Assembly (NCBI RefSeq): GCF_041080625.1
Contig: NZ_CP163518.1
Location: forward strand, 2,666,001-2,730,000
DNA from: Streptomyces sp. CG1
GTDB taxonomy: Bacteria > Actinomycetota > Actinomycetes > Streptomycetales > Streptomycetaceae
DNA: 64,000 bases
Reading direction: 5' to 3'
Below are positions 1 through 64,000 of this stretch, piece by piece (the first letter of the stretch is position 1; each line of letters starts with the position of its first letter). The position numbers and the translations under genes were made by a program. The notes beneath the pieces are model-generated. The model saw only the letters and a list, made by a program, of their open reading frames with translations, was not told the DNA's origin and did no database searches.

Positions 1-59
1 AGGGTCAGCCCACAGGTGGCCTCGCACAGGGGGCAGATTCGCAGGGCGGTGCGGGACAC
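1..59 (-). CDS. Molybdopterin-dependent oxidoreductase, N-terminal fragment (runs off left edge)
   Basis: Only about 19 codons are in the window. From a GTG at 59 the minus strand reads a short start and then ICPLCEATCG, the Cys-x2-Cys-x3-Cys ligand pattern of the N-terminal [4Fe-4S] cluster in DMSO-reductase-family molybdopterin oxidoreductases. GGAGGA lies just upstream of this GTG. An in-frame ATG at 134 would add 25 residues and run through the operator at 115-132, so the GTG is preferred. The substrate cannot be told from this fragment. The TetR gene at 182-802 lies upstream on the same strand and is the likely regulator. Confidence 0.7.
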   Translation of the reverse strand, partial: MSRTALRICPLCEATCGLT

Positions 60-114
60 GGGTCCTCCCGGAGGGTCGGCGACGGTGCCGGGCGAGCGCG
101 GGGGCTCGGGGCGA

Positions 115-132
115 GCATACCGACCGGTATGC
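115..132. promoter_or_regulatory. TetR-type operator, perfect palindrome
   Basis: GCATACCG-AC-CGGTATGC is an exact inverted repeat with 8-bp arms and a 2-bp centre. It lies between the TetR gene (ends at 182) and the oxidoreductase start (59). Size and sequence fit a TetR-family operator. The adjacent TetR protein is the obvious ligand, but that pairing is an inference. Confidence 0.65.
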
Positions 133-181
133 ATGGAGGGGAGTCCTTCGGGTGACCCTTCGGATTCGGCCGGGTGACCGT

Positions 182-802
182 TCAGTCGAGCACGCGCCCC
201 AGATATGCCCGCAACAGCTCCCGCGTCTCCGTGATGATCGCCTCGTCCCCGTCCGGGTCGGTCCGGAAGGCCAGCTGGACGAGGGTGTCCGCGGCCTCCA
301 CGGCGACCAGGAAGACCCGGCGCAGCTCGTCGTCGGGCGTGCGGTCGAGGTAGCCGGAGAGCAGCTTGGTGAGCCGGTCGGCGACACGGGTGTTGGGCTC
401 GGTGTGCCGGGTGCCGACCGGTATCTGGTTGCCGAAGTCGACCAGGGAGAAGCCCGGCGCGGTCCGCTTCATGGCCAGGTACTCGTCGAGGACGGCGTCC
501 ATCGCCGCCCGCCAGTCTCCCCCACCGCGCGCCGCCTTCAGCCGCTCGGTGACGCGCTCGGTGTACCGCTCCAGGTTGCGCTGGGCGAGGGCGTCGGCCA
601 TCTGCCGCTTGTTGCCGAAGAACCGGTAGACGGAGCCGATGGGGACACCGGCGCGCAGGGCGACGGCGCGGGTGCTCAGGGCGTCGTAGCCGACCTCGTC
701 GAGGAGTTCGGCGCAGGCGTCGAGGATCCTGGTCAGCCGTTCTGCGCTGCGCCGCTGAACGGGCGCGCGGCGGAGCGATGTCGCATGGGGCACGGACTTC
801 AT
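182..802 (-). CDS. TetR/AcrR family transcriptional regulator
   Basis: A 206-residue one-component repressor. Residues about 15-60 form the TetR helix-turn-helix (ERLTRILDACAELL, then STRAVALRAGVPIGSVYRFF), followed by an all-helical ligand domain. The ATG at 802 is chosen because GGGGGAGAGG stands just upstream and the TetR fold begins soon after it. A longer reading from 988 has no such signal. The perfect palindrome at 115-132, just downstream and before the oxidoreductase gene, is its probable binding site. Ligand unknown. Confidence 0.85.
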   Translation of the reverse strand: MKSVPHATSLRRAPVQRRSAERLTRILDACAELLDEVGYDALSTRAVALRAGVPIGSVYRFFGNKRQMADALAQRNLERYTERVTERLKAARGGGDWRAAMDAVLDEYLAMKRTAPGFSLVDFGNQIPVGTRHTEPNTRVADRLTKLLSGYLDRTPDDELRRVFLVAVEAADTLVQLAFRTDPDGDEAIITETRELLRAYLGRVLD

Positions 803-866
803 GATGCCTCTCCCCCGGGGTCTGGTGAACCTCGCCCTCCCGTACGGAGAAGAGTGGCCGGTGCAC

Positions 867-1412
867 TCATTTCCCGGTGACGAGGGTCGCCGTGCCGGCC
901 GTGGCCGTGGCCGTCTCCACGTCGGACACCGTGATGTCGGCGGTGCTCTGCACCGGTTTGCCGTGGACGGCCCACACGGTGCCGTCATCGGCGTACAGGC
1001 GCGCGGTGACGTGGTGGGTGCCGTGCGGGACCAGGCGGTCGGGAAGGTGGTACGCGCGGGTGCGCAGCCCTGTGATCTGGTGGCCGTCGACGAGGAGGCG
1101 TACGAGCCCGCGCCCGGTCACCGCCGTCGGCGCGGCGCCTGGTGCCGAGCAGCGGAAGTGCCGGAAGCTCAGCCGGACGTCCCAGCCGCCGCCGGAGTGC
1201 GGGGTCACCTCGACTCCGACCTCGGGTGCGTTCTTCTTGCCGACCTCGCGCAGATGCCGGCCGGTCTCGTCGGTGCCGTCCAGGACCTTGCCGACCGGTG
1301 AGGGCGAGACCGTGCCGCCGTGGGCGTGTCCGGTCGTGCAGCCCGCCTGGCCGAGCGGCAGCAGGAGACACACCGCGAGCGCGGCGAGCGTCCTGCGGGT
1401 CCACGGCGTCAT
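867..1412 (-). CDS. Secreted lipoprotein, unknown function
   Basis: A 181-residue protein from the ATG at 1412. An in-frame ATG at 1418 is equally possible because neither has a strong ribosome site. The N terminus has two arginines, a hydrophobic stretch and a lipobox LGQAGC with Cys at about residue 25, so it should be a lipid-anchored exported protein. The mature part has mixed beta-type sequence and one Cys. I recognise no domain. It ends 64 bp before the upstream edge of the TetR gene on the same strand and is not obviously in operon with it. Confidence 0.75.
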   Translation of the reverse strand: MTPWTRRTLAALAVCLLLPLGQAGCTTGHAHGGTVSPSPVGKVLDGTDETGRHLREVGKKNAPEVGVEVTPHSGGGWDVRLSFRHFRCSAPGAAPTAVTGRGLVRLLVDGHQITGLRTRAYHLPDRLVPHGTHHVTARLYADDGTVWAVHGKPVQSTADITVSDVETATATAGTATLVTGK

Positions 1413-1601
1413 GGGCATGCCCGGGAGAGTAGAACAACGCTCCGGTCCCGCGAATCCGTCTGAAGTCTGGTTCCGGCCACCCTGCGCAGTCCCCGGGCCG
1501 GAGTACCCCGGCCCTCTTGCGCGCACCTCGAGCTATTCCTACGGTGTTACATAGGAATGGGGAGCGCATCAGGTGCGCACCAGGAGCGCAAGGGAGCGAT
1601 C

Positions 1602-2948
1602 ATGAGCGATGGGGGTACCTCCCGCGCGAGCGAATTCGAGCGTGGGGGAGCGCGGAAGACCGCCGCGGGACTGTCGTATCTGACCGGGTTCGGCAATGAA
1701 CACGCCTCGGAGGCGGTACCGGGCGCCCTGCCCGAGGGCCGTAACTCGCCGCAGCGGGCGCCGCTCGGGCTGTATGCGGAGCAGCTGAGCGGTTCGGCGT
1801 TCACCGAGCCGCGCGCGCACAACCGCCGCTCCTGGCTCTACCGGATCCGCCCGTCGGCGGCACACCCGGCGTTCACCCGCGCCGACAACGGCGCGATCCG
1901 TACGGCCCCGTTCACCGAGGCCGTGCCCGACCCCAACCGGTTGCGCTGGAACCCGCTGCCCGAGCCGCCGGCCGGCACCGACTTCCTGGCCGGCCTGTGG
2001 ACGCTCGGCGGCAACGGCGACGCCGGCCGGCGCACCGGCATGGCCGTGCATCTGTACCACGCCAACGCCTCGATGGAGCGCGTGTTCTCGGACGCCGACG
2101 GCGAGCTGCTGATCGTGCCGGAGCGCGGCGGACTGCTGCTGCACACCGAGTTCGGCCTGCTTCATGTGGAGCCCGCCCATGTGGCGTTGATCCCGCGCGG
2201 GGTGCGCTTCCGTGTGCTGCTGCTGGACGAGTCCGCCCGAGGCTATGTGTGCGAGAACTACGGGGCGCCGTTCCAGCTGCCCGACCTGGGCCCGATCGGC
2301 GCCAACGGGCTTGCCAACGCCCGGGACTTCCGGGCCCCGGTCGCGGCCTACGAGGACGTGACCGGTCCGGTAGAGGTGGTGAACAAGTTCTGCGGCAACC
2401 TCTGGACGGCGACGTACGACCACTCGCCCCTGGATGTGGTCGCCTGGCACGGCAACCATGTGCCGTACATCTATGACCTGCGCCGCTTCAATGTGATCGG
2501 CTCCATCTCGTACGACCACCCGGACCCGTCGATCTTCACGGTGCTGACCTCGCCCTCGGACACCCCGGGCCTGGCCGGCGTCGACTTCGTCGTCTTCGCT
2601 CCGCGCTGGCTGGTGGGCGAGGACACCTTCCGGCCGCCGTACTTCCACCGGAACGTGATGAGCGAGTACATGGGCCTGATCGAGGGCGCGTACGACGCGA
2701 AGGCGGAGGGCTTCGTGCCGGGTGGCGGCTCGCTGCACAACATGATGTCGGCGCACGGCCCGGACCGGGAGACCTTCGACAGGGCGAGCGCGGCGGAGCT
2801 GAAGCCGCAGAAGATCGACGACGGGCTGGCGTTCATGTTCGAGACCCGCTGGCCGGTGACGCTCACCCCGCTCGCGTCCCGCGCCGAGCACCTCCAGCCG
2901 CGCTACGACGACGTGTGGCAGGGGCTCCAGCGTCATTTCCACGCCTGA
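1602..2948 (+). CDS. hmgA: Homogentisate 1,2-dioxygenase
   Basis: Opens the ring of homogentisate to maleylacetoacetate with O2 and Fe(II), in tyrosine and phenylalanine breakdown. The 448-residue length is normal for the family. Iron ligands are visible as [11 protein letters not shown] (His349, Glu355) and AHGPD (His385). The N-terminal [14 protein letters not shown] is the family hallmark. The ATG at 1602 follows AAGGGAG; an ORF start at 1557 lacks a site. A GntR gene starts 46 bp downstream on the same strand and may regulate it. No other tyrosine-degradation gene is adjacent. Confidence 0.96.
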
Positions 2949-2993
2949 CGCCTCTGTTGCGCCTGACGTTCATCGACAGGTACGGATAGCCGC

Positions 2994-3743
2994 GTGACCT
3001 CCTTCGCCCCGGATTCGATCGTCCTGAACCGCAAGCTGCCGCTGTGGTACCAGGTGTCGCAGTCGCTGCGCGCCTCGATACTCGGCCGCTCCCCCGAGGA
3101 CCCGCTGCGGCTGCCCACGGAGGAGCAGCTGGCGGAGCACTACGGCGTGAGCGTGCTGACGATGCGGCAGGCGCTGAAGGAGCTGGAGGACGAGGGGCTG
3201 ATCAGCCGCCACCGGCGGCGCGGCACGTTCATCGAGCCCGGGGTGCGGCGCGGGGCACCCGTGCGGCTGCTGGGCTCGGTGGACGCGATCGTGGCCCAGC
3301 AGTCCGGGATGACGACCGAGCTGCTGGACCACGGCCCGGTGCCCGTGCCGGCCGGGCTCGCCGAGTACTTTCCCGGCCTCGCGGAGGTGGCGGCGTACCA
3401 CCGCCTGCGCCACGACGAGAAGACCGGTGAGCCGACGAACCACGCCGTCAACCACATCCGCCCCGAACTGGCCGCGCGGATCGACCCGGACGACCTGGTC
3501 CGCTGGCCGATGACCAAGGTGCTGCGGGACGTCGTCAAGGCGGACATCAGCCGTATCACGGACACGGTGGAGGCCCGCCTCGCCGACCCGGAGACCGCCC
3601 GCCTCCTCCAAGTACCGCTGCTCAGCCCGATCCTGCACTACACGGGTGTCACGTACGACACCGAGGGCAGGGTGCTGGATGTGGCGGTGATCCACTACCG
3701 GGGGGACCGGTTCTCGTTCACGGTGACTCTGGATGCGACCTGA
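2994..3743 (+). CDS. GntR family (HutC/UTRA) transcriptional regulator
   Basis: A 249-residue regulator from a GTG at 2994. Residues about 12-80 are a winged helix (LPLWYQVSQSLRASIL, LPTEEQLAEHYGVSVLTMRQ, then the RRGTF wing). The rest is a UTRA effector domain. It follows hmgA by 46 bp on the same strand, so it may be co-transcribed and respond to a homogentisate-pathway compound. That role is inferred from position only. Confidence 0.9.
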   Translation: MTSFAPDSIVLNRKLPLWYQVSQSLRASILGRSPEDPLRLPTEEQLAEHYGVSVLTMRQALKELEDEGLISRHRRRGTFIEPGVRRGAPVRLLGSVDAIVAQQSGMTTELLDHGPVPVPAGLAEYFPGLAEVAAYHRLRHDEKTGEPTNHAVNHIRPELAARIDPDDLVRWPMTKVLRDVVKADISRITDTVEARLADPETARLLQVPLLSPILHYTGVTYDTEGRVLDVAVIHYRGDRFSFTVTLDAT

Positions 3744-3768
3744 TACCGGGTCCCGGTCAGGTCGTACG

Positions 3769-4920
3769 ATGCCCTGCGTGACGTACGACGACGCTCCGCT
3801 GCTGGCGGACCTCATGCCGTGGTCCGTCGCACCGCTGCGGCCGGGCCGTGCCTGGCCGACGGCACCCGACCCCGGCTCCCTCAAGGCCCGCTGGGACGCC
3901 CTGCTGAAGGCCGAAGGGCCGGACCGGGAGGCCCTGTTCGAGCCGACCCGCGCCCGTACGACCGGCTCGGCGGTGGGCCAGCTGCCCGGCCAGTCCGGCA
4001 CCGAGCGGCTGGCCCGCGCCGAGGGACCCTGCGCGGATCCCGTGCGCGTCCTCGCGGCACCCTTCGACGAGCAGTGGCTGATCCCGGACCACCGGCTGAT
4101 CGACACCGCCCGGCCGGAGCTGTGGCGGGTGGCGGACGCGCACCAGGTCTTCGCGGTGGAGACGGGAGACGAGGACGACCCCTTGCTGGTCACCTCCCTG
4201 CTCCCCACCCTCCGCACGGGCCGCATCCGCCCGCTGTACCGCCGCCCGGGCGGCACGGAACCCAACCTCGCGCCGGGTCTGACGGCCCACCTGGCCGACC
4301 GCCTGGGCGCCGCCCCCGCCCCGGCGGACGTCCTGTCCTGGATCCTGGTGGCCACCGGCCCCGGCCTCACCGTCCCGCTCACCGACGACCCCGCCCTGTG
4401 GTCGGCCGGTGTCGAACTGGGCCGCCGCACACTGTGGCTGATGCGCCGCGACGGCGAGCGCCCCAAGCTTCCGGGCGGCCGCCGCCCCTACGTCCGCGCG
4501 CCCCTGCCGGCCCGGCCCCTCACCCTGCACTACGATCAGGACGAGGAGACCCTGCACCTCGACGAGGGCCGCATCTCCCCCGTCCCGCCGGACGCCTGGG
4601 GCTACGAGGTCGCCGGGGCCCGGGTCCTGGAGTCCTGGTTCACGGCCCGCACGGCGCCGCCCGAGGCGGGCACCCTCTCCGCGATCCGCCCGTCGACCTG
4701 GTCGCAGACCTGGACCTCGGAACTGCTGGAACTGATCACGGTCCTGGCACTGTTGGCCGAACTACGCCCACAGCGGGCCGAGTTGAAACTGGCATCACCG
4801 ATCACGGCGACGGACCTGCGAGCGGCGGGCGTCCTCCCGGCACCGGAGGCATCCCGCCGCCCCGCCTCGGTCCTGGACCACCACGAGGAGGGCCCGGAGG
4901 GCCAGTTCACCCTGATCTGA
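3769..4920 (+). CDS. Type ISP restriction/modification C-terminal specificity-domain protein (stand-alone)
   Basis: A 383-residue protein starting MPCVTYDDAPLLADLMPWS. The pattern through WRVADAHQVFAVE, RPLYRRPGGTEPNLAPGL and the Tyr-rich C-terminal half resembles the target-recognition end of single-chain type ISP enzymes (LlaBIII-like). It has no helicase, nuclease or methyltransferase motif, so it cannot be a full restriction enzyme. Many Streptomyces carry such a lone protein, to my memory. ATG at 3769 is preferred because MPxVTYDD is the start I remember for relatives; GTG at 3778 is possible. It follows the GntR gene by 25 bp. Confidence 0.55.
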   Translation: MPCVTYDDAPLLADLMPWSVAPLRPGRAWPTAPDPGSLKARWDALLKAEGPDREALFEPTRARTTGSAVGQLPGQSGTERLARAEGPCADPVRVLAAPFDEQWLIPDHRLIDTARPELWRVADAHQVFAVETGDEDDPLLVTSLLPTLRTGRIRPLYRRPGGTEPNLAPGLTAHLADRLGAAPAPADVLSWILVATGPGLTVPLTDDPALWSAGVELGRRTLWLMRRDGERPKLPGGRRPYVRAPLPARPLTLHYDQDEETLHLDEGRISPVPPDAWGYEVAGARVLESWFTARTAPPEAGTLSAIRPSTWSQTWTSELLELITVLALLAELRPQRAELKLASPITATDLRAAGVLPAPEASRRPASVLDHHEEGPEGQFTLI

Positions 4921-4936
4921 CGGCACTTCGGCGAGG

Positions 4937-5647
4937 CTACCGTGGCGCAAACGCGTCCAAGAGCCGCCCCAAAGCCCGCTCGAACACCGCCTCCAGATCG
5001 ATCGGCCCCGCGTCCTCTCCGAACGCCTCGGCCATCCTCGGATACGCACCGGAGGCGACCTGACGGCCGAGGTACGCCCCGCGCACCGCGCTCTCCTCGT
5101 CCTCCGACCACGGCAGCGCCCGCACCCGCTCGGCGGTGTCGAGTTCATTGCGGACGTACGTCGTCACGATGCCGTTCAGCATCGCGATCAGCTCCAGTTT
5201 GGCGCCGTAGGACGCCTCCAGCGGGTCCAGGCAGGCCAGGCAGTGCTCCAGATGGCGCAGGGCATGGGGGCTGAAGCCGTACACCGGGGACATCAGGCGC
5301 GGCAGCCAGGGGTGCCGGCGCATCAGCTCACGCGTCTGCCGCGCCACCCGGAGCATGTCGGCGCGCCAGTCACCGCTCGGCTCCCACAGCTCGTGCTCCG
5401 CGCTGATCGCGTCCACCATGAGCTCGTACAGGTCCTCCTTGCGGGGGACGTAGTTGTACAGCGACATGGTGCCGCAGCCCAGCTCGGCCGCCACATGCCG
5501 CATCGACACCGCGTCGAGCCCCCGCCCGTCGGCGATCCGGACGGCGGCGGCCGCGATGTCGTCGCGGGTGTACGCCGGTTTCGGGCCCCGGCCGGTGCGC
5601 TCGGGGCGCGCCCAGATCACTTCGGGGACGGCCCCTCGGACTGCCAT
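4937..5647 (-). CDS. TetR family regulator of the divergent ABC exporter
   Basis: A 236-residue repressor. The helix-turn-helix is at about residues 25-75 (TRDDIAAAAVRIAD, MRHVAAELGCGTMSLYNYV), and the C-terminal half is a TetR_C-type ligand pocket as seen with drug-responsive members. The ATG at 5647 has GAGGTGAT upstream. It is divergent from a DrrA/DrrB-like exporter, and the shared 63-bp gap holds a perfect palindrome with a second copy inside the exporter gene. This is the standard layout of a drug-sensing repressor controlling its pump. The ligand is not known. Confidence 0.9.
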   Translation of the reverse strand: MAVRGAVPEVIWARPERTGRGPKPAYTRDDIAAAAVRIADGRGLDAVSMRHVAAELGCGTMSLYNYVPRKEDLYELMVDAISAEHELWEPSGDWRADMLRVARQTRELMRRHPWLPRLMSPVYGFSPHALRHLEHCLACLDPLEASYGAKLELIAMLNGIVTTYVRNELDTAERVRALPWSEDEESAVRGAYLGRQVASGAYPRMAEAFGEDAGPIDLEAVFERALGRLLDAFAPR

Positions 5648-5675
5648 CGATCATCACCTCGCCCACCATCCTAGT

Positions 5676-5692
5676 TACGTACGGCGTACGTA
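5676..5692. promoter_or_regulatory. Operator 1 of the TetR/ABC pair
   Basis: TACGTAC-GGC-GTACGTA is a perfect inverted repeat with 7-bp arms in the divergent intergenic region. It sits about 20 bp upstream of a TATGGT element (5699-5704) that could be the -10 of the exporter promoter. A repressor bound here would block that promoter, and probably also the tetR promoter. Confidence 0.65.
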
Positions 5693-5710
5693 GTGCGCTA
5701 TGGTCACGGC

Positions 5711-6667
5711 ATGACGACTACGTACGCTGTACTTAGTGAAGGTCTGGAGAAGCGCTTCGGCGCCGTACCCGCCCTGTGCGGGCTGGATCTGGCCGTGGCC
5801 GAGGGCACGGTGTGCGGACTGCTGGGCCCGAACGGCGCGGGCAAGACGACGGCTGTGCGGCTGTTGACCACGCTGCTGCGGCCGGACGCCGGTTCGGCGC
5901 GGGTCGCCGGGCACGACCTGGTGCGGGAGGCCGCCGCCGTGCGGAGCCGGATCGGGGTCACGGGGCAGTACGCCTCGGTCGACGGTGATCTCACCGGCCG
6001 TGAGAACCTGCGGCTGTTCGCCCGGCTGCACCGGGTGCGCGGACCGGCCACGCGGGCCGACGAGCTGCTGGAGCGCTTCGGCCTGACCGGGGCCGCCGAC
6101 CGCAGGGCCTCGACCTACTCGGGCGGCATGCGGCGCCGGCTGGACCTCGCGGCGAGTCTCGTCCGCCGCCCCGACGTGCTCTTCCTCGACGAGCCGACCA
6201 CCGGCCTCGACCCGGCCAGCCGCACCCGCATCTGGCAGGCGGTGCGCGATCTGAAGGCGGACGGTACGACCGTGCTGCTGACCACCCAGTATCTGGAGGA
6301 GGCCGACCAACTCGCCGACGACATCGCCCTGGTGGACCGGGGCCGGGTCGCGCACACCGGGTCCCCCGCCGAACTGAAGGCGCTCATCGGGTCGTACGCG
6401 GAGGCCGTGGTCGCGGACGGCGAGGCGCTGCCGAAGGCGGCGGCCGTACTCGATCAACTCACCGGCAGCGAGCCGGTGTTCGACCGCGAGCGGCACGCCG
6501 TCGGCGTCGTCACCACCGATCCGACCCTGACCCTGCCGCGCCTGGTGCGCGCACTCGACGCGGCGGGCGTGCCGCTGCTGGATGCCGGCCTGCGCCCGCC
6601 CACCCTCGACGACGTCTTCCTGCGGCTCACCGGAGAGCCGGCACCGGCCAAGGAGCTTGCCGCATGA
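5711..6667 (+). CDS. DrrA-like drug-efflux ABC transporter, ATP-binding protein
   Basis: A 318-residue ATPase of a daunorubicin-resistance-type exporter. Walker A GPNGAGKT (Lys45), signature YSGGMRRRLDLA (about 136-147), Walker B VLFLDEPTTGLD and a C-terminal DrrA extension are all present. It should pair with the permease that overlaps its stop by 4 bp. The ATG at 5711 has no ribosome site, while a TATGGT hexamer ends 6 bp upstream, so a leaderless mRNA beginning at the ATG is likely. A second operator lies inside codons 3-9. Confidence 0.93.
   Translation: MTTTYAVLSEGLEKRFGAVPALCGLDLAVAEGTVCGLLGPNGAGKTTAVRLLTTLLRPDAGSARVAGHDLVREAAAVRSRIGVTGQYASVDGDLTGRENLRLFARLHRVRGPATRADELLERFGLTGAADRRASTYSGGMRRRLDLAASLVRRPDVLFLDEPTTGLDPASRTRIWQAVRDLKADGTTVLLTTQYLEEADQLADDIALVDRGRVAHTGSPAELKALIGSYAEAVVADGEALPKAAAVLDQLTGSEPVFDRERHAVGVVTTDPTLTLPRLVRALDAAGVPLLDAGLRPPTLDDVFLRLTGEPAPAKELAA
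5718..5736. promoter_or_regulatory. Operator 2, inside the start of the ABC ATPase gene
   Basis: CTACGTAC-GCT-GTACTTAG repeats the operator 1 arms with one mismatch. The centres of the two sites are 43 bp apart, about four helical turns, so repressor dimers would sit on the same face and bracket the predicted start point. Confidence 0.55.
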
Positions 6668-7443
6668 GCGCGTTGGCCTACGACGGTCTGGCGATGACCG
6701 GGCGGCAGCTGCGCCGGGTCCGCAACACCCCGGGTCTGGCGGTCCTGACCCAGATCATGCCGATCAACATGCTGCTGTTCTTCGGCTATGTGTTCGGCAG
6801 CGCCCTGGCGATGCCCGGCCGCGAGTACCGGGCCTTCCTGGTGCCGGGGCTGCTCGTCGCGACCGCGGCCGGCGGGCTGATGACCGGCATGTTCCAGGCT
6901 GCCGCGGACACGCACCGGGGTGTGATGGACCGGTTCCGCACCATGCCGGTGAGCCGGGCCGCCGTGCCCCTCGGACAGGCGGTCGCCGACCTGGTCGTCA
7001 CGGCCGTCGGCACGGTGCCGCTGCTGCTGGTCGGGCTCGCGGTGGGCTGGCGGATCGAGGGGTCCGCGGTCGACGCGGCCGGTGCCGTGGGGCTGCTGCT
7101 GCTCTTCCGGTTCGCCTGCACCTGCGCCGGGATCTTCCTGGGGCTGCTCACCCGAAGCGAGGACGCGGCCGGGCAGCTCGGCGCCTCCTCCTTCGTGCTG
7201 CCCCTGCTGTCCAACGCCTACATCCCCACGGGCAACCTGCCCGGCTGGCTGCGCACGCTCGCCGAGTGGAACCCGATCAGCGCGGTGACGACGGCCCTGC
7301 GCGACCTCTTCGGCAACGCACCGGTACCGCCGGACTCCGCGTGGCCGGTGGCCCACCCGGTCGCCGGGGCGCTCGCCTGGAGCCTGGTCCTCGTCGCCGT
7401 CTTCCTGCCGCTGGCCGTCCGCCGGTACAGCCGCGGCGAGTGA
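6664..7443 (+). CDS. ABC-2 type permease (DrrB-like), drug efflux
   Basis: A 259-residue integral membrane protein of the ABC-2 family with about six membrane segments and the late conserved element near LPLLSNAYIPTGNLPGWL. It overlaps the ATPase gene by ATGA, so the two are translationally coupled subunits of one exporter. Expression should follow the divergent TetR repressor at 4937-5647. Confidence 0.92.
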   Translation: MSALAYDGLAMTGRQLRRVRNTPGLAVLTQIMPINMLLFFGYVFGSALAMPGREYRAFLVPGLLVATAAGGLMTGMFQAAADTHRGVMDRFRTMPVSRAAVPLGQAVADLVVTAVGTVPLLLVGLAVGWRIEGSAVDAAGAVGLLLLFRFACTCAGIFLGLLTRSEDAAGQLGASSFVLPLLSNAYIPTGNLPGWLRTLAEWNPISAVTTALRDLFGNAPVPPDSAWPVAHPVAGALAWSLVLVAVFLPLAVRRYSRGE

Positions 7444-7489
7444 CCCGCGCTGCTGACAAGACCGCCGGTCGCGGGTCATGATCCGGGGC

Positions 7490-8686
7490 ATGGACCAGCA
7501 GCCCCTGCCCCTTGCGGGCATCACCGTCGTCGCCGTCGAACAGGCCGTGTCCGCGCCCTTCGCGACCCGGCAACTCGCCGACCTGGGCGCCCGGGTCATC
7601 AAGGTGGAGCGGGTCGACGGCGGCGACTTCGCGCGCGGCTACGACACGGCGGCCCGCGGTCTCGCCTCGCACTTCGTGTGGTGCAACCGCGGCAAGGAGT
7701 CCCTCGCGCTGGACCTGAAGGACCCGCGCGGCCTGGCCGCCGTACGGCGGCTGATCGCGGACGCGGACGTGTTCGTGCAGAACCTCGCGCACGGGGCGGC
7801 GGCCCGGCTCGGTCTTGACGCGGCCACGCTGTGCGCGGCGCATCCGCGGCTGATCGCCGTGGACATCTCCGGCTACGGCTCCTTCGGGCCGTACGCGGAC
7901 AAGCGGGCGTACGACATGCTCGTGCAGTGCGAGGCGGGGCTCGTGTCGGTGACGGGGACGCCGGAGCAGCCGGTGAAGGCGGGGGTTCCGGCGGCGGACA
8001 TCGCGGCGGCCATGTACGCGTTCTCGGGTGTCCTGGCGGCTCTGGTGCGGCGGGGGACGACCGGGCGGGGCGGGCCGGTGGAGGTGTCGATGCTGGAGGC
8101 GCTCGCCGAGTGGCTGGGGCATCCGCTGCACCATGCGATGCATGGGGGTGAGCCCCCGGCGCGCACCGGCCTCGCGCACGCCGTCATCGCGCCGTACGAC
8201 GCCTATCCGACGGCGGACGGCGGGCGGGTGCTGCTGTCCGTGCAGAACGACCGGGAGTGGCGGCGGCTGGCCGAACAGGTCATAGGACGCCCGGAACTGG
8301 GGACGGATCGGGCGTACGCGACGAACGCATCACGGGTCGCGAACAGGGAGAAGACGGACGAGCTGGTGGCGCGGGCGCTCGGTGCGCTGGACGCCGAGGA
8401 GGCGCTGGTCCGGCTGGAGAAGGCGGGCATCGCCTGTGCCCGCCTGCGGAATCTGCACGAACTGGCCGCGCATCCGCAGCTCGCGGCCCGGGAGCGGTGG
8501 CGGGCGGTGGGGTCGCCGGTCGGGCCGTTGCAGGCGCTGCTGCCTCCCATCACACTGCCGGGCGGGGACGAGGCACGGATGGGTGATGTGCCCGCGCTCG
8601 GACAGCACACCGGGGCGCTGCTGCGTGCCGTGGGGATGACGGACGACGAGATCGCAGCGATGCGCCGGGACGGTGCGGCGGCCTGA
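7490..8686 (+). CDS. CaiB/BaiF family (class III) CoA transferase
   Basis: A 398-residue protein that begins PLAGITVVAVEQAVSAPFATR and includes ARVIKVERVDGGDFARGY and the catalytic-aspartate neighbourhood of class III CoA transferases, which move CoA between carboxylic acids. Length is normal for a single-domain member. ATG 7490 is chosen because the family fold starts within ten residues of it. It follows the ABC permease by 46 bp but is functionally unrelated. The acyl substrate cannot be told. Confidence 0.88.
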   Translation: MDQQPLPLAGITVVAVEQAVSAPFATRQLADLGARVIKVERVDGGDFARGYDTAARGLASHFVWCNRGKESLALDLKDPRGLAAVRRLIADADVFVQNLAHGAAARLGLDAATLCAAHPRLIAVDISGYGSFGPYADKRAYDMLVQCEAGLVSVTGTPEQPVKAGVPAADIAAAMYAFSGVLAALVRRGTTGRGGPVEVSMLEALAEWLGHPLHHAMHGGEPPARTGLAHAVIAPYDAYPTADGGRVLLSVQNDREWRRLAEQVIGRPELGTDRAYATNASRVANREKTDELVARALGALDAEEALVRLEKAGIACARLRNLHELAAHPQLAARERWRAVGSPVGPLQALLPPITLPGGDEARMGDVPALGQHTGALLRAVGMTDDEIAAMRRDGAAA

Positions 8687-8715
8687 GCACGGGCACCCCG
8701 GAAGGACTCCAGGGG

Positions 8716-8736
8716 GCCGTCGACCGGGTCGACGGC
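8716..8736. terminator. Hairpin after the CoA transferase
   Basis: GCCGTCGAC-CGG-GTCGACGGC forms a perfect 9-bp stem 30 bp after the CoA transferase stop and just before the convergent small gene. There is no U-tract, as is usual in Streptomyces. It could end transcription from either side. Confidence 0.5.
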
Positions 8737-8750
8737 TACTCAGTGGCCGT

Positions 8751-9020
8751 TCAGTGGCCGCCGAACAGCGAGCGCCGCAGCCGACGCAGCGGTGCGAACA
8801 GGGAGACACGGCTGACCCGCCTGCCCCGGTCGCTGCGCTGGTGTGCGGTGTCACGCGCCGTCAGCTCGCGCATCAGCGAGGTCGCCTCGACCGTCTCCCG
8901 CTGCGGTATGGCGGGACCCGCCAGCACCGACAGATGGCGGTCCAGACGCGAACTGGTCGCGCTGCTCCCGCAGGTGATCGCAGGGACCCTGGCCCTGCTG
9001 CGCATTGTTATCTGATCCAT
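8751..9020 (-). CDS. Small basic protein, unknown function
   Basis: An 89-residue protein that starts MDQITMRSRARVPAI at an ATG behind GGGGAGTGAC, a near-ideal ribosome site 1-2 bp from standard spacing. It has two hydrophobic-poor, Arg/Ser-rich halves and ends in a basic LRRLRRSLFGGH. There is no signal peptide or membrane segment. I think related small proteins occur next to the SigK/RskA pair in other Streptomyces, but this is from memory. It lies 126 bp downstream of the anti-sigma gene on the same strand. Confidence 0.6.
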   Translation of the reverse strand: MDQITMRSRARVPAITCGSSATSSRLDRHLSVLAGPAIPQRETVEATSLMRELTARDTAHQRSDRGRRVSRVSLFAPLRRLRRSLFGGH

Positions 9021-9146
9021 GTCACTCCCCACCCGTACGAGTCCACCCGGCCCGGGCAGGCTAACCCTATCGCCCCACCGGGGCACGCGGGTATCTCGGG
9101 CACAGGATTCACCTTCCCCATAAGGCTGTTGACCGTCCCACTTTGA

Positions 9147-9962
9147 CTACTCTCCGAATCCGACCGATTTCAGGGTGAGTTGGACAATGGGCTGGCTGGT
9201 GGGCTGCGCCGAGCCGCCACCAGGCTCGACGGTTACGGCGAGTGACGTCGAGGAGGCGCCCAGACCCTTCGCGACCAAGGGCGTGTCGCCCGCGAAGAGC
9301 CCGAGGGAGCGCGGTTGCACGCGCGGGCGCATGAGCCAGAGCTGGCGGACGCGGCCGTCGGGCGGGGTGCCGTATCCGCTGAGGGTGACGACGGCTTCCT
9401 CCTGCGAGGCGGAAGCGATCACTCCGATTCCGCGGCCCCGCGCGTCCTCGCTGGTGACGGCGCGAGCGTCGGGCGCGGCCAGAACGTGGGCGATCTCACG
9501 TGCCCGGGACCGCTCGGCGTTGAGCCGGTCCTGGGTGTGGTGCGCCTGGACGGCGAAGAGGGAGGCGACGACGAGGGCCGCCGCGGCGGTGGCCGTGGCG
9601 AGCGGCACGAAGAGCGGGTGCGTGCGGGGCGTACGGGTGCGTCGCGGCGGGGGCTGGGCGCCCCAGACGTGCGGCGGCAGCTGGGGCGTGCGCTCCCGGG
9701 CCGGCGCGGTCTGTTCCTGCGGGGTGGTCCGTACGGCGGCGAACACCCGCTCACGCAGGGCGGCGGGCGGCGGGGCCGCCGTGGACCAGGCGAGGCGCAC
9801 GGCGTCCTCGGCCAGCTCCCGCACCTCGGCGGCACAGCGGTCGCAGCCCCGCAGATGTTTCTCGAAGCGGCGCCGCTCGCCCGGTTCCAGGGCGTCGAGC
9901 GCGTAGGGCGCGGCGAGGGAGTGCGGGTCCTCGCGGCGCAACAGCCTGCCCAGGATGCTCAT
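9147..9962 (-). CDS. rskA: Anti-sigma factor of the RskA type (anti-SigK)
   Basis: A 271-residue membrane protein. Residues 1-60 are a zinc-associated anti-sigma domain with His36-x3-Cys40-x2-Cys43. One membrane helix follows at about 120-142, and the rest is the exported RskA C-terminal domain (beta-rich, ending IVQLTLKSVGFGE). It should hold the ECF sigma factor at the membrane until cut by regulated proteolysis. The ATG at 9962 overlaps the sigma gene stop by ATGA, confirming the pair. Confidence 0.9.
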   Translation of the reverse strand: MSILGRLLRREDPHSLAAPYALDALEPGERRRFEKHLRGCDRCAAEVRELAEDAVRLAWSTAAPPPAALRERVFAAVRTTPQEQTAPARERTPQLPPHVWGAQPPPRRTRTPRTHPLFVPLATATAAAALVVASLFAVQAHHTQDRLNAERSRAREIAHVLAAPDARAVTSEDARGRGIGVIASASQEEAVVTLSGYGTPPDGRVRQLWLMRPRVQPRSLGLFAGDTPLVAKGLGASSTSLAVTVEPGGGSAQPTSQPIVQLTLKSVGFGE

Positions 9963-10501
9963 GCCGCTCCTCCCAGGCACTCGCGGAGCCGCGTGAGTCC
10001 GTCGCGCATCCGTGTCTTGACCGTGCCGAGCGGCAGCGCGAGCCGCTCGGCCACCTCACGGTAGGTGTAGCCGTCGTAGTAGGCGAGGGTCACGGACTGG
10101 CGTTGCAGGGCCGTGAGCCGGTGCAGACAGCGGCGCACCCATTCGCGTTCCAGACCGGCCTCGACCTCCTCGGCGACCTGGTCGAAGGCGGGCTCCCCGG
10201 CGCGCAGGGCCTCCCGCTGCTCGCGTTCGCCGGCCGCGCGGGCGCTGCGCACCCGGTCCACGGCACGGCGGTGGGCGAGGGTGAGGATCCAGGACAGCGC
10301 GCTGCCCCGGCCCGGGTCGAACCGGGCGGCCGAGCGCCACATCTCCAGCAGCACCTCCTGGGCGACCTCCTCGGACTGGGCGGGATCGCGCACCACCCGT
10401 CGGACCAGCCCGTACACCGGCCCGGACACCAGTGCGTACAGGTCCTCGAACGCTCTCTGGTCGCCGCCCGCGACGAGCACCAGCAGCTCGTCCGCCTGCA
10501 T
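9959..10501 (-). CDS. sigK: ECF sigma factor, SigK-like
   Basis: A 180-residue ECF sigma factor. Region 2 runs about residues 10-80 (AFEDLYALVSGPVYGLVRR, then EEVAQEVLLEMWR) and region 4 about 115-175 (LTALQRQSVTLAYYDGYTYREVAERL). The ATG at 10501 follows GAGGGGG. A longer ORF upstream has no start signal. It is co-transcribed with the overlapping RskA gene and divergent from a DUF4331 gene whose upstream region carries a SigK-like promoter, so that operon is the likely target. Confidence 0.92.
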   Translation of the reverse strand: MQADELLVLVAGGDQRAFEDLYALVSGPVYGLVRRVVRDPAQSEEVAQEVLLEMWRSAARFDPGRGSALSWILTLAHRRAVDRVRSARAAGEREQREALRAGEPAFDQVAEEVEAGLEREWVRRCLHRLTALQRQSVTLAYYDGYTYREVAERLALPLGTVKTRMRDGLTRLRECLGGAA

Positions 10502-10642
10502 GCGGGCCCCCTCTCCGTGGCCGCAGCCGGCCCCTCCGCGCACTCCACGCATCCGCACGAACGCACACCTCCGGCCGGTGATACGGATCAGCGGGCCGAA
10601 AACGCGGGTCGGGACGTGGCCAAAAGTTTTTCTCCTGCCGAC

Positions 10643-10670
10643 CAATCCGAGCGGCGCGCCGGCTCCGAAG
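10643..10670 (+). promoter_or_regulatory. Candidate SigK-type promoter of the DUF4331 operon
   Basis: CAATCC at 10643-10648 and CCGAAG at 10665-10670 are separated by 16 bp. Mycobacterial SigK promoters are described as CCATCC-N16/17-CCGAAT, so both hexamers match at five or six positions. The predicted start falls about 35 bp before the ATG at 10712. The match is by eye. Confidence 0.45.
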
Positions 10671-10711
10671 ACCCGTCCGTCAGAGGCAAGTCGGCACTGA
10701 GGACGGACGGC

Positions 10712-12271
10712 ATGACACCTCTCTTCTCCAGGGGTCCCTTCTCCAGGCGCGGCCCGGGACGCACGGGCCTGGTCACGCTCATCTGCGGGGCGCTGGCCGC
10801 CGGAGGGCTCACCGCGGCCGGCGTCGCCGCGCTGGCACCCGGGGCGGCCTCGGCCTCCTCCCACCGGGAGGCCCCGCTGATCTCGGGGACCCCGCAGTAC
10901 GACAACACCGACCTGTACGCGTTCGTCAGCCCCGACAAGCCCGACACGACGACGGTCGTGGCGAACTGGATCCCGTTCGAGGAGCCGGCGGGCGGCCCGA
11001 ACTTCTACACGTTCGCCGACGACGCCCAGTACGACATCCACATCGACAACAACGGTGACGCGAAAGACGACCTGATCTTCCGCTACACCTTCAAGACCCA
11101 CACGAAGAACGGCAACACGTTCCTCTACAACACCGGTGTCGTGAAGAGCCTCGACGACCCGAACCTCAACATCACGCAGACCTACGACATCGATCTGCTC
11201 CGGCTCAAGCACGACCGGGTGGCGTACCGGACCAGGCTCGCCGAGGACGTGCCGGTCGCGCCGTCGAACGTCGGCAAGGCCTCCATGCCGGACTACGCCA
11301 AGCTGCGCTCGCAGGCCGTCTACAAGACTGCGGGCGGCGCCACGACCTTCGCCGGGCAGGCGGACGACCCGTTCTTCGCCGACCTGCGCGTCTTCGACCT
11401 GCTCTACGGCGGCAACCTCAGCGAGGTCGGCAACGACACCCTCAAGGGCTACAACGTCAACACCATCGCCCTGCAGGTGCCCACCGACCTGATCCGCGAG
11501 TCCTCGAAGCAGCCGGTCGTCGGCATCTGGTCCACCACCCAGCGCCGCAACGCGCAGGGCTACTACACGCAGGTCTCGCGCCTGGGCAACCCGCTGGTCA
11601 ACGAGGTCGTGAACCCGCAGAGGGACAAGGACAAGTTCAACGCCTCGCAGCCCGCGTACGACGCCCAGTTCCTGAAGAACGTCACCAACCCCGAACTGCC
11701 CAAGCTCATCGAGCAGATCTACAAGATCAAGGCGCCGAGCGAACCGCGCAACGACCTGGTCGACGTGTTCCTCAAGGGCGTCAAGGGCCTCAACCAGCCG
11801 CCGTACGTGCGGCCTTCCGAGGAGCTGCGCCTGAACACCTCGATCAAGCCGAGCATGCACCCCAAGCGGCTCGGTGTCCTGGACGGCGACAACGCGGGCT
11901 TCCCGAACGGACGTCGCCTCACCGACGACGTGGTGGACGAGGCACTCCAGGTGATGGAGGGCTCACTGGTCGGCATGAAGAACAACTTGGGCGACGGGGT
12001 CGACACGAACGACCAGAACTTCGAGAAGTACTTCCCGTACGTCGCCGAGCCCACCTCCGGTTCCCGCGGCCCGCTCGCCAAGGGCACGACCGCGGGTACG
12101 GACGTGCGCAGCCAGCTGGGTGACGCCCTGCAGCCGGCCGGGTCCTCCGGCGGTTCCGGATCCGGCAACACCGTGCTGATCGCCGCGTCGGCGGCCTCGG
12201 GCGCGGCCGGGATCCTGCTGCTCGGCACCGCCGTGGGCTGGTGGCGCCGCCGCATCCGCCGCCCGTACTGA
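10712..12271 (+). CDS. DUF4331 family exported, membrane-anchored protein
   Basis: A 519-residue protein. Residues about 15-48 are a signal sequence ending AAGAASASS. Then SSHREAPLISGTPQYDNTDLY opens the DUF4331 domain that fills most of the chain. A Gly/Ser linker, one membrane helix (about 486-510) and a basic tail WWRRRIRRPY end it. It is therefore displayed outside the cell and anchored at the C terminus. The biochemical role of DUF4331 is not known to me. It starts an operon with the TPR gene and the metal-transporter gene, and lies divergent from SigK/RskA. Confidence 0.85.
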   Translation: MTPLFSRGPFSRRGPGRTGLVTLICGALAAGGLTAAGVAALAPGAASASSHREAPLISGTPQYDNTDLYAFVSPDKPDTTTVVANWIPFEEPAGGPNFYTFADDAQYDIHIDNNGDAKDDLIFRYTFKTHTKNGNTFLYNTGVVKSLDDPNLNITQTYDIDLLRLKHDRVAYRTRLAEDVPVAPSNVGKASMPDYAKLRSQAVYKTAGGATTFAGQADDPFFADLRVFDLLYGGNLSEVGNDTLKGYNVNTIALQVPTDLIRESSKQPVVGIWSTTQRRNAQGYYTQVSRLGNPLVNEVVNPQRDKDKFNASQPAYDAQFLKNVTNPELPKLIEQIYKIKAPSEPRNDLVDVFLKGVKGLNQPPYVRPSEELRLNTSIKPSMHPKRLGVLDGDNAGFPNGRRLTDDVVDEALQVMEGSLVGMKNNLGDGVDTNDQNFEKYFPYVAEPTSGSRGPLAKGTTAGTDVRSQLGDALQPAGSSGGSGSGNTVLIAASAASGAAGILLLGTAVGWWRRRIRRPY

Positions 12272-12372
12272 CCCCGCCCCCACCCCAGACCGGCGCGGCC
12301 CGTATCTTCCCCTCCCCCACGGCGGGCCGCGTCTTCCCCTTCCGACCAGCACCAGGCGACCGAGGAGAGGCC

Positions 12373-14046
12373 ATGTCTCCGGGCACGAACAACGACGAGA
12401 CCTGCGAACGGCAGGTGAACCCGGAGCAAGGCGGGACGGCGCCGCCCACCGCGTCCGTGGCCTCCGCCGAGGCTGACCTGCCGGCCTCCGGTACCGAGAC
12501 CCTGGCGCCCGACACCGAGGAGTCCTCGGCCTCCGGCTGCGCAGAGCCCCCGGCCGGCGACGCCGAACACCTGCCTCCCGGCTCCGAAGAGTCCCCGATC
12601 GCCGGCTCCGGCTCCGGCGAGCGGGCGTCTGGCCCCGAGAAGCCCTCGGTCTCCCGCTCCACCCCCGGCTCCGGCTCCGGCTCCGGCGAGCGCGTGGCCG
12701 CGTTCCGGCGGTTCGCCGCCGCCGGCCGGCGCTGGCGGGCCGGGCAACTCGCCGGGTGCGCGGCCCTGTTGGCTGTCGCGCTGACCGGTGGAGCGATCGC
12801 CTTCGGTGCGAGTCGGGCGCCGGACCCGGTTCCGGTCGCCTCCAGTGCTGTTGACCCCGGTGTGCTGGGCGGCGGCAACCTGGACGCCTCCATCACCGCG
12901 CTCCAGACGCACCTGCGCACCCAGCCCAAGGACTCCGGCAGCTGGGCCGCCCTGGGCCTCGCCTATGTCGAGCAGGCGCGGACCAAGGGCGACCCCGCCC
13001 GCTATCCGCAGGCGGACCAGGCGCTGAAGCGGTCTCTGTCGCTGGCCCCCGACAGCGACCAGGCACTGGCCGGCCGCGCCGCCCTCGCCGCCGCCCGGCA
13101 CGACTTCGCCGACGCCCTGACCTACGCGGAAGCGGCGCTGCGGCAGAACCCGTACAGCGAGCGCGCGCTGTCCTCCCGTATCGACGCCCTGGTCGAACTC
13201 GGCCGGTACGCCGAGGCGTCGAAGGCCGCCGAGACCGCCGACGCCCGCAAACCGGGCGTACCGGTCTTCACGCGGTACGCGTACGTGCACGAGCTGCGCG
13301 GCGACGTGACGACGGCACGGCGGGTTCTGCAGCAGGCCCTGGCGAGTGCCGCATCGCCAGGTGACATCGCGTACGTCGCCGCCCAGCTCGGTCAACTCGC
13401 CTGGAACCAGGGCGACTACAAGACCGCCCTCATGTACTACGCCCGTGCCCTCGCCGCCGACGACACCTACCTCCCGGCGCTGGAGGGCCGGGCCAGGGCG
13501 CAGGCGGCGAGCGGGGACCGCGTGGCGGCGATCAAGGGGATGGAGACGGTGGTGTCCCGCTATCCGCTGCCGGGCCCGCTCGTCGAACTGGGCGAGCTGT
13601 ACGAGGCGCGGGGCGCGGCCGGCGACCGGGCCAGGGCCGGGCGGCAGTACGCCCTCGTGGACACCTGGATCGCGCTGGCCCGCGCCAACGGCGTCAACGC
13701 CGACCTCGACACCGCGCTGGCCGCCGCCGACCACGGCGACAAGGCGGCCGCCCTGCGCGCGGCCCGCGCCGAATGGGCCCGTCGGCACACCGTACACACC
13801 GCGGACGCGCTGGCCTGGGCGCTGCATGTCAACGGCCGTGACACGGAAGCCCTGGCATACGCCGGCCGGGCCACCGCCACCGGGTACCACAACGCCGCGT
13901 TCCTCTACCACCGCGGCATGATCGAGCTGGCCACGGGCCACCGGACGGCGGGCCGCGCCTCGCTGACCTCCGCTCTGCAGCTGAACCCGGGCTTCTCCCC
14001 CTTGGGCGCCGCCGAGGCCCGCAAGGCACTGGAGGCCGCGAAGTGA
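12373..14046 (+). CDS. Membrane-anchored TPR protein
   Basis: A 557-residue protein from an ATG behind GGAGAGG. Residues 1-120 are low-complexity Ser/Glu/Pro/Gly with GSGSG runs. One membrane helix lies at about 125-150. From about 170 onward there are successive tetratricopeptide repeats (ALGLAYVEQA, ALTYAEAALRQNP, QLAWNQGDYKTALMYYARAL). TPR arrays bind other proteins, so it may scaffold the DUF4331 protein or the transporter. It is linked to the next gene by a GTGA overlap and follows the DUF4331 stop by 101 bp. Confidence 0.85.
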   Translation: MSPGTNNDETCERQVNPEQGGTAPPTASVASAEADLPASGTETLAPDTEESSASGCAEPPAGDAEHLPPGSEESPIAGSGSGERASGPEKPSVSRSTPGSGSGSGERVAAFRRFAAAGRRWRAGQLAGCAALLAVALTGGAIAFGASRAPDPVPVASSAVDPGVLGGGNLDASITALQTHLRTQPKDSGSWAALGLAYVEQARTKGDPARYPQADQALKRSLSLAPDSDQALAGRAALAAARHDFADALTYAEAALRQNPYSERALSSRIDALVELGRYAEASKAAETADARKPGVPVFTRYAYVHELRGDVTTARRVLQQALASAASPGDIAYVAAQLGQLAWNQGDYKTALMYYARALAADDTYLPALEGRARAQAASGDRVAAIKGMETVVSRYPLPGPLVELGELYEARGAAGDRARAGRQYALVDTWIALARANGVNADLDTALAAADHGDKAAALRAARAEWARRHTVHTADALAWALHVNGRDTEALAYAGRATATGYHNAAFLYHRGMIELATGHRTAGRASLTSALQLNPGFSPLGAAEARKALEAAK

Positions 14047-15536
14047 GGCTGCGTCCTGTGTTCGTCCTCGGTGCCCTGTGCGGCGCCTTCGTGCTCCTGC
14101 CCGCCGCCGGCGCGAGCGCGCATCCCCTCGGCAACTTCACCGTCAACCGGTACGACGGCCTCGTCGCCGCGCCGGGCCGGCTCCGGGTCGACCATGTCGA
14201 GGACCTGGCCGAGATACCGGCGACCCAGGCCAAGCCGGACCTGGCGCGGCTGGGTGTGACGGAGTGGGCCCGGCAGCGCTGCGCGCAGGCCGCCCGGGGC
14301 AGCGAGGCGACCGTGAACGGGCGCAAGGTCCCCCTCACCGTGCGGGACAGCCGGGCCGCGCTGCGCCCCGGGCAGGCGGGCCTCAACACCCTGCGCGTGG
14401 AGTGCCGTTGGACGGCGCCGCTCCCCCGGGCCGGCTCGGTCGCGCTCGGCTTCCGCAGCGCGACGAACTGGTCCGGGCCCGGCTGGCGGGAGATCACCGC
14501 GCGCGGCGACCGTATGACGCTCACCGCGACGGACGTGCCGAAGACCTCGGTCTCGCACGAACTGACCACGTATCCCAAGGACTTGCTGTCCTCCCCGGCC
14601 GACACCACCACCGCCTCCGTACGACTGCGCCCCGGCGGGCCGGCCCTCGCCGAGGAACCGCAGGCGGCACCGGGGGCCGCCGTCCTGCCGCGGGGCGCCG
14701 ACCGCTGGACCCGCGCGCTGGACGACCTCGTGGCCCGCCACGACCTCACCGTCGGCTTCGCCTCGCTCGCGCTGCTCGTCGCGGTCGTGCTCGGCGCGCT
14801 GCACGCGCTCGCCCCGGGCCACGGCAAGACCCTGATGGCCGCGGCCGCGGCGGCACGCGGGGGCCGGGCCCGGCCCCGGGACGTACTGCCGCTGGCGGCC
14901 TCGGTCACCGTGACCCACACCCTCGGCGTGGTCGCTCTGGGCCTGCTCGTCACGGCCGGTTCCGCAGCCACGCCCTCGGTGATCGCCTGGCTGGGCATCG
15001 CCGGCGGCGCACTGGTCCTCGCGACCGGCGCTGGCCTCGTACGAAGGGTGTGGTCCGCCCGCCACCATCACCCCGCTCACCATGGAGAGCACACCCATGA
15101 AGGACACGACCATGGCGAGCACACCCACGGAGGACACGCCCACAGTCACACCCACACCCATGGCGGTCACCCCCACACCCACCCCGCCGCCCCCACCCTC
15201 CGCGGCACGATCCTGCTCGGCTTCGCCGGTGGGCTCGTGCCCAGTCCGTCCGCCGTGGTCGTCCTCGTGGGTGCCGCCGCGCTCGGAAAGGCCTGGTTCG
15301 GGCTGCTGCTCGTCGTGGCCTACGGTGCCGGGCTCGCGCTGACGCTCACGGCGGCCGGGTTCGCCGTGGTCCGGCTGGGCTCGGGGGTGAGCCGGGTGCT
15401 GGAGCGGCGTCCGCGCTGGACCGCCCACCCGGTGGCCACGCTGGTGCGCCGGTCCGTGCCGCTCGTGTCCGCGCTGGTCGTCATGGCCCTGGGTGCCGGA
15501 TTGGTGCTCAGGGGGGCCGCATCCGCGCTGGGCTGA
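14043..15536 (+). CDS. NicO/RcnA-like nickel/cobalt transporter with His-rich loop
   Basis: A 497-residue protein starting at a GTG that overlaps the TPR stop. It has a signal peptide (to about residue 26, ASA-HPLGNFTVNRY) and an extracellular domain to about 230. A NicO-type membrane part begins LHALAPGHGKTLMAA and contains a cytosolic or periplasmic loop at about 340-380 with more than fifteen histidines in HxH and HTHGGH units. Such loops bind Ni2+, Co2+ or Zn2+. The direction of transport is not shown by sequence. RcnA relatives export, others import. Operon position suggests metal handling linked to SigK control. Confidence 0.82.
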   Translation: MRLRPVFVLGALCGAFVLLPAAGASAHPLGNFTVNRYDGLVAAPGRLRVDHVEDLAEIPATQAKPDLARLGVTEWARQRCAQAARGSEATVNGRKVPLTVRDSRAALRPGQAGLNTLRVECRWTAPLPRAGSVALGFRSATNWSGPGWREITARGDRMTLTATDVPKTSVSHELTTYPKDLLSSPADTTTASVRLRPGGPALAEEPQAAPGAAVLPRGADRWTRALDDLVARHDLTVGFASLALLVAVVLGALHALAPGHGKTLMAAAAAARGGRARPRDVLPLAASVTVTHTLGVVALGLLVTAGSAATPSVIAWLGIAGGALVLATGAGLVRRVWSARHHHPAHHGEHTHEGHDHGEHTHGGHAHSHTHTHGGHPHTHPAAPTLRGTILLGFAGGLVPSPSAVVVLVGAAALGKAWFGLLLVVAYGAGLALTLTAAGFAVVRLGSGVSRVLERRPRWTAHPVATLVRRSVPLVSALVVMALGAGLVLRGAASALG

Positions 15537-15579
15537 GCTAGTTTTGTGGAGAAATCACGCGACATGCCTTGGGGGCGCC

Positions 15580-17211
15580 GTGTCCGAAGAGCCGGGCCGT
15601 GAACGTGTGATCGCGGGCCGCTACCGTCTGCTGTCCCCGCTGGGCGAGGGCGGCATGGGCACGGTGTGGCGTGCCCGGGACGAGGTGCTGCACCGCGAGG
15701 TGGCCGTCAAGGAGGTGCGGGCCCCGGCCGGACTGCCGGCCTCCGATGTGGAGCGGATGTACGCGCGCCTGGAGCGCGAGGCGTGGGCGGCGGCCCGGGT
15801 CTCGGACCGCAATGTGGTCACGGTGTACGACGTGGCGCTGGAGGGCGGCCGGCCGTGGATCGTGATGGAGCTGGTGCGCGGGCTGTCGCTCGCCGACCAG
15901 TTGGAGGCGGAGGGTCCGCTGACGCCGCAGCGGGCGGCGCACATCGGTGCCGAGGTGCTGTCCGCACTGCGCGCCGCGCACGCCGCCGGGGTGCTGCACC
16001 GGGACGTGAAGCCGGCCAATGTGCTGCTCGCGAACGACGGCCGGGTGGTGCTGACCGACTTCGGTATCGCCTCGGTCGAGGGCAGCTCCGCGCTGACCAT
16101 GACCGGCGAGGTGGTCGGCTCGCCCGAATTCCTCGCTCCGGAGCGGGCGTTGGGGCGGACGCCGGGGCCGGAGTCCGATCTGTGGTCGCTGGGGGTGCTG
16201 CTCTACTCGGCCGTGGAGGGCGTCTCGCCGTTCCGGTACGACACCCCCATCAGCACCCTGCGTGCCGTGGTGGACGAGGAGTTGCCGCCGCCGCTCCGGG
16301 CCGGGCCGCTCGCCCCGGTCATCGAGGGACTGCTGCGCAAGGACCCCGCCGAGCGGCTGGACGCCGGGCGGGCGGAACACGAGCTGCGGATCGTCGCGGC
16401 TGGGGGTGCCCCCTCCAGGGGAGGAACGCCCCGCGCGGCCACGATGCCGCTGCCGCCGTCGTACACCGCCCCGACAGCTGTGGACCGGGAGTACGCGGCC
16501 CCGTACCCGCAGCCGCCCTCTCCCACCCCGCCGGCACCCCTGCACGGCACGACGACGTCCGCGGCGCCGGAACGGACACGGCGGGCCGGTGCGGTGCTGG
16601 TGGCGGGCCTGCTCGCGGTCGCGCTCGCCCTGGCGGGGCTGACGTACGCGCTGCTGCACCGCGACAGCGGCGGCGGCCGGGGGAACGCGGGCGGCGCCTC
16701 GGCGAGCGACAGCGCACACGCGCCGACCGCGAGCGGCAGCACCGACTCGAACACCGGGACGCCGTCGACCGTGAGCCGCAGCGCGTCGCCGAGCACGCAG
16801 CCGGCACAGTCCGTGCAGGTCACCGTGGCCGGTGAGCACACCACGTACTCCGGGACCTGTCCCCCGCCGGCCGCGCAGACGCCGGCTTTCACAGCGACGT
16901 TCACGGTGGGGCGGCTGCCGGCGCAGGTGGAGTACCGCTGGGTGTCGACGCGCGGGTCGGTGTCGGATCCGGGGTGGCGGACGCTGTCCTTCCCGGACGG
17001 CGGCGGCAAGACGCAGAAGGTGCGGGTGACCCTGACGGTGAACTCGGGCAGCGGGACGACCGAGGACCGGATCAGTGTGAAGGTGCGCGGTCCCGTGCAG
17101 ACGACCTCGAACTCCGTGCCCATCGTGGTGAGTTGCGCGCAGACGGCGACGGAGACCCCGACGGGCGGGGCCTCCGCTTCGGTGTCGGGCTCACCGGGGA
17201 GTTCGTCCTGA
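15580..17211 (+). CDS. Serine/threonine protein kinase, PknB-type, with extracellular domain
   Basis: A 543-residue receptor-like kinase. Residues 15-275 hold the catalytic domain: GEGGMG loop (22-27), Lys44, HRDVKPANVLL (Asp142), DFG (Asp160) and APE. A Pro/Ala linker leads to a membrane helix at about 336-358. Outside are a Ser/Thr-rich stretch and a beta-sandwich-like domain of about 95 residues with a Cys near each end. The GTG at 15580 is chosen because GGGGGCG precedes it and the kinase fold starts within 15 residues. No PASTA repeats, so it is not the cell-wall PknB itself. Confidence 0.9.
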   Translation: MSEEPGRERVIAGRYRLLSPLGEGGMGTVWRARDEVLHREVAVKEVRAPAGLPASDVERMYARLEREAWAAARVSDRNVVTVYDVALEGGRPWIVMELVRGLSLADQLEAEGPLTPQRAAHIGAEVLSALRAAHAAGVLHRDVKPANVLLANDGRVVLTDFGIASVEGSSALTMTGEVVGSPEFLAPERALGRTPGPESDLWSLGVLLYSAVEGVSPFRYDTPISTLRAVVDEELPPPLRAGPLAPVIEGLLRKDPAERLDAGRAEHELRIVAAGGAPSRGGTPRAATMPLPPSYTAPTAVDREYAAPYPQPPSPTPPAPLHGTTTSAAPERTRRAGAVLVAGLLAVALALAGLTYALLHRDSGGGRGNAGGASASDSAHAPTASGSTDSNTGTPSTVSRSASPSTQPAQSVQVTVAGEHTTYSGTCPPPAAQTPAFTATFTVGRLPAQVEYRWVSTRGSVSDPGWRTLSFPDGGGKTQKVRVTLTVNSGSGTTEDRISVKVRGPVQTTSNSVPIVVSCAQTATETPTGGASASVSGSPGSSS

Positions 17212-17250
17212 GGGCGGGAGAGTTCACCCTCGGGGGCGAGCCCGTTCGGG

Positions 17251-18057
17251 TCATGCGTTGTTCGTGAGTACCGGCAGATAGCCGCCGGACTGGCCGGCCG
17301 CGGTGGGGTGGTACGACTCGCTGATGTCGAGCCAGTTGACGCTGTGCAGCCAGGAGTCACCGGAACAGATCTCGTGGCTGGAGAACGCGGAGCGGACGTC
17401 GCCGAAGACGAACCCGTGGGCCTGGGCGCGCTTCTGGATGGCGGCGTCGATGTAGTCGGCCGCGCCGTTGATCGCGGACCGCTTGGTGTCCGAGAGGCCG
17501 AGGCAGGTCTGGCCGAGCAGATAGAAGCGGGGGTAGCCGAGGACGACCACCTGGGCGCCCGGGGCCTTGGAGCTGATCGCGTCGTACACGGTGTCGAGCT
17601 TGCCGGGGAGCGTGGAGTCGACGTACGCCTTGGCGGTGTCGATCCGGGAGAGACAGGCGCTGTCGGACTGGATCACACAGGTCGTCATGACGTCGGAGAA
17701 CCCGGCGTCGTTGCCGCCGATGGTGAGGGACACCAGTGAGGTGGAGGAGTTCAGCGAGCCGAGCTGATTGGCCATCACATCGTCCGTCGTGGCGCCGGAA
17801 CAGGCGTCGAAGGCGAACGAGGACGGGCTGTGGGCGGCGTTCCACAGGTACGGGTACGCCTTCGTGCTGCGGTCGCAGTTGCCGCTGGAGCTGATGTAGC
17901 TGCCCGAGCCGACTCCGGACGAGTAGGAGTCGCCGAGGGCGACATAGCCGCCGGTCGCGGCCGTCGAGGAGGCCTGCGCCGACGCGGCTCCGGTGAGCCC
18001 GAGGCCGGCGGCGAGGAGGAGTGAGGTAACGAGTCCGGTAAGTCGGGAACGTCTCAT
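17251..18057 (-). CDS. Secreted SGNH/GDSL-family lipase/esterase
   Basis: A 268-residue exported hydrolase. The signal peptide ends near AASAQA (about 25-29). Catalytic Ser44 lies in GDSYSSG, the GGND block appears as TIGGNDAG, and the His is in SESYHPTAAG. Six cysteines fit three disulfides. Size and motifs match the S. coelicolor SCO1725-type lipase as I remember it. The ATG at 18057 has GGGAGG upstream. It stands convergent to the kinase gene with a 39-bp gap. Confidence 0.93.
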   Translation of the reverse strand: MRRSRLTGLVTSLLLAAGLGLTGAASAQASSTAATGGYVALGDSYSSGVGSGSYISSSGNCDRSTKAYPYLWNAAHSPSSFAFDACSGATTDDVMANQLGSLNSSTSLVSLTIGGNDAGFSDVMTTCVIQSDSACLSRIDTAKAYVDSTLPGKLDTVYDAISSKAPGAQVVVLGYPRFYLLGQTCLGLSDTKRSAINGAADYIDAAIQKRAQAHGFVFGDVRSAFSSHEICSGDSWLHSVNWLDISESYHPTAAGQSGGYLPVLTNNA

Positions 18058-18297
18058 GGAACCTCCCTTTAGCAGGATCTCTGCCGCAACTGTCGTAGCA
18101 ACTACGCGTGTTGACGGGAAGTGTCCATGCCAAGACTTTTTGGGTCTCAACAGGATCAACCAGAAACATTCACCGTTCATCTATTGCGCGTACATGTCAC
18201 CGCTGGTGACGGTTCGACAACCGTCGTCTTGACGACGCCGCTTGGACTGCGCCACATTGAAGCCCGGCATCCGGCGCGTCGGGGGGCAAAGTCGCCA

Positions 18298-18672
18298 ATG
18301 CAGACCTTACGCATCAAGACATCTTCATTGCCGCTGCTCGCAGGGGCCGGGACCGCCGTCGCGGCGGTCGGCGCGCTGCTCGCTCTCATCGACTCGGCCT
18401 CTCCGCTGCGCGGTCCGTGCACCTTCTTCTTCCTGCTCGCGGCGCCGGCCGTGGCCATCGCCGCGGCGCTGCGCGGGCTGGATCCCTTCGGCCGGGCGCT
18501 CTGCGCGCTTGCGGGCTCAGCCGTCGTCAACATGCTGGTGACCCAGGGGATGCTCGCGGTCCACCACTGGTCGGTCCGCGGCGGGGTGGTCGCGGTGACC
18601 GTGCTGAGTGTGCTGCTCCTGCTTCTCGTGTCACTCCGGGAACAAATTTCCGGAAAACGCACACAACACTGA
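18298..18672 (+). CDS. Small integral membrane protein
   Basis: A 124-residue protein with four hydrophobic segments (about 10-32, 41-60, 67-85, 93-115) and a basic C-terminal tail REQISGKRTQH. It starts at ATG 18298 behind GGGGGG about ten bases away. No family is recognised. It precedes the exopolysaccharide-type gene set by 438 bp on the same strand and may or may not belong to it. Confidence 0.6.
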   Translation: MQTLRIKTSSLPLLAGAGTAVAAVGALLALIDSASPLRGPCTFFFLLAAPAVAIAAALRGLDPFGRALCALAGSAVVNMLVTQGMLAVHHWSVRGGVVAVTVLSVLLLLLVSLREQISGKRTQH

Positions 18673-19110
18673 GCAAGACCGGCCAAAGTTGTGTAACGGC
18701 CAAACCAACAAAAGCGTGAGGCAGCCTTCCAGGGCTTGCCTTTCGGGTTCAATCGTCAATACCGTCATACAACTCACCCGCACCGGCACGTCGGCACACG
18801 GCTCCAGGGGAGGGCTCAGGGCCACGACGTTCACCGGCGCGGGGCGCGGTAGGGGGGTGCCGTGCTCGGTGACCGCAACTGTGACCGAGCCGTGCCGCGC
18901 GACCGGCTGCCGTTTTTCTCCGGCAGACCGGCCAGCTTTGCCAGCTCGTCTGCGGGTACGGAGATCAATTCGCCGGAGATCGATTCAGCAGGGATCGAAC
19001 CACCGGCGATCAATTCGCCGTGCCGAAGATGAGAAACCCCCCTTTCGAACCGGACACAGAGCCGGGCCGCCCGGGGGTGGGCGGTCCACCGGACGAGAGG
19101 GAAAAGACTC
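18673..19110. other. Long leader region before the glycosyltransferase operon
   Basis: No convincing gene. GATCAATTCGCCG occurs at 18963-18975 and again at 19008-19020. The second copy lies inside CGGCGA-TCAAT-TCGCCG, an inverted repeat with 6-bp arms (19004-19020), about 90 bp before the first glycosyltransferase start. It could be a regulator site. A 60-codon minus-strand frame here has no ribosome site. Confidence 0.35.
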
Positions 19111-19935
19111 GTGAGTTCCGTTCTGCGACCGCCCAGTTCAGGGCAACAAGATCCGTCGATCGCCGCGCACTATCGGCCGATCTCCTCTCACCTGGCGATC
19201 ACTCCGCCGGTGAGCGTGGTGATTCCCGCCATGAATGAGGCGGAGAATCTTCCGTACGTCTTCAAGACACTTCCGGATTGGATACACGAAGTCGTTCTGG
19301 TGGACGGCAATTCCACCGACGACACCGTCGAAGTCGCCCGTTCCCTGTGGCCGGGCGTCAAGGTCGTCGAACAGCACGGCAAGGGCAAAGGGGATGCCCT
19401 GATCACCGGGTTCGAGGCCTGCAGCGGCGACATCATCGTCATGGTCGACGCGGACGGCTCGGCCGACGGCGGCGAGATCGTCAGCTACGTCTCCGCGCTG
19501 GTCTCCGGCGCCGACTTCGCCAAGGGCTCACGCTTCGCCAACGGCGGCGGCACCGACGACATGACCTTCATCCGCAAGCTCGGCAACTGGGCGCTGTGCA
19601 CGGTCGTCAACCGCAAGTTCGGCGCCCGCTACACCGACCTGTGCTACGGCTACAACGCGTTCTGGCGGCACTGCCTGGACAAGATCGACCTCGACTGCAC
19701 CGGCTTCGAGGTCGAGACGCTGATGAACATCAGAGTGGTCAAGGCCGGTCTGAAGGTCCAGGAGATCCCGAGCCACGAGTACCTGCGCATCCACGGCACC
19801 AGCAATCTGCGGGCCGTGCGCGACGGGTTCCGGGTGCTGAAGGTCATCCTCAAGGAGCGCTCCAACCGGCGCGAACTGCGCCGCCAGGAACAGCACTCGC
19901 CGATGCTCGACACGGTCCGGGGAGAGCTGTCTTGA
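19111..19935 (+). CDS. Family 2 glycosyltransferase, dolichyl-phosphate-mannose-synthase-like
   Basis: A 274-residue cytosolic enzyme. VSVVIPAMNEAENL begins the GT-A fold at about residue 31, VLVDGNSTDDT follows, and VMVDADGSADGG carries the metal-binding Asp-x-Asp. There is no membrane segment, so it acts on the inner membrane face and passes sugar from a nucleotide donor to a lipid carrier or glycan. GTG 19111 follows AGAGGG. The next gene overlaps it by TTGA. It opens a four-gene operon for a surface polysaccharide. Confidence 0.88.
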   Translation: MSSVLRPPSSGQQDPSIAAHYRPISSHLAITPPVSVVIPAMNEAENLPYVFKTLPDWIHEVVLVDGNSTDDTVEVARSLWPGVKVVEQHGKGKGDALITGFEACSGDIIVMVDADGSADGGEIVSYVSALVSGADFAKGSRFANGGGTDDMTFIRKLGNWALCTVVNRKFGARYTDLCYGYNAFWRHCLDKIDLDCTGFEVETLMNIRVVKAGLKVQEIPSHEYLRIHGTSNLRAVRDGFRVLKVILKERSNRRELRRQEQHSPMLDTVRGELS

Positions 19936-20951
19936 CAGATCCCGGCATCTCCGTCGTGATCTGCGTGTACACCGAGGACCGCTGGGAGGACATCCTCGCG
20001 GCGGTCTCCTCGGTGCGCGCGCAGTCGTATCCGGCGCTGGAGACGCTCCTGGTCGTGGACCACAACCCGGCCCTGAGGGACCGGCTGGCCCGCGAGTACA
20101 AGGAGACCGAGGGCGTCCGGGTGCTGGACAACGCGGGCCCGCGCGGCCTGTCCGCCGGCCGCAACACCGGCATCGCCGCCTCGCACGGCGAGGTCATCGC
20201 CTTCCTGGACGACGACGCCGTGGCCGAACGCGACTGGCTGCGCCGCTTCGCCGAGGGGTACGCCGACCCGCGCGTCATGGCGGTCGGCGGCCGTACCGAA
20301 CCCGTCTGGGCGTCGGGCCGGCGCCCGGCGTGGTTCCCGGAGGAGTTCGACTGGGTGGTGGGCTGCACCTACAGGGGGCTGCCGCCGGGCCGGGTCCGGG
20401 TCCGCAATGTGCTCGGAGGAAACGCTTCCTTCCGGCGTACGGCGTTCGACGCGGCGGGCGGCTTCGCGACCGGCATCGGCCGCGACGGCGACCGCCGTCC
20501 GCTGGGCTGCGAGGAGACGGAGCTGTGCATCCGGCTCACCCGGGCCCGCCCCGACGCCGTCCTGCTCATCGACGACCGCGCGGTCATCCACCACCGGGTG
20601 CCCGCACCCCGGGAGCACTTCGCCTACTTCCGCACCCGCACCTACGCCGAGGGCCTGTCCAAGGCGCTGGTCGCCCGCAGCGTGGGGGCCGGCCAGGGGC
20701 TGGAGTCCGAACGCCGGTACACCACAAGGGTGTTGCCCGCAGGGGTCGCCCGTGGCCTGCGCGATGCCCTGCTGGCCCGGCCTGGCGGCGCGGGCCGCGC
20801 GGGCGCGATCGTCGCCGGGGTGCTCACCGCGGCGGGCGGCTACGTGGTGGGCAGCGTGCGGGCCCGGCGCAGCGGTACGACGTTCTCGTCGGCGCCGATC
20901 CCGGAGAGCACCGAGGCCCGCACCGGTTCCGAAGGGGGCACCCATGAGTGA
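19932..20951 (+). CDS. Family 2 glycosyltransferase
   Basis: A 339-residue GT-A enzyme. It starts at a TTG overlapping the previous stop (GGGGAGAG upstream). The domain runs ISVVICVYTEDRWEDI, GLSAGRNTGIAASHGEV, FLDDDA (metal site), then an ED-type acceptor motif at GCEETELCIRL. The last 70 residues include a weak hydrophobic segment (about 290-312) that may hold it to the membrane. It is coupled on both sides, overlapping the next gene by 8 bp. Donor and acceptor sugars are unknown. Confidence 0.88.
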   Translation: MTDPGISVVICVYTEDRWEDILAAVSSVRAQSYPALETLLVVDHNPALRDRLAREYKETEGVRVLDNAGPRGLSAGRNTGIAASHGEVIAFLDDDAVAERDWLRRFAEGYADPRVMAVGGRTEPVWASGRRPAWFPEEFDWVVGCTYRGLPPGRVRVRNVLGGNASFRRTAFDAAGGFATGIGRDGDRRPLGCEETELCIRLTRARPDAVLLIDDRAVIHHRVPAPREHFAYFRTRTYAEGLSKALVARSVGAGQGLESERRYTTRVLPAGVARGLRDALLARPGGAGRAGAIVAGVLTAAGGYVVGSVRARRSGTTFSSAPIPESTEARTGSEGGTHE

Positions 20952-21744
20952 GACGCCCGTCCCCATCCTCATGTACCACTCCGTGGCCACCGCGCCCAAC
21001 GACGCCACCCGCGCCCTGTCGGTCGCGCCGGAGGCGTTCGCGGAGCAGATGGCGCTCATCGGTGACCTGGGCCTGACCCCGGTCACCACCGCCGACCTCG
21101 CGGGCCGCTGGCGCACCGGCCGCCCGCTGCCCGCCCGACCGGTGCTGATCACCTTCGACGACGGCTACGAGGGCGTGCACCGGCACGCGCTGCCCGTGCT
21201 CGCCAAGCACGGCTTCCCCGCCACGCTGTTCGTCTCCACCGGCTGGATCAGGGGCGCGTACGACACGGGAGGCGGCCTCGACACCATGCTCGACTGGCGG
21301 CAGGTGCGCGAACTGGCTGCCGCCGGTGTCGAGACCGGCGGACACAGCCACACCCACCCGCAACTCGACCAGCTCGACGACGACGCCCTGCGCACGGAGC
21401 TGACCCGCTGCACGGAGATCGTCACGGACGAACTCGGCGCCCGCCCGCTGTCGTTCGCCTATCCCTACGGCTACTCCAGCAGCAGGGTCCGCCAGGCAGT
21501 CCGCGCGGACGGCTACGCCCAGGCGCTCGCCGTCGGCAACGCGCTCGCCCGCCGCCACCAGGGGCCGTACGCGCTCGAACGGGTCACGGTGCGGCGCTCC
21601 ACCGGTGCCGAGGAGTTCGAGCGGCTGCTCCAGGGCCGTGCCGTCGCCCGCACCTTCGCCAGGGACCGTGCCCTCACCAAGGGGTACGCCCTCGTCCGCA
21701 GAGCCCGCCAGGTCCGCCGGAAGGCCATCCGTTCCCGTGTCTGA
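20944..21744 (+). CDS. Polysaccharide deacetylase (NodB-fold, CE4)
   Basis: A 266-residue protein with the CE4 motifs TFDDGYEG (metal Asp, about residue 72) and HSHTHPQL (His-x3-His), plus YPYGYSSS near the end of the fold. It removes acetyl groups from N-acetylated sugars of a polymer. No signal peptide is seen, so it may act on a cytosolic or lipid-linked intermediate, or be exported another way. The ATG at 20944 overlaps the previous gene by 8 bp and its stop overlaps the next gene's GTG. Confidence 0.88.
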   Translation: MSETPVPILMYHSVATAPNDATRALSVAPEAFAEQMALIGDLGLTPVTTADLAGRWRTGRPLPARPVLITFDDGYEGVHRHALPVLAKHGFPATLFVSTGWIRGAYDTGGGLDTMLDWRQVRELAAAGVETGGHSHTHPQLDQLDDDALRTELTRCTEIVTDELGARPLSFAYPYGYSSSRVRQAVRADGYAQALAVGNALARRHQGPYALERVTVRRSTGAEEFERLLQGRAVARTFARDRALTKGYALVRRARQVRRKAIRSRV

Positions 21745-24700
21745 CACGACCACAACAACCGAGGCCGCGACGCCCGACGCCGAGGCGCCCGAGAAGTCCG
21801 GGCGCCGCCTCCGGCTGCCCGGCACGGGCCGGTCCGCCGACGGCAGCCCGCTGTTCCGCAACGCCTACGCGCTGATGCTCAACACGGGTATCAGCGCCGT
21901 CCTCGGGCTCGGCTTCTGGCTGGCCGCGGCGCGCTACTACTCCGAGTCGGCGGTCGGGCAGGGCTCGGCCGCCATCGCCGCGATGAAGTTCCTCGCCGGG
22001 CTGACCGCGGTGACCCTGACCGGTGCCCTGGCCCGCTTCATACCGGTATCCGGGAAACGCACCGGCACGCTCATCTTCCGTACCTACGCGGGCAGTTCAC
22101 TGGTGGTGGCGCTCGCGGCGGGCGTCTTCCTGCTGACCCTGGACACCTGGGGGCCGTCGTACCGGTTCCTGCACGGCACGGTCAACGGGCTCGGCTTCGT
22201 CGTGGCCGTCGTCGCCTGGAACCTGCTCACCCTGCAGGACGGGGTGCTGACCGGGCTGCGCAGCGCGACCTGGGTGCCGGTCGGCAACACCGTGTTCTCG
22301 GCCGTGAAGCTGGCCCTGCTCGTCGCGCTTGCCGTCGCCATCCCGACCGCCGGTGTCTTCGTCTCCTGGGTGGCCGCGATCGCCACCTCGGTGGTGCCGC
22401 TGGGCTGGCTGGTGTTCCGGCGGCTGGTGCCCCGGCACGTCAAGGCGACCGAGGGCCGCGCCCAGCCGCCCGCGCTGAAGCAGGTCGGCCGGTTCCTGGC
22501 CGGGGACTACACCGGCTCGCTGTTCTCGCTCGCCGTGATCTACCTCGTGCCGGTACTCGTCGCCTCGCAGGTCAGCTCCGCCGAGAACGCCTACTTCTAC
22601 ATCGCCACCACCATCGGCGGTACGACCGACCTGCTCGCCATCAACATGGGTGCGTCCCTCACGGTCGAGGGTTCGCACGACCCGGATCGCCTGGCCTCCA
22701 ACACCCGTGCCGCACTGCGGCGGATGGCCCGGATCATGCTGCCGATCGCGGGCCTGCTGATCATCGGCGCGCCCTGGATCCTCGGCGTGTTCGGCGCGGG
22801 CTACGCGGCCGCGGCCACCCCGCTGCTGCGCTGGCTCGCGGTCGGCTCGATGCTGCGGGTCGTCATCGAGACGTACTTCGCGGTGCTGCGGGCCCGCAGC
22901 CGCACCGCCGGACTCGCCCTGTTCCAGGGCGTGTTGTGCGTGCTGACGCTGGGTCTGACCCTGCTGCTCCTGCCCCGGATGGGGCTGACCGGCGCGGGCA
23001 TCGCCGAGGCCGGCAGCCTCGCGGTGATCGCCGCGATCGCCGCGCCACGGCTCTGGAAGACGATCCGGACCGCGCCCGACGCCGCGCCCGACACGGCGGC
23101 GCCCGACGGCGACCTCGCCGACCTGGGGCCGCTCCCCCACTCCCGGCTTCGCTCGAGCGGGGCGACCCCCACCATCCCGTCGTCTCCCCCGGCTCACCGG
23201 CACAGCCCGGCCTGGGCGCTGGACTCCGACACGCTCGCGCTCGGCATCCATGTCGACTTCGACCATGTGGAGCGCCGCCCGGACGTCCGCCCGGGCCCCG
23301 GCACACCGCCCGCCGGTACGCCGGTGCCCCCACCGGAGCACCCACCGGGGCTCCCGGTGAGGCCTCCGGCAGGGCTTCGGGTGGGACTTCCGGTGGAGGA
23401 GAGGGAGCCCGGCAGCGAGGCCTCGCTGGGCCCGGCCGAGGCCGCACTGCTGCGCGAGGCGGAGGCGGCGGAGGTCGACGCACCGTTCACGACGGAGGAA
23501 CTGGACCCGTCCCTGGCCAAGTCCGAAACGCCCTCGCCCCAGCCCGCCGTACCGGACGAAGCCGTGCGCGAACGACCACCGGCACCCGTGTCCCTCCGCC
23601 GGCGGCTGCTGCCCACCCGCTCCGGTGTCGTCCTCGGCTGTCTGCTGATCGCCGCGCTGCTGCTCTACTGGGTGCCCGCGCTGCGGCTCGGCGAGGCCGA
23701 TCTGGACCGGATGGGCGGGCTCGGGCTGATCTCGGTGCTGCCGCTGCCGACCCTTGTCGGAGCGGGGCTGCTGGTGGTCGTCTTCACCGCGCTGCTGTGG
23801 CTGCGCCGCGAGCACCGGGCGCTGCTGCTGCTCACCCTGCTGGCGACGGTTGTATCACTGCACGCGCTGCCGGCCGTGATCGAGGCCGAGCCGCGGTTCC
23901 CGACGGCCTGGCAGCATCTCGGCTTCATCGACTACATCGAGCGCACCGGCTCCGCCGTACCGAACCTGGACGCCCGCTGGAGCTGGCCGGGCTTCTTCGC
24001 GGTGGCCGCGTTCGTCGGCCGGGCCTGCGGGGTCACCGACTTCACGGAGGTCATCCGCTGGTGGCCGACCGCCATCCAACTCGCTTACCTGGCACCGATG
24101 TTCCTGCTCACCCGGTCGCTGCGGGCGAGCTGGCGGGCGAAGTGGACGGGTGTCTGGTTCTTCGTCCTATGCGGCTGGGTCGGCCAGGACTACTTCTCGC
24201 CACAGGGCTTCACCTATCTGCTGTATCTGATGTTCGTGGCGATCCTGCTGGTCTGGTTCCGCCCGCCGCGCGTGATCTGGACGAAGTTCCGTCCGGGCGA
24301 GGCGGAGGTGGAGCCGACGGACCGGCGCCAGCGTGCGGTCCTGCTCCTGGTGCTGATCGGCCTGTACGTGGCGAGCGTGCCCGCGCACCAGCTGACCCCG
24401 TTCATCATGCTCGGCGTGCTCGCGGCACTGGTCCTGCTCGGCCGGTCCGAACCGCGTGGGCTGCCGCTGCTGTGCGCGGTGCTGGTCGCGGTGTGGGTGG
24501 GCTTCATGGCCGAGCCGTACTGGTCCGGGCACTTCAACGACCTGTTCGGCGGGGTCGGCGGGGTCGGCAGCAATGTCTCCACCTCCGTCTCCGGCCGGAT
24601 CCAGGGCGGGAGTTCGACCCACAAACTGGTGCTGTACACCCGGGTGCTGCTGGCCGGCTCGGTGCTGGCGTTCGCCTGCTGGGGCTGGTGGCGGCGCCGC

Positions 24701-25621
24701 TTCCACCGCTACCGCGAACGCTCCCTGCTGGTGCTGACCTTCGTGCCGTTCCTGGGCTTCGGCATGCAGTCGTACGGCGGTGAGATGGCGCTGCGCGTCT
24801 TCATGTTCGCGGTGCCGGGCGCGACCCTGCTCGGCGCCCTCGCCCTCTTCCCGCGCACCGGAGTCACGGCGAAGGAGCGCGAGAAGGACCGGGTGAGCCT
24901 GGCTCCGCTGGCCGCGCTGCTGGCCGGGCTGCTGCTGATGGGCGGCTTCCTGGTGGCCCGCTGGGGCAACGAGCCGTTCGAGCGCACCCGGCCCGGCGAG
25001 GTCGCCGCCATGAACTGGGTGTACGCCCATGACAGGCCGACGGTACGGCTGTTGTGGCTGACCCAGGACACGGTCAACGACGTGACCCCGGCGATGCCGT
25101 GGGGGTCGAAGGACATGGAGCGCGTGTCCTATGTGCCCACTCTGGCCCCGACCGACCCGGTGCTGGTGTCGGGCCTGGTCAAGGCGCTGAAGGACGCGGG
25201 CCCGCACTCGTATCTGATGATCAACCGGAGTCAGGTGACCTATCTGCAGCTGGACGCGGGCTACTCCGTGACCTGGGAGCCCCGGCTGATCGAGCACCTG
25301 GAAGACCGGCAGGAGCTGACGAAGGTCCTGGTCAACGACGACGTCACGGTGTTCGCGCTGCGCAGGCAGCCGGCGGGCGCGGTGCCGAAGCCACACCCGG
25401 GGCCGATCGGGCCGCAGGTGACCTGGACCCCGTGGTCGGTGGTCGGCGCGCTGTCCGCCGTCCTCCTGGTCCTGCTGCTGGCGGCGCGGGAGGTCGTGCG
25501 GGTCGCGGCGCGGCCGGGGGTGCGCCAACTGCGGCTGCTGCAGGGCACGTTCTGGTTCGCGCTGCCGCTGCTGGCGGTGGTGCTGGCCTCGCTGGTGCAG
25601 CGGTTCCTGACCCTGAAGTGA
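21737..25621 (+). CDS. Bifunctional membrane protein: polysaccharide flippase fused to a polymerase/glycosyltransferase-like domain
   Basis: A 1294-residue chain from GTG 21737. Residues about 40-450 have the 12-14 membrane segments and repeats of MOP-superfamily flippases (Wzx-like, AARYYSESAVGQGS near the start). A hydrophilic Pro/Gly/Glu linker of about 170 residues follows. Residues about 620-1290 form a second polytopic unit with a large loop (YIERTGSAVPNLDARWSWPG), similar in layout to Wzy polymerases or GT-C enzymes. One protein could therefore flip and extend a lipid-linked glycan. Coupling by overlap to the deacetylase gene supports a single pathway. Confidence 0.8.
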   Translation: MSDTTTTTEAATPDAEAPEKSGRRLRLPGTGRSADGSPLFRNAYALMLNTGISAVLGLGFWLAAARYYSESAVGQGSAAIAAMKFLAGLTAVTLTGALARFIPVSGKRTGTLIFRTYAGSSLVVALAAGVFLLTLDTWGPSYRFLHGTVNGLGFVVAVVAWNLLTLQDGVLTGLRSATWVPVGNTVFSAVKLALLVALAVAIPTAGVFVSWVAAIATSVVPLGWLVFRRLVPRHVKATEGRAQPPALKQVGRFLAGDYTGSLFSLAVIYLVPVLVASQVSSAENAYFYIATTIGGTTDLLAINMGASLTVEGSHDPDRLASNTRAALRRMARIMLPIAGLLIIGAPWILGVFGAGYAAAATPLLRWLAVGSMLRVVIETYFAVLRARSRTAGLALFQGVLCVLTLGLTLLLLPRMGLTGAGIAEAGSLAVIAAIAAPRLWKTIRTAPDAAPDTAAPDGDLADLGPLPHSRLRSSGATPTIPSSPPAHRHSPAWALDSDTLALGIHVDFDHVERRPDVRPGPGTPPAGTPVPPPEHPPGLPVRPPAGLRVGLPVEEREPGSEASLGPAEAALLREAEAAEVDAPFTTEELDPSLAKSETPSPQPAVPDEAVRERPPAPVSLRRRLLPTRSGVVLGCLLIAALLLYWVPALRLGEADLDRMGGLGLISVLPLPTLVGAGLLVVVFTALLWLRREHRALLLLTLLATVVSLHALPAVIEAEPRFPTAWQHLGFIDYIERTGSAVPNLDARWSWPGFFAVAAFVGRACGVTDFTEVIRWWPTAIQLAYLAPMFLLTRSLRASWRAKWTGVWFFVLCGWVGQDYFSPQGFTYLLYLMFVAILLVWFRPPRVIWTKFRPGEAEVEPTDRRQRAVLLLVLIGLYVASVPAHQLTPFIMLGVLAALVLLGRSEPRGLPLLCAVLVAVWVGFMAEPYWSGHFNDLFGGVGGVGSNVSTSVSGRIQGGSSTHKLVLYTRVLLAGSVLAFACWGWWRRRFHRYRERSLLVLTFVPFLGFGMQSYGGEMALRVFMFAVPGATLLGALALFPRTGVTAKEREKDRVSLAPLAALLAGLLLMGGFLVARWGNEPFERTRPGEVAAMNWVYAHDRPTVRLLWLTQDTVNDVTPAMPWGSKDMERVSYVPTLAPTDPVLVSGLVKALKDAGPHSYLMINRSQVTYLQLDAGYSVTWEPRLIEHLEDRQELTKVLVNDDVTVFALRRQPAGAVPKPHPGPIGPQVTWTPWSVVGALSAVLLVLLLAAREVVRVAARPGVRQLRLLQGTFWFALPLLAVVLASLVQRFLTLK

Positions 25622-25650
25622 CGACGATGAGATGACGGGTGTGGGGTGGC

Positions 25651-27069
25651 TCAGCGGTCGAGCCACTTCACCTCGTACGGCTGCATGCCGAACCGTTTGC
25701 CGTCGACCTGGGCGCTGATCGCCCGGTTCTGTGTGTTGACCACGAGGGCGGTCCTCCCGCTCGCCAGGACACGGAGACTGGGCACGTCGTCGGCCGCGAC
25801 GGACACGTTCTGGTATGCCGTTCCCGGCGGGAACGCCTTGGCGAACCGGGACACCAGGTCGTACATGGGCAGGGCTCTGCCCCCGCCGGAGCCGTCGGTC
25901 GGTGTCCACAGACACCCGGCACAGCCGGAGCCGGTCTTTTCCTCGGGGTTCCAGTAGAAGCCGGAGTCGGCGCCGCCCTTGACCATGGCGATCATGCCGG
26001 TGGCCTGGACGGCGACGCGGTGCGGCTCGGTCCAGCCGGTGCGGTCGCCGTTGCCGTCGCCGGGCTCCACGTAGTACTCGGCCCACCACAGCGACAGGCC
26101 GTGCGTCTGCCGCCGCAGCCACTCGCCGACCGCCGTCAGCTTGTCGGTGGCCGCGAACTCGTTGGGCAGCAGGTCGTCGTCATGGGTGTAGCTGGAGCCG
26201 TCGACGACGGTGAAGTCGGCGCCGGCCTTGTGCGCGTTCCAGTACGAGAAGGCGTCGAGCACCCGCCGGTCCATGGCGCCCCACGGGCCTCTCAGCGCGC
26301 CGGCGGCGTTCTGGTCACGCGGGTCGACGCTGTCCATCACCAGATAAGGCCCGCCGACCATGATGTCCTTGTCGACCTTCTTCAGTGCCTGGTACACGAG
26401 GTTGTACAGCCTGGTGTACCCCTCGTAGTCCCAGCGGGACTCGGCGTCGTTCCAGAAGCCCTTGAACTCGTTCCAGACGATGAAGTGCCTCACGTCCGGA
26501 TAACGGCGGGCGATGGTCGCGGCGAGGTCGGCGAAGTCCTGGTAGTGGCCGGGGGTGGGCGCCTTCTCCAGAGCGGACTGACTCCAGTCCGTGCTGTCGA
26601 CGCCGGCCCTGCCACCCTTCATCCAGTCCGGCGAGCAGCACAGGGTGATCACGGGGGTGGCGCCGGAGGCGCGCATGAAGTCGACACGGCGGTCGAGGGC
26701 ACCGAAGTCGTAATGTCCCATGACCGGTTCGGGATTGTCGGCGCCCCAGCCCATGATGTGCTGGTTCTGCGCCAGCCCTCCGCTCCGGCCGAGCAGCTGT
26801 TCCACGCTCCTCGTGGCCGCGCCGGCGCCTTCGTCGGCGCTGTACTGGGTGTGGGTGAAGCCCCAGCCGACGTACGGCTCCGGTTTCGCGCCCGGGCTCG
26901 CGGGGGTGCCGTGCACCTTGTCGCCGTCGCGTATGGTGCCGGCGGTGCTGGGACCGCCGGTCAGCGTGCCGAACAGGGTCACCGCCAGGGCCAGCACGGC
27001 CGCGCCGACACCGAGCAGGGCGGTGAGCCGCCACCGCCGAGTATCCGAATCCCACCCATGTCGTCCCAT
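25651..27069 (-). CDS. Secreted or membrane-anchored glycoside hydrolase, GH39-like
   Basis: A 472-residue protein with an N-terminal membrane or signal segment (about residues 14-36). The TIM-barrel part contains HFIVWNEFKGFW, whose Asn-Glu pair is the acid/base of clan GH-A, and LSLWWAEYYVE, where a Glu may be the nucleophile. The closest family by eye is GH39 (xylosidase or related). It is convergent with the polysaccharide operon (29-bp gap), so it may trim the same polymer. ATG 27069 has no clear ribosome site. Confidence 0.75.
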   Translation of the reverse strand: MGRHGWDSDTRRWRLTALLGVGAAVLALAVTLFGTLTGGPSTAGTIRDGDKVHGTPASPGAKPEPYVGWGFTHTQYSADEGAGAATRSVEQLLGRSGGLAQNQHIMGWGADNPEPVMGHYDFGALDRRVDFMRASGATPVITLCCSPDWMKGGRAGVDSTDWSQSALEKAPTPGHYQDFADLAATIARRYPDVRHFIVWNEFKGFWNDAESRWDYEGYTRLYNLVYQALKKVDKDIMVGGPYLVMDSVDPRDQNAAGALRGPWGAMDRRVLDAFSYWNAHKAGADFTVVDGSSYTHDDDLLPNEFAATDKLTAVGEWLRRQTHGLSLWWAEYYVEPGDGNGDRTGWTEPHRVAVQATGMIAMVKGGADSGFYWNPEEKTGSGCAGCLWTPTDGSGGGRALPMYDLVSRFAKAFPPGTAYQNVSVAADDVPSLRVLASGRTALVVNTQNRAISAQVDGKRFGMQPYEVKWLDR

Positions 27070-27215
27070 CGAGGACAACGGTAACGGCGGAGGGAGGGCG
27101 TCCGGCGGGTCTTTGGAAGACCTGCCTCCCAGAGGGGGGCGGGGCTGTTTCGATATGCGGCTCCGCCGGAGTGAAATGCCGTGCGCGGAGCGCTTGCGTG
27201 CCCGATCATGGCGGC

Positions 27216-28325
27216 ATGTCTGCGAACCCACACGACGCTCTGCCGATCCGGCTCCACGTCGACGACTCCGACTCGCCGTCCGACGTCGTCGACGCGCTGT
27301 TCCTCGGCCGCTTCGCGACGGGCGAGCAGCCGTACTCGCACGCGGCCAACATCGACCGCGTCCGCTCCGGCGCCACCCTGCTGCCCGACGGCGCCCGCGT
27401 GCTGCGGTTCGCCCGCGACGACGACCGCAGCGCCACCCTCGCCGAGGGCGACGGCTGGACCCTGCTGGTCTCCCGCTGGAACCGCGGCGCGGACGTCACG
27501 GTGACCGCGACCAGCGCCGAGCTGGCCAAGCGGGTCCTCGACCAGGCCACGGACGGCGCGACCGACGAGCCCGAGCCTCAGCCCGAGAACGTGACGATGG
27601 GCTTCTGGTACGTCTCCCCCAGGCGCGGCCCGCACCGCACCACCCGGCAGATCTCCGCCGGCACCTGGGACGAGGTCCGGCCCAACTACACGGCACCGGT
27701 GGCGGACGCCATGGACCGCCTGATGAAGACGACCCCGCAGGACATCGCCGGCCGGCTGCTCCTCCTGCACGGCCCGCCCGGCACCGGCAAGACCTCGGCC
27801 CTGCGCACGCTGGCCCGTTCCTGGCGCGACTGGTGCCAGGTGGACTGCGTCCTGGACCCCGAACGCCTCTTCTCCGACGTCGGTTATCTGATGGACATCG
27901 CGATCGGCGAGGAGGACAGCGCGGGCAAGGGCCGCTGGCGGCTGTTGCTCCTGGAGGACTGCGACGAGCTGATCCGCGGCGAGGCCAAGCACACGGCGGG
28001 CCAGGCCCTGTCCCGGCTGCTCAACCTCACCGACGGCCTGCTCGGCCAGGGCCGCAATGTGCTGGTCGGCGTCACCACCAACGAGGACCTGGAGCGCCTG
28101 CACCCGGCCGTGGTCCGCCCCGGCCGCTGCCTGGCCCGCATCGAGGTGGGCCCGCTGACCCGCCGCGAGGCGGTGAACTGGCTCGGCGCCGAGGCCCACG
28201 GCCGGGAGGATGCCATCGGCCGCGAGGGAGCGACGCTGGCCGAGCTGTTCGCACTGCGCCGGGGCACGACCCCGACCTCGGTGCCGGGGGCGCGGGACGG
28301 CGTGGACGCGGGCCTGTATCTGTAG
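27216..28325 (+). CDS. DUF5925/AAA family ATPase
   Basis: A 369-residue protein. Residues 1-150 are the DUF5925-type N-terminal domain. The AAA core has Walker A GPPGTGKT (about 187-194), Walker B RLLLLEDCDE and a sensor region VGVTTNEDLERLHPAVVRPGR. It probably remodels a protein partner, which is unknown. The start at 27216 gives MSANPHDALPIRLHVDD. The next gene follows 15 bp downstream, so the two may be co-transcribed. Confidence 0.85.
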   Translation: MSANPHDALPIRLHVDDSDSPSDVVDALFLGRFATGEQPYSHAANIDRVRSGATLLPDGARVLRFARDDDRSATLAEGDGWTLLVSRWNRGADVTVTATSAELAKRVLDQATDGATDEPEPQPENVTMGFWYVSPRRGPHRTTRQISAGTWDEVRPNYTAPVADAMDRLMKTTPQDIAGRLLLLHGPPGTGKTSALRTLARSWRDWCQVDCVLDPERLFSDVGYLMDIAIGEEDSAGKGRWRLLLLEDCDELIRGEAKHTAGQALSRLLNLTDGLLGQGRNVLVGVTTNEDLERLHPAVVRPGRCLARIEVGPLTRREAVNWLGAEAHGREDAIGREGATLAELFALRRGTTPTSVPGARDGVDAGLYL

Positions 28326-28340
28326 TGCTTTGATGGTGCT

Positions 28341-29117
28341 GTGACCCTGTTCGTCGGCACCTCGGGGTGGCAGTACAAGGACTGGCGGGACCTCGTCTAT
28401 CCGGCCGGGGCCCCGACGCGGCTGTGGCTGGAGGAGTACACCCGGCTCTTCGCGACGGTGGAGATCAACAACGCGTTCTACCGTCTCCCGTCCCGCGAGA
28501 ACTTCGAGGCCTGGCACGACCGCGTACCTCCGGACTTCGTCGTCGCGGTCAAGGCCAGCCGCTATCTGACCCACATCAAGCGCCTGAAGGACCCCGCCGA
28601 ACCGGTCGACCGCCTGATGACCCACGCGGCGGGCCTCGGCGACCGCCTCGGCCCCGTCCTCCTCCAGCTTCCGCCGACCCTGCGCGCCGACCCCGCCCTC
28701 CTGGACGCCTGTCTGGCCTGCTTCCCGCCCGGTACGAGGGTCGCCGTGGAACCCCGCCACGACTCCTGGTGGACACCGGAGGTCCGCGAGGTCCTGTCGG
28801 CCCGCCGCGCGGCCCTGTGCTGGGCGGACGTCCAGGCCCACCCGACGACGCCCCTGTGGCGCACCACCGACTGGGGCTACGTCCGCTTCCACGAGGGCCG
28901 GGCCACCCCCTGGCCCCGCTACGGCCGCCGCTCCCTGGAGACCTGGGTGGACCGCATCGCGACGACATGGCGGAAGGAGCCGGAGGAGGACGTGTACGCG
29001 TACTTCAACAACGATCCGGGGGGTGCGGCGGTACAGGACGCAGTGACGTTCGGAAGGGCGGCGGAGAGGGCGGGCCTACGGGTGACACGGTTCCCGGAGC
29101 CGGCGCAGCGCCGCTGA
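28341..29117 (+). CDS. DUF72 family protein
   Basis: A 258-residue TIM-barrel-type protein beginning LFVGTSGWQYKDWRDLVYP, with VEINNAFYRLPS, VKASRYLTHIKRL and ending with DVYAYFNNDPGGAAVQDA, all typical of DUF72 (YecE-like). Function is unsettled; structural similarity to xylose-isomerase-like barrels has been noted for the family. GTG 28341 is the only start that gives the complete domain. An upstream ATG meets a stop after two codons. Confidence 0.9.
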   Translation: MTLFVGTSGWQYKDWRDLVYPAGAPTRLWLEEYTRLFATVEINNAFYRLPSRENFEAWHDRVPPDFVVAVKASRYLTHIKRLKDPAEPVDRLMTHAAGLGDRLGPVLLQLPPTLRADPALLDACLACFPPGTRVAVEPRHDSWWTPEVREVLSARRAALCWADVQAHPTTPLWRTTDWGYVRFHEGRATPWPRYGRRSLETWVDRIATTWRKEPEEDVYAYFNNDPGGAAVQDAVTFGRAAERAGLRVTRFPEPAQRR

Positions 29118-29130
29118 ATCCTCCTCCGCA

Positions 29131-29172
29131 CAGCCCCCTATTTCCCGTGAGGCTCAGCCCCCTATTTCCCGT
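29131..29172. repeat. 24-bp tandem duplication at a gene end
   Basis: CAGCCCCCTATTTCCCGT occurs at 29131-29148 and again at 29155-29172. The second copy covers the stop and last codons of the GntR gene at 29162-29530. The first is a downstream duplicate in the gap before the DUF72 gene. Confidence 0.8.
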
Positions 29173-29530
29173 AAGCCGCCCGCAGGGCATCCCGCACGGC
29201 AGCCAGCGCGTCATCCTCGGTGAGCCCGAGCCGCCTGACACGCTCGACGTAGGCCTGGGCAGCCAAGGACGCCGCACGCTCCGCGGCCGAGCCGGCGGCA
29301 GCCACGAACGTTCCGTTGCGCCCCCGCGTCTCGATCACCCCGTCGGTCTCCAGCGCCCGGTACGCCTTGGCCACGGTGTTCACGGCGAGGCCCAGGGACT
29401 CGGCCAGCCCCCGCACGGTCGGCAACCGGTATCCCACCGGCAGCGTCCCGGACCGGGCCTGTGCGGAGATCTGCGCCCGCACCTGCTCGTACGGAGGCGC
29501 ACTGTCATCGATGCGGATCTTCAGGCTCAC
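29162..29530 (-). CDS. GntR family regulator, YtrA-type
   Basis: A 122-residue small GntR protein: winged helix at about residues 8-78 (PPYEQVRAQISAQARSGTL, LPTVRGLAESLGLAVNTVAKAYRALE, RGRNGTF) and a short helical tail, as in the YtrA subfamily that usually controls ABC transporter operons. GTG 29530 gives MSLKIRIDDSAPPY, the normal family start. The divergent neighbour is a GNAT gene, not a transporter, so the target is unclear. Confidence 0.88.
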   Translation of the reverse strand: MSLKIRIDDSAPPYEQVRAQISAQARSGTLPVGYRLPTVRGLAESLGLAVNTVAKAYRALETDGVIETRGRNGTFVAAAGSAAERAASLAAQAYVERVRRLGLTEDDALAAVRDALRAAYGK

Positions 29531-29600
29531 GGGCCGATTGTCCCCCACGGGCGGAAAATCAGAGGCATCCCCGGCGCGTATCCCCGTACGGTGCATCCCC

Positions 29601-30530
29601 ATGACTGTGATCGTGCGTGACCTCCGCCCCGACGTCCCCGCGGACACCGAGGGCTTCGCCCGGGTCCGCCATCTCGCCCTTCCGTACATCCTGTTCACCT
29701 CGGACTCGATCCGCCACAACGCCCTCCACATGCCGCCCGAGGCGCGCTATCGCCCGTTGATCGCGGAGGAGGACGGCGAGGTGATCGGCACGGCCCAGGT
29801 CCATCTGGCCCACGACAGCACCGAGCCGGGCCAGGGCCTGCTGAACGTCTACGTCCGGCCGGACCGGACCGGTCGCGGCGCCGGCGGGCTCCTGCTGCGC
29901 GCGGCCGAGGAGCACCTCGCCGCCCAGGGAGCGACCAGGCTGTTCAGCTGGGTCCTCGACGAACCGGCCAACCGCGTCTTCGCGGAACGCCACGGCTATC
30001 GGGGCAGCCGTCCCGCCCACTTCCTCCGTCTCGACCTGGCGGGCTCCGCTCTCCCGCCCGTCCCGAAGACCCCGCCGGGCGTCGAGCTGCGTACGGCCGC
30101 GGACTTCGCGGACGACCCGCGCCCGCTGTTCGAGCTGGACGCGGAGACGATGCTGGACGAACCGGGCGACGTCGACTACGAGTTGACCGACTACGAGGCC
30201 TGGTTCGAGCAGCACTGGAAGCATCCGCTGCTGGACCGCGACCTGACGGTGGCCGCGTGTGTCGAGGGCCGTCCGGTCGCCTTCAGTGTGGCCTACACCG
30301 ACGGCGGCACCCGGTACGCCACCGCGATGACCGGCACCGCCCGGTCCCATCGCGGGCAGGGTCTGGCCAAGCTGGCCAAGATCCACTCCCTGTACCGGGC
30401 CCGGGCCGCCGGTATCACCGAGGCCTTCACCGGCAACGACACCGGGAACGACCCGATGATCGCGATCAACAAGTGGCTCGGGTACGAGATCTGCGCGACG
30501 GAGGTACGCCATGTCCGTGAACTCGGCTGA
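29601..30530 (+). CDS. Tandem GNAT acetyltransferase
   Basis: A 309-residue protein with two GNAT folds. The first (about 1-150) has VYVRPDRTGRGAGGLLL, the acetyl-CoA P-loop. The second (about 160-309) has TGTARSHRGQGLAKLAK and NKWLGYEIC. Two-domain GNATs of this type include the mycothiol synthase and aminoglycoside acetylases, but this one has no feature tying it to either. Its last 20 bp overlap the next gene, so translation is coupled. Confidence 0.85.
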   Translation: MTVIVRDLRPDVPADTEGFARVRHLALPYILFTSDSIRHNALHMPPEARYRPLIAEEDGEVIGTAQVHLAHDSTEPGQGLLNVYVRPDRTGRGAGGLLLRAAEEHLAAQGATRLFSWVLDEPANRVFAERHGYRGSRPAHFLRLDLAGSALPPVPKTPPGVELRTAADFADDPRPLFELDAETMLDEPGDVDYELTDYEAWFEQHWKHPLLDRDLTVAACVEGRPVAFSVAYTDGGTRYATAMTGTARSHRGQGLAKLAKIHSLYRARAAGITEAFTGNDTGNDPMIAINKWLGYEICATEVRHVRELG

Positions 30531-31011
30531 CGAACGGGAACGGTTGGAAGTCGTCCTGGTCAAGGCCGGCCGGACGAAGATCCGTTACCCGGCCGAGCTG
30601 CTCGGCGACGACGGCACCCGCATCGCCGTGCGCGCCCCCTGGGCGGGCGCCGGCGCCCGGGACTTCGGCTTCGTCCGCTTCGAGCCGGGCGACGTCTTCA
30701 CCGAGTACTACTGGCGCGACCGCTGGTACGCGGTGAAGGAGGTCCGCGCCGCGGACGGCACGGTGAAGGGCTGGTACTGCGACGTCACCCGCCCGGCGGT
30801 GCGCACCGGCGCCCAACTGGTCGTGGAAGACCTGGACCTGGACCTGTGGCGCTCCGCCGACGGCACGGACGTACGGCGGCTGGACGAGGACGAGTTCGCC
30901 GAGAGCGGGCTGCCGGAGGCGGACCCCGAGGCCGCCTCCGCCGCCGTGGCCGCCCTGGACGAACTGGAGCGGATGGCCCGCAAGGGCGGCTTCGAGGAGC
31001 TACTGGCCTGA
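30511..31011 (+). CDS. DUF402 family protein
   Basis: A 166-residue DUF402 (Ntdp-like fold) protein. FGFVRFEPGDVFTEYYWRDRW, KGWYCDVTRPA and LDLDLWRSADG are the family signature; characterised relatives hydrolyse nucleoside di- or triphosphates. The ATG at 30511 lies inside the end of the GNAT gene. The gene ends 12 bp inside the convergent methyltransferase gene. Confidence 0.88.
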   Translation: MSVNSADERERLEVVLVKAGRTKIRYPAELLGDDGTRIAVRAPWAGAGARDFGFVRFEPGDVFTEYYWRDRWYAVKEVRAADGTVKGWYCDVTRPAVRTGAQLVVEDLDLDLWRSADGTDVRRLDEDEFAESGLPEADPEAASAAVAALDELERMARKGGFEELLA

Positions 31012-31671
31012 CCGGTGTCCCAGGGCGGCCACCACGGCGTACCGCTCGTCCGCCACCGCCTTCCCCCACAACAGCGGGTCCTCGGACAGTCGCTCCACAC
31101 GTATCTCCGGGCTCAGCGGCGCGAGCAGGGCGGTGAGGCGCTCGGCGGGTATGCCGACGGGGTTCAGGGTCCCCCAGACCCCCTCGACCAGCACGAGCCG
31201 CCCTCCGGGCCGCAGCAGGTCCCGCCAGTGCCGCAGCACCTTGTCCGGTCCCGGCAGGGTCCAGAGCACATGCCGTACCAGGACGACGTCGAAGCGCCAC
31301 TCCCCCACCGGCGGGGCCGCGGCATCCCCGCACAGGACCACCGCACCGCATCCGGCGAGCTTGGCGCGGGCCCGCTCGACCATCGCCGGGGAGGAGTCGA
31401 CGCTCGTCACCCGGTGTCCCTCTTCGGCCGCGAGGAGCGACAGACTGCCGGTGCCGCAGCCGAGGTCGAGGACGTCGGCCGGGCGCTCGGGCAGCCAGGA
31501 GCGGAGTCTGGCCGCCCAGGCGGCACGGATCGCGGGGTCGCGCAGGCCATGGTCCGGCTCGTCGTCGAAGACATCGGCCGCGGCGTCCCAGTCCATGTCG
31601 GCGGCGTCCCAGTCGACGTCCGGGGCATCTGAGGCGACCGGCGCAACCGTCCGGCCCTTCACATTCGTCAT
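31000..31671 (-). CDS. Class I SAM-dependent methyltransferase
   Basis: A 223-residue protein with motif I VLDLGCGTGSLSLLAAE (about 67-83), VTSVDSSPAM (acidic residue binding the ribose) and a post-I core typical of small-molecule methyltransferases. The N-terminal 40 residues are acidic and repeat DWDAADMDWDAA. ATG 31671 is preferred to 31677, which adds only two residues. Its 3' end overlaps the DUF402 gene tail to tail. Substrate unknown. Confidence 0.85.
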   Translation of the reverse strand: MTNVKGRTVAPVASDAPDVDWDAADMDWDAAADVFDDEPDHGLRDPAIRAAWAARLRSWLPERPADVLDLGCGTGSLSLLAAEEGHRVTSVDSSPAMVERARAKLAGCGAVVLCGDAAAPPVGEWRFDVVLVRHVLWTLPGPDKVLRHWRDLLRPGGRLVLVEGVWGTLNPVGIPAERLTALLAPLSPEIRVERLSEDPLLWGKAVADERYAVVAALGHRSGQ

Positions 31672-31782
31672 GCCCACAGAGTGACACCCGCCACTGACAA
31701 TCCGGCTCCAATGAGGAACTCTCGCCGAAAGGGTCTACCCCCGTGACAACGCGGGCCACGGTAGACACTGAAGGAGGCAGCC

Positions 31783-31917
31783 ATGCGCCGCGTAACCGTG
31801 CAGAAGCCCCTGAAGAAGACGGACAGCCGCCGGATCCGCGAAAAGGCGGAGGAGCGCCCCACGGTCCGTCCCGAGGTGCGCAAAGACATCGCACGCACCT
31901 GGTGGCCCGACGGCTGA
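31783..31917 (+). CDS. Small basic protein, 44 residues
   Basis: ATG 31783 stands behind AAGGAGG with ideal spacing, the strongest ribosome site in this part of the window. The 44-codon frame has few rare codons and encodes a very basic peptide that starts MRRVTVQKPLKK and ends ARTWWPDG. There is no membrane segment or Cys. It could bind nucleic acid or ribosome, but nothing proves that. Coding is supported by the ribosome site and by G/C-rich third positions. Confidence 0.6.
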   Translation: MRRVTVQKPLKKTDSRRIREKAEERPTVRPEVRKDIARTWWPDG

Positions 31918-31931
31918 CCGCGCCGGGGCCG

Positions 31932-32382
31932 TCAGTTCAGCCGCTTGCGGTAGTGAATCCGGTCGTAGGGTCCGTCGACGCGGCGTTCCACGACCTCGTA
32001 TCCGTACTTCGGATAGATCTCCTGGTTCTCCCACATCAGCGCGTTCGTGTAGAGCCTGATCTCGCCGAGGCCCAGCGCACGCGCGCGTGCCTCGACGAAG
32101 CGCAGCAGCCGCCGTCCGACGCCCGTGCCGTGGGCGTCCGGGTGGACGGCGACGCTGTCCAGGAAGAGGTGGTCCGCGAACGCCTCGATCACGACCAGCC
32201 CGTCGACCGGTTCCCCGGTGACGAACACCTTGCCGGCGGCCACGTCCGCGGCGTGGTCAGCCCCCATGGGCTGCGGCACCACGCTCGATGTAGTGCTGAT
32301 AGGCCGCGTCCGTCACCGCCTTGACGGCCGGCACATCGTCGGTGACGGCCGCGCGGACCCGCTCCGGATTCCTGTCGATCAT
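31932..32382 (-). pseudogene. GNAT acetyltransferase broken by a frameshift
   Basis: The N-terminal part from ATG 32382 reads through AAYQHYIERG and stops near 32257. The rest of the fold continues in another frame from VVPQPMGADHAADVAAG and includes the acetyl-CoA loop VHPDAHGTGVGRRLL. Intact relatives read about YxERIGxxPxPM at this point, so roughly 8 bp appear to be lost near 32290. The gene lies right beside the island's left end. A sequencing error cannot be excluded. Confidence 0.65.
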
Positions 32383-32420
32383 GGCCGCACGGTATCTGCC
32401 TGAGCGGAGTCTGAGCACCA

Positions 32421-32437
32421 CCTTAAGCGCACCGTAA
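32421..32437. repeat. attL core
   Basis: CCTTAAGCGCACCGTAA matches 44992-45008 at 16 of 17 positions, in the same orientation. It lies 39 bp upstream of the broken GNAT start and 102 bp from the integrase stop. Confidence 0.65.
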
Positions 32438-32506
32438 AAGCCCAAAGGCCCCTCGGAACAGCGTTTCCGCAGTTCAGAGATGGGCCTTGGGGGCTCTTCT
32501 AGCCTT

Positions 32507-32527
32507 GGGGAGCCAAACGGGGAGCCA
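32507..32527. repeat. Arm-type repeat pair, left end
   Basis: Two copies of GGGGAGCCA (32507-32515 and 32519-32527) with a 12-bp period stand between the attL core and the integrase stop. The same octamer pair with the same period occurs inside the right end, as expected for integrase arm sites. Confidence 0.55.
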
Positions 32528-32538
32528 CGGCGGCGAAA

Positions 32539-33097
32539 TCAGGGGCTGTCTGGAGACTCGTCCTCGACCACATCGTCATCGTCGCCAAAGATCTCATCCA
32601 TGGCCTCCGCCCCCTCGGAGATGACTGGCCGCAGTTGCTTCCGATAGACCCTCTCCGTCGTTCCACTGCCGTTGTGCCCAACGAGACGCGAGATCACTTC
32701 GATCGGGATCCCGTGGTCCGACAGCACGGACACGAAGCTTGTGCGTAGCTCACGCGGGGTCCACTCCTTCGGGTTCTCGAAACCAGCCTCCTTGAGCAGA
32801 GTCCTGAAGTTCCGGCGCACGTCCAAGGCACTGCGGAGTTCACCAGTCTCTGTCGGGAAAACCAGTCGCTCATCGGTCCACTCATCGCCTGCAGCGAGGC
32901 ACGCAGCCTGTTCGCGACGCTTGTGAGCCCTCATGACCGTGACGGTTTGCTGCGGCATGGCCAGCGAGCGTCTGCTCTTCCGGGTCTTCGTGTCGCCATG
33001 CCGACGTACCGAGCGCCACACGTCCACGTGCGGCTTCTCCTTTCCTGAGCGTGTCAGGTGGACGTGCGACCAGGTCAGGGGCCGTGCCTCCGGTCAC
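32539..33097 (-). pseudogene. Tyrosine recombinase (integrase), C-terminal fragment
   Basis: The reading frame holds the C-terminal catalytic half of a phage/AICE-type integrase: LTWSHV, KTRKSRRSLAMP (catalytic Lys region), TPRELRTSFVSVLSDHG (Arg box II), SRLVGHNGSGTTERVYRK (His and Tyr). It is open up to about 33095, where the expected family sequence (RPEEARxLTW) is cut at PEARPLTW by the end of the IS256-family element. The N-terminal part is not found on the other side of that IS, so more than a simple insertion happened. Confidence 0.85.
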
Positions 33098-34516
33098 GTC
33101 CGCTGAAGTGGTGTATCGACGGCCACTCGGTGATCTCTTCTTTGAGGCTATGCGGTGAGTTCGGTGGGCAGGACGGTCTCGTCGGTTTCTGACTCGATCG
33201 GGTGGAGGCGGGCCTTGGCGAGCAGGTCGAGTCCCATGTAACGGCGGGCTTGGGTCCACTCGTCGTTCTGCTCGGCCAGGACCGCGCCGACCAAGCGGAT
33301 CAGAGCGGTGCGGTCGGGGAAGATGCCGACCACGTCGGTGCGGCGGCGGATCTCCTTGTTCAGCCGCTCTTGCGGGTTGTTCGACCAGATCTGCCGCCAG
33401 ATCTCGCGCGGGAACACGGTGAACGCCAGCACGTCGCCCTGGGCGGCGTCCAAGTGGGCTGCGGCCTTGGGGAACTTGGCTTCCAGGGCATCCAGCACGT
33501 GCCGCATCTGGGCCTGGACGGCGTCGGTGTCGGGCTGTTCGAAGACGGTCCGCAGCAGCGTGGCCACCCAAGGCTGGGCCGACTTGGGGACCTGGCTCAG
33601 CAGCGCGCGGGCGTAGTGGGTGCGGCATCGCTGCCAGCTCGCGCCGGGCAGGGTGGCGCCGATCGCGTTGACCAGGCCCATGTGCGCGTCGGAGATGACG
33701 AGTTGGACGCCGGACAGGCCGCGGGCGATCAACGAGCGCAGGAAGGCCAGCCGGCCGGCGCCGTCCTCGGCGGTGGCCACGTCCAGGCCGAGGATCTCGC
33801 GGTGGCCGTCGGCGTTGACGCCGACCGCGATCAATGCGTGGACGTTGATGATGCGGCCGCCCTCGCGGACCTTCTGCGTGAGCGCATCCACCCAGACGAA
33901 GGCGTAGGGGCTGGCGTCCAGGGGTCGGTTACGGAACGCGGCGACTTGCTCGTCCAGATGCTTGGCCATCGCGCTGACCTGGGACTTCGACAGCTGGGTC
34001 ACCCCGAGCGACTCGGCGAGCTTCTCGACCCGGCGCGTGCTCACGCCCAGCAGGTAGGCGGTGGCGACCACCGAGATCAGGGCCTGCCCGGCACGCCGAC
34101 GGCGTTCCAGCAGCCAGTGCGGGAAGTAACTCCCGGACCTGAGCTTGGGGAATGGCGAGTTCGACGGTGCCGGCCCTCGTGTCCCACTCGCGCGGGCGAT
34201 AGCCGTTGCGGTGGTTGACTCGCTCGTCGCTGACCTGGCCGTATTCGGCGTTGCAGAGGGAGTCGGCCTCCGCGGACATGAGCGCGTCGGCGAATGTCTT
34301 GACCATCGCGCGCAGCAGATCGGGACTCGCCGCGGCGAGGTTGTCTTCCGCGAGGGCGTGCAGGGGCAGACTGTCGGGTGCGGTCATCGTGCTGATCCCC
34401 TTCGTGACTCGACATCTCGAAGATCAGCCGGTGGCCGTTCTTGTATCCGGGCACTCACTCCGACGCCGGGGAAAACGCCCGGATCAGGTGGGAGCCCGTA
34501 CACCACTTCTCAGGAC
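33098..34516. mobile_element. IS256-family insertion sequence
   Basis: An element of about 1.42 kb. Both ends carry GAAGTGGTGTA in inverted orientation (33105-33115 and complement near 34499-34509), with GTCC a few bases outside each. A transposase gene on the minus strand fills it. It sits inside the integrase gene on the left. The exact ends and the target duplication could not be fixed by eye because the right flank does not continue the integrase. Confidence 0.75.
33148..34387 (-). pseudogene. IS256-family transposase with a one-base frameshift
   Basis: The N-terminal part runs from ATG 34387 (MTAPDSLPLHALAEDNLAAA) to AIP near 34150. The remaining chain, with DDE residues in FVWVDAL, VISDAH and NPQERLNKEIRRR, continues in the next frame from about 34145. 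One extra C in a CCCC run (plus strand GGGG near 34147) explains the shift; removing it restores the usual PKLRSGSYFPHWLLERRRRA. It may be inactive, or the run may be a sequencing error or a slippery site. Confidence 0.8.
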
Positions 34517-34653
34517 GCAACCACCTCGTGGGCCCGTGTCCGGCGTGGATGGGTGCCCGTGGGGCTGTTGGCCGTGGCCGACTACGGCTCGCTCATCCGG
34601 GCGGTTTGAAGCCTTCCATGTTCTGACAGCATCGACTTGGTAACTGTCTGAGC

Positions 34654-35028
34654 ATGGCCTTTAACCGCATGTCACTGACTCGCCGGATTGCTGTCGACGT
34701 CGGTACTGGAGCCCTGATCTTCGGCGGTACCGCCGCGTTCGCCTCCTCCTCTACCGCTGTCGGCAAAACACAGGCCCAGGAGCAGCCCGCCGCAGCAGCG
34801 AAGCCAATTACCGTCACCGCCGACGGACGAAGCAGCGCCACCGCGCAATGCCCTGTAGGCACGTACGTCACTGGCGGCGGCTTCAAGTTCAACAACTGGT
34901 CATCCGACAACGGCAGCCCGGTCTTCACTGAAGAGAACCACCCGACCGCCAACGGCACCGGCTGGTACGTCAAGGTGGTCTCACTCGACGCGAAGATCAC
35001 TGTCTACGCGGTCTGCGCCTCCGGCTGA
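34654..35028 (+). CDS. Small secreted protein
   Basis: A 124-residue protein with a signal-like N terminus (basic MAFNRMSLTRRIAVD, hydrophobic to about residue 30). The mature part has AQCPVGTYVTGGGFKF and ends WYVKVVSLDAKITVYAVCASG, with two Cys that could form one disulfide. I have seen this C-terminal pattern in many exported Streptomyces proteins of unknown role. It stands alone, 137 bp from the IS end. No clear ribosome site is seen. Confidence 0.65.
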   Translation: MAFNRMSLTRRIAVDVGTGALIFGGTAAFASSSTAVGKTQAQEQPAAAAKPITVTADGRSSATAQCPVGTYVTGGGFKFNNWSSDNGSPVFTEENHPTANGTGWYVKVVSLDAKITVYAVCASG

Positions 35029-35543
35029 CCCCAGCCCAGCACGACGGACACAGTTGCCGGGGCTCGCGCAGTGCGACCAACGCACCGCCAGCCCATCATG
35101 TAGCTCTGGCCGGCCGAAAGAGCGCCTCTGACTATGCTGAGCCGAGTTTGTCAAGGTGGCCCCTTCTCCTGACATCAGCGTCTGACACCAACAGGTGCGA
35201 ACAGCGGCGATCGACGTCGGATGCGAGCGGACGGCCAACCGAGGGCGTAGGCCCGGATGACCAATGTCGACAGCCCCCGTGATCGACCTGATAAGGATGA
35301 GGTCAGACCTCAAAGCCTTGGCCTATGCGGGCGCCCGCCGGCCTCACCATCGGCCGGCGCCCGTCGCGTTGACCCGGTCATTGAGACTCCGCCGACCGCG
35401 TGACTCACCATCCGAACCCGCGGGCGTAGCCCCGAGTACGACCCTGACGCGCCCGTGCTGCTCGAGGGCAGCACGACCCTGGACACTGAGGGCGCATAAG
35501 ATCAGCGCCTTACCAGGATTAGAACGGGCCGAAGGCGGTCAGG
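35029..35543. other. Non-coding stretch in the island
   Basis: No gene is supported. TGACATCAGCG followed by TCTGACACCAAC at 35164-35190 resembles the left ends of the 127-bp elements at 37163 and 40607 but lacks their right end and hairpin, so it may be a degraded third copy. Confidence 0.35.
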
Positions 35544-36140
35544 ATGGATGCCCTCTCACAGTTGGTGACGATTGCGGCCGTGCTTCTGGGGTCGTTGATG
35601 ACTTTCGTCACCAACCAGTTGGCGGAGCGGAGCAAACGGCGTGAGACTCGGCGCGTTCGCTGGGATGAGAAGAAGCTCGACACATACACCGACTACATCA
35701 GCAAAGTGCGTGCCACCATGGCCGCCAACGTGGTGGTCTACAAAGTCCGCAAGGGCCTACGGACCATGTCGCGAAGCGAGGAGGACGTACGGCTGGACCT
35801 CACCCAAGCAGGGACTGCGCAAGCAATCGCCTTTGAGCGGGTAATGCTCCTGGCCGGGGATGACGTGGTCGAAGCAGCCCACGCCGTACAAGAAACGACG
35901 GCCGCTTTCGGAGAAGTAGCGCGGGGGGACGCGGATGACACTCCGGACGAGTGGGGAGCTCTTCACAGCGCAGCGTTCCATGCCATCAACCAGTTTCACG
36001 AGCGTGCGCGAATAGACCTAGGTGTCAGCGGAGGCTTCCGAGGCGAGCGGCACTCAGCCCGTGGTGGCCTTCTGCCACTTGAGAGCGGAAGTGGCGAAGC
36101 AAGCCCGAGCGCCCCAGGGCCCGCAGAGGAGACACGCTAG
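35544..36140 (+). CDS. Membrane-anchored protein of unknown function
   Basis: A 198-residue protein with one N-terminal membrane helix (about 5-25, LVTIAAVLLGSLMTFVTNQL) and then a long charged helical region (about 26-140), probably a coiled coil. The tail is low complexity, rich in Gly/Ser/Glu. No family recognised. Base composition is less biased than in chromosomal genes. Layout resembles the gene at 39553-40077 (helix near the start, then helical stalk). Confidence 0.55.
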   Translation: MDALSQLVTIAAVLLGSLMTFVTNQLAERSKRRETRRVRWDEKKLDTYTDYISKVRATMAANVVVYKVRKGLRTMSRSEEDVRLDLTQAGTAQAIAFERVMLLAGDDVVEAAHAVQETTAAFGEVARGDADDTPDEWGALHSAAFHAINQFHERARIDLGVSGGFRGERHSARGGLLPLESGSGEASPSAPGPAEETR

Positions 36141-36328
36141 AGAGAAGATCAGAAGTTGCCCGTAAGCCAGCGGTTCGGGACAAATAGGACGTGCCAGATC
36201 GTACGGGGAACTGCGAGGAACACCGGGGAATCAACGAACACGCCACCAGGCATCGACAACCTTCCGCCGCAGGTCAGCCCCGCAATAAGCCCTAGATCAC
36301 CTCAGCTTCCCAAGCCAAGGTTTCACCC

Positions 36329-36913
36329 TCACACCTTTGGAAGCAGTGGCTCGTGCTGGTGCCAGATCAAGTACCGGTCTTCTCGACGCAACTCTGCGGA
36401 GCCCCATTCGATGCGCATTACGCCGTCCCCCATGGAGCAGGCGTAGGCGACGAGGACGAGTCGCACGTCTTCGGGAAGCAGCTCCAGGTCGGGATGCACC
36501 TCGGAGTCGTCGAGGTCTCCCCAATCCAGGTCAAACGGTTCCTGCATGGGCGGCGGGCCATGGCGACGGATCAAGTCTGCTCGAAAGCCTGTGGCCCGCC
36601 GGAGGCGTGCAGCCGTAACGGGCACGTCCTTCTTCGCGTAGCGGAGGGGGTAGATCAGGCACCCGCGGATGAGCATCATCGTTCGTCCCTGTAGGCGCAC
36701 TGCGTCCCCGAGACTGTCGAGGCCGGCGGCCAGTTCCTCATACTGCACCGCGCAAAGGCCGTGTCCGTAGGCTTCGAGCGTCTGGGTATGGACGCCTTCA
36801 TGTCCGGTGCGGGCCCGCTCGTGAGCCCGGACGAGGCAGGCCGGGATGATGTCCACCAGCTCACCGGCGGATTCTCCGAACGTCTCACTTGCCCATCGAC
36901 TGGCTGAACCCAC
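36329..36913 (-). CDS. Hypothetical protein
   Basis: A 194-residue protein from a GTG at 36913 with AGGGAGGGG upstream at good spacing; longer reading to 37030 has no such site. The chain is mostly helical and includes RHGPPPMQEPFDLDWGDLDD and ends VMRIEWGSAELRREDRYLIWHQHEPLLPKV. There is no signal peptide or membrane helix. Not assigned to any family. Likely cargo of the island. Confidence 0.55.
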   Translation of the reverse strand: MGSASRWASETFGESAGELVDIIPACLVRAHERARTGHEGVHTQTLEAYGHGLCAVQYEELAAGLDSLGDAVRLQGRTMMLIRGCLIYPLRYAKKDVPVTAARLRRATGFRADLIRRHGPPPMQEPFDLDWGDLDDSEVHPDLELLPEDVRLVLVAYACSMGDGVMRIEWGSAELRREDRYLIWHQHEPLLPKV

Positions 36914-37393
36914 GACGTACCGCCCCTCCCTGGTGGTCCTGGAGCACAGCGCCGAGCAGCGTCCGCCCAGACCGTGCTGTCCCCCTGGCGCATCACGCAA
37001 GGTGGCACCCAGCGCACAGGGGGAGCGCACGTCACCTGAGCGGGGCGCATCGCCGGTGCCGCTCGGTCAATCAGCAGCTGGAATTGCGGTGATAGCGGCA
37101 CGGCCAGCCAGAGCCGCAAACGACTGTTCAGCAGGTCGACTCGGTGGAGCTTCGCTACACCCTCTGACATCCACGGCTGACATCAGCGGGGCCGGACAGC
37201 AGCAGACTTTGGCGTGCGTGCGCGGCATTGAGCTCCCTGCCCTGCCAGGAGCTCAATGCCACCTGATCGAACTCCTAAAGAAGTGGTCGCCGTAACGGGG
37301 GCGCAAGACCGGGCGGCCGCATCGATGAACGGTCCTACAGTAGTCCCGGTAGACACCAACACGGCTTGCATACAGGCGCGCACACCCGATCCA
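36914..37393. other. Intergenic stretch holding 127-bp element A
   Basis: No gene is supported. A 24-codon plus-strand frame ends at 37165-37167 (VDSVELRYTL) exactly where element A starts and could be a gene remnant. The rest is element A and the 3' flank of the LanC gene. Confidence 0.4.
37163..37289 (+). repeat. 127-bp hairpin element, copy A
   Basis: The first 23 bp and last 25 bp (37265-37289) are identical to copy B at 40607-40733, and total length is the same, 127 bp. The middle differs and holds a perfect 13-bp stem, GGCATTGAGCTCC (37224-37236) with its complement at 37248-37260, loop of 11. Function unknown. Confidence 0.75.
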
Positions 37394-38692
37394 TCACGAC
37401 ACGGCGTCAGTGCCACAGCGTCGGATCCTTGCCTGAGCGGGCACCGGAGGCTGGTCCGGCCAGGCGAACGCGTACCGGGGATCGTCCCCGCGGCTCAGCC
37501 GTACGAAGCGCAGGAGTTCGCGGACGATGCCCGCGTTGCCCATCGCCCACCCGGTGCACGGTTCGAGGTCGCTCGGGGTGGCCCGGTGCTCAGAGTTGGA
37601 CCAGCGAGCGCCATCACTGTCCCGGATCGCGCGGGCGGCGAGATCCGCGACGAGGACGTGGGCGAAGTCGTATGGGTCGTGCTGTTCGGCGATCCGGTCG
37701 CAGGCCAGGGCGAGGACGCCCGCGGTGCCGCAGCAGCGGCCGTTGTTGTCCCAGAAACCGGGGCGTAGCCGCTGGGGCAGGGCGGAGTGGGTGACCGTGT
37801 GCCAGCAGCGGTCGGTGAGGGCGGGCCAGACGGGGTCGGCTGTGATGTCCCGCAGCAGCCGGAAGACTTGGGCGTCGCCGGCCGGGCCGTGGCACCAGCC
37901 GTAGCTGATGGGCTCGATCACATCGGGTCGGTACTGGGGGGTCGAGTGCGGCACCAGGAAGCCCTCCGGCCCGGCTTCGTCGCGCGCCACGACGTCTGCG
38001 GCACCGGCCAGCGCCAGCTCGACCAGGTCCGCACGGCCGGTGGCTTCGCCGACCCGGGCAAGCGCCAGGACGATGCCGAGCGTGCCGTGCGAGATGTGAT
38101 GCAGACGGGAGTCGATGCCCGTGCGGTGGGCCCAGTGGACGCCCGCCGGGGTCTGCTCCGCCGTGCGCAGATACGGCTCCATGGCGAGGACGGCCAGTTC
38201 GGCGTCGCCGGCCAGGAGTGCCCCGAGGCCGATCCCCGCGTTGCCGCCCATCAGCTCGAACAGTTCGCCCCAGCGGGTGCCGTCGAAGCGTGACCGCACG
38301 AGTTGCAGCGCGCGGTCGGCGGCGGCGCCGGCGGCCGTGTCGCCGAGTTCTTCGTGAAGGGCTCGCAGGACGAGCGCCATTCCGGTGCGGCCGAAGTAGA
38401 GGGAGTCGTCGTCGATGCCGTCGACGGAGTCCGCAAGGCTGCGGGCGGCGCGCAGGGCGGCGTCGGCGTAGGAGTCGTCGCCGAAGTGCCGCCACGCCTC
38501 CAGGAGCACAGGGACGTTCCCGGCCGTACCGCTGTAGAGCATTGGGGTGAGCTCGTCGTCCGAGGGCCTGGTCGACCAGGCGAGGCCTCCTTCGAAGGTT
38601 CCTCGCGCCGCCTCGGTCAGCCACCGCAGCCCGTCCACCGCGAGTCCCTCGACCTCATCGACCACCACGACCGTGGCTTCTGGTGCCGTCAT
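37394..38692 (-). CDS. LanC-like lanthionine synthetase/cyclase with CCG motif
   Basis: A 432-residue alpha/alpha-barrel protein of the LanC family, which binds zinc and adds Cys thiols to dehydrated Ser/Thr to make lanthionine rings. Zinc ligands are Cys267 in GWCHG and Cys320-Cys321 in RCCG, where classical LanC has Cys-His (CHG). GLG/GGNAGIG repeats mark the barrel. ATG 38692 follows GAGAGTGGG. No precursor peptide, dehydratase or protease gene is found nearby, so it is an orphan and may work with genes elsewhere or be a remnant. Confidence 0.82.
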   Translation of the reverse strand: MTAPEATVVVVDEVEGLAVDGLRWLTEAARGTFEGGLAWSTRPSDDELTPMLYSGTAGNVPVLLEAWRHFGDDSYADAALRAARSLADSVDGIDDDSLYFGRTGMALVLRALHEELGDTAAGAAADRALQLVRSRFDGTRWGELFELMGGNAGIGLGALLAGDAELAVLAMEPYLRTAEQTPAGVHWAHRTGIDSRLHHISHGTLGIVLALARVGEATGRADLVELALAGAADVVARDEAGPEGFLVPHSTPQYRPDVIEPISYGWCHGPAGDAQVFRLLRDITADPVWPALTDRCWHTVTHSALPQRLRPGFWDNNGRCCGTAGVLALACDRIAEQHDPYDFAHVLVADLAARAIRDSDGARWSNSEHRATPSDLEPCTGWAMGNAGIVRELLRFVRLSRGDDPRYAFAWPDQPPVPAQARIRRCGTDAVS

Positions 38693-39057
38693 GGGCCCAC
38701 TCTCGCATGATCTTCCAGACCCGCCCAGAGGGCAGTTGCGCTCCCCAGGACCCTTGGCCGCCGCACCACAACCGCACCAGATCGGGCGGGGAATAACGGG
38801 GAACCACGGTGAAAGCAGCCAAGCCACCGAGAGGCCGCAGCCAGTCATTTTTCCAGGTCAGCGTCCAAGACAGCCACGAATGATCGCAGCTTCCCAAGCT
38901 GAGGGCTCCAGCACCGTTGTCACGGGTCGGTCGTCATGTCTTGCTCCGGTCGACGGCACAACCAGCGTGGCTGAGCCAGGTCGGGGGGCCACGAAACATA
39001 CGCGCGCCCGGACCGTCGGCGTGCCCACCGCCGTGGCTGACTGTCGTCGGCTCGGGT
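38693..39057. other. Gap upstream of the LanC-like gene
   Basis: I looked for a short lanthipeptide precursor on both strands and found none with a ribosome site and Ser/Thr/Cys-rich core. An 80-codon minus-strand frame (38655-38897) overlaps the LanC start and is Trp-rich without a start signal. Nothing else is visible. Confidence 0.4.
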
Positions 39058-39400
39058 TCAGACCTGGGTCCGCCGCACGCCAGTGCACGCGATCGACCTG
39101 CTGCCGTCCTCGGTGAGAAACGACATGAACGTCCAGGAGCCATCAGCAGCCCTGATCTGCCCCAGACGAACCGGCTGCTGATGCCGGCCAAGCAGTTCCA
39201 CGGCGCGTTTCAGGTTCTTTGGTCTCGATGCCCTGGCGGCGTGTGTGCAACAGTCGGCGCCCATACATGAGGGCGCGCGGCTCAGCAAACGTAGTCCCGT
39301 CCCGGACCTCGTGGGAAGCGCCGCAGCGGAGCGCGGCCAGAGCAGCCACGGACGTCTCGTCGTTGCCCACCGGGAGCCGTTCGAGTAGTTCCCGCTCCAT
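39058..39400 (-). pseudogene. Small hypothetical gene broken by a one-base shift
   Basis: From ATG 39400 the frame reads MERELLERLPVGNDETSV to LLHTRRQGIETK, then would go on as a nonsense tail. Deleting one A of the AAA run (plus strand TTT, 39218-39220) joins it to KNLKRAVELLGRHQQPVRLG and TGVRRTQV in the next frame, giving a coherent protein of about 113 residues. Family not recognised. Confidence 0.5.
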
Positions 39401-39552
39401 GCGCTGCCACCCCCACCGTGATCCTGCTCTACAGCAGCCGGATACAGCGATCACAGCCCCTCTTATAGCTTCCCGATTAGACAGGAAGCAACAGCACTGC
39501 AGGCAGTTAGGCAGTCTGGACCGACGGCTTCTGCTACAGCGAAGGCGGCCGT

Positions 39553-40077
39553 TCAGCCCTGACCTGAGTCGGGAGATGGGACATGCAGGAGCACATCGTG
39601 TTCTTGACCCTCCCACTTCACGTGCAGGACGGTCGGCTGACGCCACCAGTTGCCGAGCTTGATGAATTCGCCCTCCCCGGGTCGCAGGACCAATGGATCA
39701 CTCCCGTCACCCGCCACAGTGCTACCCAGAGCCCAGGCTTGTACGTTCACTGCCGTTCCAGGCCCGTCGTTGCGCAGTAAGTATTGGTGTCCATGCAGGC
39801 TGATCAGGCTGAAGCTTGGCTCGGGAGAGACCACTCCGTTACGTCGGTCCTCCGCCTCCTGCTGCTGCAACGCCAAAGCATCAAGCACAGCTTGGGCTTC
39901 GGTACGCTGCAATGCCAAGGCGTCGAGCGCGGCTTGGGTCTCGGTACGCTGCAAGTCCAGCGCTTCGAACGCGGTATCAGCTGAACGCTTGCTGTCCTTG
40001 CGTGCCAGCACGGCCACCCACGTCGCCGCAATGGTCACGAACAACGCAGCCCACGTCTGCACATCCGTCCAGCTCAC
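39553..40077 (-). CDS. Membrane-anchored coiled-coil protein with tandem repeats
   Basis: A 174-residue protein from GTG 40077 behind GGGGGGG. Residues about 6-24 are a membrane helix. Then come three near-identical 13-residue units (ALDALALQRTEAQ and variants) that form a coiled coil, and a beta-rich C-terminal domain (HGHQYLLRNDGPGTAVNVQA) like those seen in many bacterial hypothetical proteins. No family name assigned. It shares its layout with the gene at 35544-36140. Confidence 0.6.
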   Translation of the reverse strand: MSWTDVQTWAALFVTIAATWVAVLARKDSKRSADTAFEALDLQRTETQAALDALALQRTEAQAVLDALALQQQEAEDRRNGVVSPEPSFSLISLHGHQYLLRNDGPGTAVNVQAWALGSTVAGDGSDPLVLRPGEGEFIKLGNWWRQPTVLHVKWEGQEHDVLLHVPSPDSGQG

Positions 40078-40440
40078 TTTGCCCCCCCCAGCAAACGCCC
40101 ATCGAACTGCCCCGACAGAGCCGTCTCCCCACCCGGAGACGCAACCTGTGCAACAAATGCGTGCCCAGAACTGCGAACGGGCCCATGGAACCACTGCTTG
40201 TCCCCGCTGAGTTCATTTCCGCCCGGCAGGCCGACGACACCTCGGTATCGCTGGGACGGGGTCGAACTCACCGGACCTCCTGCCATAACTCGGCGGAGAG
40301 TGAGTCCGGCGCCTCCGCTTCGATCGACGCGTACCTGTCGTCTCCTCCACTCGCGCGACGAGCCCGACGGCGAACAGCCGGGCAGCGATGGCCACCGCGC
40401 TAACTCCCGAACCAGGCACAGGGCAGCCTCCGTCACCGTC
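40078..40440. other. Gap with gene remnants
   Basis: No intact gene. A plus-strand frame runs through 40200-40400 and stops, and may be the decayed upstream part of the GntR fragment that follows, but the amino acid pattern is not convincing. Confidence 0.3.
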
Positions 40441-40586
40441 GATCACTTTCAGCAAATCTTGCCGCGCTCGTCACGCACATCCGGCGGACGTACTACAGCG
40501 ACCAGGGGCGGCCCGTGGAGACGGCGGATATCGTGGTGCCCGCCGCCCATTGCGAGATCGTCTATGAGATCCCGATCAACCGTTAG
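40441..40586 (+). pseudogene. GntR/UTRA regulator, C-terminal remnant
   Basis: The plus frame ending at TAG 40584-40586 reads HIRRTYYSDQGRPVETADIV and then VPAAHCEIVYEIPINR, which is the usual end of a UTRA effector domain. No winged helix is found upstream in any frame. Copy B of the 127-bp element starts 21 bp after its stop. Confidence 0.5.
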
Positions 40587-40606
40587 CCGCTGCTCACAAC
40601 GCGACT

Positions 40607-40733
40607 TCTGACATCCACGGCTGACATCAACGAGGCCGGACGGCGGCATACAGCAGCGCCCCTGAGCGACCGTCGGACCGGCCGACGACGGCTCCAGGGG
40701 CGGGCGTAGATCGAACTCCTAAAGAAGTGGTCG
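40607..40733 (+). repeat. 127-bp hairpin element, copy B
   Basis: Same length, same first 23 bp and same last 25 bp (40709-40733) as copy A. The middle forms a different hairpin: CGCCCCTG (40657-40664) with CAGGGGCG (40695-40702) outside, CGTCGG (40671-40676) with CCGACG (40682-40687) inside. It lies upstream of the FkbM gene. Confidence 0.75.
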
Positions 40734-40743
40734 ACGGCAGCCA

Positions 40744-40757
40744 CGTTGACGTCAACG
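40744..40757. promoter_or_regulatory. Palindrome upstream of the FkbM gene
   Basis: CGTTGACGTCAACG is a perfect 14-bp palindrome, 54 bp before the FkbM start. It looks like a regulator site and contains a TTGACG hexamer. No regulator is assigned. Confidence 0.4.
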
Positions 40758-40810
40758 CCGGCGGACAGGGGCAGACAGTAACGGCCCGGTACGACTAAGG
40801 TCACCGGCCA

Positions 40811-41743
40811 GTGACCTCCCCCGCCAGGGCACCTGTCACGGTTATGACAACGGGGTGGCGCCACACCCTGTGGATCAGGGACGCGGACGAAGTGAAGCCT
40901 GCGGGCTGGATTGTTGACTCCAACCCTGATAAATCACTTGTCATGGTCATGAATACGATTGGACTGCACAGTATCAATCGTTGGGAGGCGTCCTTCCTGC
41001 GCGAGGAGGTGGGCGGCTACTTCACCCACGGCGTCGAGTGCACGCCGGGCGCGACGGTACTCGACGTAGGCGCCAACATCGGCGTGTTCTCGGCGGCCGT
41101 CTATGAGCGGCTGGACGGGGACGTGCGGATCTACGCCTTCGAGCCGGTGCCGCCACTCCACGCGACACTCGAACGCAATGCCCGCGAGTTTTTCAACGGA
41201 CGTCTGACCGCGCTCCCTTACGGCCTGGCGTCCCGTGACGACGAGCTCGATTTCAGCTACGTTCCGGCCGCCACGATCTTCTCGTCCTCCTCGCGGGATC
41301 AGGGGAACATCGAGGCTGAGCGGCGGCGGGTCACCGCCAGCGTTGTCGAGATGATCCGCCAGGGCGGCCTGGGACCGGTCCTGCGCCGCGTACCCGCCCC
41401 CATCCTCACTCTTCTCGTCAGCCGCAAGCTGCGGGTGATGCGGCGGCTTGAGACGCACCGGGTGAAGGTCAGGCCCCTGTCATCAGTGCTCGACGAGCAG
41501 GGCATCGACCACATCGACCTGCTCAAGGTCGATGTGGAAGGCGCCGAACTCGATGTGCTCAGAGGCATCGAGGAACGGCATTGGCCGCTGGTCCGCCAGG
41601 CCGTCGTCGAGGTGGAGCGCTGGCAGCAGAACCGCGACACAGTCTGCGAGGTCCTCCTCACGCACGGCTTCACGGTCATCACCGAGCAGGACCCGGTCCA
41701 GCAGGCCGGCGACATTGGCATGGTGTTCGCGGTCAGGCCCTGA
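40811..41743 (+). CDS. FkbM family methyltransferase
   Basis: A 310-residue SAM-dependent O-methyltransferase. ATVLDVGANIGVFSAAVYE (motif I, about 77-95), YAFEPVPPLHATL and LLKVDVEGAELDVLRGIE (about 239-256) are the FkbM signature. Substrates in the family are often sugars or natural products. GTG 40811 has AAGG ten bases upstream; ATG 40844 is an alternative. Element B and a palindrome lie upstream. It is not in operon with the LanC-like gene, which is on the other strand. Confidence 0.88.
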   Translation: MTSPARAPVTVMTTGWRHTLWIRDADEVKPAGWIVDSNPDKSLVMVMNTIGLHSINRWEASFLREEVGGYFTHGVECTPGATVLDVGANIGVFSAAVYERLDGDVRIYAFEPVPPLHATLERNAREFFNGRLTALPYGLASRDDELDFSYVPAATIFSSSSRDQGNIEAERRRVTASVVEMIRQGGLGPVLRRVPAPILTLLVSRKLRVMRRLETHRVKVRPLSSVLDEQGIDHIDLLKVDVEGAELDVLRGIEERHWPLVRQAVVEVERWQQNRDTVCEVLLTHGFTVITEQDPVQQAGDIGMVFAVRP

Positions 41744-42047
41744 TATGTAGGCCGCTCTGTCAAGTGGGCATGCGTGTCCGGCCTCTTCCGGGGCGGGAGG
41801 GGCTGTGGTGTGGGGCCGGCGGGGCGTGTCCGGGGTGTGCGTGTCGTGGCGACGACGCGCGGTCAGCCTGATATGCGCGGGTTGGCTACCGCATGACCGA
41901 ATGTGCGTCGGGAACGGTCCGCTTGTCTAACATCGGGCGTGGCCTGCGGAAGCAGGTTGCCCATAGGGCTACCGCGGGTCGTTCCTCGCGCTGCACGGTC
42001 CCAGGACATGCTCCCACCGGCGGTTCGTGGGAGGCGTTGATGCCGTG
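41744..42047. other. Gap between FkbM and IS110 genes
   Basis: No gene. GGTCAG followed by CCTGATATG occurs around 41740 and again near 41870, so about 130 bp may be a small insertion or duplication. The distal end of the IS110-family element should lie here but could not be placed. Confidence 0.35.
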
Positions 42048-43133
42048 TCAGTCCTCCATGATGGCCAGGCTCCAGCACCAGCCGGACAGTTCCCGGGCGA
42101 CGGCCACCGCGCTGACGGTGGAGCGTTTGCGGCGCGCGTCCAGGTTGGTCCAGCGTTGGTGGAGACGACGGTTGCCCTGCTCGGCGCGTTGCCGGACCGG
42201 GGCGGGGGCCTGGTCGAGCCGGGCGCGCAGGGCGACACCGGGGCGCCGGTAGGGCCGGCGGTGGTGCCAGGCCGTCTCCACCAGCAGCCGTCTGGCGTGG
42301 GTGTTGCCGGTCTTGGTGATGCCGCCCTGTCGGCGCTGGCTGCCGGAGGAGTCCTCGCAGGGCACGAGCCCCAGGAAGGCACCGATGGTCGAGCCGGTGA
42401 AGCGGTGCCAGTCACCGATCTCGACGGCGAGGCCGAAGGCTGTGAGCGTGCCGACCCCGCGCAGGCAGGACAGGCGGGCCACGACGGGTGCCCAGGCGGG
42501 CTGCCCGGCGAGCTTGGTGATGGCCGCGTCCAGCCGGGTTCGGCGTGCTTCGAGGGCCAGCACCGTCTCCAGTGCCTCGTCATAGGCCACCCGCAGTCCC
42601 AGCTGTTCGAAGTGGTGGCTGGTCAGCCAGTGATGGTGGACCGCCGTCCAGGCTTTGCCGTCGGTGTAGATGACGCCCTGGCGCAGCAGCAGTTTGGACA
42701 GGCGGTGGCGGGCCCGCATCAGATCGGCCCGCACATCGTCGCGGGCCCGGGCCAGGTCCCGGGCGGCCTCCTGCTCGATGGCGGGCACCCGCACCGCGGG
42801 CAGTTCGTCCAGGTGCAGGAGCTTCGCCAGCCGCTGGGCATCGCGCTTGTCGGTCTTGACCCGGTCCCCGGCCGGCCGCTCCATCTTCGACGGGGCCGCC
42901 ACCACACACCGGATGCCGATCTCGTCCAGGGCCCGGGCCAGCACGAAGCCAGTCGGCCCGGCCTCATAAGCAACAGCGGCCGGCTGCGGCAGAGCCTCCA
43001 CCCAGGCCACCACATCGGCGGTGTTCGCAACGAGGCGCTCGCTGAACACTTCGCCGGTCTCGTAGTCCAGTGCCCAGGCCGTGGTAGAGCGGGCATGGAC
43101 ATCCAGGCCGACCGAAGTACGCTCGGAAAACAT
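42048..43133 (-). CDS. IS110-family transposase (DEDD recombinase)
   Basis: A 361-residue protein. The N-terminal RuvC-like domain has VGLDVHARSTTAWAL, VAYEAGPTG and KTDKRDAQRLAKLL (the DEDD residues). The C-terminal domain has FLGLVPCEDSSGSQRRQGGI, which holds the conserved nucleophilic Ser. ATG 43133 follows GGGAGG. It is full length and open, so it may be active. IS110 elements are guided by a bridge RNA encoded next to the gene. Confidence 0.93.
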   Translation of the reverse strand: MFSERTSVGLDVHARSTTAWALDYETGEVFSERLVANTADVVAWVEALPQPAAVAYEAGPTGFVLARALDEIGIRCVVAAPSKMERPAGDRVKTDKRDAQRLAKLLHLDELPAVRVPAIEQEAARDLARARDDVRADLMRARHRLSKLLLRQGVIYTDGKAWTAVHHHWLTSHHFEQLGLRVAYDEALETVLALEARRTRLDAAITKLAGQPAWAPVVARLSCLRGVGTLTAFGLAVEIGDWHRFTGSTIGAFLGLVPCEDSSGSQRRQGGITKTGNTHARRLLVETAWHHRRPYRRPGVALRARLDQAPAPVRQRAEQGNRRLHQRWTNLDARRKRSTVSAVAVARELSGWCWSLAIMED

Positions 43134-43636
43134 CCGGTGCCTCCCGGTAATTGCGGCACTACCCGCCACTGTGCCCACCGGCAGGCAACCCGCGTCAACT
43201 TACGCGAGGGGCATCGGTCTTCGACTCCCGGACAGCCACGGCTACCGCCGCTTCATACGGTCTAACCACGCGCAGCACCCGGCACTCGATTGTCAACGGA
43301 CATGCCGATCCCCCGGCCGGGCGGGGCTCACGGGGAGGGATCCTCGACGCCGGGGGAGTAACGGCAGGAGGTCAGCCCACGGCACACAACCCCAGGCCAC
43401 CCCGATGACCACCTGTCGCGCGACATCCTCTGGTTCTGCCTGCTCTTAGCAATCCCGGCATCGGGGAGCGCCCACCCCTTCGACGACAGCCTCGATGGCG
43501 TCCGGACCGAAGAGCAGCCGTGATAGCCGGCGGGCTCACGAGGGCATCGCTCTCTCTTCTGTCCTCCCGACCGAGCATGAGGCATCCAGCGAAGGAGAAC
43601 CCGGACTATGTGTCCGGGCGTACCTACCAGGCTCGG
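43134..43636. other. Upstream region of the IS110 gene; candidate bridge RNA locus
   Basis: About 500 bp without a supported gene, lying upstream (in transposase orientation) of the IS110 gene. In IS110-group elements the bridge RNA is made from the non-coding end before the transposase gene, so it should lie in about the first 200-300 bp here. I cannot delimit the element end or the RNA by eye. A plus-strand frame near 43400-43500 is open but has no start. Confidence 0.35.
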
Positions 43637-44419
43637 TCAGCCCGTTAGCCCCACATTGCCGGTGGGACCTGATGCCCACATGGTGTGCTCTCGTGAAATT
43701 GCGGCTTCTGCCTGGTCGACAAACTTCCCCCAGGACTCCGCATCGGCAGATTCATCCGTTAGAGAGCGAATGTGCCTGATCTCCCGGGCCGTCAGACTGT
43801 ATGCAGACGCTTCCCCCACCAGAGCGACGCTCCTCCAAGTACGGGACTGCCTATCCCGAAGCTTGGCCATCCGCGCATACCACTCGACTTGTTCCATCAG
43901 GCGATTGTTTTTGTAGGTCTCGATCCTCTCGCCCCTACTGGTGGCGCGGCAGCGTTCCATGGCTTCGTTGACGTCGAGCCCTGCCGATACATCAACGATA
44001 TCGAGACCTAGGCTGATCTCGCGAAGCCTTCGTATAAAGAGACGCCGAGCCTCGGAAGCCGACATGGATTCAGGGAAGGGATCCCCACACACCGCATAGC
44101 GCCAAGCGAGGGTCTTACACGATTCGGCCGCAGCCCGGCACTCATACCAGCGCCGCTCATCTCGTTGCTCCACGATGTAGAGCCGAACCAAGATGGAAGA
44201 GATGAATGCCAGAGCGGCAACAAAACCCGCCCAGTCGATCCCGCTACTGCTGAACTTGAGCGTCGTGGCGCCAGCGGCTGCCGCCAAGAACAATAAAAGG
44301 AGAGTCAGGCGAAGTTGACCGAAATAGCGACGTTTCGAGCGAATAGATCCTGAATCGGCATCTTGGAAAAAGAGCGGGAGCTGATGCCAGGTGAAGCTGT
44401 CAGTGCCAGGACCGGTCAT
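43637..44419 (-). CDS. DUF4231/SLATT-domain membrane protein, predicted pore-forming effector
   Basis: A 260-residue protein with two adjacent membrane helices (about 37-52 and 59-78) and the DUF4231 signature WYECRAAAESCKTLAWRYAVCGDPF, followed by a helical cytosolic part. DUF4231 is one of the SLATT families (SMODS and SLOG-associating two-TM effectors), proposed to open membrane pores in nucleotide-signalled anti-phage systems. No cyclase or SLOG sensor gene is seen beside it. ATG 44419 follows AAGGCAG. It is the last cargo gene before the right island end. Confidence 0.78.
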   Translation of the reverse strand: MTGPGTDSFTWHQLPLFFQDADSGSIRSKRRYFGQLRLTLLLLFLAAAAGATTLKFSSSGIDWAGFVAALAFISSILVRLYIVEQRDERRWYECRAAAESCKTLAWRYAVCGDPFPESMSASEARRLFIRRLREISLGLDIVDVSAGLDVNEAMERCRATSRGERIETYKNNRLMEQVEWYARMAKLRDRQSRTWRSVALVGEASAYSLTAREIRHIRSLTDESADAESWGKFVDQAEAAISREHTMWASGPTGNVGLTG

Positions 44420-44859
44420 CGGGCTGCCTTGAGTAGGAAGAAGGTCAACGCACCACCCTAGCCGAGCAGTTGGGCCACCACAGTGGAAACCTGCTCTCCC
44501 TCTCGCCAGCCCGCCAAGAAGAGCGTCCCACGTGTCCGACTGTCCGGTTGGACCGCTGACCTGCACAAACGACTGGGACAGCGAGATTGACCAGTGTCCC
44601 AACTGTCCGCCCCGAGCGCAGGGCTGCAACACCCGGGGTGTCGAAGCCCCTTCTACGCAGCGACCTCCCTCGCGCCGCAGCGACTGCGGGTGGCCCCCCG
44701 GCCAGGTCCCCGCGCATGTGTGAGGAGCGTGTGGGCAAATCGAGATCAAGTGGCCTCCCTGACCCCCTCGCAGGTCAGAGCCACAATCAGGTATGCCATC
44801 AGCATGCTCTCTGAAGCCATGTGCGTAGGGTTCCCGACGCACGATGCCCAGGCGCAGCC

Positions 44860-44879
44860 GGGAGCCAATCCGGGAGCCA
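44860..44879. repeat. Arm-type repeat pair, right end
   Basis: GGGAGCCA at 44860-44867 and 44872-44879, 12 bp apart, matching the pair inside the left end in sequence, orientation and spacing. Confidence 0.55.
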
Positions 44880-44991
44880 ACCGGGGCGTCCGGCTGCGGA
44901 CGAACACGGACCGCCACGGACGGTAGAGCTGCTCGGACGCAGCTAGGCAGGGCGGTCCCTCCTCCGCTTCCTGAGCCCTCGGTTAGTCCGG

Positions 44992-45008
44992 CCTTAAGCG
45001 CACCATAA
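44992..45008. repeat. attR core
   Basis: CCTTAAGCGCACCATAA, one mismatch from attL at 32421-32437. It lies 111 bp upstream of the LPMO start. Confidence 0.65.
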
Positions 45009-45119
45009 GGATCTCCATCCCCCGTCTCCAGCAGGCGATTTCACGGTTTCTCGGGGCTAGCTTCGGAGCACCCCCACGGGATCCAGCCGCACCGAGGACC
45101 GTCTTTCGAGGAGTTCCGC

Positions 45120-46118
45120 ATGCCCGTTCGTGCCTGCCGCACGGCCGCTGTCGTCGCCGTACTCGGTCTGCCGCCGCTCGCCCTGACCGTGCTCGACGCC
45201 GCGCCCGCGTCCGCGCACGGTTCGATGGGCGATCCGGTCAGCCGTGTCTCGCAGTGCTACGCGGAAGGGCCCCAGAGCCCGAAGTCGGCCGCGTGCAAGG
45301 CGGCCGTGGCAGCCGGCGGCGCACAGGCGCTGTACGACTGGAACGGCATCCGGATCGGCGATGCCGCGGGGCAGCACCAGAAGCTGATCCCGGACGGCAA
45401 GCTGTGCAGCGCGAACAACGAGGAGTTCAAGGGCCTGGACCTGGCCCGCGCCGACTGGCCGGCGACGAGCGTGCACAGCGGGTCGTACACCTTCAAGTAC
45501 CGGGTGACCGCCCAGCACAAGGGGACCTTCAAGGTCTATCTCACCAAGCCCGGTTACGACCCCGCCAGGCCACTGGCCTGGTCCGAGCTGGATCTGCAGC
45601 ACCCGGTGGCGACGGCCACCGACCCGGTCGCCTCGGGCGGCTTCTACACGTTCTCCGGCACGCTTCCCGAGCGGTCCGGCAAGCAGCTGCTGTATGCGAT
45701 CTGGCAGCGCTCGGACAGCCCGGAGGCGTTCTACTCCTGCTCGGACGTGGACTTCGGCGGCGCCGGCGCGGCGAACACGGCCAACAGCCCCGCTCCGACG
45801 GCCTCCGCGCCCTCCGACCAGCAGATCGCGGCCGGTGCCGACAAGTCGACGATGACGATGCAGCACCACGGCCACGGCGGCGACGGCACGAGCACGCCGG
45901 CCCAGCAGCCCACCCGGCAACCGGCCCAGCAGCCCGGCACCGCCGCCACGCCCAACGCGCCGGAGGCGGCCGGTGCCGCGAAGAACCTCGCGGAGACCGG
46001 CGCCTCCACCGGCACCTCGTACATCGCGATCGGTGGCGCGGCGGCGCTGGCGCTCGGTTCGGCGGCCCTGTTCCTGTCGGTACGGCGACGCACGGCGGGC
46101 GGCGCCCACCGCCGGTGA
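45120..46118 (+). CDS. AA10 lytic polysaccharide monooxygenase with sortase signal
   Basis: A 332-residue exported copper enzyme that oxidatively cuts chitin or cellulose. The signal peptide ends ASA and the mature chain would start HGSMGDPVSR, so His1 forms the copper brace. The AA10 domain runs to about residue 205 and a Gln/Thr/Pro linker follows. The C terminus has LAETG, a membrane helix and RRR, the LAxTG sorting signal of class E sortases, so it should be covalently attached to the cell wall. Normally these enzymes are released, which makes this form notable. Confidence 0.9.
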   Translation: MPVRACRTAAVVAVLGLPPLALTVLDAAPASAHGSMGDPVSRVSQCYAEGPQSPKSAACKAAVAAGGAQALYDWNGIRIGDAAGQHQKLIPDGKLCSANNEEFKGLDLARADWPATSVHSGSYTFKYRVTAQHKGTFKVYLTKPGYDPARPLAWSELDLQHPVATATDPVASGGFYTFSGTLPERSGKQLLYAIWQRSDSPEAFYSCSDVDFGGAGAANTANSPAPTASAPSDQQIAAGADKSTMTMQHHGHGGDGTSTPAQQPTRQPAQQPGTAATPNAPEAAGAAKNLAETGASTGTSYIAIGGAAALALGSAALFLSVRRRTAGGAHRR

Positions 46119-46123
46119 GAACT

Positions 46124-46162
46124 CCGGGGCCTGTCCGGCGGCTCAGGTCGGACAGGCCCCGG
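46124..46162. terminator. Bidirectional terminator hairpin
   Basis: CCGGGGCCTGTCCG (46124-46137) pairs perfectly with CGGACAGGCCCCGG (46149-46162), an 11-base loop between. It lies in the 51-bp gap between the convergent LPMO and lipase genes. Confidence 0.8.
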
Positions 46163-46169
46163 CGGCAGC

Positions 46170-47033
46170 TCAGCTGAAGGCCGACGCGCAGGTGGTGGCG
46201 GTGGCGTCGGCCGGGTCGAGCGCATTGGCCACCTCATGGAAGGCGATGCGGTCGAACAGGCCGATCGCGACGTGCTCGGAGAGGTCGAGCGGGCACAGGT
46301 CCTGCAGCAGGACGTTGTGGACGTCGGAGCCGCTCAGGTACTGGCTCTGCCAAGGTGTGGCCACCTCGTCGTACTTGGTGGCGATGACCGTGTAGTGCAC
46401 TCCGGGGACGGTGTCGCCGCCCGCATTGAGCTTGGCGAGGAAGTCGGAGCCGGGGATCTGGTCGGCGAGGCCGGGGGTGGTGGCCTTGATCAGGTCCGTG
46501 GCGCCGGGGAAGTACGGCAGCAGGTTGGTGAGGCCGCTCAGGGTGGCGCCGTGGTTGTCGGGCGCGAGGCCGACGAGGGCGTTCACCTTGCCTGCTCCGC
46601 CGAGGAACTTCAGGTAGTAGCGGGGCATCATGCCGCCCTGGGAGTGCCCGACCAGGTCGGCCTTGGCGGCTCCGGTCGCGGCGAGCACCTTGTCCACGAA
46701 GGCCGACAGCTGCTCTGCCGACTTGTCGATGGTACCGAGGCCGTAGAAGACGGGAACGCCGGTCAGTTGGCCGTAGTCGAGGGAGTAGACGCAGTATCCG
46801 CGGTCCTTCAGATAGGGGGCGAGGGACAGCCAGTTGTCGACCGAGTTGCCCAGGGTGCCGTGCACCAGGACGACCGGGCGGGGGTGGTCGGCGGAGGGCT
46901 TGCACGAGAAGTCGTTCCAACCACTACTGGGAGCGTTGTCCGCGGCATGCGCCGCGGCGGCGGGAACGGTGGCGACCGCGGCGGTGAGGAGCACCGCGGC
47001 AAGGGGTCTGAGCACTCGCTTCCAGGGCAGCAT
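46170..47033 (-). CDS. Secreted triacylglycerol lipase, alpha/beta hydrolase (class 2)
   Basis: A 287-residue exported lipase. The signal peptide ends near AAAHAAD. The oxyanion loop is in VVLVHGTLGNS, the nucleophile Ser in GHSQGGMM, and Asp/His follow in the C-terminal part. Four Cys can make disulfides. AAGGAGATC precedes ATG 47033. The fold and place next to the LPMO recall S. coelicolor SCO1735 as I remember it. Confidence 0.9.
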   Translation of the reverse strand: MLPWKRVLRPLAAVLLTAAVATVPAAAAHAADNAPSSGWNDFSCKPSADHPRPVVLVHGTLGNSVDNWLSLAPYLKDRGYCVYSLDYGQLTGVPVFYGLGTIDKSAEQLSAFVDKVLAATGAAKADLVGHSQGGMMPRYYLKFLGGAGKVNALVGLAPDNHGATLSGLTNLLPYFPGATDLIKATTPGLADQIPGSDFLAKLNAGGDTVPGVHYTVIATKYDEVATPWQSQYLSGSDVHNVLLQDLCPLDLSEHVAIGLFDRIAFHEVANALDPADATATTCASAFS

Positions 47034-47202
47034 CGGGTGATCTCCTTGCGGCTCAAGGGAGGTACGACGGCCTTACCCTGTGATCCGGATCACGAGGATG
47101 CTGTTCACTCGTCAAGTTACGGGCGAGTAGTGCAGATGTGAAGTTACGCGCCAGTAAAAACTTCCAGTGATAACCAGCGGTCCACCAGGACCTGATAGAC
47201 CA

Positions 47203-47649
47203 TCACCAAGCCGGCCTGATCGGACCATGGGGCGCAATCCGCGCCAACCGCTCCCCCAGCACCCGCACTTCACCCTCACCCAACAGCCCGGCCCACGCCC
47301 CCACCACCTCGGCCGCCGCCTCCTCCGCCGCCCGGGTACAGGCCCAGCCGCGCCCGGTCAGCACGATCAGCCGGGCCCGCGCGTCCTGCGGATGCGGCCG
47401 GCGCTCGGCGTACCCCTTGCGAACGATCTCGTCCACCAGCTGACTCGCCGCCTGCTTGGTCACCCCGAGGTGCGCGGCGACATCGGTGACCGTGGCCCCA
47501 TCCGGGGCGAGCCGGGCGAAGGCGAAGCCATGGGCGGGCCGCACATCGGTGAACCCGCGCGCGACGACCCCCTCGTTGATGCGTTGCGTGAGGTCACCGG
47601 CGACGGCGAGCAGGGCGGCGGACAGGGCCATGGCTTCGGAGTTCTGCAC
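47203..47649 (-). CDS. MarR family transcriptional regulator
   Basis: A 148-residue winged-helix protein: TVTDVAAHLGVTKQAASQLVDEI is the recognition helix region and RRPHPQDARARLIVLT the wing. It stands divergent from a cupin gene, with two perfect TTGAC-N6-GTCAA palindromes in the 87-bp gap, so it should repress both genes. Inducer unknown. Confidence 0.9.
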   Translation of the reverse strand: MQNSEAMALSAALLAVAGDLTQRINEGVVARGFTDVRPAHGFAFARLAPDGATVTDVAAHLGVTKQAASQLVDEIVRKGYAERRPHPQDARARLIVLTGRGWACTRAAEEAAAEVVGAWAGLLGEGEVRVLGERLARIAPHGPIRPAW

Positions 47650-47666
47650 GGAGGCATTGAAACACC

Positions 47667-47705
47667 CTTGACATGACGGTCAAGCAGCTTGACCATATAG
47701 TCAAG
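47667..47705. promoter_or_regulatory. Two MarR operators
   Basis: CTTGAC-N6-GTCAAG occurs perfectly at 47667-47684 and 47688-47705. The centres are 21 bp apart, two helical turns, so two dimers can bind on one face. A further CTTGAC half-site follows at about 47709. They cover the whole start region of the MarR and cupin genes. Confidence 0.75.
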
Positions 47706-47736
47706 CCACTTGACCACTTGATCGGAGATCACCGCC

Positions 47737-48111
47737 ATGCCCATCGTCCGCTCGTCCGAGGCCACCACCCATGAGATCCACGGCGCCCGCTTCGTCTCGT
47801 ACGCCACCCCGCTCACCGGGAGCAAGGAGCTGTGTGCCTGGCGCGGGGAGATCCCGGCGGGGACCAAGGCGCCGGCCCACACCGTCAGCCGCGAGGAGGT
47901 CTTCCATCTGCTCGTGGGCGAACTGCTGATCACCCTCGACGGCCGGACCGACCGCATCGGCGCGGGCGACACGGTGATCATCAACCCCGGCGCGACCCTG
48001 GCCGTCGAGAACCCCACCGATCACACCGCGCTCTCCTGGGTCACCACCTCCATCGGCCTGGAGGCGGAGCTGGCGGACGGCACCCGCGTCACCCCGCCCT
48101 GGGCCAACTGA
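47737..48111 (+). CDS. Cupin-domain protein
   Basis: A 124-residue single-cupin protein. The two cupin motifs are visible (PAHTVSREEVFHLLVGELLI with a metal-ligand His/Glu set, and GDTVIINPGATLAVEN). Small cupins of this type can be dioxygenases, isomerases or sensors; nothing here decides. It is the probable target of the divergent MarR regulator and is the only gene of its operon. Confidence 0.85.
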   Translation: MPIVRSSEATTHEIHGARFVSYATPLTGSKELCAWRGEIPAGTKAPAHTVSREEVFHLLVGELLITLDGRTDRIGAGDTVIINPGATLAVENPTDHTALSWVTTSIGLEAELADGTRVTPPWAN

Positions 48112-48128
48112 CGTCCGACTGAAGGGAG

Positions 48129-49103
48129 TTACGCCGCCAGGGCTCCCGGCATCACCGCCCGGGGCCCGAACTTCGCTCGCGCGCGGTCCGCGACCTCCTC
48201 GATCCGGCGGACCTTCTCGTCCACGGGGTCGAAGGTGAGCTGGTGGGAGGCCTGGCCGGCGGGGGCCAGGTCCTCGGCGCGCAGGGTGAGCGCGCGGACC
48301 CGGGCGCGCTGCAGGCCGAGCGCCTCGTACATGCCGTAGGCCGCCTTCGTCAGGGCCGGCGAGTGCGCGGTCGGCTCTTTCAGGGTGCGGCTGCGGGTGG
48401 TGGAGGAGCGGTCGGCGTAGCGCACGGTGAGGGTCAGGGTGCGGCAGATCTTCTCCACCGCGCGCAGCCGTGCGCCGATCTCCTCGGCGGCCGACAGCAG
48501 CGCCCTGCGGTGCCGGCCGGGGTCCAGCTCGTCGATGTCGAAGGCCCGCTCCGCCGCCAGTGACCGCGAGACGGCGTTCGGCACGACCCGCCCCCGGTCG
48601 ATGCCGCCCGCCCTCTCGCGCAGCTCACGGCCCGCCCGCGCGCCGATCAGCCGCTGGAGCGTGGACAGCGGCGCGCCGGCGACCAGACCCAGGGTGTCCA
48701 GGCCGTACTCGCCCAGGGTGCGGGCGGTCGCCGCGCCGACCCCGGGCAGCGCGGACACCGGCCGTTCGGCGAGAAACCCGGCGATGCCGTCCGGATCCTC
48801 GGGCACGACGCAGGTCACCCCGGGCCGGGCGTCGCGCAGCGCCACGCGGGCCAGCATCGGCCCCGGACCGGCGCCGATCATGCAGTCGACGCCGTACCGC
48901 GCGAGCGCCCGCACCCGGATCACCGAGGCCAGCTCCACGGCGCTGCGTCCGAAGTACCGCTCGGCACCGCGCAGATCGGCCAGCGCCCCGTCCGGGGGCA
49001 GCGCCTCCACGACCGGGGTGAAGTCCTCCAGCAGCCCGAGCAGTCCCGGCAGGGCCGCCTCGTACATCGGCGGCAGCTGGAAACGTACGCAGAGAATGGT
49101 CAT
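48129..49103 (-). CDS. Y-family DNA polymerase-like protein, ImuB type
   Basis: A 324-residue member of the DinB/ImuB family. The N terminus reads MTILCVRFQLPP where active polymerases have the first metal-binding Asp, and the second motif is PPDGALADLRG where they have S-x-D-E. The palm ligands are therefore lost, as in ImuB, which bridges DnaE2 to the clamp rather than synthesising DNA. HhH-type helices (LPGVGAATARTLGEYGL) and a clamp-motif-like QLTFDP near the end are kept. It overlaps the dnaE2 stop by ATGA. Confidence 0.78.
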   Translation of the reverse strand: MTILCVRFQLPPMYEAALPGLLGLLEDFTPVVEALPPDGALADLRGAERYFGRSAVELASVIRVRALARYGVDCMIGAGPGPMLARVALRDARPGVTCVVPEDPDGIAGFLAERPVSALPGVGAATARTLGEYGLDTLGLVAGAPLSTLQRLIGARAGRELRERAGGIDRGRVVPNAVSRSLAAERAFDIDELDPGRHRRALLSAAEEIGARLRAVEKICRTLTLTVRYADRSSTTRSRTLKEPTAHSPALTKAAYGMYEALGLQRARVRALTLRAEDLAPAGQASHQLTFDPVDEKVRRIEEVADRARAKFGPRAVMPGALAA

Positions 49104-52100
49104 CCCGCACTCCCCGGACTCTGGTGCCACAACTTCTTCATCGCCGAAGGCCCTTGCGCGGCCTCCTGGCCCGCGGGCCGCAGATCGGCCCACGGATGCA
49201 TCTCGTATCCGGTCGGCAGCTGGATCCGCCGCCCACCGGTCGGATCACCGTCCGCACCCTCGGTCACCGGCTCCGCGAGCCGCGCCGCCACCTCGTCCAG
49301 TCCGCCCGCGGCCCGCAGTTCGACGAGCTCGGCGAGATTCCAGGCGGCGGAACCCACCACGCTCAGACTGCGCGGACCGCGCCGCTGCACCACTCCCCGC
49401 ACCAGCAGCAGCCACGAGTGGAAGACGGTGTGGGCGCAGGCATCGTGCGAGTCGTCGAAGAACGCCAGGTCGACCAGCCCCGTGCCGTCGTCCAGCGTGG
49501 AGAAGATGACCCGCTTGCCGGAGCGGATCGGCGGGGTCTGGGTGGCCGCCTTGGCGCCCGCGACCAGCACGGTCTCGCCGTGCCGCGCCTCGCGCAGCCG
49601 GCGCGCGGAGACCACGCCCAGCTCCTTGAGGAACTCCCGGTGGTCGTCCATCAGATTGCGCGAGGCGTCCATGGACAGCACACCCAGCTCGGCGCTGAGC
49701 CGCTCCGCCGAGGTGAGGTCGGGCAGCCCGGCCGGAGCGGTCTTCCGCCCGCCGGCCAAGGGGAGTTGACCGCCGCCCCCACCCCGAGCCCCCCGGTGCA
49801 GCTCGGCCAGATGCAGCTGCAGATCCCGCCGATTGGCACCGAACGCGTCCAACGCCCCCACCTGGGTGAGCCTTTGGGCCAGCGGACGGCTGGGCCGCCC
49901 CCGCTCCCAGAAGTCCACCAGCGAGGAGTACGGCTGCCCGCCCGCGATCCGCCGCGCCTCGGCCTCACTGATGCCGTGCACATCGCAGAGAGCCAGCCGC
50001 AGCCCCCACACCCCAGATTCAGACACCAGTTCGATCCGATGAGCGACACCGGACACATTCACGTCCAACGGCAGGATCGGCACCCCGCGCCGCCGCGCGT
50101 CGGCCAGCAACAGCCGCTTCGGATACATCCCCGGATCGTGCGTGAGCAGCCCGGCGTAGAAAGCGGCCGGGTAATGGGCCTTCAGCCAGGCCGACTGATA
50201 CGTCGGCACGGCGAAGGCGACGGCGTGCGCCTTGCAGAACCCGTACGACCCGAAGGCCTCGACGATCTCCCAGGTCCGCTGAATCGTTTCCGCGTCATAT
50301 CCGTTCATCGCGGCACGCTGAGCGAACCAGACCCGGATCCGCCCCTGCGACTCGGGATCGGACAGCCCGCGCCGTACCGCGTCCGCCTCGGCCCGCCCGC
50401 AGCCGGTCATGATGTCGACGATGTGAATGATCTGCTCATGAAAGACGACGACGCCGTACGTCTCCTTCAGCGGACGCTCCAGATCCGGATGCGGATAACG
50501 CACCGGCGCCCGCCCGTGCCGGGCCTCGATGAACGGCCGCACCATGTCGGCGGCGACGGGCCCGGGCCGGAACAGCGAGATATCGACGACCAGATCGTGA
50601 AACGTACTCGGCTGCAGCCGCCCCACCAGATCCCGCTGCCCCGGCGACTCGATCTGGAAGCACCCCAGCGTCTCGGCGGACCGGATCAGCTCATAGGTCT
50701 CCGCGTCCCCCGGCGGCACCGCGTCCAGATCGACCCGCTCCCCCGTCGCCCGCTCCGCCTCGGCGACCGCATGCGCCATCGCCGACTGCATCCGCACGCC
50801 CAGCACATCGAGCTTGAGCAGCCCGAGGTCCTCCACGTCCTCCTTGTCGAACTGCGACATGGGAAAGCCCTCGCCGCTGGTCGGCATCACCGGCGTACGC
50901 TCGAGCAGCGAGGCATCGGACAACAGCACCCCGCACGGATGCATGGCGACCCCGCGCGGCAAGGCGTCCAGCGCCTCGACCAGCTCCCACAACCGCCCGA
51001 ACTTCTCCTTCTCCCCCGCCAGTTTCCGCAGCTCGGGCAGTTCCTCCAGCGCGGCCCGCGCATCCCGGGCCCGGATGTGCGGAAAGGACTTGGCAACCCG
51101 GTCGATCTCGGCCGGATCCATGGACAGAGCGGCACCCACGTCCCGGATGGCATGCCGCACCCGATAGGTCTCCGGCATCGCGACCGTCGCGACCCGCTCG
51201 GTGCCGAACCGGTCGATGATCGCGCGGTAGACCTCCAGCCGGCGCGCGGACTCCACATCGATGTCGATATCGGGCAGGGCGAGACGGCGCTTGGACAGGA
51301 AGCGCTCCATCAGCAGCCCGTGCTCGACCGGATCGGCATGCGCGATCCCCAGAAGATGATTGACCAGCGACCCGGCCCCGGACCCCCGGGCAGCCACCCG
51401 AATCCCCATCTTCCTTACGTCATCGACGACTTGAGCCACCGTCAGGAAGTAGGAGGCATAGCCGTAATAGGCAATGACGTCCAGCTCTTCATGCATCCGT
51501 GCCCAGTAGTCGCGGCGGTCGTCATAGCCGCGCAGCACCATGCCCGCCGCCGCCCGCGAGGCGAGGACGCGCTGCGCGGTACGCCGCCCGGCACCCACGA
51601 GATACGCTTCGGGAAAATGAACCGTGCCGATGCCGAGATCGTCCTCGGGATCGACCAGGCACCCGTCGGCGGTCGCCCGGGTCTGCTCCAGCAGCCGGTA
51701 CGCGACGTCCCGCCGGTAGCCGGCCGCCTCCACGACCCGCTCGGCGACCCGCAGCATGTCGTCCGCACCCTTGAGCCAGGCCTCGCCCGAGTCCAGTTCC
51801 TTGGCCGGGTCGATGGGCACCAGCCGCCGGGCGGCATCCAGTACATCGGCGACAGGACCCGCCCCGGGGTCGGCATACCGGACGGCATTGCTGAGCACAG
51901 GCCGCACCCCCTGCTCGGCGGCGAAGCCGACGGTGCGGGCGGCCAGGCGCAGGGAGCCGGGGCCGGTGCCCTTGCGCTGATGCCAGACGGCCTCCAGCCT
52001 CAGCGCATCGCCGTAGACCTCGCGCCAGGGGACGAGGAGCTTCGCGGCCCGGTCGGGGCGCCCCGCGGCGAGGGCGCGGCCGACGTCGGAGTCGGGACCG

Positions 52101-52543
52101 AGCAGCACGGTCAGGCCGTCGGCGTGGTTGTCGGGCCAGGTCAGCCGGGGGGCGTCCGTGGCCGTATGGGCGGCGGTGACCAGGCGGCACAGGTCGGCCC
52201 AGCCCCGGGCGCCGTCCCGGGCGAGAAAGGTCACGCGGGGCGTCGACTCATCGGTGAAAGCACCACCGCGCACCGGAGTGCCACGCCGCTCCCGGCGTAC
52301 CGGATCATCCGCACGCACCCGCGAGGGCCCCTCCACCGCCAGATCGGCACCGAGCAGCGGACGGACGCCGGCCTTCGCACAGGCCTTGGCGAAGCGCACC
52401 GTCCCCGCGACGGTGTCGCGATCAGTGAGGGCGAGAGCATCCATCCCCCGCTCCGAGGCACGCTCGGCCAGCCGCTCCGGATGGGATGCCCCATACCTCA
52501 GGGAGAACCCGGAGACGGTGTGCAGATGCACGAAGCCCGGCAC
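49100..52543 (-). CDS. dnaE2: Error-prone DNA polymerase III alpha, DnaE2
   Basis: A 1147-residue C-family polymerase used for translesion synthesis. The PHP domain starts at FVHLHTVSGFSLRYG, the polymerase ligands are in LPDIDIDVES, and a long palm/fingers region follows with FGSYGFCKAHAVAFA. A C-terminal OB-fold region is present. GTG 52543 is preferred (MPGFVHLHTV, GGGAGG just upstream); GTG 52558 would add five residues. Two LexA-type boxes lie upstream and the ImuB-like gene overlaps its end, so both respond to DNA damage together. Confidence 0.92.
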   Translation of the reverse strand: MPGFVHLHTVSGFSLRYGASHPERLAERASERGMDALALTDRDTVAGTVRFAKACAKAGVRPLLGADLAVEGPSRVRADDPVRRERRGTPVRGGAFTDESTPRVTFLARDGARGWADLCRLVTAAHTATDAPRLTWPDNHADGLTVLLGPDSDVGRALAAGRPDRAAKLLVPWREVYGDALRLEAVWHQRKGTGPGSLRLAARTVGFAAEQGVRPVLSNAVRYADPGAGPVADVLDAARRLVPIDPAKELDSGEAWLKGADDMLRVAERVVEAAGYRRDVAYRLLEQTRATADGCLVDPEDDLGIGTVHFPEAYLVGAGRRTAQRVLASRAAAGMVLRGYDDRRDYWARMHEELDVIAYYGYASYFLTVAQVVDDVRKMGIRVAARGSGAGSLVNHLLGIAHADPVEHGLLMERFLSKRRLALPDIDIDVESARRLEVYRAIIDRFGTERVATVAMPETYRVRHAIRDVGAALSMDPAEIDRVAKSFPHIRARDARAALEELPELRKLAGEKEKFGRLWELVEALDALPRGVAMHPCGVLLSDASLLERTPVMPTSGEGFPMSQFDKEDVEDLGLLKLDVLGVRMQSAMAHAVAEAERATGERVDLDAVPPGDAETYELIRSAETLGCFQIESPGQRDLVGRLQPSTFHDLVVDISLFRPGPVAADMVRPFIEARHGRAPVRYPHPDLERPLKETYGVVVFHEQIIHIVDIMTGCGRAEADAVRRGLSDPESQGRIRVWFAQRAAMNGYDAETIQRTWEIVEAFGSYGFCKAHAVAFAVPTYQSAWLKAHYPAAFYAGLLTHDPGMYPKRLLLADARRRGVPILPLDVNVSGVAHRIELVSESGVWGLRLALCDVHGISEAEARRIAGGQPYSSLVDFWERGRPSRPLAQRLTQVGALDAFGANRRDLQLHLAELHRGARGGGGGQLPLAGGRKTAPAGLPDLTSAERLSAELGVLSMDASRNLMDDHREFLKELGVVSARRLREARHGETVLVAGAKAATQTPPIRSGKRVIFSTLDDGTGLVDLAFFDDSHDACAHTVFHSWLLLVRGVVQRRGPRSLSVVGSAAWNLAELVELRAAGGLDEVAARLAEPVTEGADGDPTGGRRIQLPTGYEMHPWADLRPAGQEAAQGPSAMKKLWHQSPGSAG

Positions 52544-52560
52544 ACCCACCTCCCGCACTC

Positions 52561-52572
52561 GAACATCAGTTC
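52561..52572. promoter_or_regulatory. LexA box, perfect
   Basis: GAAC-ATCA-GTTC matches the actinobacterial SOS box (GAAC-N4-GTTC) exactly and ends 18 bp upstream of the dnaE2 GTG at 52543, where LexA would block its promoter or early transcription. Confidence 0.65.
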
Positions 52573-52603
52573 CCTACTTCCACCCCCACCATACCCTCAT
52601 TCC

Positions 52604-52617
52604 CGAACATGTGTACG
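52604..52617. promoter_or_regulatory. Second LexA-like box
   Basis: CGAAC-ATGT-GTACG differs from CGAAC-N4-GTTCG at one base. It lies 44 bp from the first box (centre to centre), upstream of dnaE2. Confidence 0.5.
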
Positions 52618-52687
52618 ACATCCATTCGGTCACGTCCCACCTGCGCAAACGCCCGGTCACCAGGGCAAGCCGCCGCGGGCATGACGA

Positions 52688-52720
52688 AGTCCCGCCCCAC
52701 GCACCCGCGGGGACGGGACT
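52688..52720. terminator. Hairpin after the streptogrisin gene
   Basis: AGTCCCG at 52688-52694 and CCCC pair with GGGG and CGGGACT ending at 52720, with one mismatch in the stem. It lies 15 bp past the stop of the protease gene and can end that transcript. Confidence 0.5.
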
Positions 52721-52735
52721 CCACGAAAAAACGAA

Positions 52736-53818
52736 TCAGCCGATCTGCGCCCCGGTGGCGGACAGCGCGGCGGTGACCGGCTGGAAGAACGTCTCCCCGC
52801 CGGAGGTGCAGTCGCCACTGCCGCCGGAGGTCAGCCCGATCGCGTTGCTCCCCGAGAACAGCGAGCCACCGCTGTCACCGGGCTCGGCGCACACATTGGT
52901 CTGGATGAGACCGCTGACGGATCCCTCCTGGTAGTTCACCGTGGCATTCAGCCCGGTGACCGTACCGTCGTGCACATGGGTCGTCGACCCACTGCGCGTC
53001 ACCTTCATCCCGACCGTCGCCTCGGCGGCCCCGGTGATCTTCTGCGTGGACCCGTCGTACAGGTCGACCTCGCTCGGGTGGTCCACGCCCGCCGTGTACT
53101 TCACGAGCCCGAAGTCGGTCCCCGGGAAGTGCGACTCCGCGTTCTGCCCGATCTCCTTGCCGCTGGAGTCCGACCAGGTGGAGATGTCCGCGGTGCAGTG
53201 CCCGGCGGTCAGGAAGTACGGCTGCCCGCCCTTGACCACGTTGAAGCCGAGCGAGCAACGCCCACCGGAACCGCTGATCGCGTCGCCACCGGCGATGAAG
53301 GGCTTGAACTCCCCCTTCGACCGCTGCAGTTCGGCCTTGCCGCCGAGCTCGTCGACCACCTTGCTCAGCTTGGTCCACGCCGCGCCCGACACCGTCTTGT
53401 CGGCGGTGACGACGACCTTGTTGCTGACCGGGTCCGTCGCCCACGACGTCCCCGGAATGGTCGCGTCCTTCTTCAGCGTCGTCCGCGCGCCGTCGAGCGC
53501 GGCGAGCGAGTTGGCGACGAGTCTCGCCTTGGCCCCGGCCGCCTCGACGGTTTTCACGGCACCCTGGTCGAGCACGTTGACGACAAGGCTCTTGGCCTGG
53601 GCGTCGTAGTAGCTGCCGGCGGCGCCGGAGCCGAGGTTCTTCAGCAGCGCGGAGGCGAGGTTTCCAGCCGCCGGGGCGGACAGAACCTTCACCTCCGGAG
53701 CGGACTTCGCCGGCTCACTGGCGTTCGCATTCTGCAAGGTGACACCCGCTGCGACCAGTGCGGCGATTCCCGCACCGGCCAGGGCGACCCGCCGCCTGGG
53801 TATGCGTCGGTGCTTCAA
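52736..53818 (-). CDS. Streptogrisin-type secreted serine protease (S1), with propeptide
   Basis: A 360-residue preproenzyme. TTG 53818 is the start, with AGGAGG seven bases upstream and [16 protein letters not shown] as the signal. A propeptide of about 130 residues follows. The mature domain begins near [20 protein letters not shown]. Catalytic His is in LTAGHC, Asp in TDFGLVKY, Ser in GDSGGS, and the paired Cys of streptogrisins are present. The closest type by eye is streptogrisin D. It is probably secreted in the stationary phase. Confidence 0.9.
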
Positions 53819-54103
53819 CTCACGTCCTCCTGTGGGGGGATGGTCCGCCGGTTGTGTGGGGGCGACGGACCGGAAGGCTGGTTGGCGAGGGCCCACTCTT
53901 CCGAACGACACAGGGGGCACACAAGGTTGACTTCAGGACGCACGTAGAAGGGGCGTACGCACCCTCGACAGACTTGACCGACCACGGTCAGGCCAGGAAA
54001 TTAACACTGCAACCACAAGGCGCAAGTAGCCCTCTGCACAACGTGACGAGATCACCTGGCTTGTTCTCGCCCATCCCTGCCAACATTCCTGCCAAGGAAA
54101 AGC

Positions 54104-54129
54104 CCTCGCACACCCAAGGGCGTGCGAGG
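54104..54129. terminator. Hairpin after the second protease gene
   Basis: CCTCGCAC pairs with GTGCGAGG, and the flanking CCC/GGG extends the stem across one mismatch. It sits 18 bp past the stop of the gene at 54147-55043 (minus strand). Confidence 0.6.
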
Positions 54130-54146
54130 ACTCGGCAAACCGGCCG

Positions 54147-55043
54147 TCAGGGAAGCGTGACCCCGTAGTAGCTCAACGCCTCGGTGACCGGCTGGAAGAA
54201 CGTCGTACCACCAGAGGTGCAGTCACCACTGCCCCCGGACGTCAGCCCGTAGGCCACAGAACCCGCGTACAGCGACCCACCGCTGTCGCCGCCCTCGGCG
54301 CACACCGTGGTCTGAATCAGGCCGCTGACGGTCTCACCGCTGCCGTAGTGGACGGTGGCGTTCAGCGCCGTGACCCGCCCGCGGTGCGTACCGGTGGTGG
54401 AGCCGCGCCGGTAGACGGTCTGGCCCACGCTCGGTGTGCCCGCGCTGGTGATGCTCTGGCTGCCGACCGCACTCGGGTGCGCGATCGAGGAGTTGGTGTA
54501 CCGCACCAGCGCGAAGTCGTTGCCCGGGAAGCTGTAGCCGACGTTGGTGCCCAGCACCGTGGTGTGACCGGAGTCGCTGTACCAGGTGGAGGCGACCTGG
54601 CCGCAGTGCCCGGCGGTGAGGAAGTAGTACGTGCTGCCGCTGTGCACGTTGAAACCGAGCGAGCAGCGGTACTGGCCGCCGTAGATGGCGTCGCCGCCGC
54701 TGATGAGCTTGCTGAACTTGCCGGAGGTGTGCTTGATGGTCAGCGCCTCCGCGTTGGCGCCGGCCTGCCGCTTGATCCCGGCGATCGCGGCCTTGGACAC
54801 CGTGCTGTCGGCGGTGACGACGACACGGTTGGACTTGCTGTCGACCGCCCAGGCCGTACCCGCCACGTCGGCCTTGCCGACGGAGTCGCTCGCCTTGGTG
54901 AGCTGGGCGGCGCTGAAGTGGTTGTCGCTCGCGTTCGCGGTGGGGGCGGCGAACGCCGCGGCGGCCAGGAAGCCGGTGGCCACGGCGATCAGCCCGGTCC
55001 GTCTCGCAGTGCCGTTGTGGGGAGTGGTGCGCTTGATCCTCAC
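54147..55043 (-). CDS. Streptogrisin B-like secreted serine protease
   Basis: A 298-residue preproenzyme from GTG 55043 (GGGAGG upstream). A signal with basic [14 protein letters not shown] ends near ANASD, and a short propeptide of about 70 residues follows. The mature part starts [19 protein letters not shown], as in streptogrisin B, with [16 protein letters not shown] and GDSGGS as the catalytic residues. The short propeptide separates it from the neighbour at 52736-53818, which has a long one. Confidence 0.92.
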
Positions 55044-55291
55044 TTTTCGTTCCCTCCCAGGGGAAGTCGGGGGCCCGCGTGGGGTCGGGGGCCCGTGAGG
55101 CGCAGCCAGGGGGCCGAGCCGGATTCCGAACACGCATACCCCCCGACAAGCGCTCGCTGAGGGGGAGTATTCGGCCGAACGACCGGTCGCCACAAGGGGG
55201 CCTTTCGGCCGTAGGACTTTAAACCACCCTTACGCAGCAGCCCTTGACACCGACTCACCACACACCTCCACCAACCTGGCACACCCGGCCC

Positions 55292-56074
55292 TCAGCCCAG
55301 CGCACGCTCCCCTGCCCCGATCGCCGCGTCCAGCGTGTTGCCGGGCGGCGGGAACGGGCAGATGAAATGGTCAGCGAAGGCGCACGGCGGAAGCTGGGCG
55401 CGGTTGAAGTCGACGGTCGTACGCCCCTCGGCGTCCGGCGCCGCAGGATAGAGGAAGCGGAACCGGAAGCTGCTGTCGCCGCTGGTGGCGTCGGCGAACA
55501 CGGCCCACAGCAGCCCGTCGCCCTGCTGCGCGACCTGAAGCGTCAGCTCCTGCCCGTCCAGGGTGAAGGCCAGCTCTCCGGCGAGGGCGAGCCCCCGCTC
55601 GCGCCCGTCCGCGTTGTCCACCCGCACGGTGCGCGGGTCGTCGTACGGCGTGAAACGCCCCGGTACCGACCAGCGGGGGTCGTACTCGGTGGCCACGATG
55701 CCCTTGAAGGCACGGCGGGCCTCGGCCTCGGGGTCGTAGACCCGCACCCCCCACACGGCCTCCCGGACCAGTACGAACAGCCGCTTCTCGCCGAACGCGA
55801 CCCGTGCCTCGGCCTCCGGCCCGGAGTCGGCGGCGAGCCGGACCGCACCCGCGAAGGGCCGCCCGTCCACGCTCAGGCCGTCGGCCTCGACGGCGGTGAG
55901 CACCACGCCCTCCCCATCAACCACCCAAATCCCGGGAATGTCCGGAAGTCGCCCCGCCGGATGGTCCTCGACCCAGTACGTGGCGGTGAGCGCGAGCGGC
56001 CCGTAGGGCGCCGAGACCTTCTCGACACGCTTCTCGTGCCACTGCTGCCACGCGTCGGCTGCGTCCGTCGTCAT
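55292..56074 (-). CDS. DUF1684 family protein
   Basis: A 260-residue protein with the DUF1684 signature at the end (TTVDFNRAQLPPCAFADHFICPFPPP read in parts: DFNRAQLPPCAF, CPFPPPGN). No signal peptide. ATG 56074 follows GAAGGGA. It is the last gene of a six-gene minus-strand operon with two LLM monooxygenases and an amino acid ABC transporter, 36 bp after the LLM gene. The function of DUF1684 is not known to me; position suggests a role in using the imported compound. Confidence 0.85.
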   Translation of the reverse strand: MTTDAADAWQQWHEKRVEKVSAPYGPLALTATYWVEDHPAGRLPDIPGIWVVDGEGVVLTAVEADGLSVDGRPFAGAVRLAADSGPEAEARVAFGEKRLFVLVREAVWGVRVYDPEAEARRAFKGIVATEYDPRWSVPGRFTPYDDPRTVRVDNADGRERGLALAGELAFTLDGQELTLQVAQQGDGLLWAVFADATSGDSSFRFRFLYPAAPDAEGRTTVDFNRAQLPPCAFADHFICPFPPPGNTLDAAIGAGERALG

Positions 56075-56110
56075 GCCGTCGTTCCCTTCATCTGTGATCA
56101 TCATCTGTGA

Positions 56111-57355
56111 TCAGCCTTCCTCCCCCGGGTGCGGCAGCCCGAGATGGGAGCGAAGCGTGGCGCCCTGGTATTCCGTGCGGAACGCGCCACGTTCCTGGAG
56201 CAGCGGCACCACCCGGTCCACGAACTCCTCCAGTCCGTCGGCCGCCAGCAGGAAGCCGTCGACGGCTCCTTCGCGTACCTGGGCGTGCAGATCGGAGGCG
56301 ACCGAGTCGGGCGTGCCGACGAAGGACTGCCTGCCGCTCGCCTCGATCACGGTCTCCCGGCCGGACAGCCCCTTCTCCTCCGCCAGCGCCCGCCATCTCG
56401 CGACGCGTGCCAGGGTTGCGCGGTCCCGGTTGCGCGGGGCGAGCGCGGGCAGCGGGCCGTCGGGGTCGTGGCCGGAGAGGTCCACGCCCCACAGCCGCTC
56501 CATCGCGTAGCGGGCGTACTGCGGGGAGACCCGTTGCCGTCGGATCCCGGCGGCCCGCTCCTGCGCCTCGGCGGCGGTGTCCCCGAGCACGACGGTGACG
56601 CCGGCCATGATCCGCAGCTCCTCCGGTGTGCGACCGTACGCGGCGAGCCGCCGCTTGACGCAGCCGCAGCGGAAGCGGGCCGTCTCCAGCGGGCCGTGCC
56701 GGGTCAGGAGCACATCGGCCGTGGCCGCGGCCAGCTCCTGGGTCTGCGCGGACTCGCCCGCGTGGATCACCACGGGCCGCCCCTGCGGTGACCGCGGAAG
56801 CCCGAACTCGCCGGCGATGTCGAAGTGCCGGCCCCGGTGCGCGAACGGCCGGGGCGTCCCGTCGGGTGTCCAGGAGTCCCACAGCAGCTTCGCCACGGTG
56901 ACGAATTCCGCGGTTCTCGCGGAGTGCTCCGCGGGTGCGCCGGGGCGGAAGTTCCCGGCGGCGTCCGGCGTGGCCGTCACCCGCCAGGCCGCCCGTCCCC
57001 CGCTGAGGTGGTCCAACGTGGCGATTCTGCGGGCGAGTTCGTACGGCTCGCCGAAGGCGGTGTCCGCCGTGGCGGCGAGCCCCAGCCGTGTGGTGCCCCC
57101 GGCGAGCGCGTGCAGCAGGGCGGCCGGTTCCGGCCGGCCCGCCGGTTCGAGGTCGTGGATCCGGCCCCGGTGCTCGGGCAGCCGCAGCCCCTCGTCGAGC
57201 AGCAGGAAGTCGAACAGCCCGCGTTCGGCGACCTGGGCCAGGCGCTCGAAGGAGGCGAACGCGGTGCACGGGTCCGCGCGGGGATCCGTCCATCCGGTGG
57301 TGTCCTCGGTGCCCGGGCAAAGGGCCGCGAGATGCACCTGCCGCCGCACGCTCAT
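56111..57355 (-). CDS. LLM-class flavin monooxygenase (NtaA/SnaA/DszA type)
   Basis: A 414-residue bacterial-luciferase-like TIM barrel. QVHLAALCPGT at the start, LLDEGLRLPEH, LARRIATLDHLSGGRAAWRVT and VVIHAGESAQTQELAA are the marks of the NtaA/SnaA/DszA group, which needs FMNH2 from a separate reductase. Relatives oxidise nitrilotriacetate, dibenzothiophene sulfone and alkyl-sulfur compounds. ATG 57355 overlaps the upstream LLM gene by ATGA. Substrate not fixed. Confidence 0.88.
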   Translation of the reverse strand: MSVRRQVHLAALCPGTEDTTGWTDPRADPCTAFASFERLAQVAERGLFDFLLLDEGLRLPEHRGRIHDLEPAGRPEPAALLHALAGGTTRLGLAATADTAFGEPYELARRIATLDHLSGGRAAWRVTATPDAAGNFRPGAPAEHSARTAEFVTVAKLLWDSWTPDGTPRPFAHRGRHFDIAGEFGLPRSPQGRPVVIHAGESAQTQELAAATADVLLTRHGPLETARFRCGCVKRRLAAYGRTPEELRIMAGVTVVLGDTAAEAQERAAGIRRQRVSPQYARYAMERLWGVDLSGHDPDGPLPALAPRNRDRATLARVARWRALAEEKGLSGRETVIEASGRQSFVGTPDSVASDLHAQVREGAVDGFLLAADGLEEFVDRVVPLLQERGAFRTEYQGATLRSHLGLPHPGEEG

Positions 57356-58446
57356 GACGTTCCCCCTGTCATGACGCTCCCGGCTGCGGCGTACTGATGG
57401 GCGGGCCGCGCGAGCCCCAGGTGCTCGCGCAGGGTGCTGCCCGGGTAGAAGGTGCGGAACAGACCGCGGTGCTGAAGCAGTGCCACCGTGCCGTTGACCA
57501 GCCGCTCCAGGTCACGGCGCGGCTCGACGGGGACGAGGTGGAAGCCGTCGGTGACACCGTCGGCGTGCCAGCCGGCGACCAGTTCGGCGAGATCGACCGG
57601 ACCGCCCCGGTACAGCGGCCCCCGCACGGTGGGCCGTGGGCCCCCGCCGCCGTGTCCGGGCTCGGCGGCGTGTTCTCCGTCGCCGAGGTCGATCAGCAGG
57701 CTCACCAGGACCCGCAGACCGTCCGGGTCCCGCCCGGACCGGGCGGCCAGAGCGCGCAGTTCGTCGCGTACGGCGGCGGCCTGCGCCGGGGTCGCGGCGC
57801 GGACCAGGGCCACGTCCGCGTACCGGGCGGCGACGGTACGGGCCTGGTGCTCGGTGGCGTCGACCACGCGGACGGGGTGGCCCTGCGGCGGCCGGGGCAC
57901 GGTCGAGGGGCCCCGGACCGAGAACGCGGTGCCGGTGAAGTCGACGTGGTGCAGCTTGTCCCGGTCCAGGAAGCGGCCGGCCGGCACGTCCCGGATCTCG
58001 GCGCCGTCCTCCCAGCTGTCCCACAACTTCGCGGCTACATCGGCGACTTCACCCGCCTCCCGCCACAGCGCGTCGGGCGGCGCGGCAGGACGGCGGCCGA
58101 AGAGCCGGGCCTCGTCCTCGCCGGTGGACACGTCGATCCGCCAGCCGGCCCGGCCACGGCTGATCCAGTCCAGCGTGGCCACGGCGGCCTGCACCCGGAA
58201 GGGCTCGGTGTGGGTGGTGGTGACGGTCGGGACCAGGCCGACGCGCCGGGTCGAGGGTGCCGCCCGGGACAGCACGCAGAGGGCGTCGGGCCCGGGCCGG
58301 CCGAAGGAGTCGTCCAGCGTCACGAAGTCCAGCCCACCGCGCTCGGCGAGCCGGACCAGCTCGACGTACGGCTCTGCGCCGAAACAGTCGGCCAGATCGA
58401 CGGCGGCGGCGAGATGCAGCAGCCCCCGGCCGTGGCGCGCGCTCAC
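57352..58446 (-). CDS. Second LLM-class flavin monooxygenase
   Basis: A 364-residue LLM protein from GTG 58446 (GGGAGCG upstream). AERGGLDFVTLDDSFGRPG, VAATLDWISRGRAGWRIDVS and VVDATEHQARTVAA match the same group as the gene downstream, but the pair is only distantly alike, so they may act in sequence. A Gly-rich insertion occurs near GEHAAEPGHGGGG. It follows the ABC ATPase gene by 43 bp and overlaps the next gene. Confidence 0.87.
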   Translation of the reverse strand: MSARHGRGLLHLAAAVDLADCFGAEPYVELVRLAERGGLDFVTLDDSFGRPGPDALCVLSRAAPSTRRVGLVPTVTTTHTEPFRVQAAVATLDWISRGRAGWRIDVSTGEDEARLFGRRPAAPPDALWREAGEVADVAAKLWDSWEDGAEIRDVPAGRFLDRDKLHHVDFTGTAFSVRGPSTVPRPPQGHPVRVVDATEHQARTVAARYADVALVRAATPAQAAAVRDELRALAARSGRDPDGLRVLVSLLIDLGDGEHAAEPGHGGGGPRPTVRGPLYRGGPVDLAELVAGWHADGVTDGFHLVPVEPRRDLERLVNGTVALLQHRGLFRTFYPGSTLREHLGLARPAHQYAAAGSVMTGGTS

Positions 58447-58489
58447 CTCGACGCTCCCGGCACGGCGCGACCGACGGCGATGCCCATCC

Positions 58490-59251
58490 TCACAGCACCT
58501 TCGCCACAAACGCCCGGGTCCGCTCCTGCCGCGGCCGGTCCAGGACCTCACCCGGCGGCCCCTGCTCCACGATCCTTCCGTCAGCCATGAACACCACCGT
58601 GTCGGCGACCTCACGGGCGAACGCGATCTCGTGTGTGACGACGATCATCGTCGTGCCCTGGGCGGCCAGGTCCCGGATGACATCGAGGACTTCGCCGACC
58701 AGCTCGGGATCGAGCGCCGAGGTCGGCTCGTCGAAGAGCAGCAGCTTCGGCTCCAGTGCGAGAGCCCGAGCGATGGCCACCCGCTGTTGCTGCCCACCCG
58801 ACAACTGCCGTGGATAGGCGTCGGCCTTCTCTCCGAGCCCCACCCGCTCCAGCAGCCGGCGCGCGCCCGCGACCGCCTCCTTCCGGGGCCGTTTCAACGC
58901 GGACACCGGCGCCTCGACGACGTTGTCCAGAACCGTGAGATGCGGAAAGAGGTGGAAGTTCTGGAAGACGAACCCGATCCGGATGCGCTGCCGGAGCACC
59001 TCTCGCTCGGGCAGCTCGTACAGCTTGTTCCCGGCGCGCCGGTACCCCATCAGCGCGCCGTCCACGCTGATCTCGCCCCGGTCCACCTTCTCCAGGTGGT
59101 TGATGGTGCGCAGCAGCGTGGACTTGCCGGAGCCGGAGGGGCCGAGCACGACGGTCACCTCACCGGCGCGTACCTGGAGGTCGATGCCTTTGAGGACGTC
59201 GAGCGAGCCGAAGCTCTTGTGCACCGACCTGATGTCGACCATGACTGTCAT
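58490..59251 (-). CDS. Polar amino acid ABC transporter, ATP-binding protein
   Basis: A 253-residue ATPase of the glutamine/cystine-type importer group: Walker A LGPSGSGKST, Q-loop VFQNFHLFPHLTV, signature LSGGQQQRVAIARAL, Walker B LLLFDEPTSALDPE and H-loop VTHEIAFAREVAD. ATG 59251 overlaps the upstream FAD-enzyme gene by 4 bp. It works with the permease at 61005-61862 and the binding lipoprotein at 62284-63222. Confidence 0.93.
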   Translation of the reverse strand: MTVMVDIRSVHKSFGSLDVLKGIDLQVRAGEVTVVLGPSGSGKSTLLRTINHLEKVDRGEISVDGALMGYRRAGNKLYELPEREVLRQRIRIGFVFQNFHLFPHLTVLDNVVEAPVSALKRPRKEAVAGARRLLERVGLGEKADAYPRQLSGGQQQRVAIARALALEPKLLLFDEPTSALDPELVGEVLDVIRDLAAQGTTMIVVTHEIAFAREVADTVVFMADGRIVEQGPPGEVLDRPRQERTRAFVAKVL

Positions 59252-61008
59252 CGAGCGAGTTCCTTTGTCTGTGAGGCGCTCAGGAAGGCCAGTACCGCGC
59301 GGGCGGTGGCGTCGTTCTGCCGGAACGCGGCGCCTCCGGTGCGCGGCCGGGTGAAGGCGCCGGCGGTACGGGCCTCGGTGTACGGGCCGAGGGCGAAGCG
59401 CCGGGGATGCGGGCGCCCGGCGCCGTCGAGGATCCGGCCGTCGGCGGGGTCGGTGCGGAGCAGTCCGTCGGCGGTTTCGGCGGCGCCTTCGGCATGCAGT
59501 TCGCGCAGCAGGCTGTCGCGGGCCCGGCTGACGGTGGGCTCGGGCAGCCGGGCCTCGACCAGCGCGCGGGCCTCGACCGAGAAGCCGGGCACGGTGGGAC
59601 TGGCGGCCCGGAACACCCCGTTCTCGGCGGTGACGGTCATGTCGGCACCGACGAATCCGAGCAGTCCGGCCCGGGACAGCGCGAGCATCTGCCGCAGCCG
59701 GGGGCCGGGCGGCCCGGACGCCAGGTAGCTGAAGAAGCCGTGCCACCAGGGGCCGATGTTCCCGAGCCGCACGAGCTGCCCGTAGACGGAGAGCAGTCCG
59801 AGGAAGACGCCCAGGTCCGCGCTGTGGGAAGGGTCGTGCCGGCGGTTCAGGTCCGCCTCGATGTATGACCGCAGGCCGTCCTGGAACGCCTCGTGAGAGG
59901 CGTACCGCACCCCGTCCAGCGGGTGGTCGAGCGCGGCGAGGTCGAGGCGGTCGGCCGGGTCGGGTACGGCGGCGACGGCGAGCGCATGGATCTCGGCGGT
60001 GTCACCGGCGGCCGCGTACTTCTCCTCGAAGTCGGCCCAGGCCATCGCCGTACGCTCGGCGTGGGCGGTGAACAGCCGGTGGTAGTGGGCGAAGCCCAGC
60101 TCCTTCTCCACCCGTGGCCACACATCGCGCCGGAAGTCGAAGCCCTCCGGCCGGGCCAGCAGGTCCTCGACCTCGGCCGGCCCGAGGAAGCGGGGCAGCG
60201 GGGGCCGGTCGCCGGTCCAGCCGTAGCCGATCTTCGCGTGGTACGGCACTCCGCGCCGCGAGCCGACATGGAGCACCGGCTCCCGCCCGGAGGGTACGTA
60301 GGTGTCGCCCTCGTACCGCCCGCCGCGGCCCTCGGTGAGCAAGACCATCAGGTCGACGAAGGCCAGCCCGAAGCCCCGGACGATGACGGGTTCGCCGGGT
60401 TTCAGCGGGGACAGGTCACTGTCGGCGGTGAAGTCGGGCGGCAGGTGCACCAGGCCGTGTTCACGGGCGTGGGCGGCCAACTGGTCCTGTTCCAGGTCGA
60501 GTTCGGCGTCGAGGTGGCCGAGGGCGAGGATCACCAGGTCGGCGAGGAGGGGACGCGGGCGGTCCTCCAGCCACACCTGCTGGCGGCCGTCGCGCGGGCC
60601 GCTGATGCGCAGGGCACGCCGGGGATGGTGGTGGACGGTGACCTCCGGCTGCAGATCGGCGCGGGCCCGCTCGTAGACCCAGCGCAGATAGCGGCCCTGA
60701 AGCTGCCGGTCCGCGAAGGTGCTGCCGTCGAGTCCGGCCCACTCGTGCAGGGTGGGGCCCTCGCGCACCGGTCCTGCCATGGTCACCGTCTCGTCGGTGA
60801 ACATGGTGATGTCCTCGGCGTGCGAGTTCATCCACAGCAGCGGCGACTGCGCCTGCCGCCAGATGCGGCCGCCGCCCGGCTCATACGGGTCGACCAGATG
60901 GATGTCGAGGCCCGAACCGGCGTACAGCTCCGGGGCGTTGGCGGCGATACGTTCCAGCAGTCCGGTCCCCCGCGGCCCGGCTCCCACGATCACCAGCTGC
61001 GGTCTCAT
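59248..61008 (-). CDS. FAD/NAD(P)-binding oxidoreductase (lysine N-hydroxylase-like superfamily)
   Basis: A 586-residue protein. Residues 4-20 are the FAD GxGxxG motif (LVIVGAGPRGTGLLERIA), with HLVDPYEPGGGRIWR binding the ribose and a second nucleotide-site region near VIVRGFGLAFVDL. It belongs to the FAD/NAD(P)-binding PF13454-type family, often found with uptake systems. It sits between permease and ATPase genes with 4-bp overlaps on both sides, so it must be made together with the transporter and probably oxidises the imported compound or supports the LLM enzymes. Confidence 0.8.
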   Translation of the reverse strand: MRPQLVIVGAGPRGTGLLERIAANAPELYAGSGLDIHLVDPYEPGGGRIWRQAQSPLLWMNSHAEDITMFTDETVTMAGPVREGPTLHEWAGLDGSTFADRQLQGRYLRWVYERARADLQPEVTVHHHPRRALRISGPRDGRQQVWLEDRPRPLLADLVILALGHLDAELDLEQDQLAAHAREHGLVHLPPDFTADSDLSPLKPGEPVIVRGFGLAFVDLMVLLTEGRGGRYEGDTYVPSGREPVLHVGSRRGVPYHAKIGYGWTGDRPPLPRFLGPAEVEDLLARPEGFDFRRDVWPRVEKELGFAHYHRLFTAHAERTAMAWADFEEKYAAAGDTAEIHALAVAAVPDPADRLDLAALDHPLDGVRYASHEAFQDGLRSYIEADLNRRHDPSHSADLGVFLGLLSVYGQLVRLGNIGPWWHGFFSYLASGPPGPRLRQMLALSRAGLLGFVGADMTVTAENGVFRAASPTVPGFSVEARALVEARLPEPTVSRARDSLLRELHAEGAAETADGLLRTDPADGRILDGAGRPHPRRFALGPYTEARTAGAFTRPRTGGAAFRQNDATARAVLAFLSASQTKELAR

Positions 61009-61862
61009 CGGGCATGCTCCGTGCCGCGCGCGTAGTACTTCTCGACGTAGTGCTGGCCGAGGCCGAGCAGCGAGGTGACGACCGCGTACCAGAGGGTCGC
61101 GACCATCAGCAGCGGGATGACCTGGTAGGTGCGGTGGTAGATCAACTGGGCGGAGAACAAGAGGTCGTTGACGGCGATGACGCTGACGATCGAGGTGCCC
61201 TTGAGGGTGCCGATGAGCATGTTGCCGGCGGGCGGCACGATGGCGCGCATGGCCTGCGGGAGCACGATCCGCCACCAGCGCCGTGACCGGCTCAGGCCCA
61301 GCGCCTGGGCGGCCTCGATCTGGCCGCGGTCCACGGAGAGGATGCCGGCCCGGACGACCTCGGCGGCGAAGGCGGCCTCGTGCAGGGTGAGCCCGACGAT
61401 CGCGACGGCGACCGGGGTGAGCAGGTTGACGGTCCGCACGCCGAACGCCTGCGGGTACAGCGCCCCGATGTTGAACCACAGCAGCAGCTGCACCAGGATC
61501 GGGATCGAGCGGAACAGCCAGACGTAGCCCCAACTGACCGCTCTCAGCACCGGGTTGGCGGAGAGCCGGAAGGCGGCGAGCAGGGTGCCGAGGGCGAAGC
61601 CGAGGACCATCACGACCGCGGTCAGCCACAGCGTGAGCCAGAGTCCGCGCAGGATCGCGTCCGAGGTGAAGTAGCCGGCGACGACGTCCCACTGGAACGC
61701 CTGGTTGCGCAGGACGGAATCGACGGCGAAGGCGAGCAGCACGAGGACGGCGACGGCTGCCGCCCACTGGCCGTACCGGCGCTGCGGGACGATCCGCGAG
61801 CCGTCCGCGGGCTCGGGTTTCTCCGGCGCGGTGGGGGCTTTGGTGAGGGTGTCGGATGACAT
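61005..61862 (-). CDS. Polar amino acid ABC transporter, permease
   Basis: A 285-residue His/Glu/Gln/Cys-type importer permease with six membrane segments and the EAA loop EAAQALGLSRSRRWWRIVLP. An N-terminal tail of about 30 residues is Pro-rich. ATG 61862 has GGAG eight bases upstream. It is the first gene of the six-gene operon that runs to 55292. A single permease gene implies a homodimer in the membrane. Confidence 0.93.
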   Translation of the reverse strand: MSSDTLTKAPTAPEKPEPADGSRIVPQRRYGQWAAAVAVLVLLAFAVDSVLRNQAFQWDVVAGYFTSDAILRGLWLTLWLTAVVMVLGFALGTLLAAFRLSANPVLRAVSWGYVWLFRSIPILVQLLLWFNIGALYPQAFGVRTVNLLTPVAVAIVGLTLHEAAFAAEVVRAGILSVDRGQIEAAQALGLSRSRRWWRIVLPQAMRAIVPPAGNMLIGTLKGTSIVSVIAVNDLLFSAQLIYHRTYQVIPLLMVATLWYAVVTSLLGLGQHYVEKYYARGTEHAR

Positions 61863-62070
61863 GCGAAGGCTCCGTGACGCGTGGGTCGTCAGAACGGGGT
61901 GATGCCTTCACACGGGCGCGCCGTGCGGCGCGCGGTACGGCCGAGCCCCTCAGCAGGGCCGTACCCCGAGAGTACGTGGGCGTTTCCGCGCGCTGTCAAG
62001 GCTGTCCGAACTGTGAGCCGTACGTCTCAAGTCAGTTGACGCGGAACCGGATGCCTGTTCCACTTGGCCC
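61863..62070. promoter_or_regulatory. Divergent promoter region of the transport operon
   Basis: On the minus strand TTGACA (rev. 61995-62000 region) is followed about 18-19 bp on by TACTCT, a good housekeeping-type promoter for the operon. Its leader then passes through two hairpins: GGTACGGCC at 61934-61942 with GGCCGTACC at 61957-61965, and GCGCGCC/GGCGCGC at about 61916-61933. On the plus strand TTGACG at 62036-62041 could be the -35 of the leader-peptide transcript. Confidence 0.45.
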
Positions 62071-62142
62071 ATGCATCCACAGCAGTGGCTGGTCACCCGC
62101 TCCCACATCGACTTCGGTCGCGTGTGGTCCTGTTCCTGTTGA
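62071..62142 (+). CDS. Cysteine-type leader peptide, 23 residues
   Basis: A 23-codon frame begins MHPQQWLV and contains TRSHIDFGRVWS, then ends Cys-Ser-Cys-stop. This pattern (R-x-H-I/V-D-x-x-R-V and a Cys near the end) marks the actinobacterial putative leader peptides found before cysteine and sulfur genes. No ribosome site is visible, and a -35/-10 pair would put the start point at the ATG, so it is probably leaderless. Translation through its two Cys codons is expected to sense charged Cys-tRNA and control the hairpin at 62159-62178. Confidence 0.65.
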   Translation: MHPQQWLVTRSHIDFGRVWSCSC

Positions 62143-62158
62143 GCTGACCCCCTGCGCG

Positions 62159-62178
62159 CGCCGGCCCGTCGGCCGGCG
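62159..62178 (+). terminator. Attenuator hairpin after the leader peptide
   Basis: CGCCGGCC-CGTC-GGCCGGCG is a perfect 8-bp stem with a 4-base loop, followed by pyrimidine-rich sequence with several U residues (62179-62200). It lies between the leader peptide and the binding-lipoprotein gene, as needed for attenuation. Confidence 0.6.
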
Positions 62179-62283
62179 TCATCGCGTTCTCCCTTCTTTC
62201 AGCACGCCTTTCGCCACGCCTTCACACGCGCACCCCTCCCCTCGCGCTTCCGCACACCGCTGCTCACAGGAGACCGCTTTCCG

Positions 62284-63222
62284 ATGCGTTCGCGTCTTTT
62301 GCTTCCGTTTGTCGTGATCACCTCGGCCACGCTGTTCCTCACCGCCTGCGGCTCCGGTTCCGGGGGCCCGGGCGGGACGGACGCCTCCGGAGTGGCGGCC
62401 GGGTCCGACGACGTGCCCACCACGGACGTCGTCTCGGCCGAGAAGAAGGACGAGGCGGCGGCGAAGCTGCTGCCCGCCGGCACTACGCACCTCACCGTCG
62501 CGATCAGCGTCGGCGGCACCCCGCCCGGCACCACCTATCTGTCCGACGGCAAGACGCTGACCGGCCAGGACGTCGACTTCACCAAGGCGGTCGCCCGGGT
62601 GCTCGGCATCAAGCTGACGGTGGAGCAGGCGAGCTTCGAGGCGATCCTGCCCGCGCTGGACAGCGGCAAGTACGACTTCGGCGCGAGCAATTTCGGCGTC
62701 ACGGACGAGCGCCGCAAGACCATCGACTTCGTCACCTACATCAACGACGGCCAGGGCTTCGCCACCCGCAAGGACAGCAAGCTGACGAAGATCACCGACC
62801 TGAAGCAGCTGTGCGGCCTGAGCGTCGCCACCGGCGCCGGCACGACCTTCGAAGCCACGCTGGAGGAGAACAAGCACGTCTGCACCGACGCGGGCAAGAA
62901 GCCGTACGAGGTGCAGACATACGCCGACCCGAGCGCGATCTGGTCGTCCGTCCAGCAGGGCCGCAGCGACATCGTGATGTCCACGATCAACGGCCTGCGC
63001 TACGCCGTGGCCCACCAGCCGGGGCTGAAGTTCCTCGACGAGTACCACCGCCTAGACGTGGGCTTCGCCTTCAAGAAGGGCACCGGGCTGGCTCCCGCCT
63101 TCCGGGCGGCGGTGAACAAGCTGCTGTCCGACGGCACTTACGACAAGATCCTGAAGAAGTGGGGGACGACGGGCTCGGCCATCACCAAGTCGCAGATCAG
63201 CCCGCCGGAGCTGAAGAGCTGA
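62284..63222 (+). CDS. Polar amino acid ABC transporter, substrate-binding lipoprotein
   Basis: A 312-residue lipoprotein with lipobox LTAC (Cys22) and a family 3 solute-binding fold (VAISVGGTPPGT, DVDFTKAVARVLG, FGASNFGVTDERRKTIDF, DIVMSTINGLRYAV). It delivers ligand to the permease/ATPase encoded divergently. AGGAG stands 11 bases before ATG 62284. The leader peptide and hairpin upstream suggest repression when cysteine is plentiful, so the ligand is likely a sulfur-containing amino acid or derivative. Confidence 0.92.
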   Translation: MRSRLLLPFVVITSATLFLTACGSGSGGPGGTDASGVAAGSDDVPTTDVVSAEKKDEAAAKLLPAGTTHLTVAISVGGTPPGTTYLSDGKTLTGQDVDFTKAVARVLGIKLTVEQASFEAILPALDSGKYDFGASNFGVTDERRKTIDFVTYINDGQGFATRKDSKLTKITDLKQLCGLSVATGAGTTFEATLEENKHVCTDAGKKPYEVQTYADPSAIWSSVQQGRSDIVMSTINGLRYAVAHQPGLKFLDEYHRLDVGFAFKKGTGLAPAFRAAVNKLLSDGTYDKILKKWGTTGSAITKSQISPPELKS

Positions 63223-63231
63223 ACGCCACGG

Positions 63232-64000
63232 TCACAGCCCGCAGTCACAGCACTCGCAGCATTCACAGCACTCGCAGCACTCACAGGCCTCGCAGCACGA
63301 CAGGTCGCAGTCACAGTCGCAGTCGGCGCAGCAGCCCTCGCGCTTCTTCCGTGACCAGGGCCCCTCGAACTCGTCGGCGCAGCACACCTTGCAGGTGCAG
63401 CACAGGCCGAGGGCGGCCGCGCAACCGGCCCAGAAACCCCGCTTGTCCGGGAGTGGCGGCTGCCCGCCGAAGGGATGGCCGTACGGGTGCCGCGGAGCGT
63501 CGGGCGCGCGGTGGCCCGGCGGCGGTCCGAACGCGGCCTCGGGCGCGTGACCGCACGAGGAGGTGCCGAACGCCCGGTCCACCGACCGGCCCAGCTCGTG
63601 CACGAGCAGCAGGTGGACGAGCTTGCCGTCGGCGAACTCCGCCTCGCGCAGGGCGAGGCGGATGCCGTGCAGGGCGTCGTCGGCGAGCCGCCGGGCCTCG
63701 GCCCGTGAAGTGCCCGTGGCGGTGAGGGGGTTCCAGGCACCGGACAACGCGTCGGTGTGCTGGTCCTCCACGGCGTCCAGCAGATGCGCGAGCCGGCCGA
63801 AGAGCCGTCCGGCCTCCGTGAGCGGCCGTGCGTTGTCCGGCCGTCCGGCCAGTACCGCGGTGTGGGCGAAGGCGGCGGCGGTCGCGGTCTCGGTCGGCTC
63901 GGTGACGGTCAGGATCGGCGTGCCGTACCCGGCGAGAGTCTCCAGGCCGAGCTGCCGGTCGACAGCTTCGACGAGGACACCGGTGTCGAAGCCGACCGCG
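63232..64000 (-). CDS. DUF5685 family protein with cysteine-rich tail (runs off right edge)
   Basis: The frame is open through the right end, so the N terminus is missing; at least 255 residues are present. VGFDTGVLVEAVDRQLGLE, TVTEPTETATAAAFAHTA and NPLTATGTSRAEARRL fit the DUF5685 family. The last 60 residues hold about 25 Cys in CC, CxC and CCE units, encoded by an imperfect 9-bp tandem repeat (63240-63315). The tail may bind metal or be palmitoyl-like surface-facing; the function is unknown. It is convergent with the lipoprotein gene, 9 bp apart. Confidence 0.75.
   Translation of the reverse strand, partial: AVGFDTGVLVEAVDRQLGLETLAGYGTPILTVTEPTETATAAAFAHTAVLAGRPDNARPLTEAGRLFGRLAHLLDAVEDQHTDALSGAWNPLTATGTSRAEARRLADDALHGIRLALREAEFADGKLVHLLLVHELGRSVDRAFGTSSCGHAPEAAFGPPPGHRAPDAPRHPYGHPFGGQPPLPDKRGFWAGCAAALGLCCTCKVCCADEFEGPWSRKKREGCCADCDCDCDLSCCEACECCECCECCECCDCGL

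Follow-up and report, generated by a model that had tools for sequence, protein, structure and literature searches.

In a stretch of Streptomyces sp. CG1 DNA of 64,000 nucleotides (the window), two copies of a 127-bp sequence lie on either side of a LanC-like gene. We asked what these copies are, and whether they behave as a structured RNA, as the ends of an insertion sequence or as recombination sites bordering gene cassettes.

Anatomy of the two 127-bp copies

Both copies (sites A1 and A2, Table 1) are 127 bp long, lie on the + strand and are identical over their first 23 and last 25 bp, as the original prediction had described. With up to 3 mismatches allowed, probes of 21 and 18 bases representing the ends matched nowhere in the 64-kb window but at A1 and A2 (expected numbers, 0.00 and 0.01). 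In each site, two TGACATC arm repeats (period, 13 bp) are separated by a spacer from a core that matches the tRNA-Arg(CCT) anticodon loop.

The strong-looking hairpin at the centre of each copy had suggested a structured RNA element with variable, unrelated hairpins. The hairpins do differ between the two interiors, but neither is unusual for its composition. Folding z-scores against shuffled sequences were -0.9 and -1.6 on the + strand and -1.8 and -0.4 on the - strand, and the interiors are less unrelated than claimed, both copies being members of a family with a moderately conserved spacer. Rfam gave no match at gathering thresholds, and the proposed covariance check, run with RNAalifold on 48 aligned copies (46 of 52 listed copies, a list that includes one copy from the window, together with A1 and A2), returned 0 consensus base pairs. 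Conservation sits mainly in the direct repeats and the tRNA core, and we regard a structured RNA as extremely improbable.

The right end had also been likened to the terminus of an IS256-type element at ~33.1-34.5 kb. By eye, GAAGTGGT (8 bp) is indeed common to the right end and an inverted repeat of that element, but the likeness goes no further. The copies have no terminal inverted repeats, since the left end, TCTGACATCC, does not match CGACCACTTC, the reverse complement of the right end (by eye). The right end consists of a tRNA-anticodon core, and since GCGGTGGTC or GCGGGTGTC stands at this place in many relatives, the IS256 likeness is most likely a coincidence, and 29 of 88 related copies continue into a tRNA 3' half. 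That the copies are IS or MITE ends related to this element is accordingly given next to no probability.

Integron attC sites have ends with RYYYAAC/GTTRRRY motifs. By inspection, the 127-bp unit starts with TCTGACA and ends with GTGGTCG, and the consensus fold is absent, so an attC site was rejected. A single integrated element at a tRNA gene was also rejected, because no tRNA gene was found within the surrounding 140 kb (contig 1, positions 2630001 to 2770000).

Sites with the same arm in related genomes

The same arm was found in 87 GTDB stretches (88 occurrences), of which 86 are titled Streptomyces and one Micromonospora; some genomes are represented by two or three stretches each, and two stretches (L011 and L071) are neighbours on one contig. 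The arm sequence was set by the search itself, and its perfect conservation is therefore not evidence. At E <=1e-5, with at most two candidates scored per genome, 139 of 392 Streptomyces genomes carry a copy.

In the census of the 88 arms (loci L007-L093), an intact tRNA adjoins 11; a core and a tRNA 3' half follow 29, and a core and other DNA 28; another 18 have no recognisable core and 2 are cut off. Of the 57 scorable copies, 53 have an arm-to-core distance of 103 bp. The copies in the 48-copy alignment and the position matrix had been picked for the 103-bp distance, so the absence of indels there is no independent evidence; independent support for constant spacing comes from the census. 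The Arg-CCT cores read CTCCTAAAG, and the 29 with a tRNA 3' half run on into the T-loop.

Eight of the 11 tRNA-adjoining arms precede a frame that ends like a tyrosine integrase (by eye). According to Pfam, the arms are followed by an integrase, an HTH_17 protein and RepSA (PF20199) at locus L035, and by an integrase and RepSA at L007. With an integrase and a pSAM2-type RepSA, these two loci are AICEs. In relatives, and not in the window, the site is thus linked to a tyrosine integrase, and the same arms are present on the other side. The two linked integrases scanned scored 35.6 and 58.1 bits against the integron-integrase model TIGR02249, for which the cut-off is 265.

For the Gly family, 30 loci with a tRNA-Gly(CCC) 3' half were compared, 6 of which lack an intact tRNA. 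All 6 carry a G-type match ahead of this displaced half; arms accompany 5 of these matches but not the sixth (L179). In the other loci of the 30, the G-type match is absent or weak (E 3e-4 or weaker). The reversed-sequence control of the site profiles gave no match below E 0.6. When the 87 loci were probed with tRNAs of their own genomes, leaving out matches within ARAGORN-called tRNA genes, 116 matches (73 excluding Arg-CCT) fell on the strand of the A site, 6 on the opposite strand and 1 in the reversed control; a few of the 116 (e.g., at L063 and L078) are tRNA genes that ARAGORN missed.

The array in the window and its shared segments

Five co-oriented sites lie head to tail at 35169-40733, in the order Ile, Gly, Arg, Gly, Arg and thus with three specificities, and one or a few genes separate neighbours (Table 1). 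A possible degraded third copy, noted earlier at about 35164, proved real: it is site I, of tRNA-Ile type, whose arm-to-core distance of 114 bp is 11 bp longer and is equalled in L093.

Table 1. Features of the site array (positions are those of the window)
Feature	Position	Strand	Details
Site I, tRNA-Ile(GAT)-type	35169..35305	+	arms TGACATC/TGACACC from 35170; core GATCGAC-CTGATAA-GGATGAGGTCA; 7-mer 35288-35294
ORF, 198 aa, between I and G1	35544..36140	+	no Pfam or NCBIfam match
Possible tRNA-Pro(CGG)-type core directly before G1	36174..36191	+	3 mismatches in 18
Site G1, tRNA-Gly(CCC)-type	36190..36320	+	CGGGGAAC-like arms; core CAGCTTCCCAAGC; 7-mer 36307-36313
ORF, 233 aa, between G1 and A1	36329..37030	-	no family match
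Site A1, first 127-bp copy	37163..37289	+	arm repeats 37165-37171 and 37178-37184; spacer; core 37265-37289; 7-mer CTCCTAA 37272-37278
LanC segment common to genome G353	37286..38906	+	89.6%; right half of A1 core to end of G2; flanks unrelated
LanC-like gene	37394..38695	-	PF05147 (Pfam)
Site G2, tRNA-Gly(CCC)-type	38762..38905	+	7-mer TTCCCAA 38891-38897
Unit D, 120-bp conserved unit	38941..39061	+	companion of many G-type sites
ORF, 213 aa, between G2 and A2	39553..40194	-	no family match
C-terminal remnant of GntR/UTRA regulator	40404..40586	+	L054 homologue has both domains
Site A2, second 127-bp copy	40607..40733	+	arm repeats 40609-40615 and 40622-40628; core 40709-40733; 7-mer CTCCTAA 40716-40722
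Partial A-like arm unit just right of A2	40745..40857	+	precedes other DNA in other genomes

The core of site I matches the genome's own tRNA-Ile(GAT) in 17 of 18 bases and that of G2 the own tRNA-Gly in 16 of 18. For the two Arg cores, agreement with the tRNA is 14 of 18 bases and covers the loop and the bases immediately following; the DNA on the right of these two cores is GAAGTGGTCG, not a tRNA 3' half. The Pro(CGG)-type core is weak, with 7 real versus 5 reversed-control matches at its threshold in the window; Pro-type cores occur in other loci.

No complete integrase or rep was recognised among the window ORFs scanned (without a traB-specific profile), and the one integrase recognised there is the C-terminal part of another kind of tyrosine recombinase. 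A complete AICE, with int, rep and traB between att sites, was thus not found in the window, which has only the GntR remnant and this unrelated fragment. A genome search for an A-type integrase gave no long match above ~40% identity and one 50-aa stretch at 76%. Comparison of the right flank revealed no clean empty site; breakpoints fell at 40747 and 40865-40877, right of A2, and the FkbM gene is present in several genomes without the array.

In related loci, neighbouring sites were co-oriented in 60 of 60 pairs, with a median gap of 1.3 kb (47 of 47 for G versus A); this count leaves out D matches, matches of <=80 bp, and loci L003-L005 and L094 onward. Three of the 60 pairs (L046, L055 and L073) resemble the two ends of one element. 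Gaps were gene-free in 30 of 60 cases with strict GC3-based calls and in 11 of 60 with relaxed calls, so that per-gap gene counts are rough. A Pfam scan covered 34 of the 92 predicted gap ORFs, picked mainly by length, and 20 of the 34 reached a curated cut-off; the L054 GntR, also one of the 92, was scanned in addition. The cargo of such arrays and of decayed elements includes SRA-HNH, DarT, GIY-YIG and LanC, among others.

Segments of such arrays recur in other genomes. Besides the LanC segment, whose left end in G353 has no recognisable core, a free comparison identified 36190-37181 at 89% in genome G146. That match begins where G1 begins and stops within the A1 arm, 39 bp short of the end of the G146 contig. 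Loci L027 and L036 share a segment from about core to core, with both flanks differing. The left ends of shared segments in the free comparison lie at -143 to -16 relative to the site end, somewhere within the site, and the segments shared by L023/L069/L057 and by L046/L057 have no recognised core at their ends. Two segments (LanC in G353; L027/L036) are thus shared from about core to core.

Origin of the array

The copies are very probably the distal halves of lambda-type att sites used by pSAM2-like AICE integrases, and the five such sites in the window an accretion array. Site anatomy, the constant distance, the tRNA identity of the cores, the integrase/repSA linkage in relatives, co-orientation and the two segments shared from about core to core form the basis of this model, and the site array, shared segments and arm/core/tRNA counts likewise uphold the earlier suggestion of recombination sites bordering cassettes, with the LanC gene between the copies. 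Against it stand the lack of a complete integrase beside the array and of a tRNA gene in the surroundings, the non-tRNA DNA right of both Arg-type cores, the differing cores of neighbouring sites, the shared segments that end at no known core, and the 18 of 88 arms without a recognisable core. The integrase would hold the two arm repeats with one domain and, across a spacer of ~80 bp that is presumably bent, cut the core, whose 7-bp overlap would correspond to the tRNA anticodon loop (CTCCTAA for the Arg-CCT type), where strands would be exchanged. Integration would restore the tRNA at one end of the element and leave the arm, spacer, core and displaced tRNA 3' half at the other. Successive insertions at the cores, probably followed by loss of AICE backbones, would have built the array and left cargo genes between the sites.

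Passages of PMC3218068 and PMC9513070 describe AICEs of the pSAM2 kind (int-xis-repSA) with att sites in tRNA genes, as well as accretion or tandem occupation of tRNA-Arg by AICEs. As in these elements, the same arms adjoin tRNA genes and are followed by an integrase and RepSA (L035 and L007). Unlike them, the window array has no complete integrase or recognised rep/tra, lies far from any tRNA gene, and alternates three specificities with one or few genes between neighbours. Anticodon-centred attachment sites in tRNA genes correspond to subsite A of Islander, as outlined in part of PMC4383910. The crossover region likewise centres on the anticodon loop, with displaced 3' halves in the 29 copies noted above; in contrast to subsite A as outlined there, non-tRNA DNA lies right of the core in 28 of 88 copies and in both window copies. 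The Islander filters given in that part demand an integrase and >=2 kb, and segments as short as these would fail them. Like cis-mobilizable elements and decayed AICEs (DAICEs), the array holds cargo between att repeats and no integrase, but its specificities are mixed, its sites are co-oriented and two cargo segments are shared from about core to core. A literature search below full-text level found no description of mixed-specificity arrays with so little between the sites.

Given att sites, the array may be a graveyard, its segments being leftovers of large deleted AICEs that travelled only with whole AICEs, and we lean slightly towards this view. AICE decay that leaves cargo between direct repeats, and accretion at tRNA-Arg, are described in passages of PMC9513070; moreover, the GntR/UTRA remnant precedes site A2, and the genome has no close full-length integrase. 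Opposed to it are the two segments common to different genomes with both flanks differing, and small elements, bounded by an intact tRNA and a displaced half, in which no integrase is visible. One example, at L013, is a 1.4-kb element with a Pro-type core inside (integrase judged from the ORF list, by eye).

We consider it rather unlikely that the sites form an integron-like system of independent origin, in which resident AICE integrases would act in trans to shuffle small gene cassettes, each ending in an arm-and-core site with a tRNA anticodon-loop core, within mixed-specificity head-to-tail arrays, and would also recombine cores of unlike tRNA type. Such a system would explain the one shared direction of the Arg-CCT, Arg-ACG, Gly, Pro, Thr, Ile, Ser and other sites. 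Like integron cassette arrays, the sites stand head to tail, often with a single gene between them and with varied cargo. Unlike integrons, they are arm-and-core DNA sites with tRNA-derived cores instead of attC-type folded sites, and the two linked integrases scanned are of AICE type, far below the integron-integrase cut-off. Because neighbouring cores differ (CTCCTAA versus TTCCCAA), LanC-type segments do not represent simple excision by a single integrase; a simple one-gene-cassette reading was therefore rejected and survives only as a case of the integron-like system. Judged from sequence, present-day mobility of the window array is doubtful.

With distal att-site halves as the preferred reading, the far ends of these elements, otherwise hard to see, can be found from the arm sequence together with the 103-bp distance. 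Genus-wide mapping of accretion arrays and decayed elements, with a listing of their cargo, would become possible. If the segments move singly, this would amount to integron-like gene exchange in a major antibiotic-producing genus, and would offer ready-made sites for genetic tools.

Anatomy of the 127-bp units

As originally noted, the two copies of the unit, A1 and A2, each measure 127 bp on the + strand and share identical ends, of 23 bp on the left and 25 bp on the right. Probes for these ends, with up to 3 mismatches allowed, matched the 64 kb only at the two copies (expected, 0.00 and 0.01). Searched against one genome per GTDB species, the arm, TGACATCCACGGCTGACATCA, has exact matches in 87 stretches; the title is Streptomyces for 86 and Micromonospora for 1. 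Among the 88 arm occurrences, 11 have an intact tRNA gene within 130 bp, 29 have a core running into a tRNA 3′ half including the T-loop, 28 have a core followed by other DNA as in the window, 18 are without a recognisable core, and 2 are cut off. When the CGAACT-like core hexamer was sought 90 to 125 bp from the arm start, 53 of 57 copies had it at 103 bp, two at 102 bp, and one each at 104 and 97 bp. Forty-eight copies, picked for the 103-bp distance, could be aligned over 127 bp; conservation peaks at two TGACATC repeats, whose 13-bp separation is fixed by the search, and at GATCGAACTCCTAAAGCGG.

The proposal that the unit is a structured RNA was abandoned. The hairpins in the middle parts do differ between the copies, but the folding is not unusually good for the composition; RNAalifold gave 0 base pairs common to the 48 aligned copies, and the window had no Rfam family match at gathering thresholds. 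The unit thus has the anatomy of a DNA site touched at arm and core, a constant distance apart, and not that of an RNA.

The core's 7-mer, CTCCTAA, is the tRNA-Arg(CCT) anticodon loop. In other copies the 7-mer is CTTGTAA (Thr-TGT) or CTTACAA (Val-TAC), and these continue into the corresponding tRNA 3′ halves. Both Arg-type cores in the window match the genome's own tRNA-Arg(CCT) at 14 of 18 bases, and to their right lies AGAAGTGGTCG, not a tRNA half. Earlier papers describe tRNA attachment sites centred on the anticodon (PMC4383910), actinomycete integrative and conjugative elements (AICEs) in tandem in tRNA-Arg (PMC3218068), and AICE accretion and decay (PMC9513070), whereas our literature searches found neither the arm nor the 103-bp distance described, nor co-oriented arrays mixing several tRNA specificities.

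The array in the window

A possible degraded third copy near 35164 proved to be real (site I). Its arm and core hexamer are separated by 114 bp, which exceeds 103 bp by 11 bp, about one helical turn, and a related locus (L093) has the same Ile type and the same spacing. From the loop at 35288, 17 of 18 core bases are identical to the own tRNA-Ile(GAT). Blast of the DNA between the sites uncovered a second family, G, with CGGGGAAC-like arms and the core CAGCTTCCCAAGC; from the loop at 38891, the G2 core matches the own tRNA-Gly(CCC) at 16 of 18 bases. With the third copy real and two G-family sites in between, the order is I - G - A - G - A from 35169 to 40733, with every site on the + strand (profile search). 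Beyond the array and a partial A-like unit, matched at 40745-40803, no profile match was found in the remaining window or in 76 kb of flanking DNA; the reversed-sequence control gave nothing below E 0.6. Of 30 fetched loci with a tRNA-Gly(CCC) 3′ half, 6 are without an intact tRNA, and all 6 have a G-profile match before the displaced half (E 2e-7 to 2e-28; arms in 5, L179 being without); in the other 24, the match is absent or weak (E 3e-4 or weaker).

Attachment sites and neighbouring features
Feature	Positions	Strand	Description
Recombinase fragment	32539-33027		C-terminal, tyrosine recombinase of another family
Transposase fragment	33929-34387 (ORF)		IS256-type (Mutator), PF00872; near recombinase fragment
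I	35169-35305	+	tRNA-Ile(GAT)-type; arm 35170, core hexamer 35284
G1	36190-36320	+	tRNA-Gly(CCC)-type; blast of intervening DNA, profile
A1	37163-37289	+	tRNA-Arg(CCT)-type
LanC segment	37286-38906		Right half of A1 core to end of G2
G2	38762-38905	+	tRNA-Gly(CCC)-type; blast of intervening DNA, profile
Unit D	38941-39061		Conserved, 120 bp
Regulator remnant	40404-40586		GntR/UTRA C-terminus, before A2
A2	40607-40733	+	tRNA-Arg(CCT)-type
Partial A-like arm unit	40745-40857		About 110 bp, right of A2
Transposase-like ORF	42048-43178		IS110-type (by eye); near right end of array

In the window and in two other genomes (G011, G255), the partial A-like unit lies upstream of an FkbM gene, but in G243 and G117 other DNA follows it; the unit may be a promoter that contains repeats resembling the arm. 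In many loci unit D is found before or after G-type sites, and in some cases it continues straight into a G-like arm whose core is a different one.

Linked integrases and arrays in related loci

At 8 of the 11 arms with an intact tRNA (L007, L022, L033, L035, L049, L062, L082 and L090), the tRNA is followed by a terminator-like hairpin and an opposite-strand frame ending, by eye, like a tyrosine integrase. In L035, the integrase (PF00589, PF14659) is followed by a small HTH_17 protein, which occupies the xis position, and then by a pSAM2-type RepSA (PF20199); L007 has integrase and RepSA, the latter with E about 1e-152 in both loci. This set is an AICE replication and integration module. Since the same arm lies beside the tRNA and integrase and at the distal site, the proximal and distal arms have the repeat in common, as expected of a lambda-type site; judged from sequence, arm binding is putative. 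In Micromonospora sp. RHAY321 (L055), the A arm adjoins tRNA-Val(TAC); about 2.4-2.6 kb further come another pair of arms and the displaced 3′ half of a tRNA-Val. In the own genome, C1:4541745-4569780 (L097, L098) has an intact tRNA-Arg(CCT) and, 28 kb downstream of it, a displaced 3′ half; the TGACATC arm was not recognised there, and the stretch is probably an element that uses a different integrase.

Orientation was counted in the 38 loci that have at least two sites, using matches over 80 bp and excluding D matches. All 60 neighbouring pairs have the same orientation, 3 of them (L046, L055, L073) resembling two ends of one element, and G sites are oriented as the A site in 47 of 47 cases. 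Gap lengths lie between 7 and 6135 bp, with a median of 1.29 kb; rough ORF calls place one gene in 26 of the 60 gaps and none in 11. Probes from own-genome tRNAs (loop + 11 bases, up to 2 mismatches) matched the A-site strand of the 87 loci 116 times, 73 excluding Arg-CCT, including Gly-CCC (17), Arg-ACG (13), Pro-CGG (11), Arg-CCG (6), Thr-TGT (5), Ile (5), Ser-GGA (4) and Arg-TCT (4); the other strand gave 6 matches (5 of one Ser type) and the reversed sequence 1. Some gaps hold additional cores and are thus subdivided. A tRNA-Arg(ACG)-type core lies within a few bases upstream of the A arm in L009, L014, L023, L060, L069, L077, L085 and others, so that two sites of different specificity abut. 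A dense array in Streptomyces stelliscabiei (L071:600-3421), with single ORFs between sites, runs from a G-arm site with an Arg core through a Ser-like core (by eye), an Arg site and a Pro-type core to an Arg site carrying a displaced tRNA-Arg 3′ half. Recombination between unlike cores would explain why different specificities point one way.

Shared segments, cargo and present activity

Two related loci, L027 and L036, have 731 bp in common at 91%. The common stretch starts about 20 bp to the left of the G core, spans the A site and ends at GATCGAACTCCTAAAGC; beyond it, one locus enters tRNA-Arg and the other different DNA, and no match was found upstream of it. The LanC segment is 89.6% identical to that of another genome (G353), with unrelated flanks; the core at its left end is not recognisable in G353. 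Eighteen other LanC loci fetched match in the gene and at most about 100 bp alongside, and have no att match. Genome G146 shares the segment with the 233-aa ORF; the match begins where G1 starts and reaches into the A1 arm. Other segment pairs start somewhere inside an attachment site, with unrelated upstream DNA and no recognised core at their right ends. These sequence comparisons are taken as evidence that insertions and exchanges occur at attachment sites; solo movement of each segment is not proven.

Pfam was run on 34 of 92 predicted gap proteins, and 20 of the 34 reached the cut-off: SRA-HNH, GIY-YIG, T5orf172, DarT, GYD, two polyketide-cyclase-like proteins, GSDH, YunG, PA14, a beta-lactamase-fold protein, a sigma factor, LysR and others. 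As cargo, the window carries a LanC-like protein along with unnamed ORFs. The GntR/UTRA remnant, of which the version in L054 has both domains, is a sign that an AICE formerly ended at A2. There is no tRNA gene in contig positions 2630001-2770000, the nearest listed being tRNA-Leu at 2619447. An A-type integrase has 13 matches in the own genome; identity does not exceed about 40% in any of the long ones, and reaches 76% in one 50-aa stretch. Without the arrival of a helper, the array is probably dormant.
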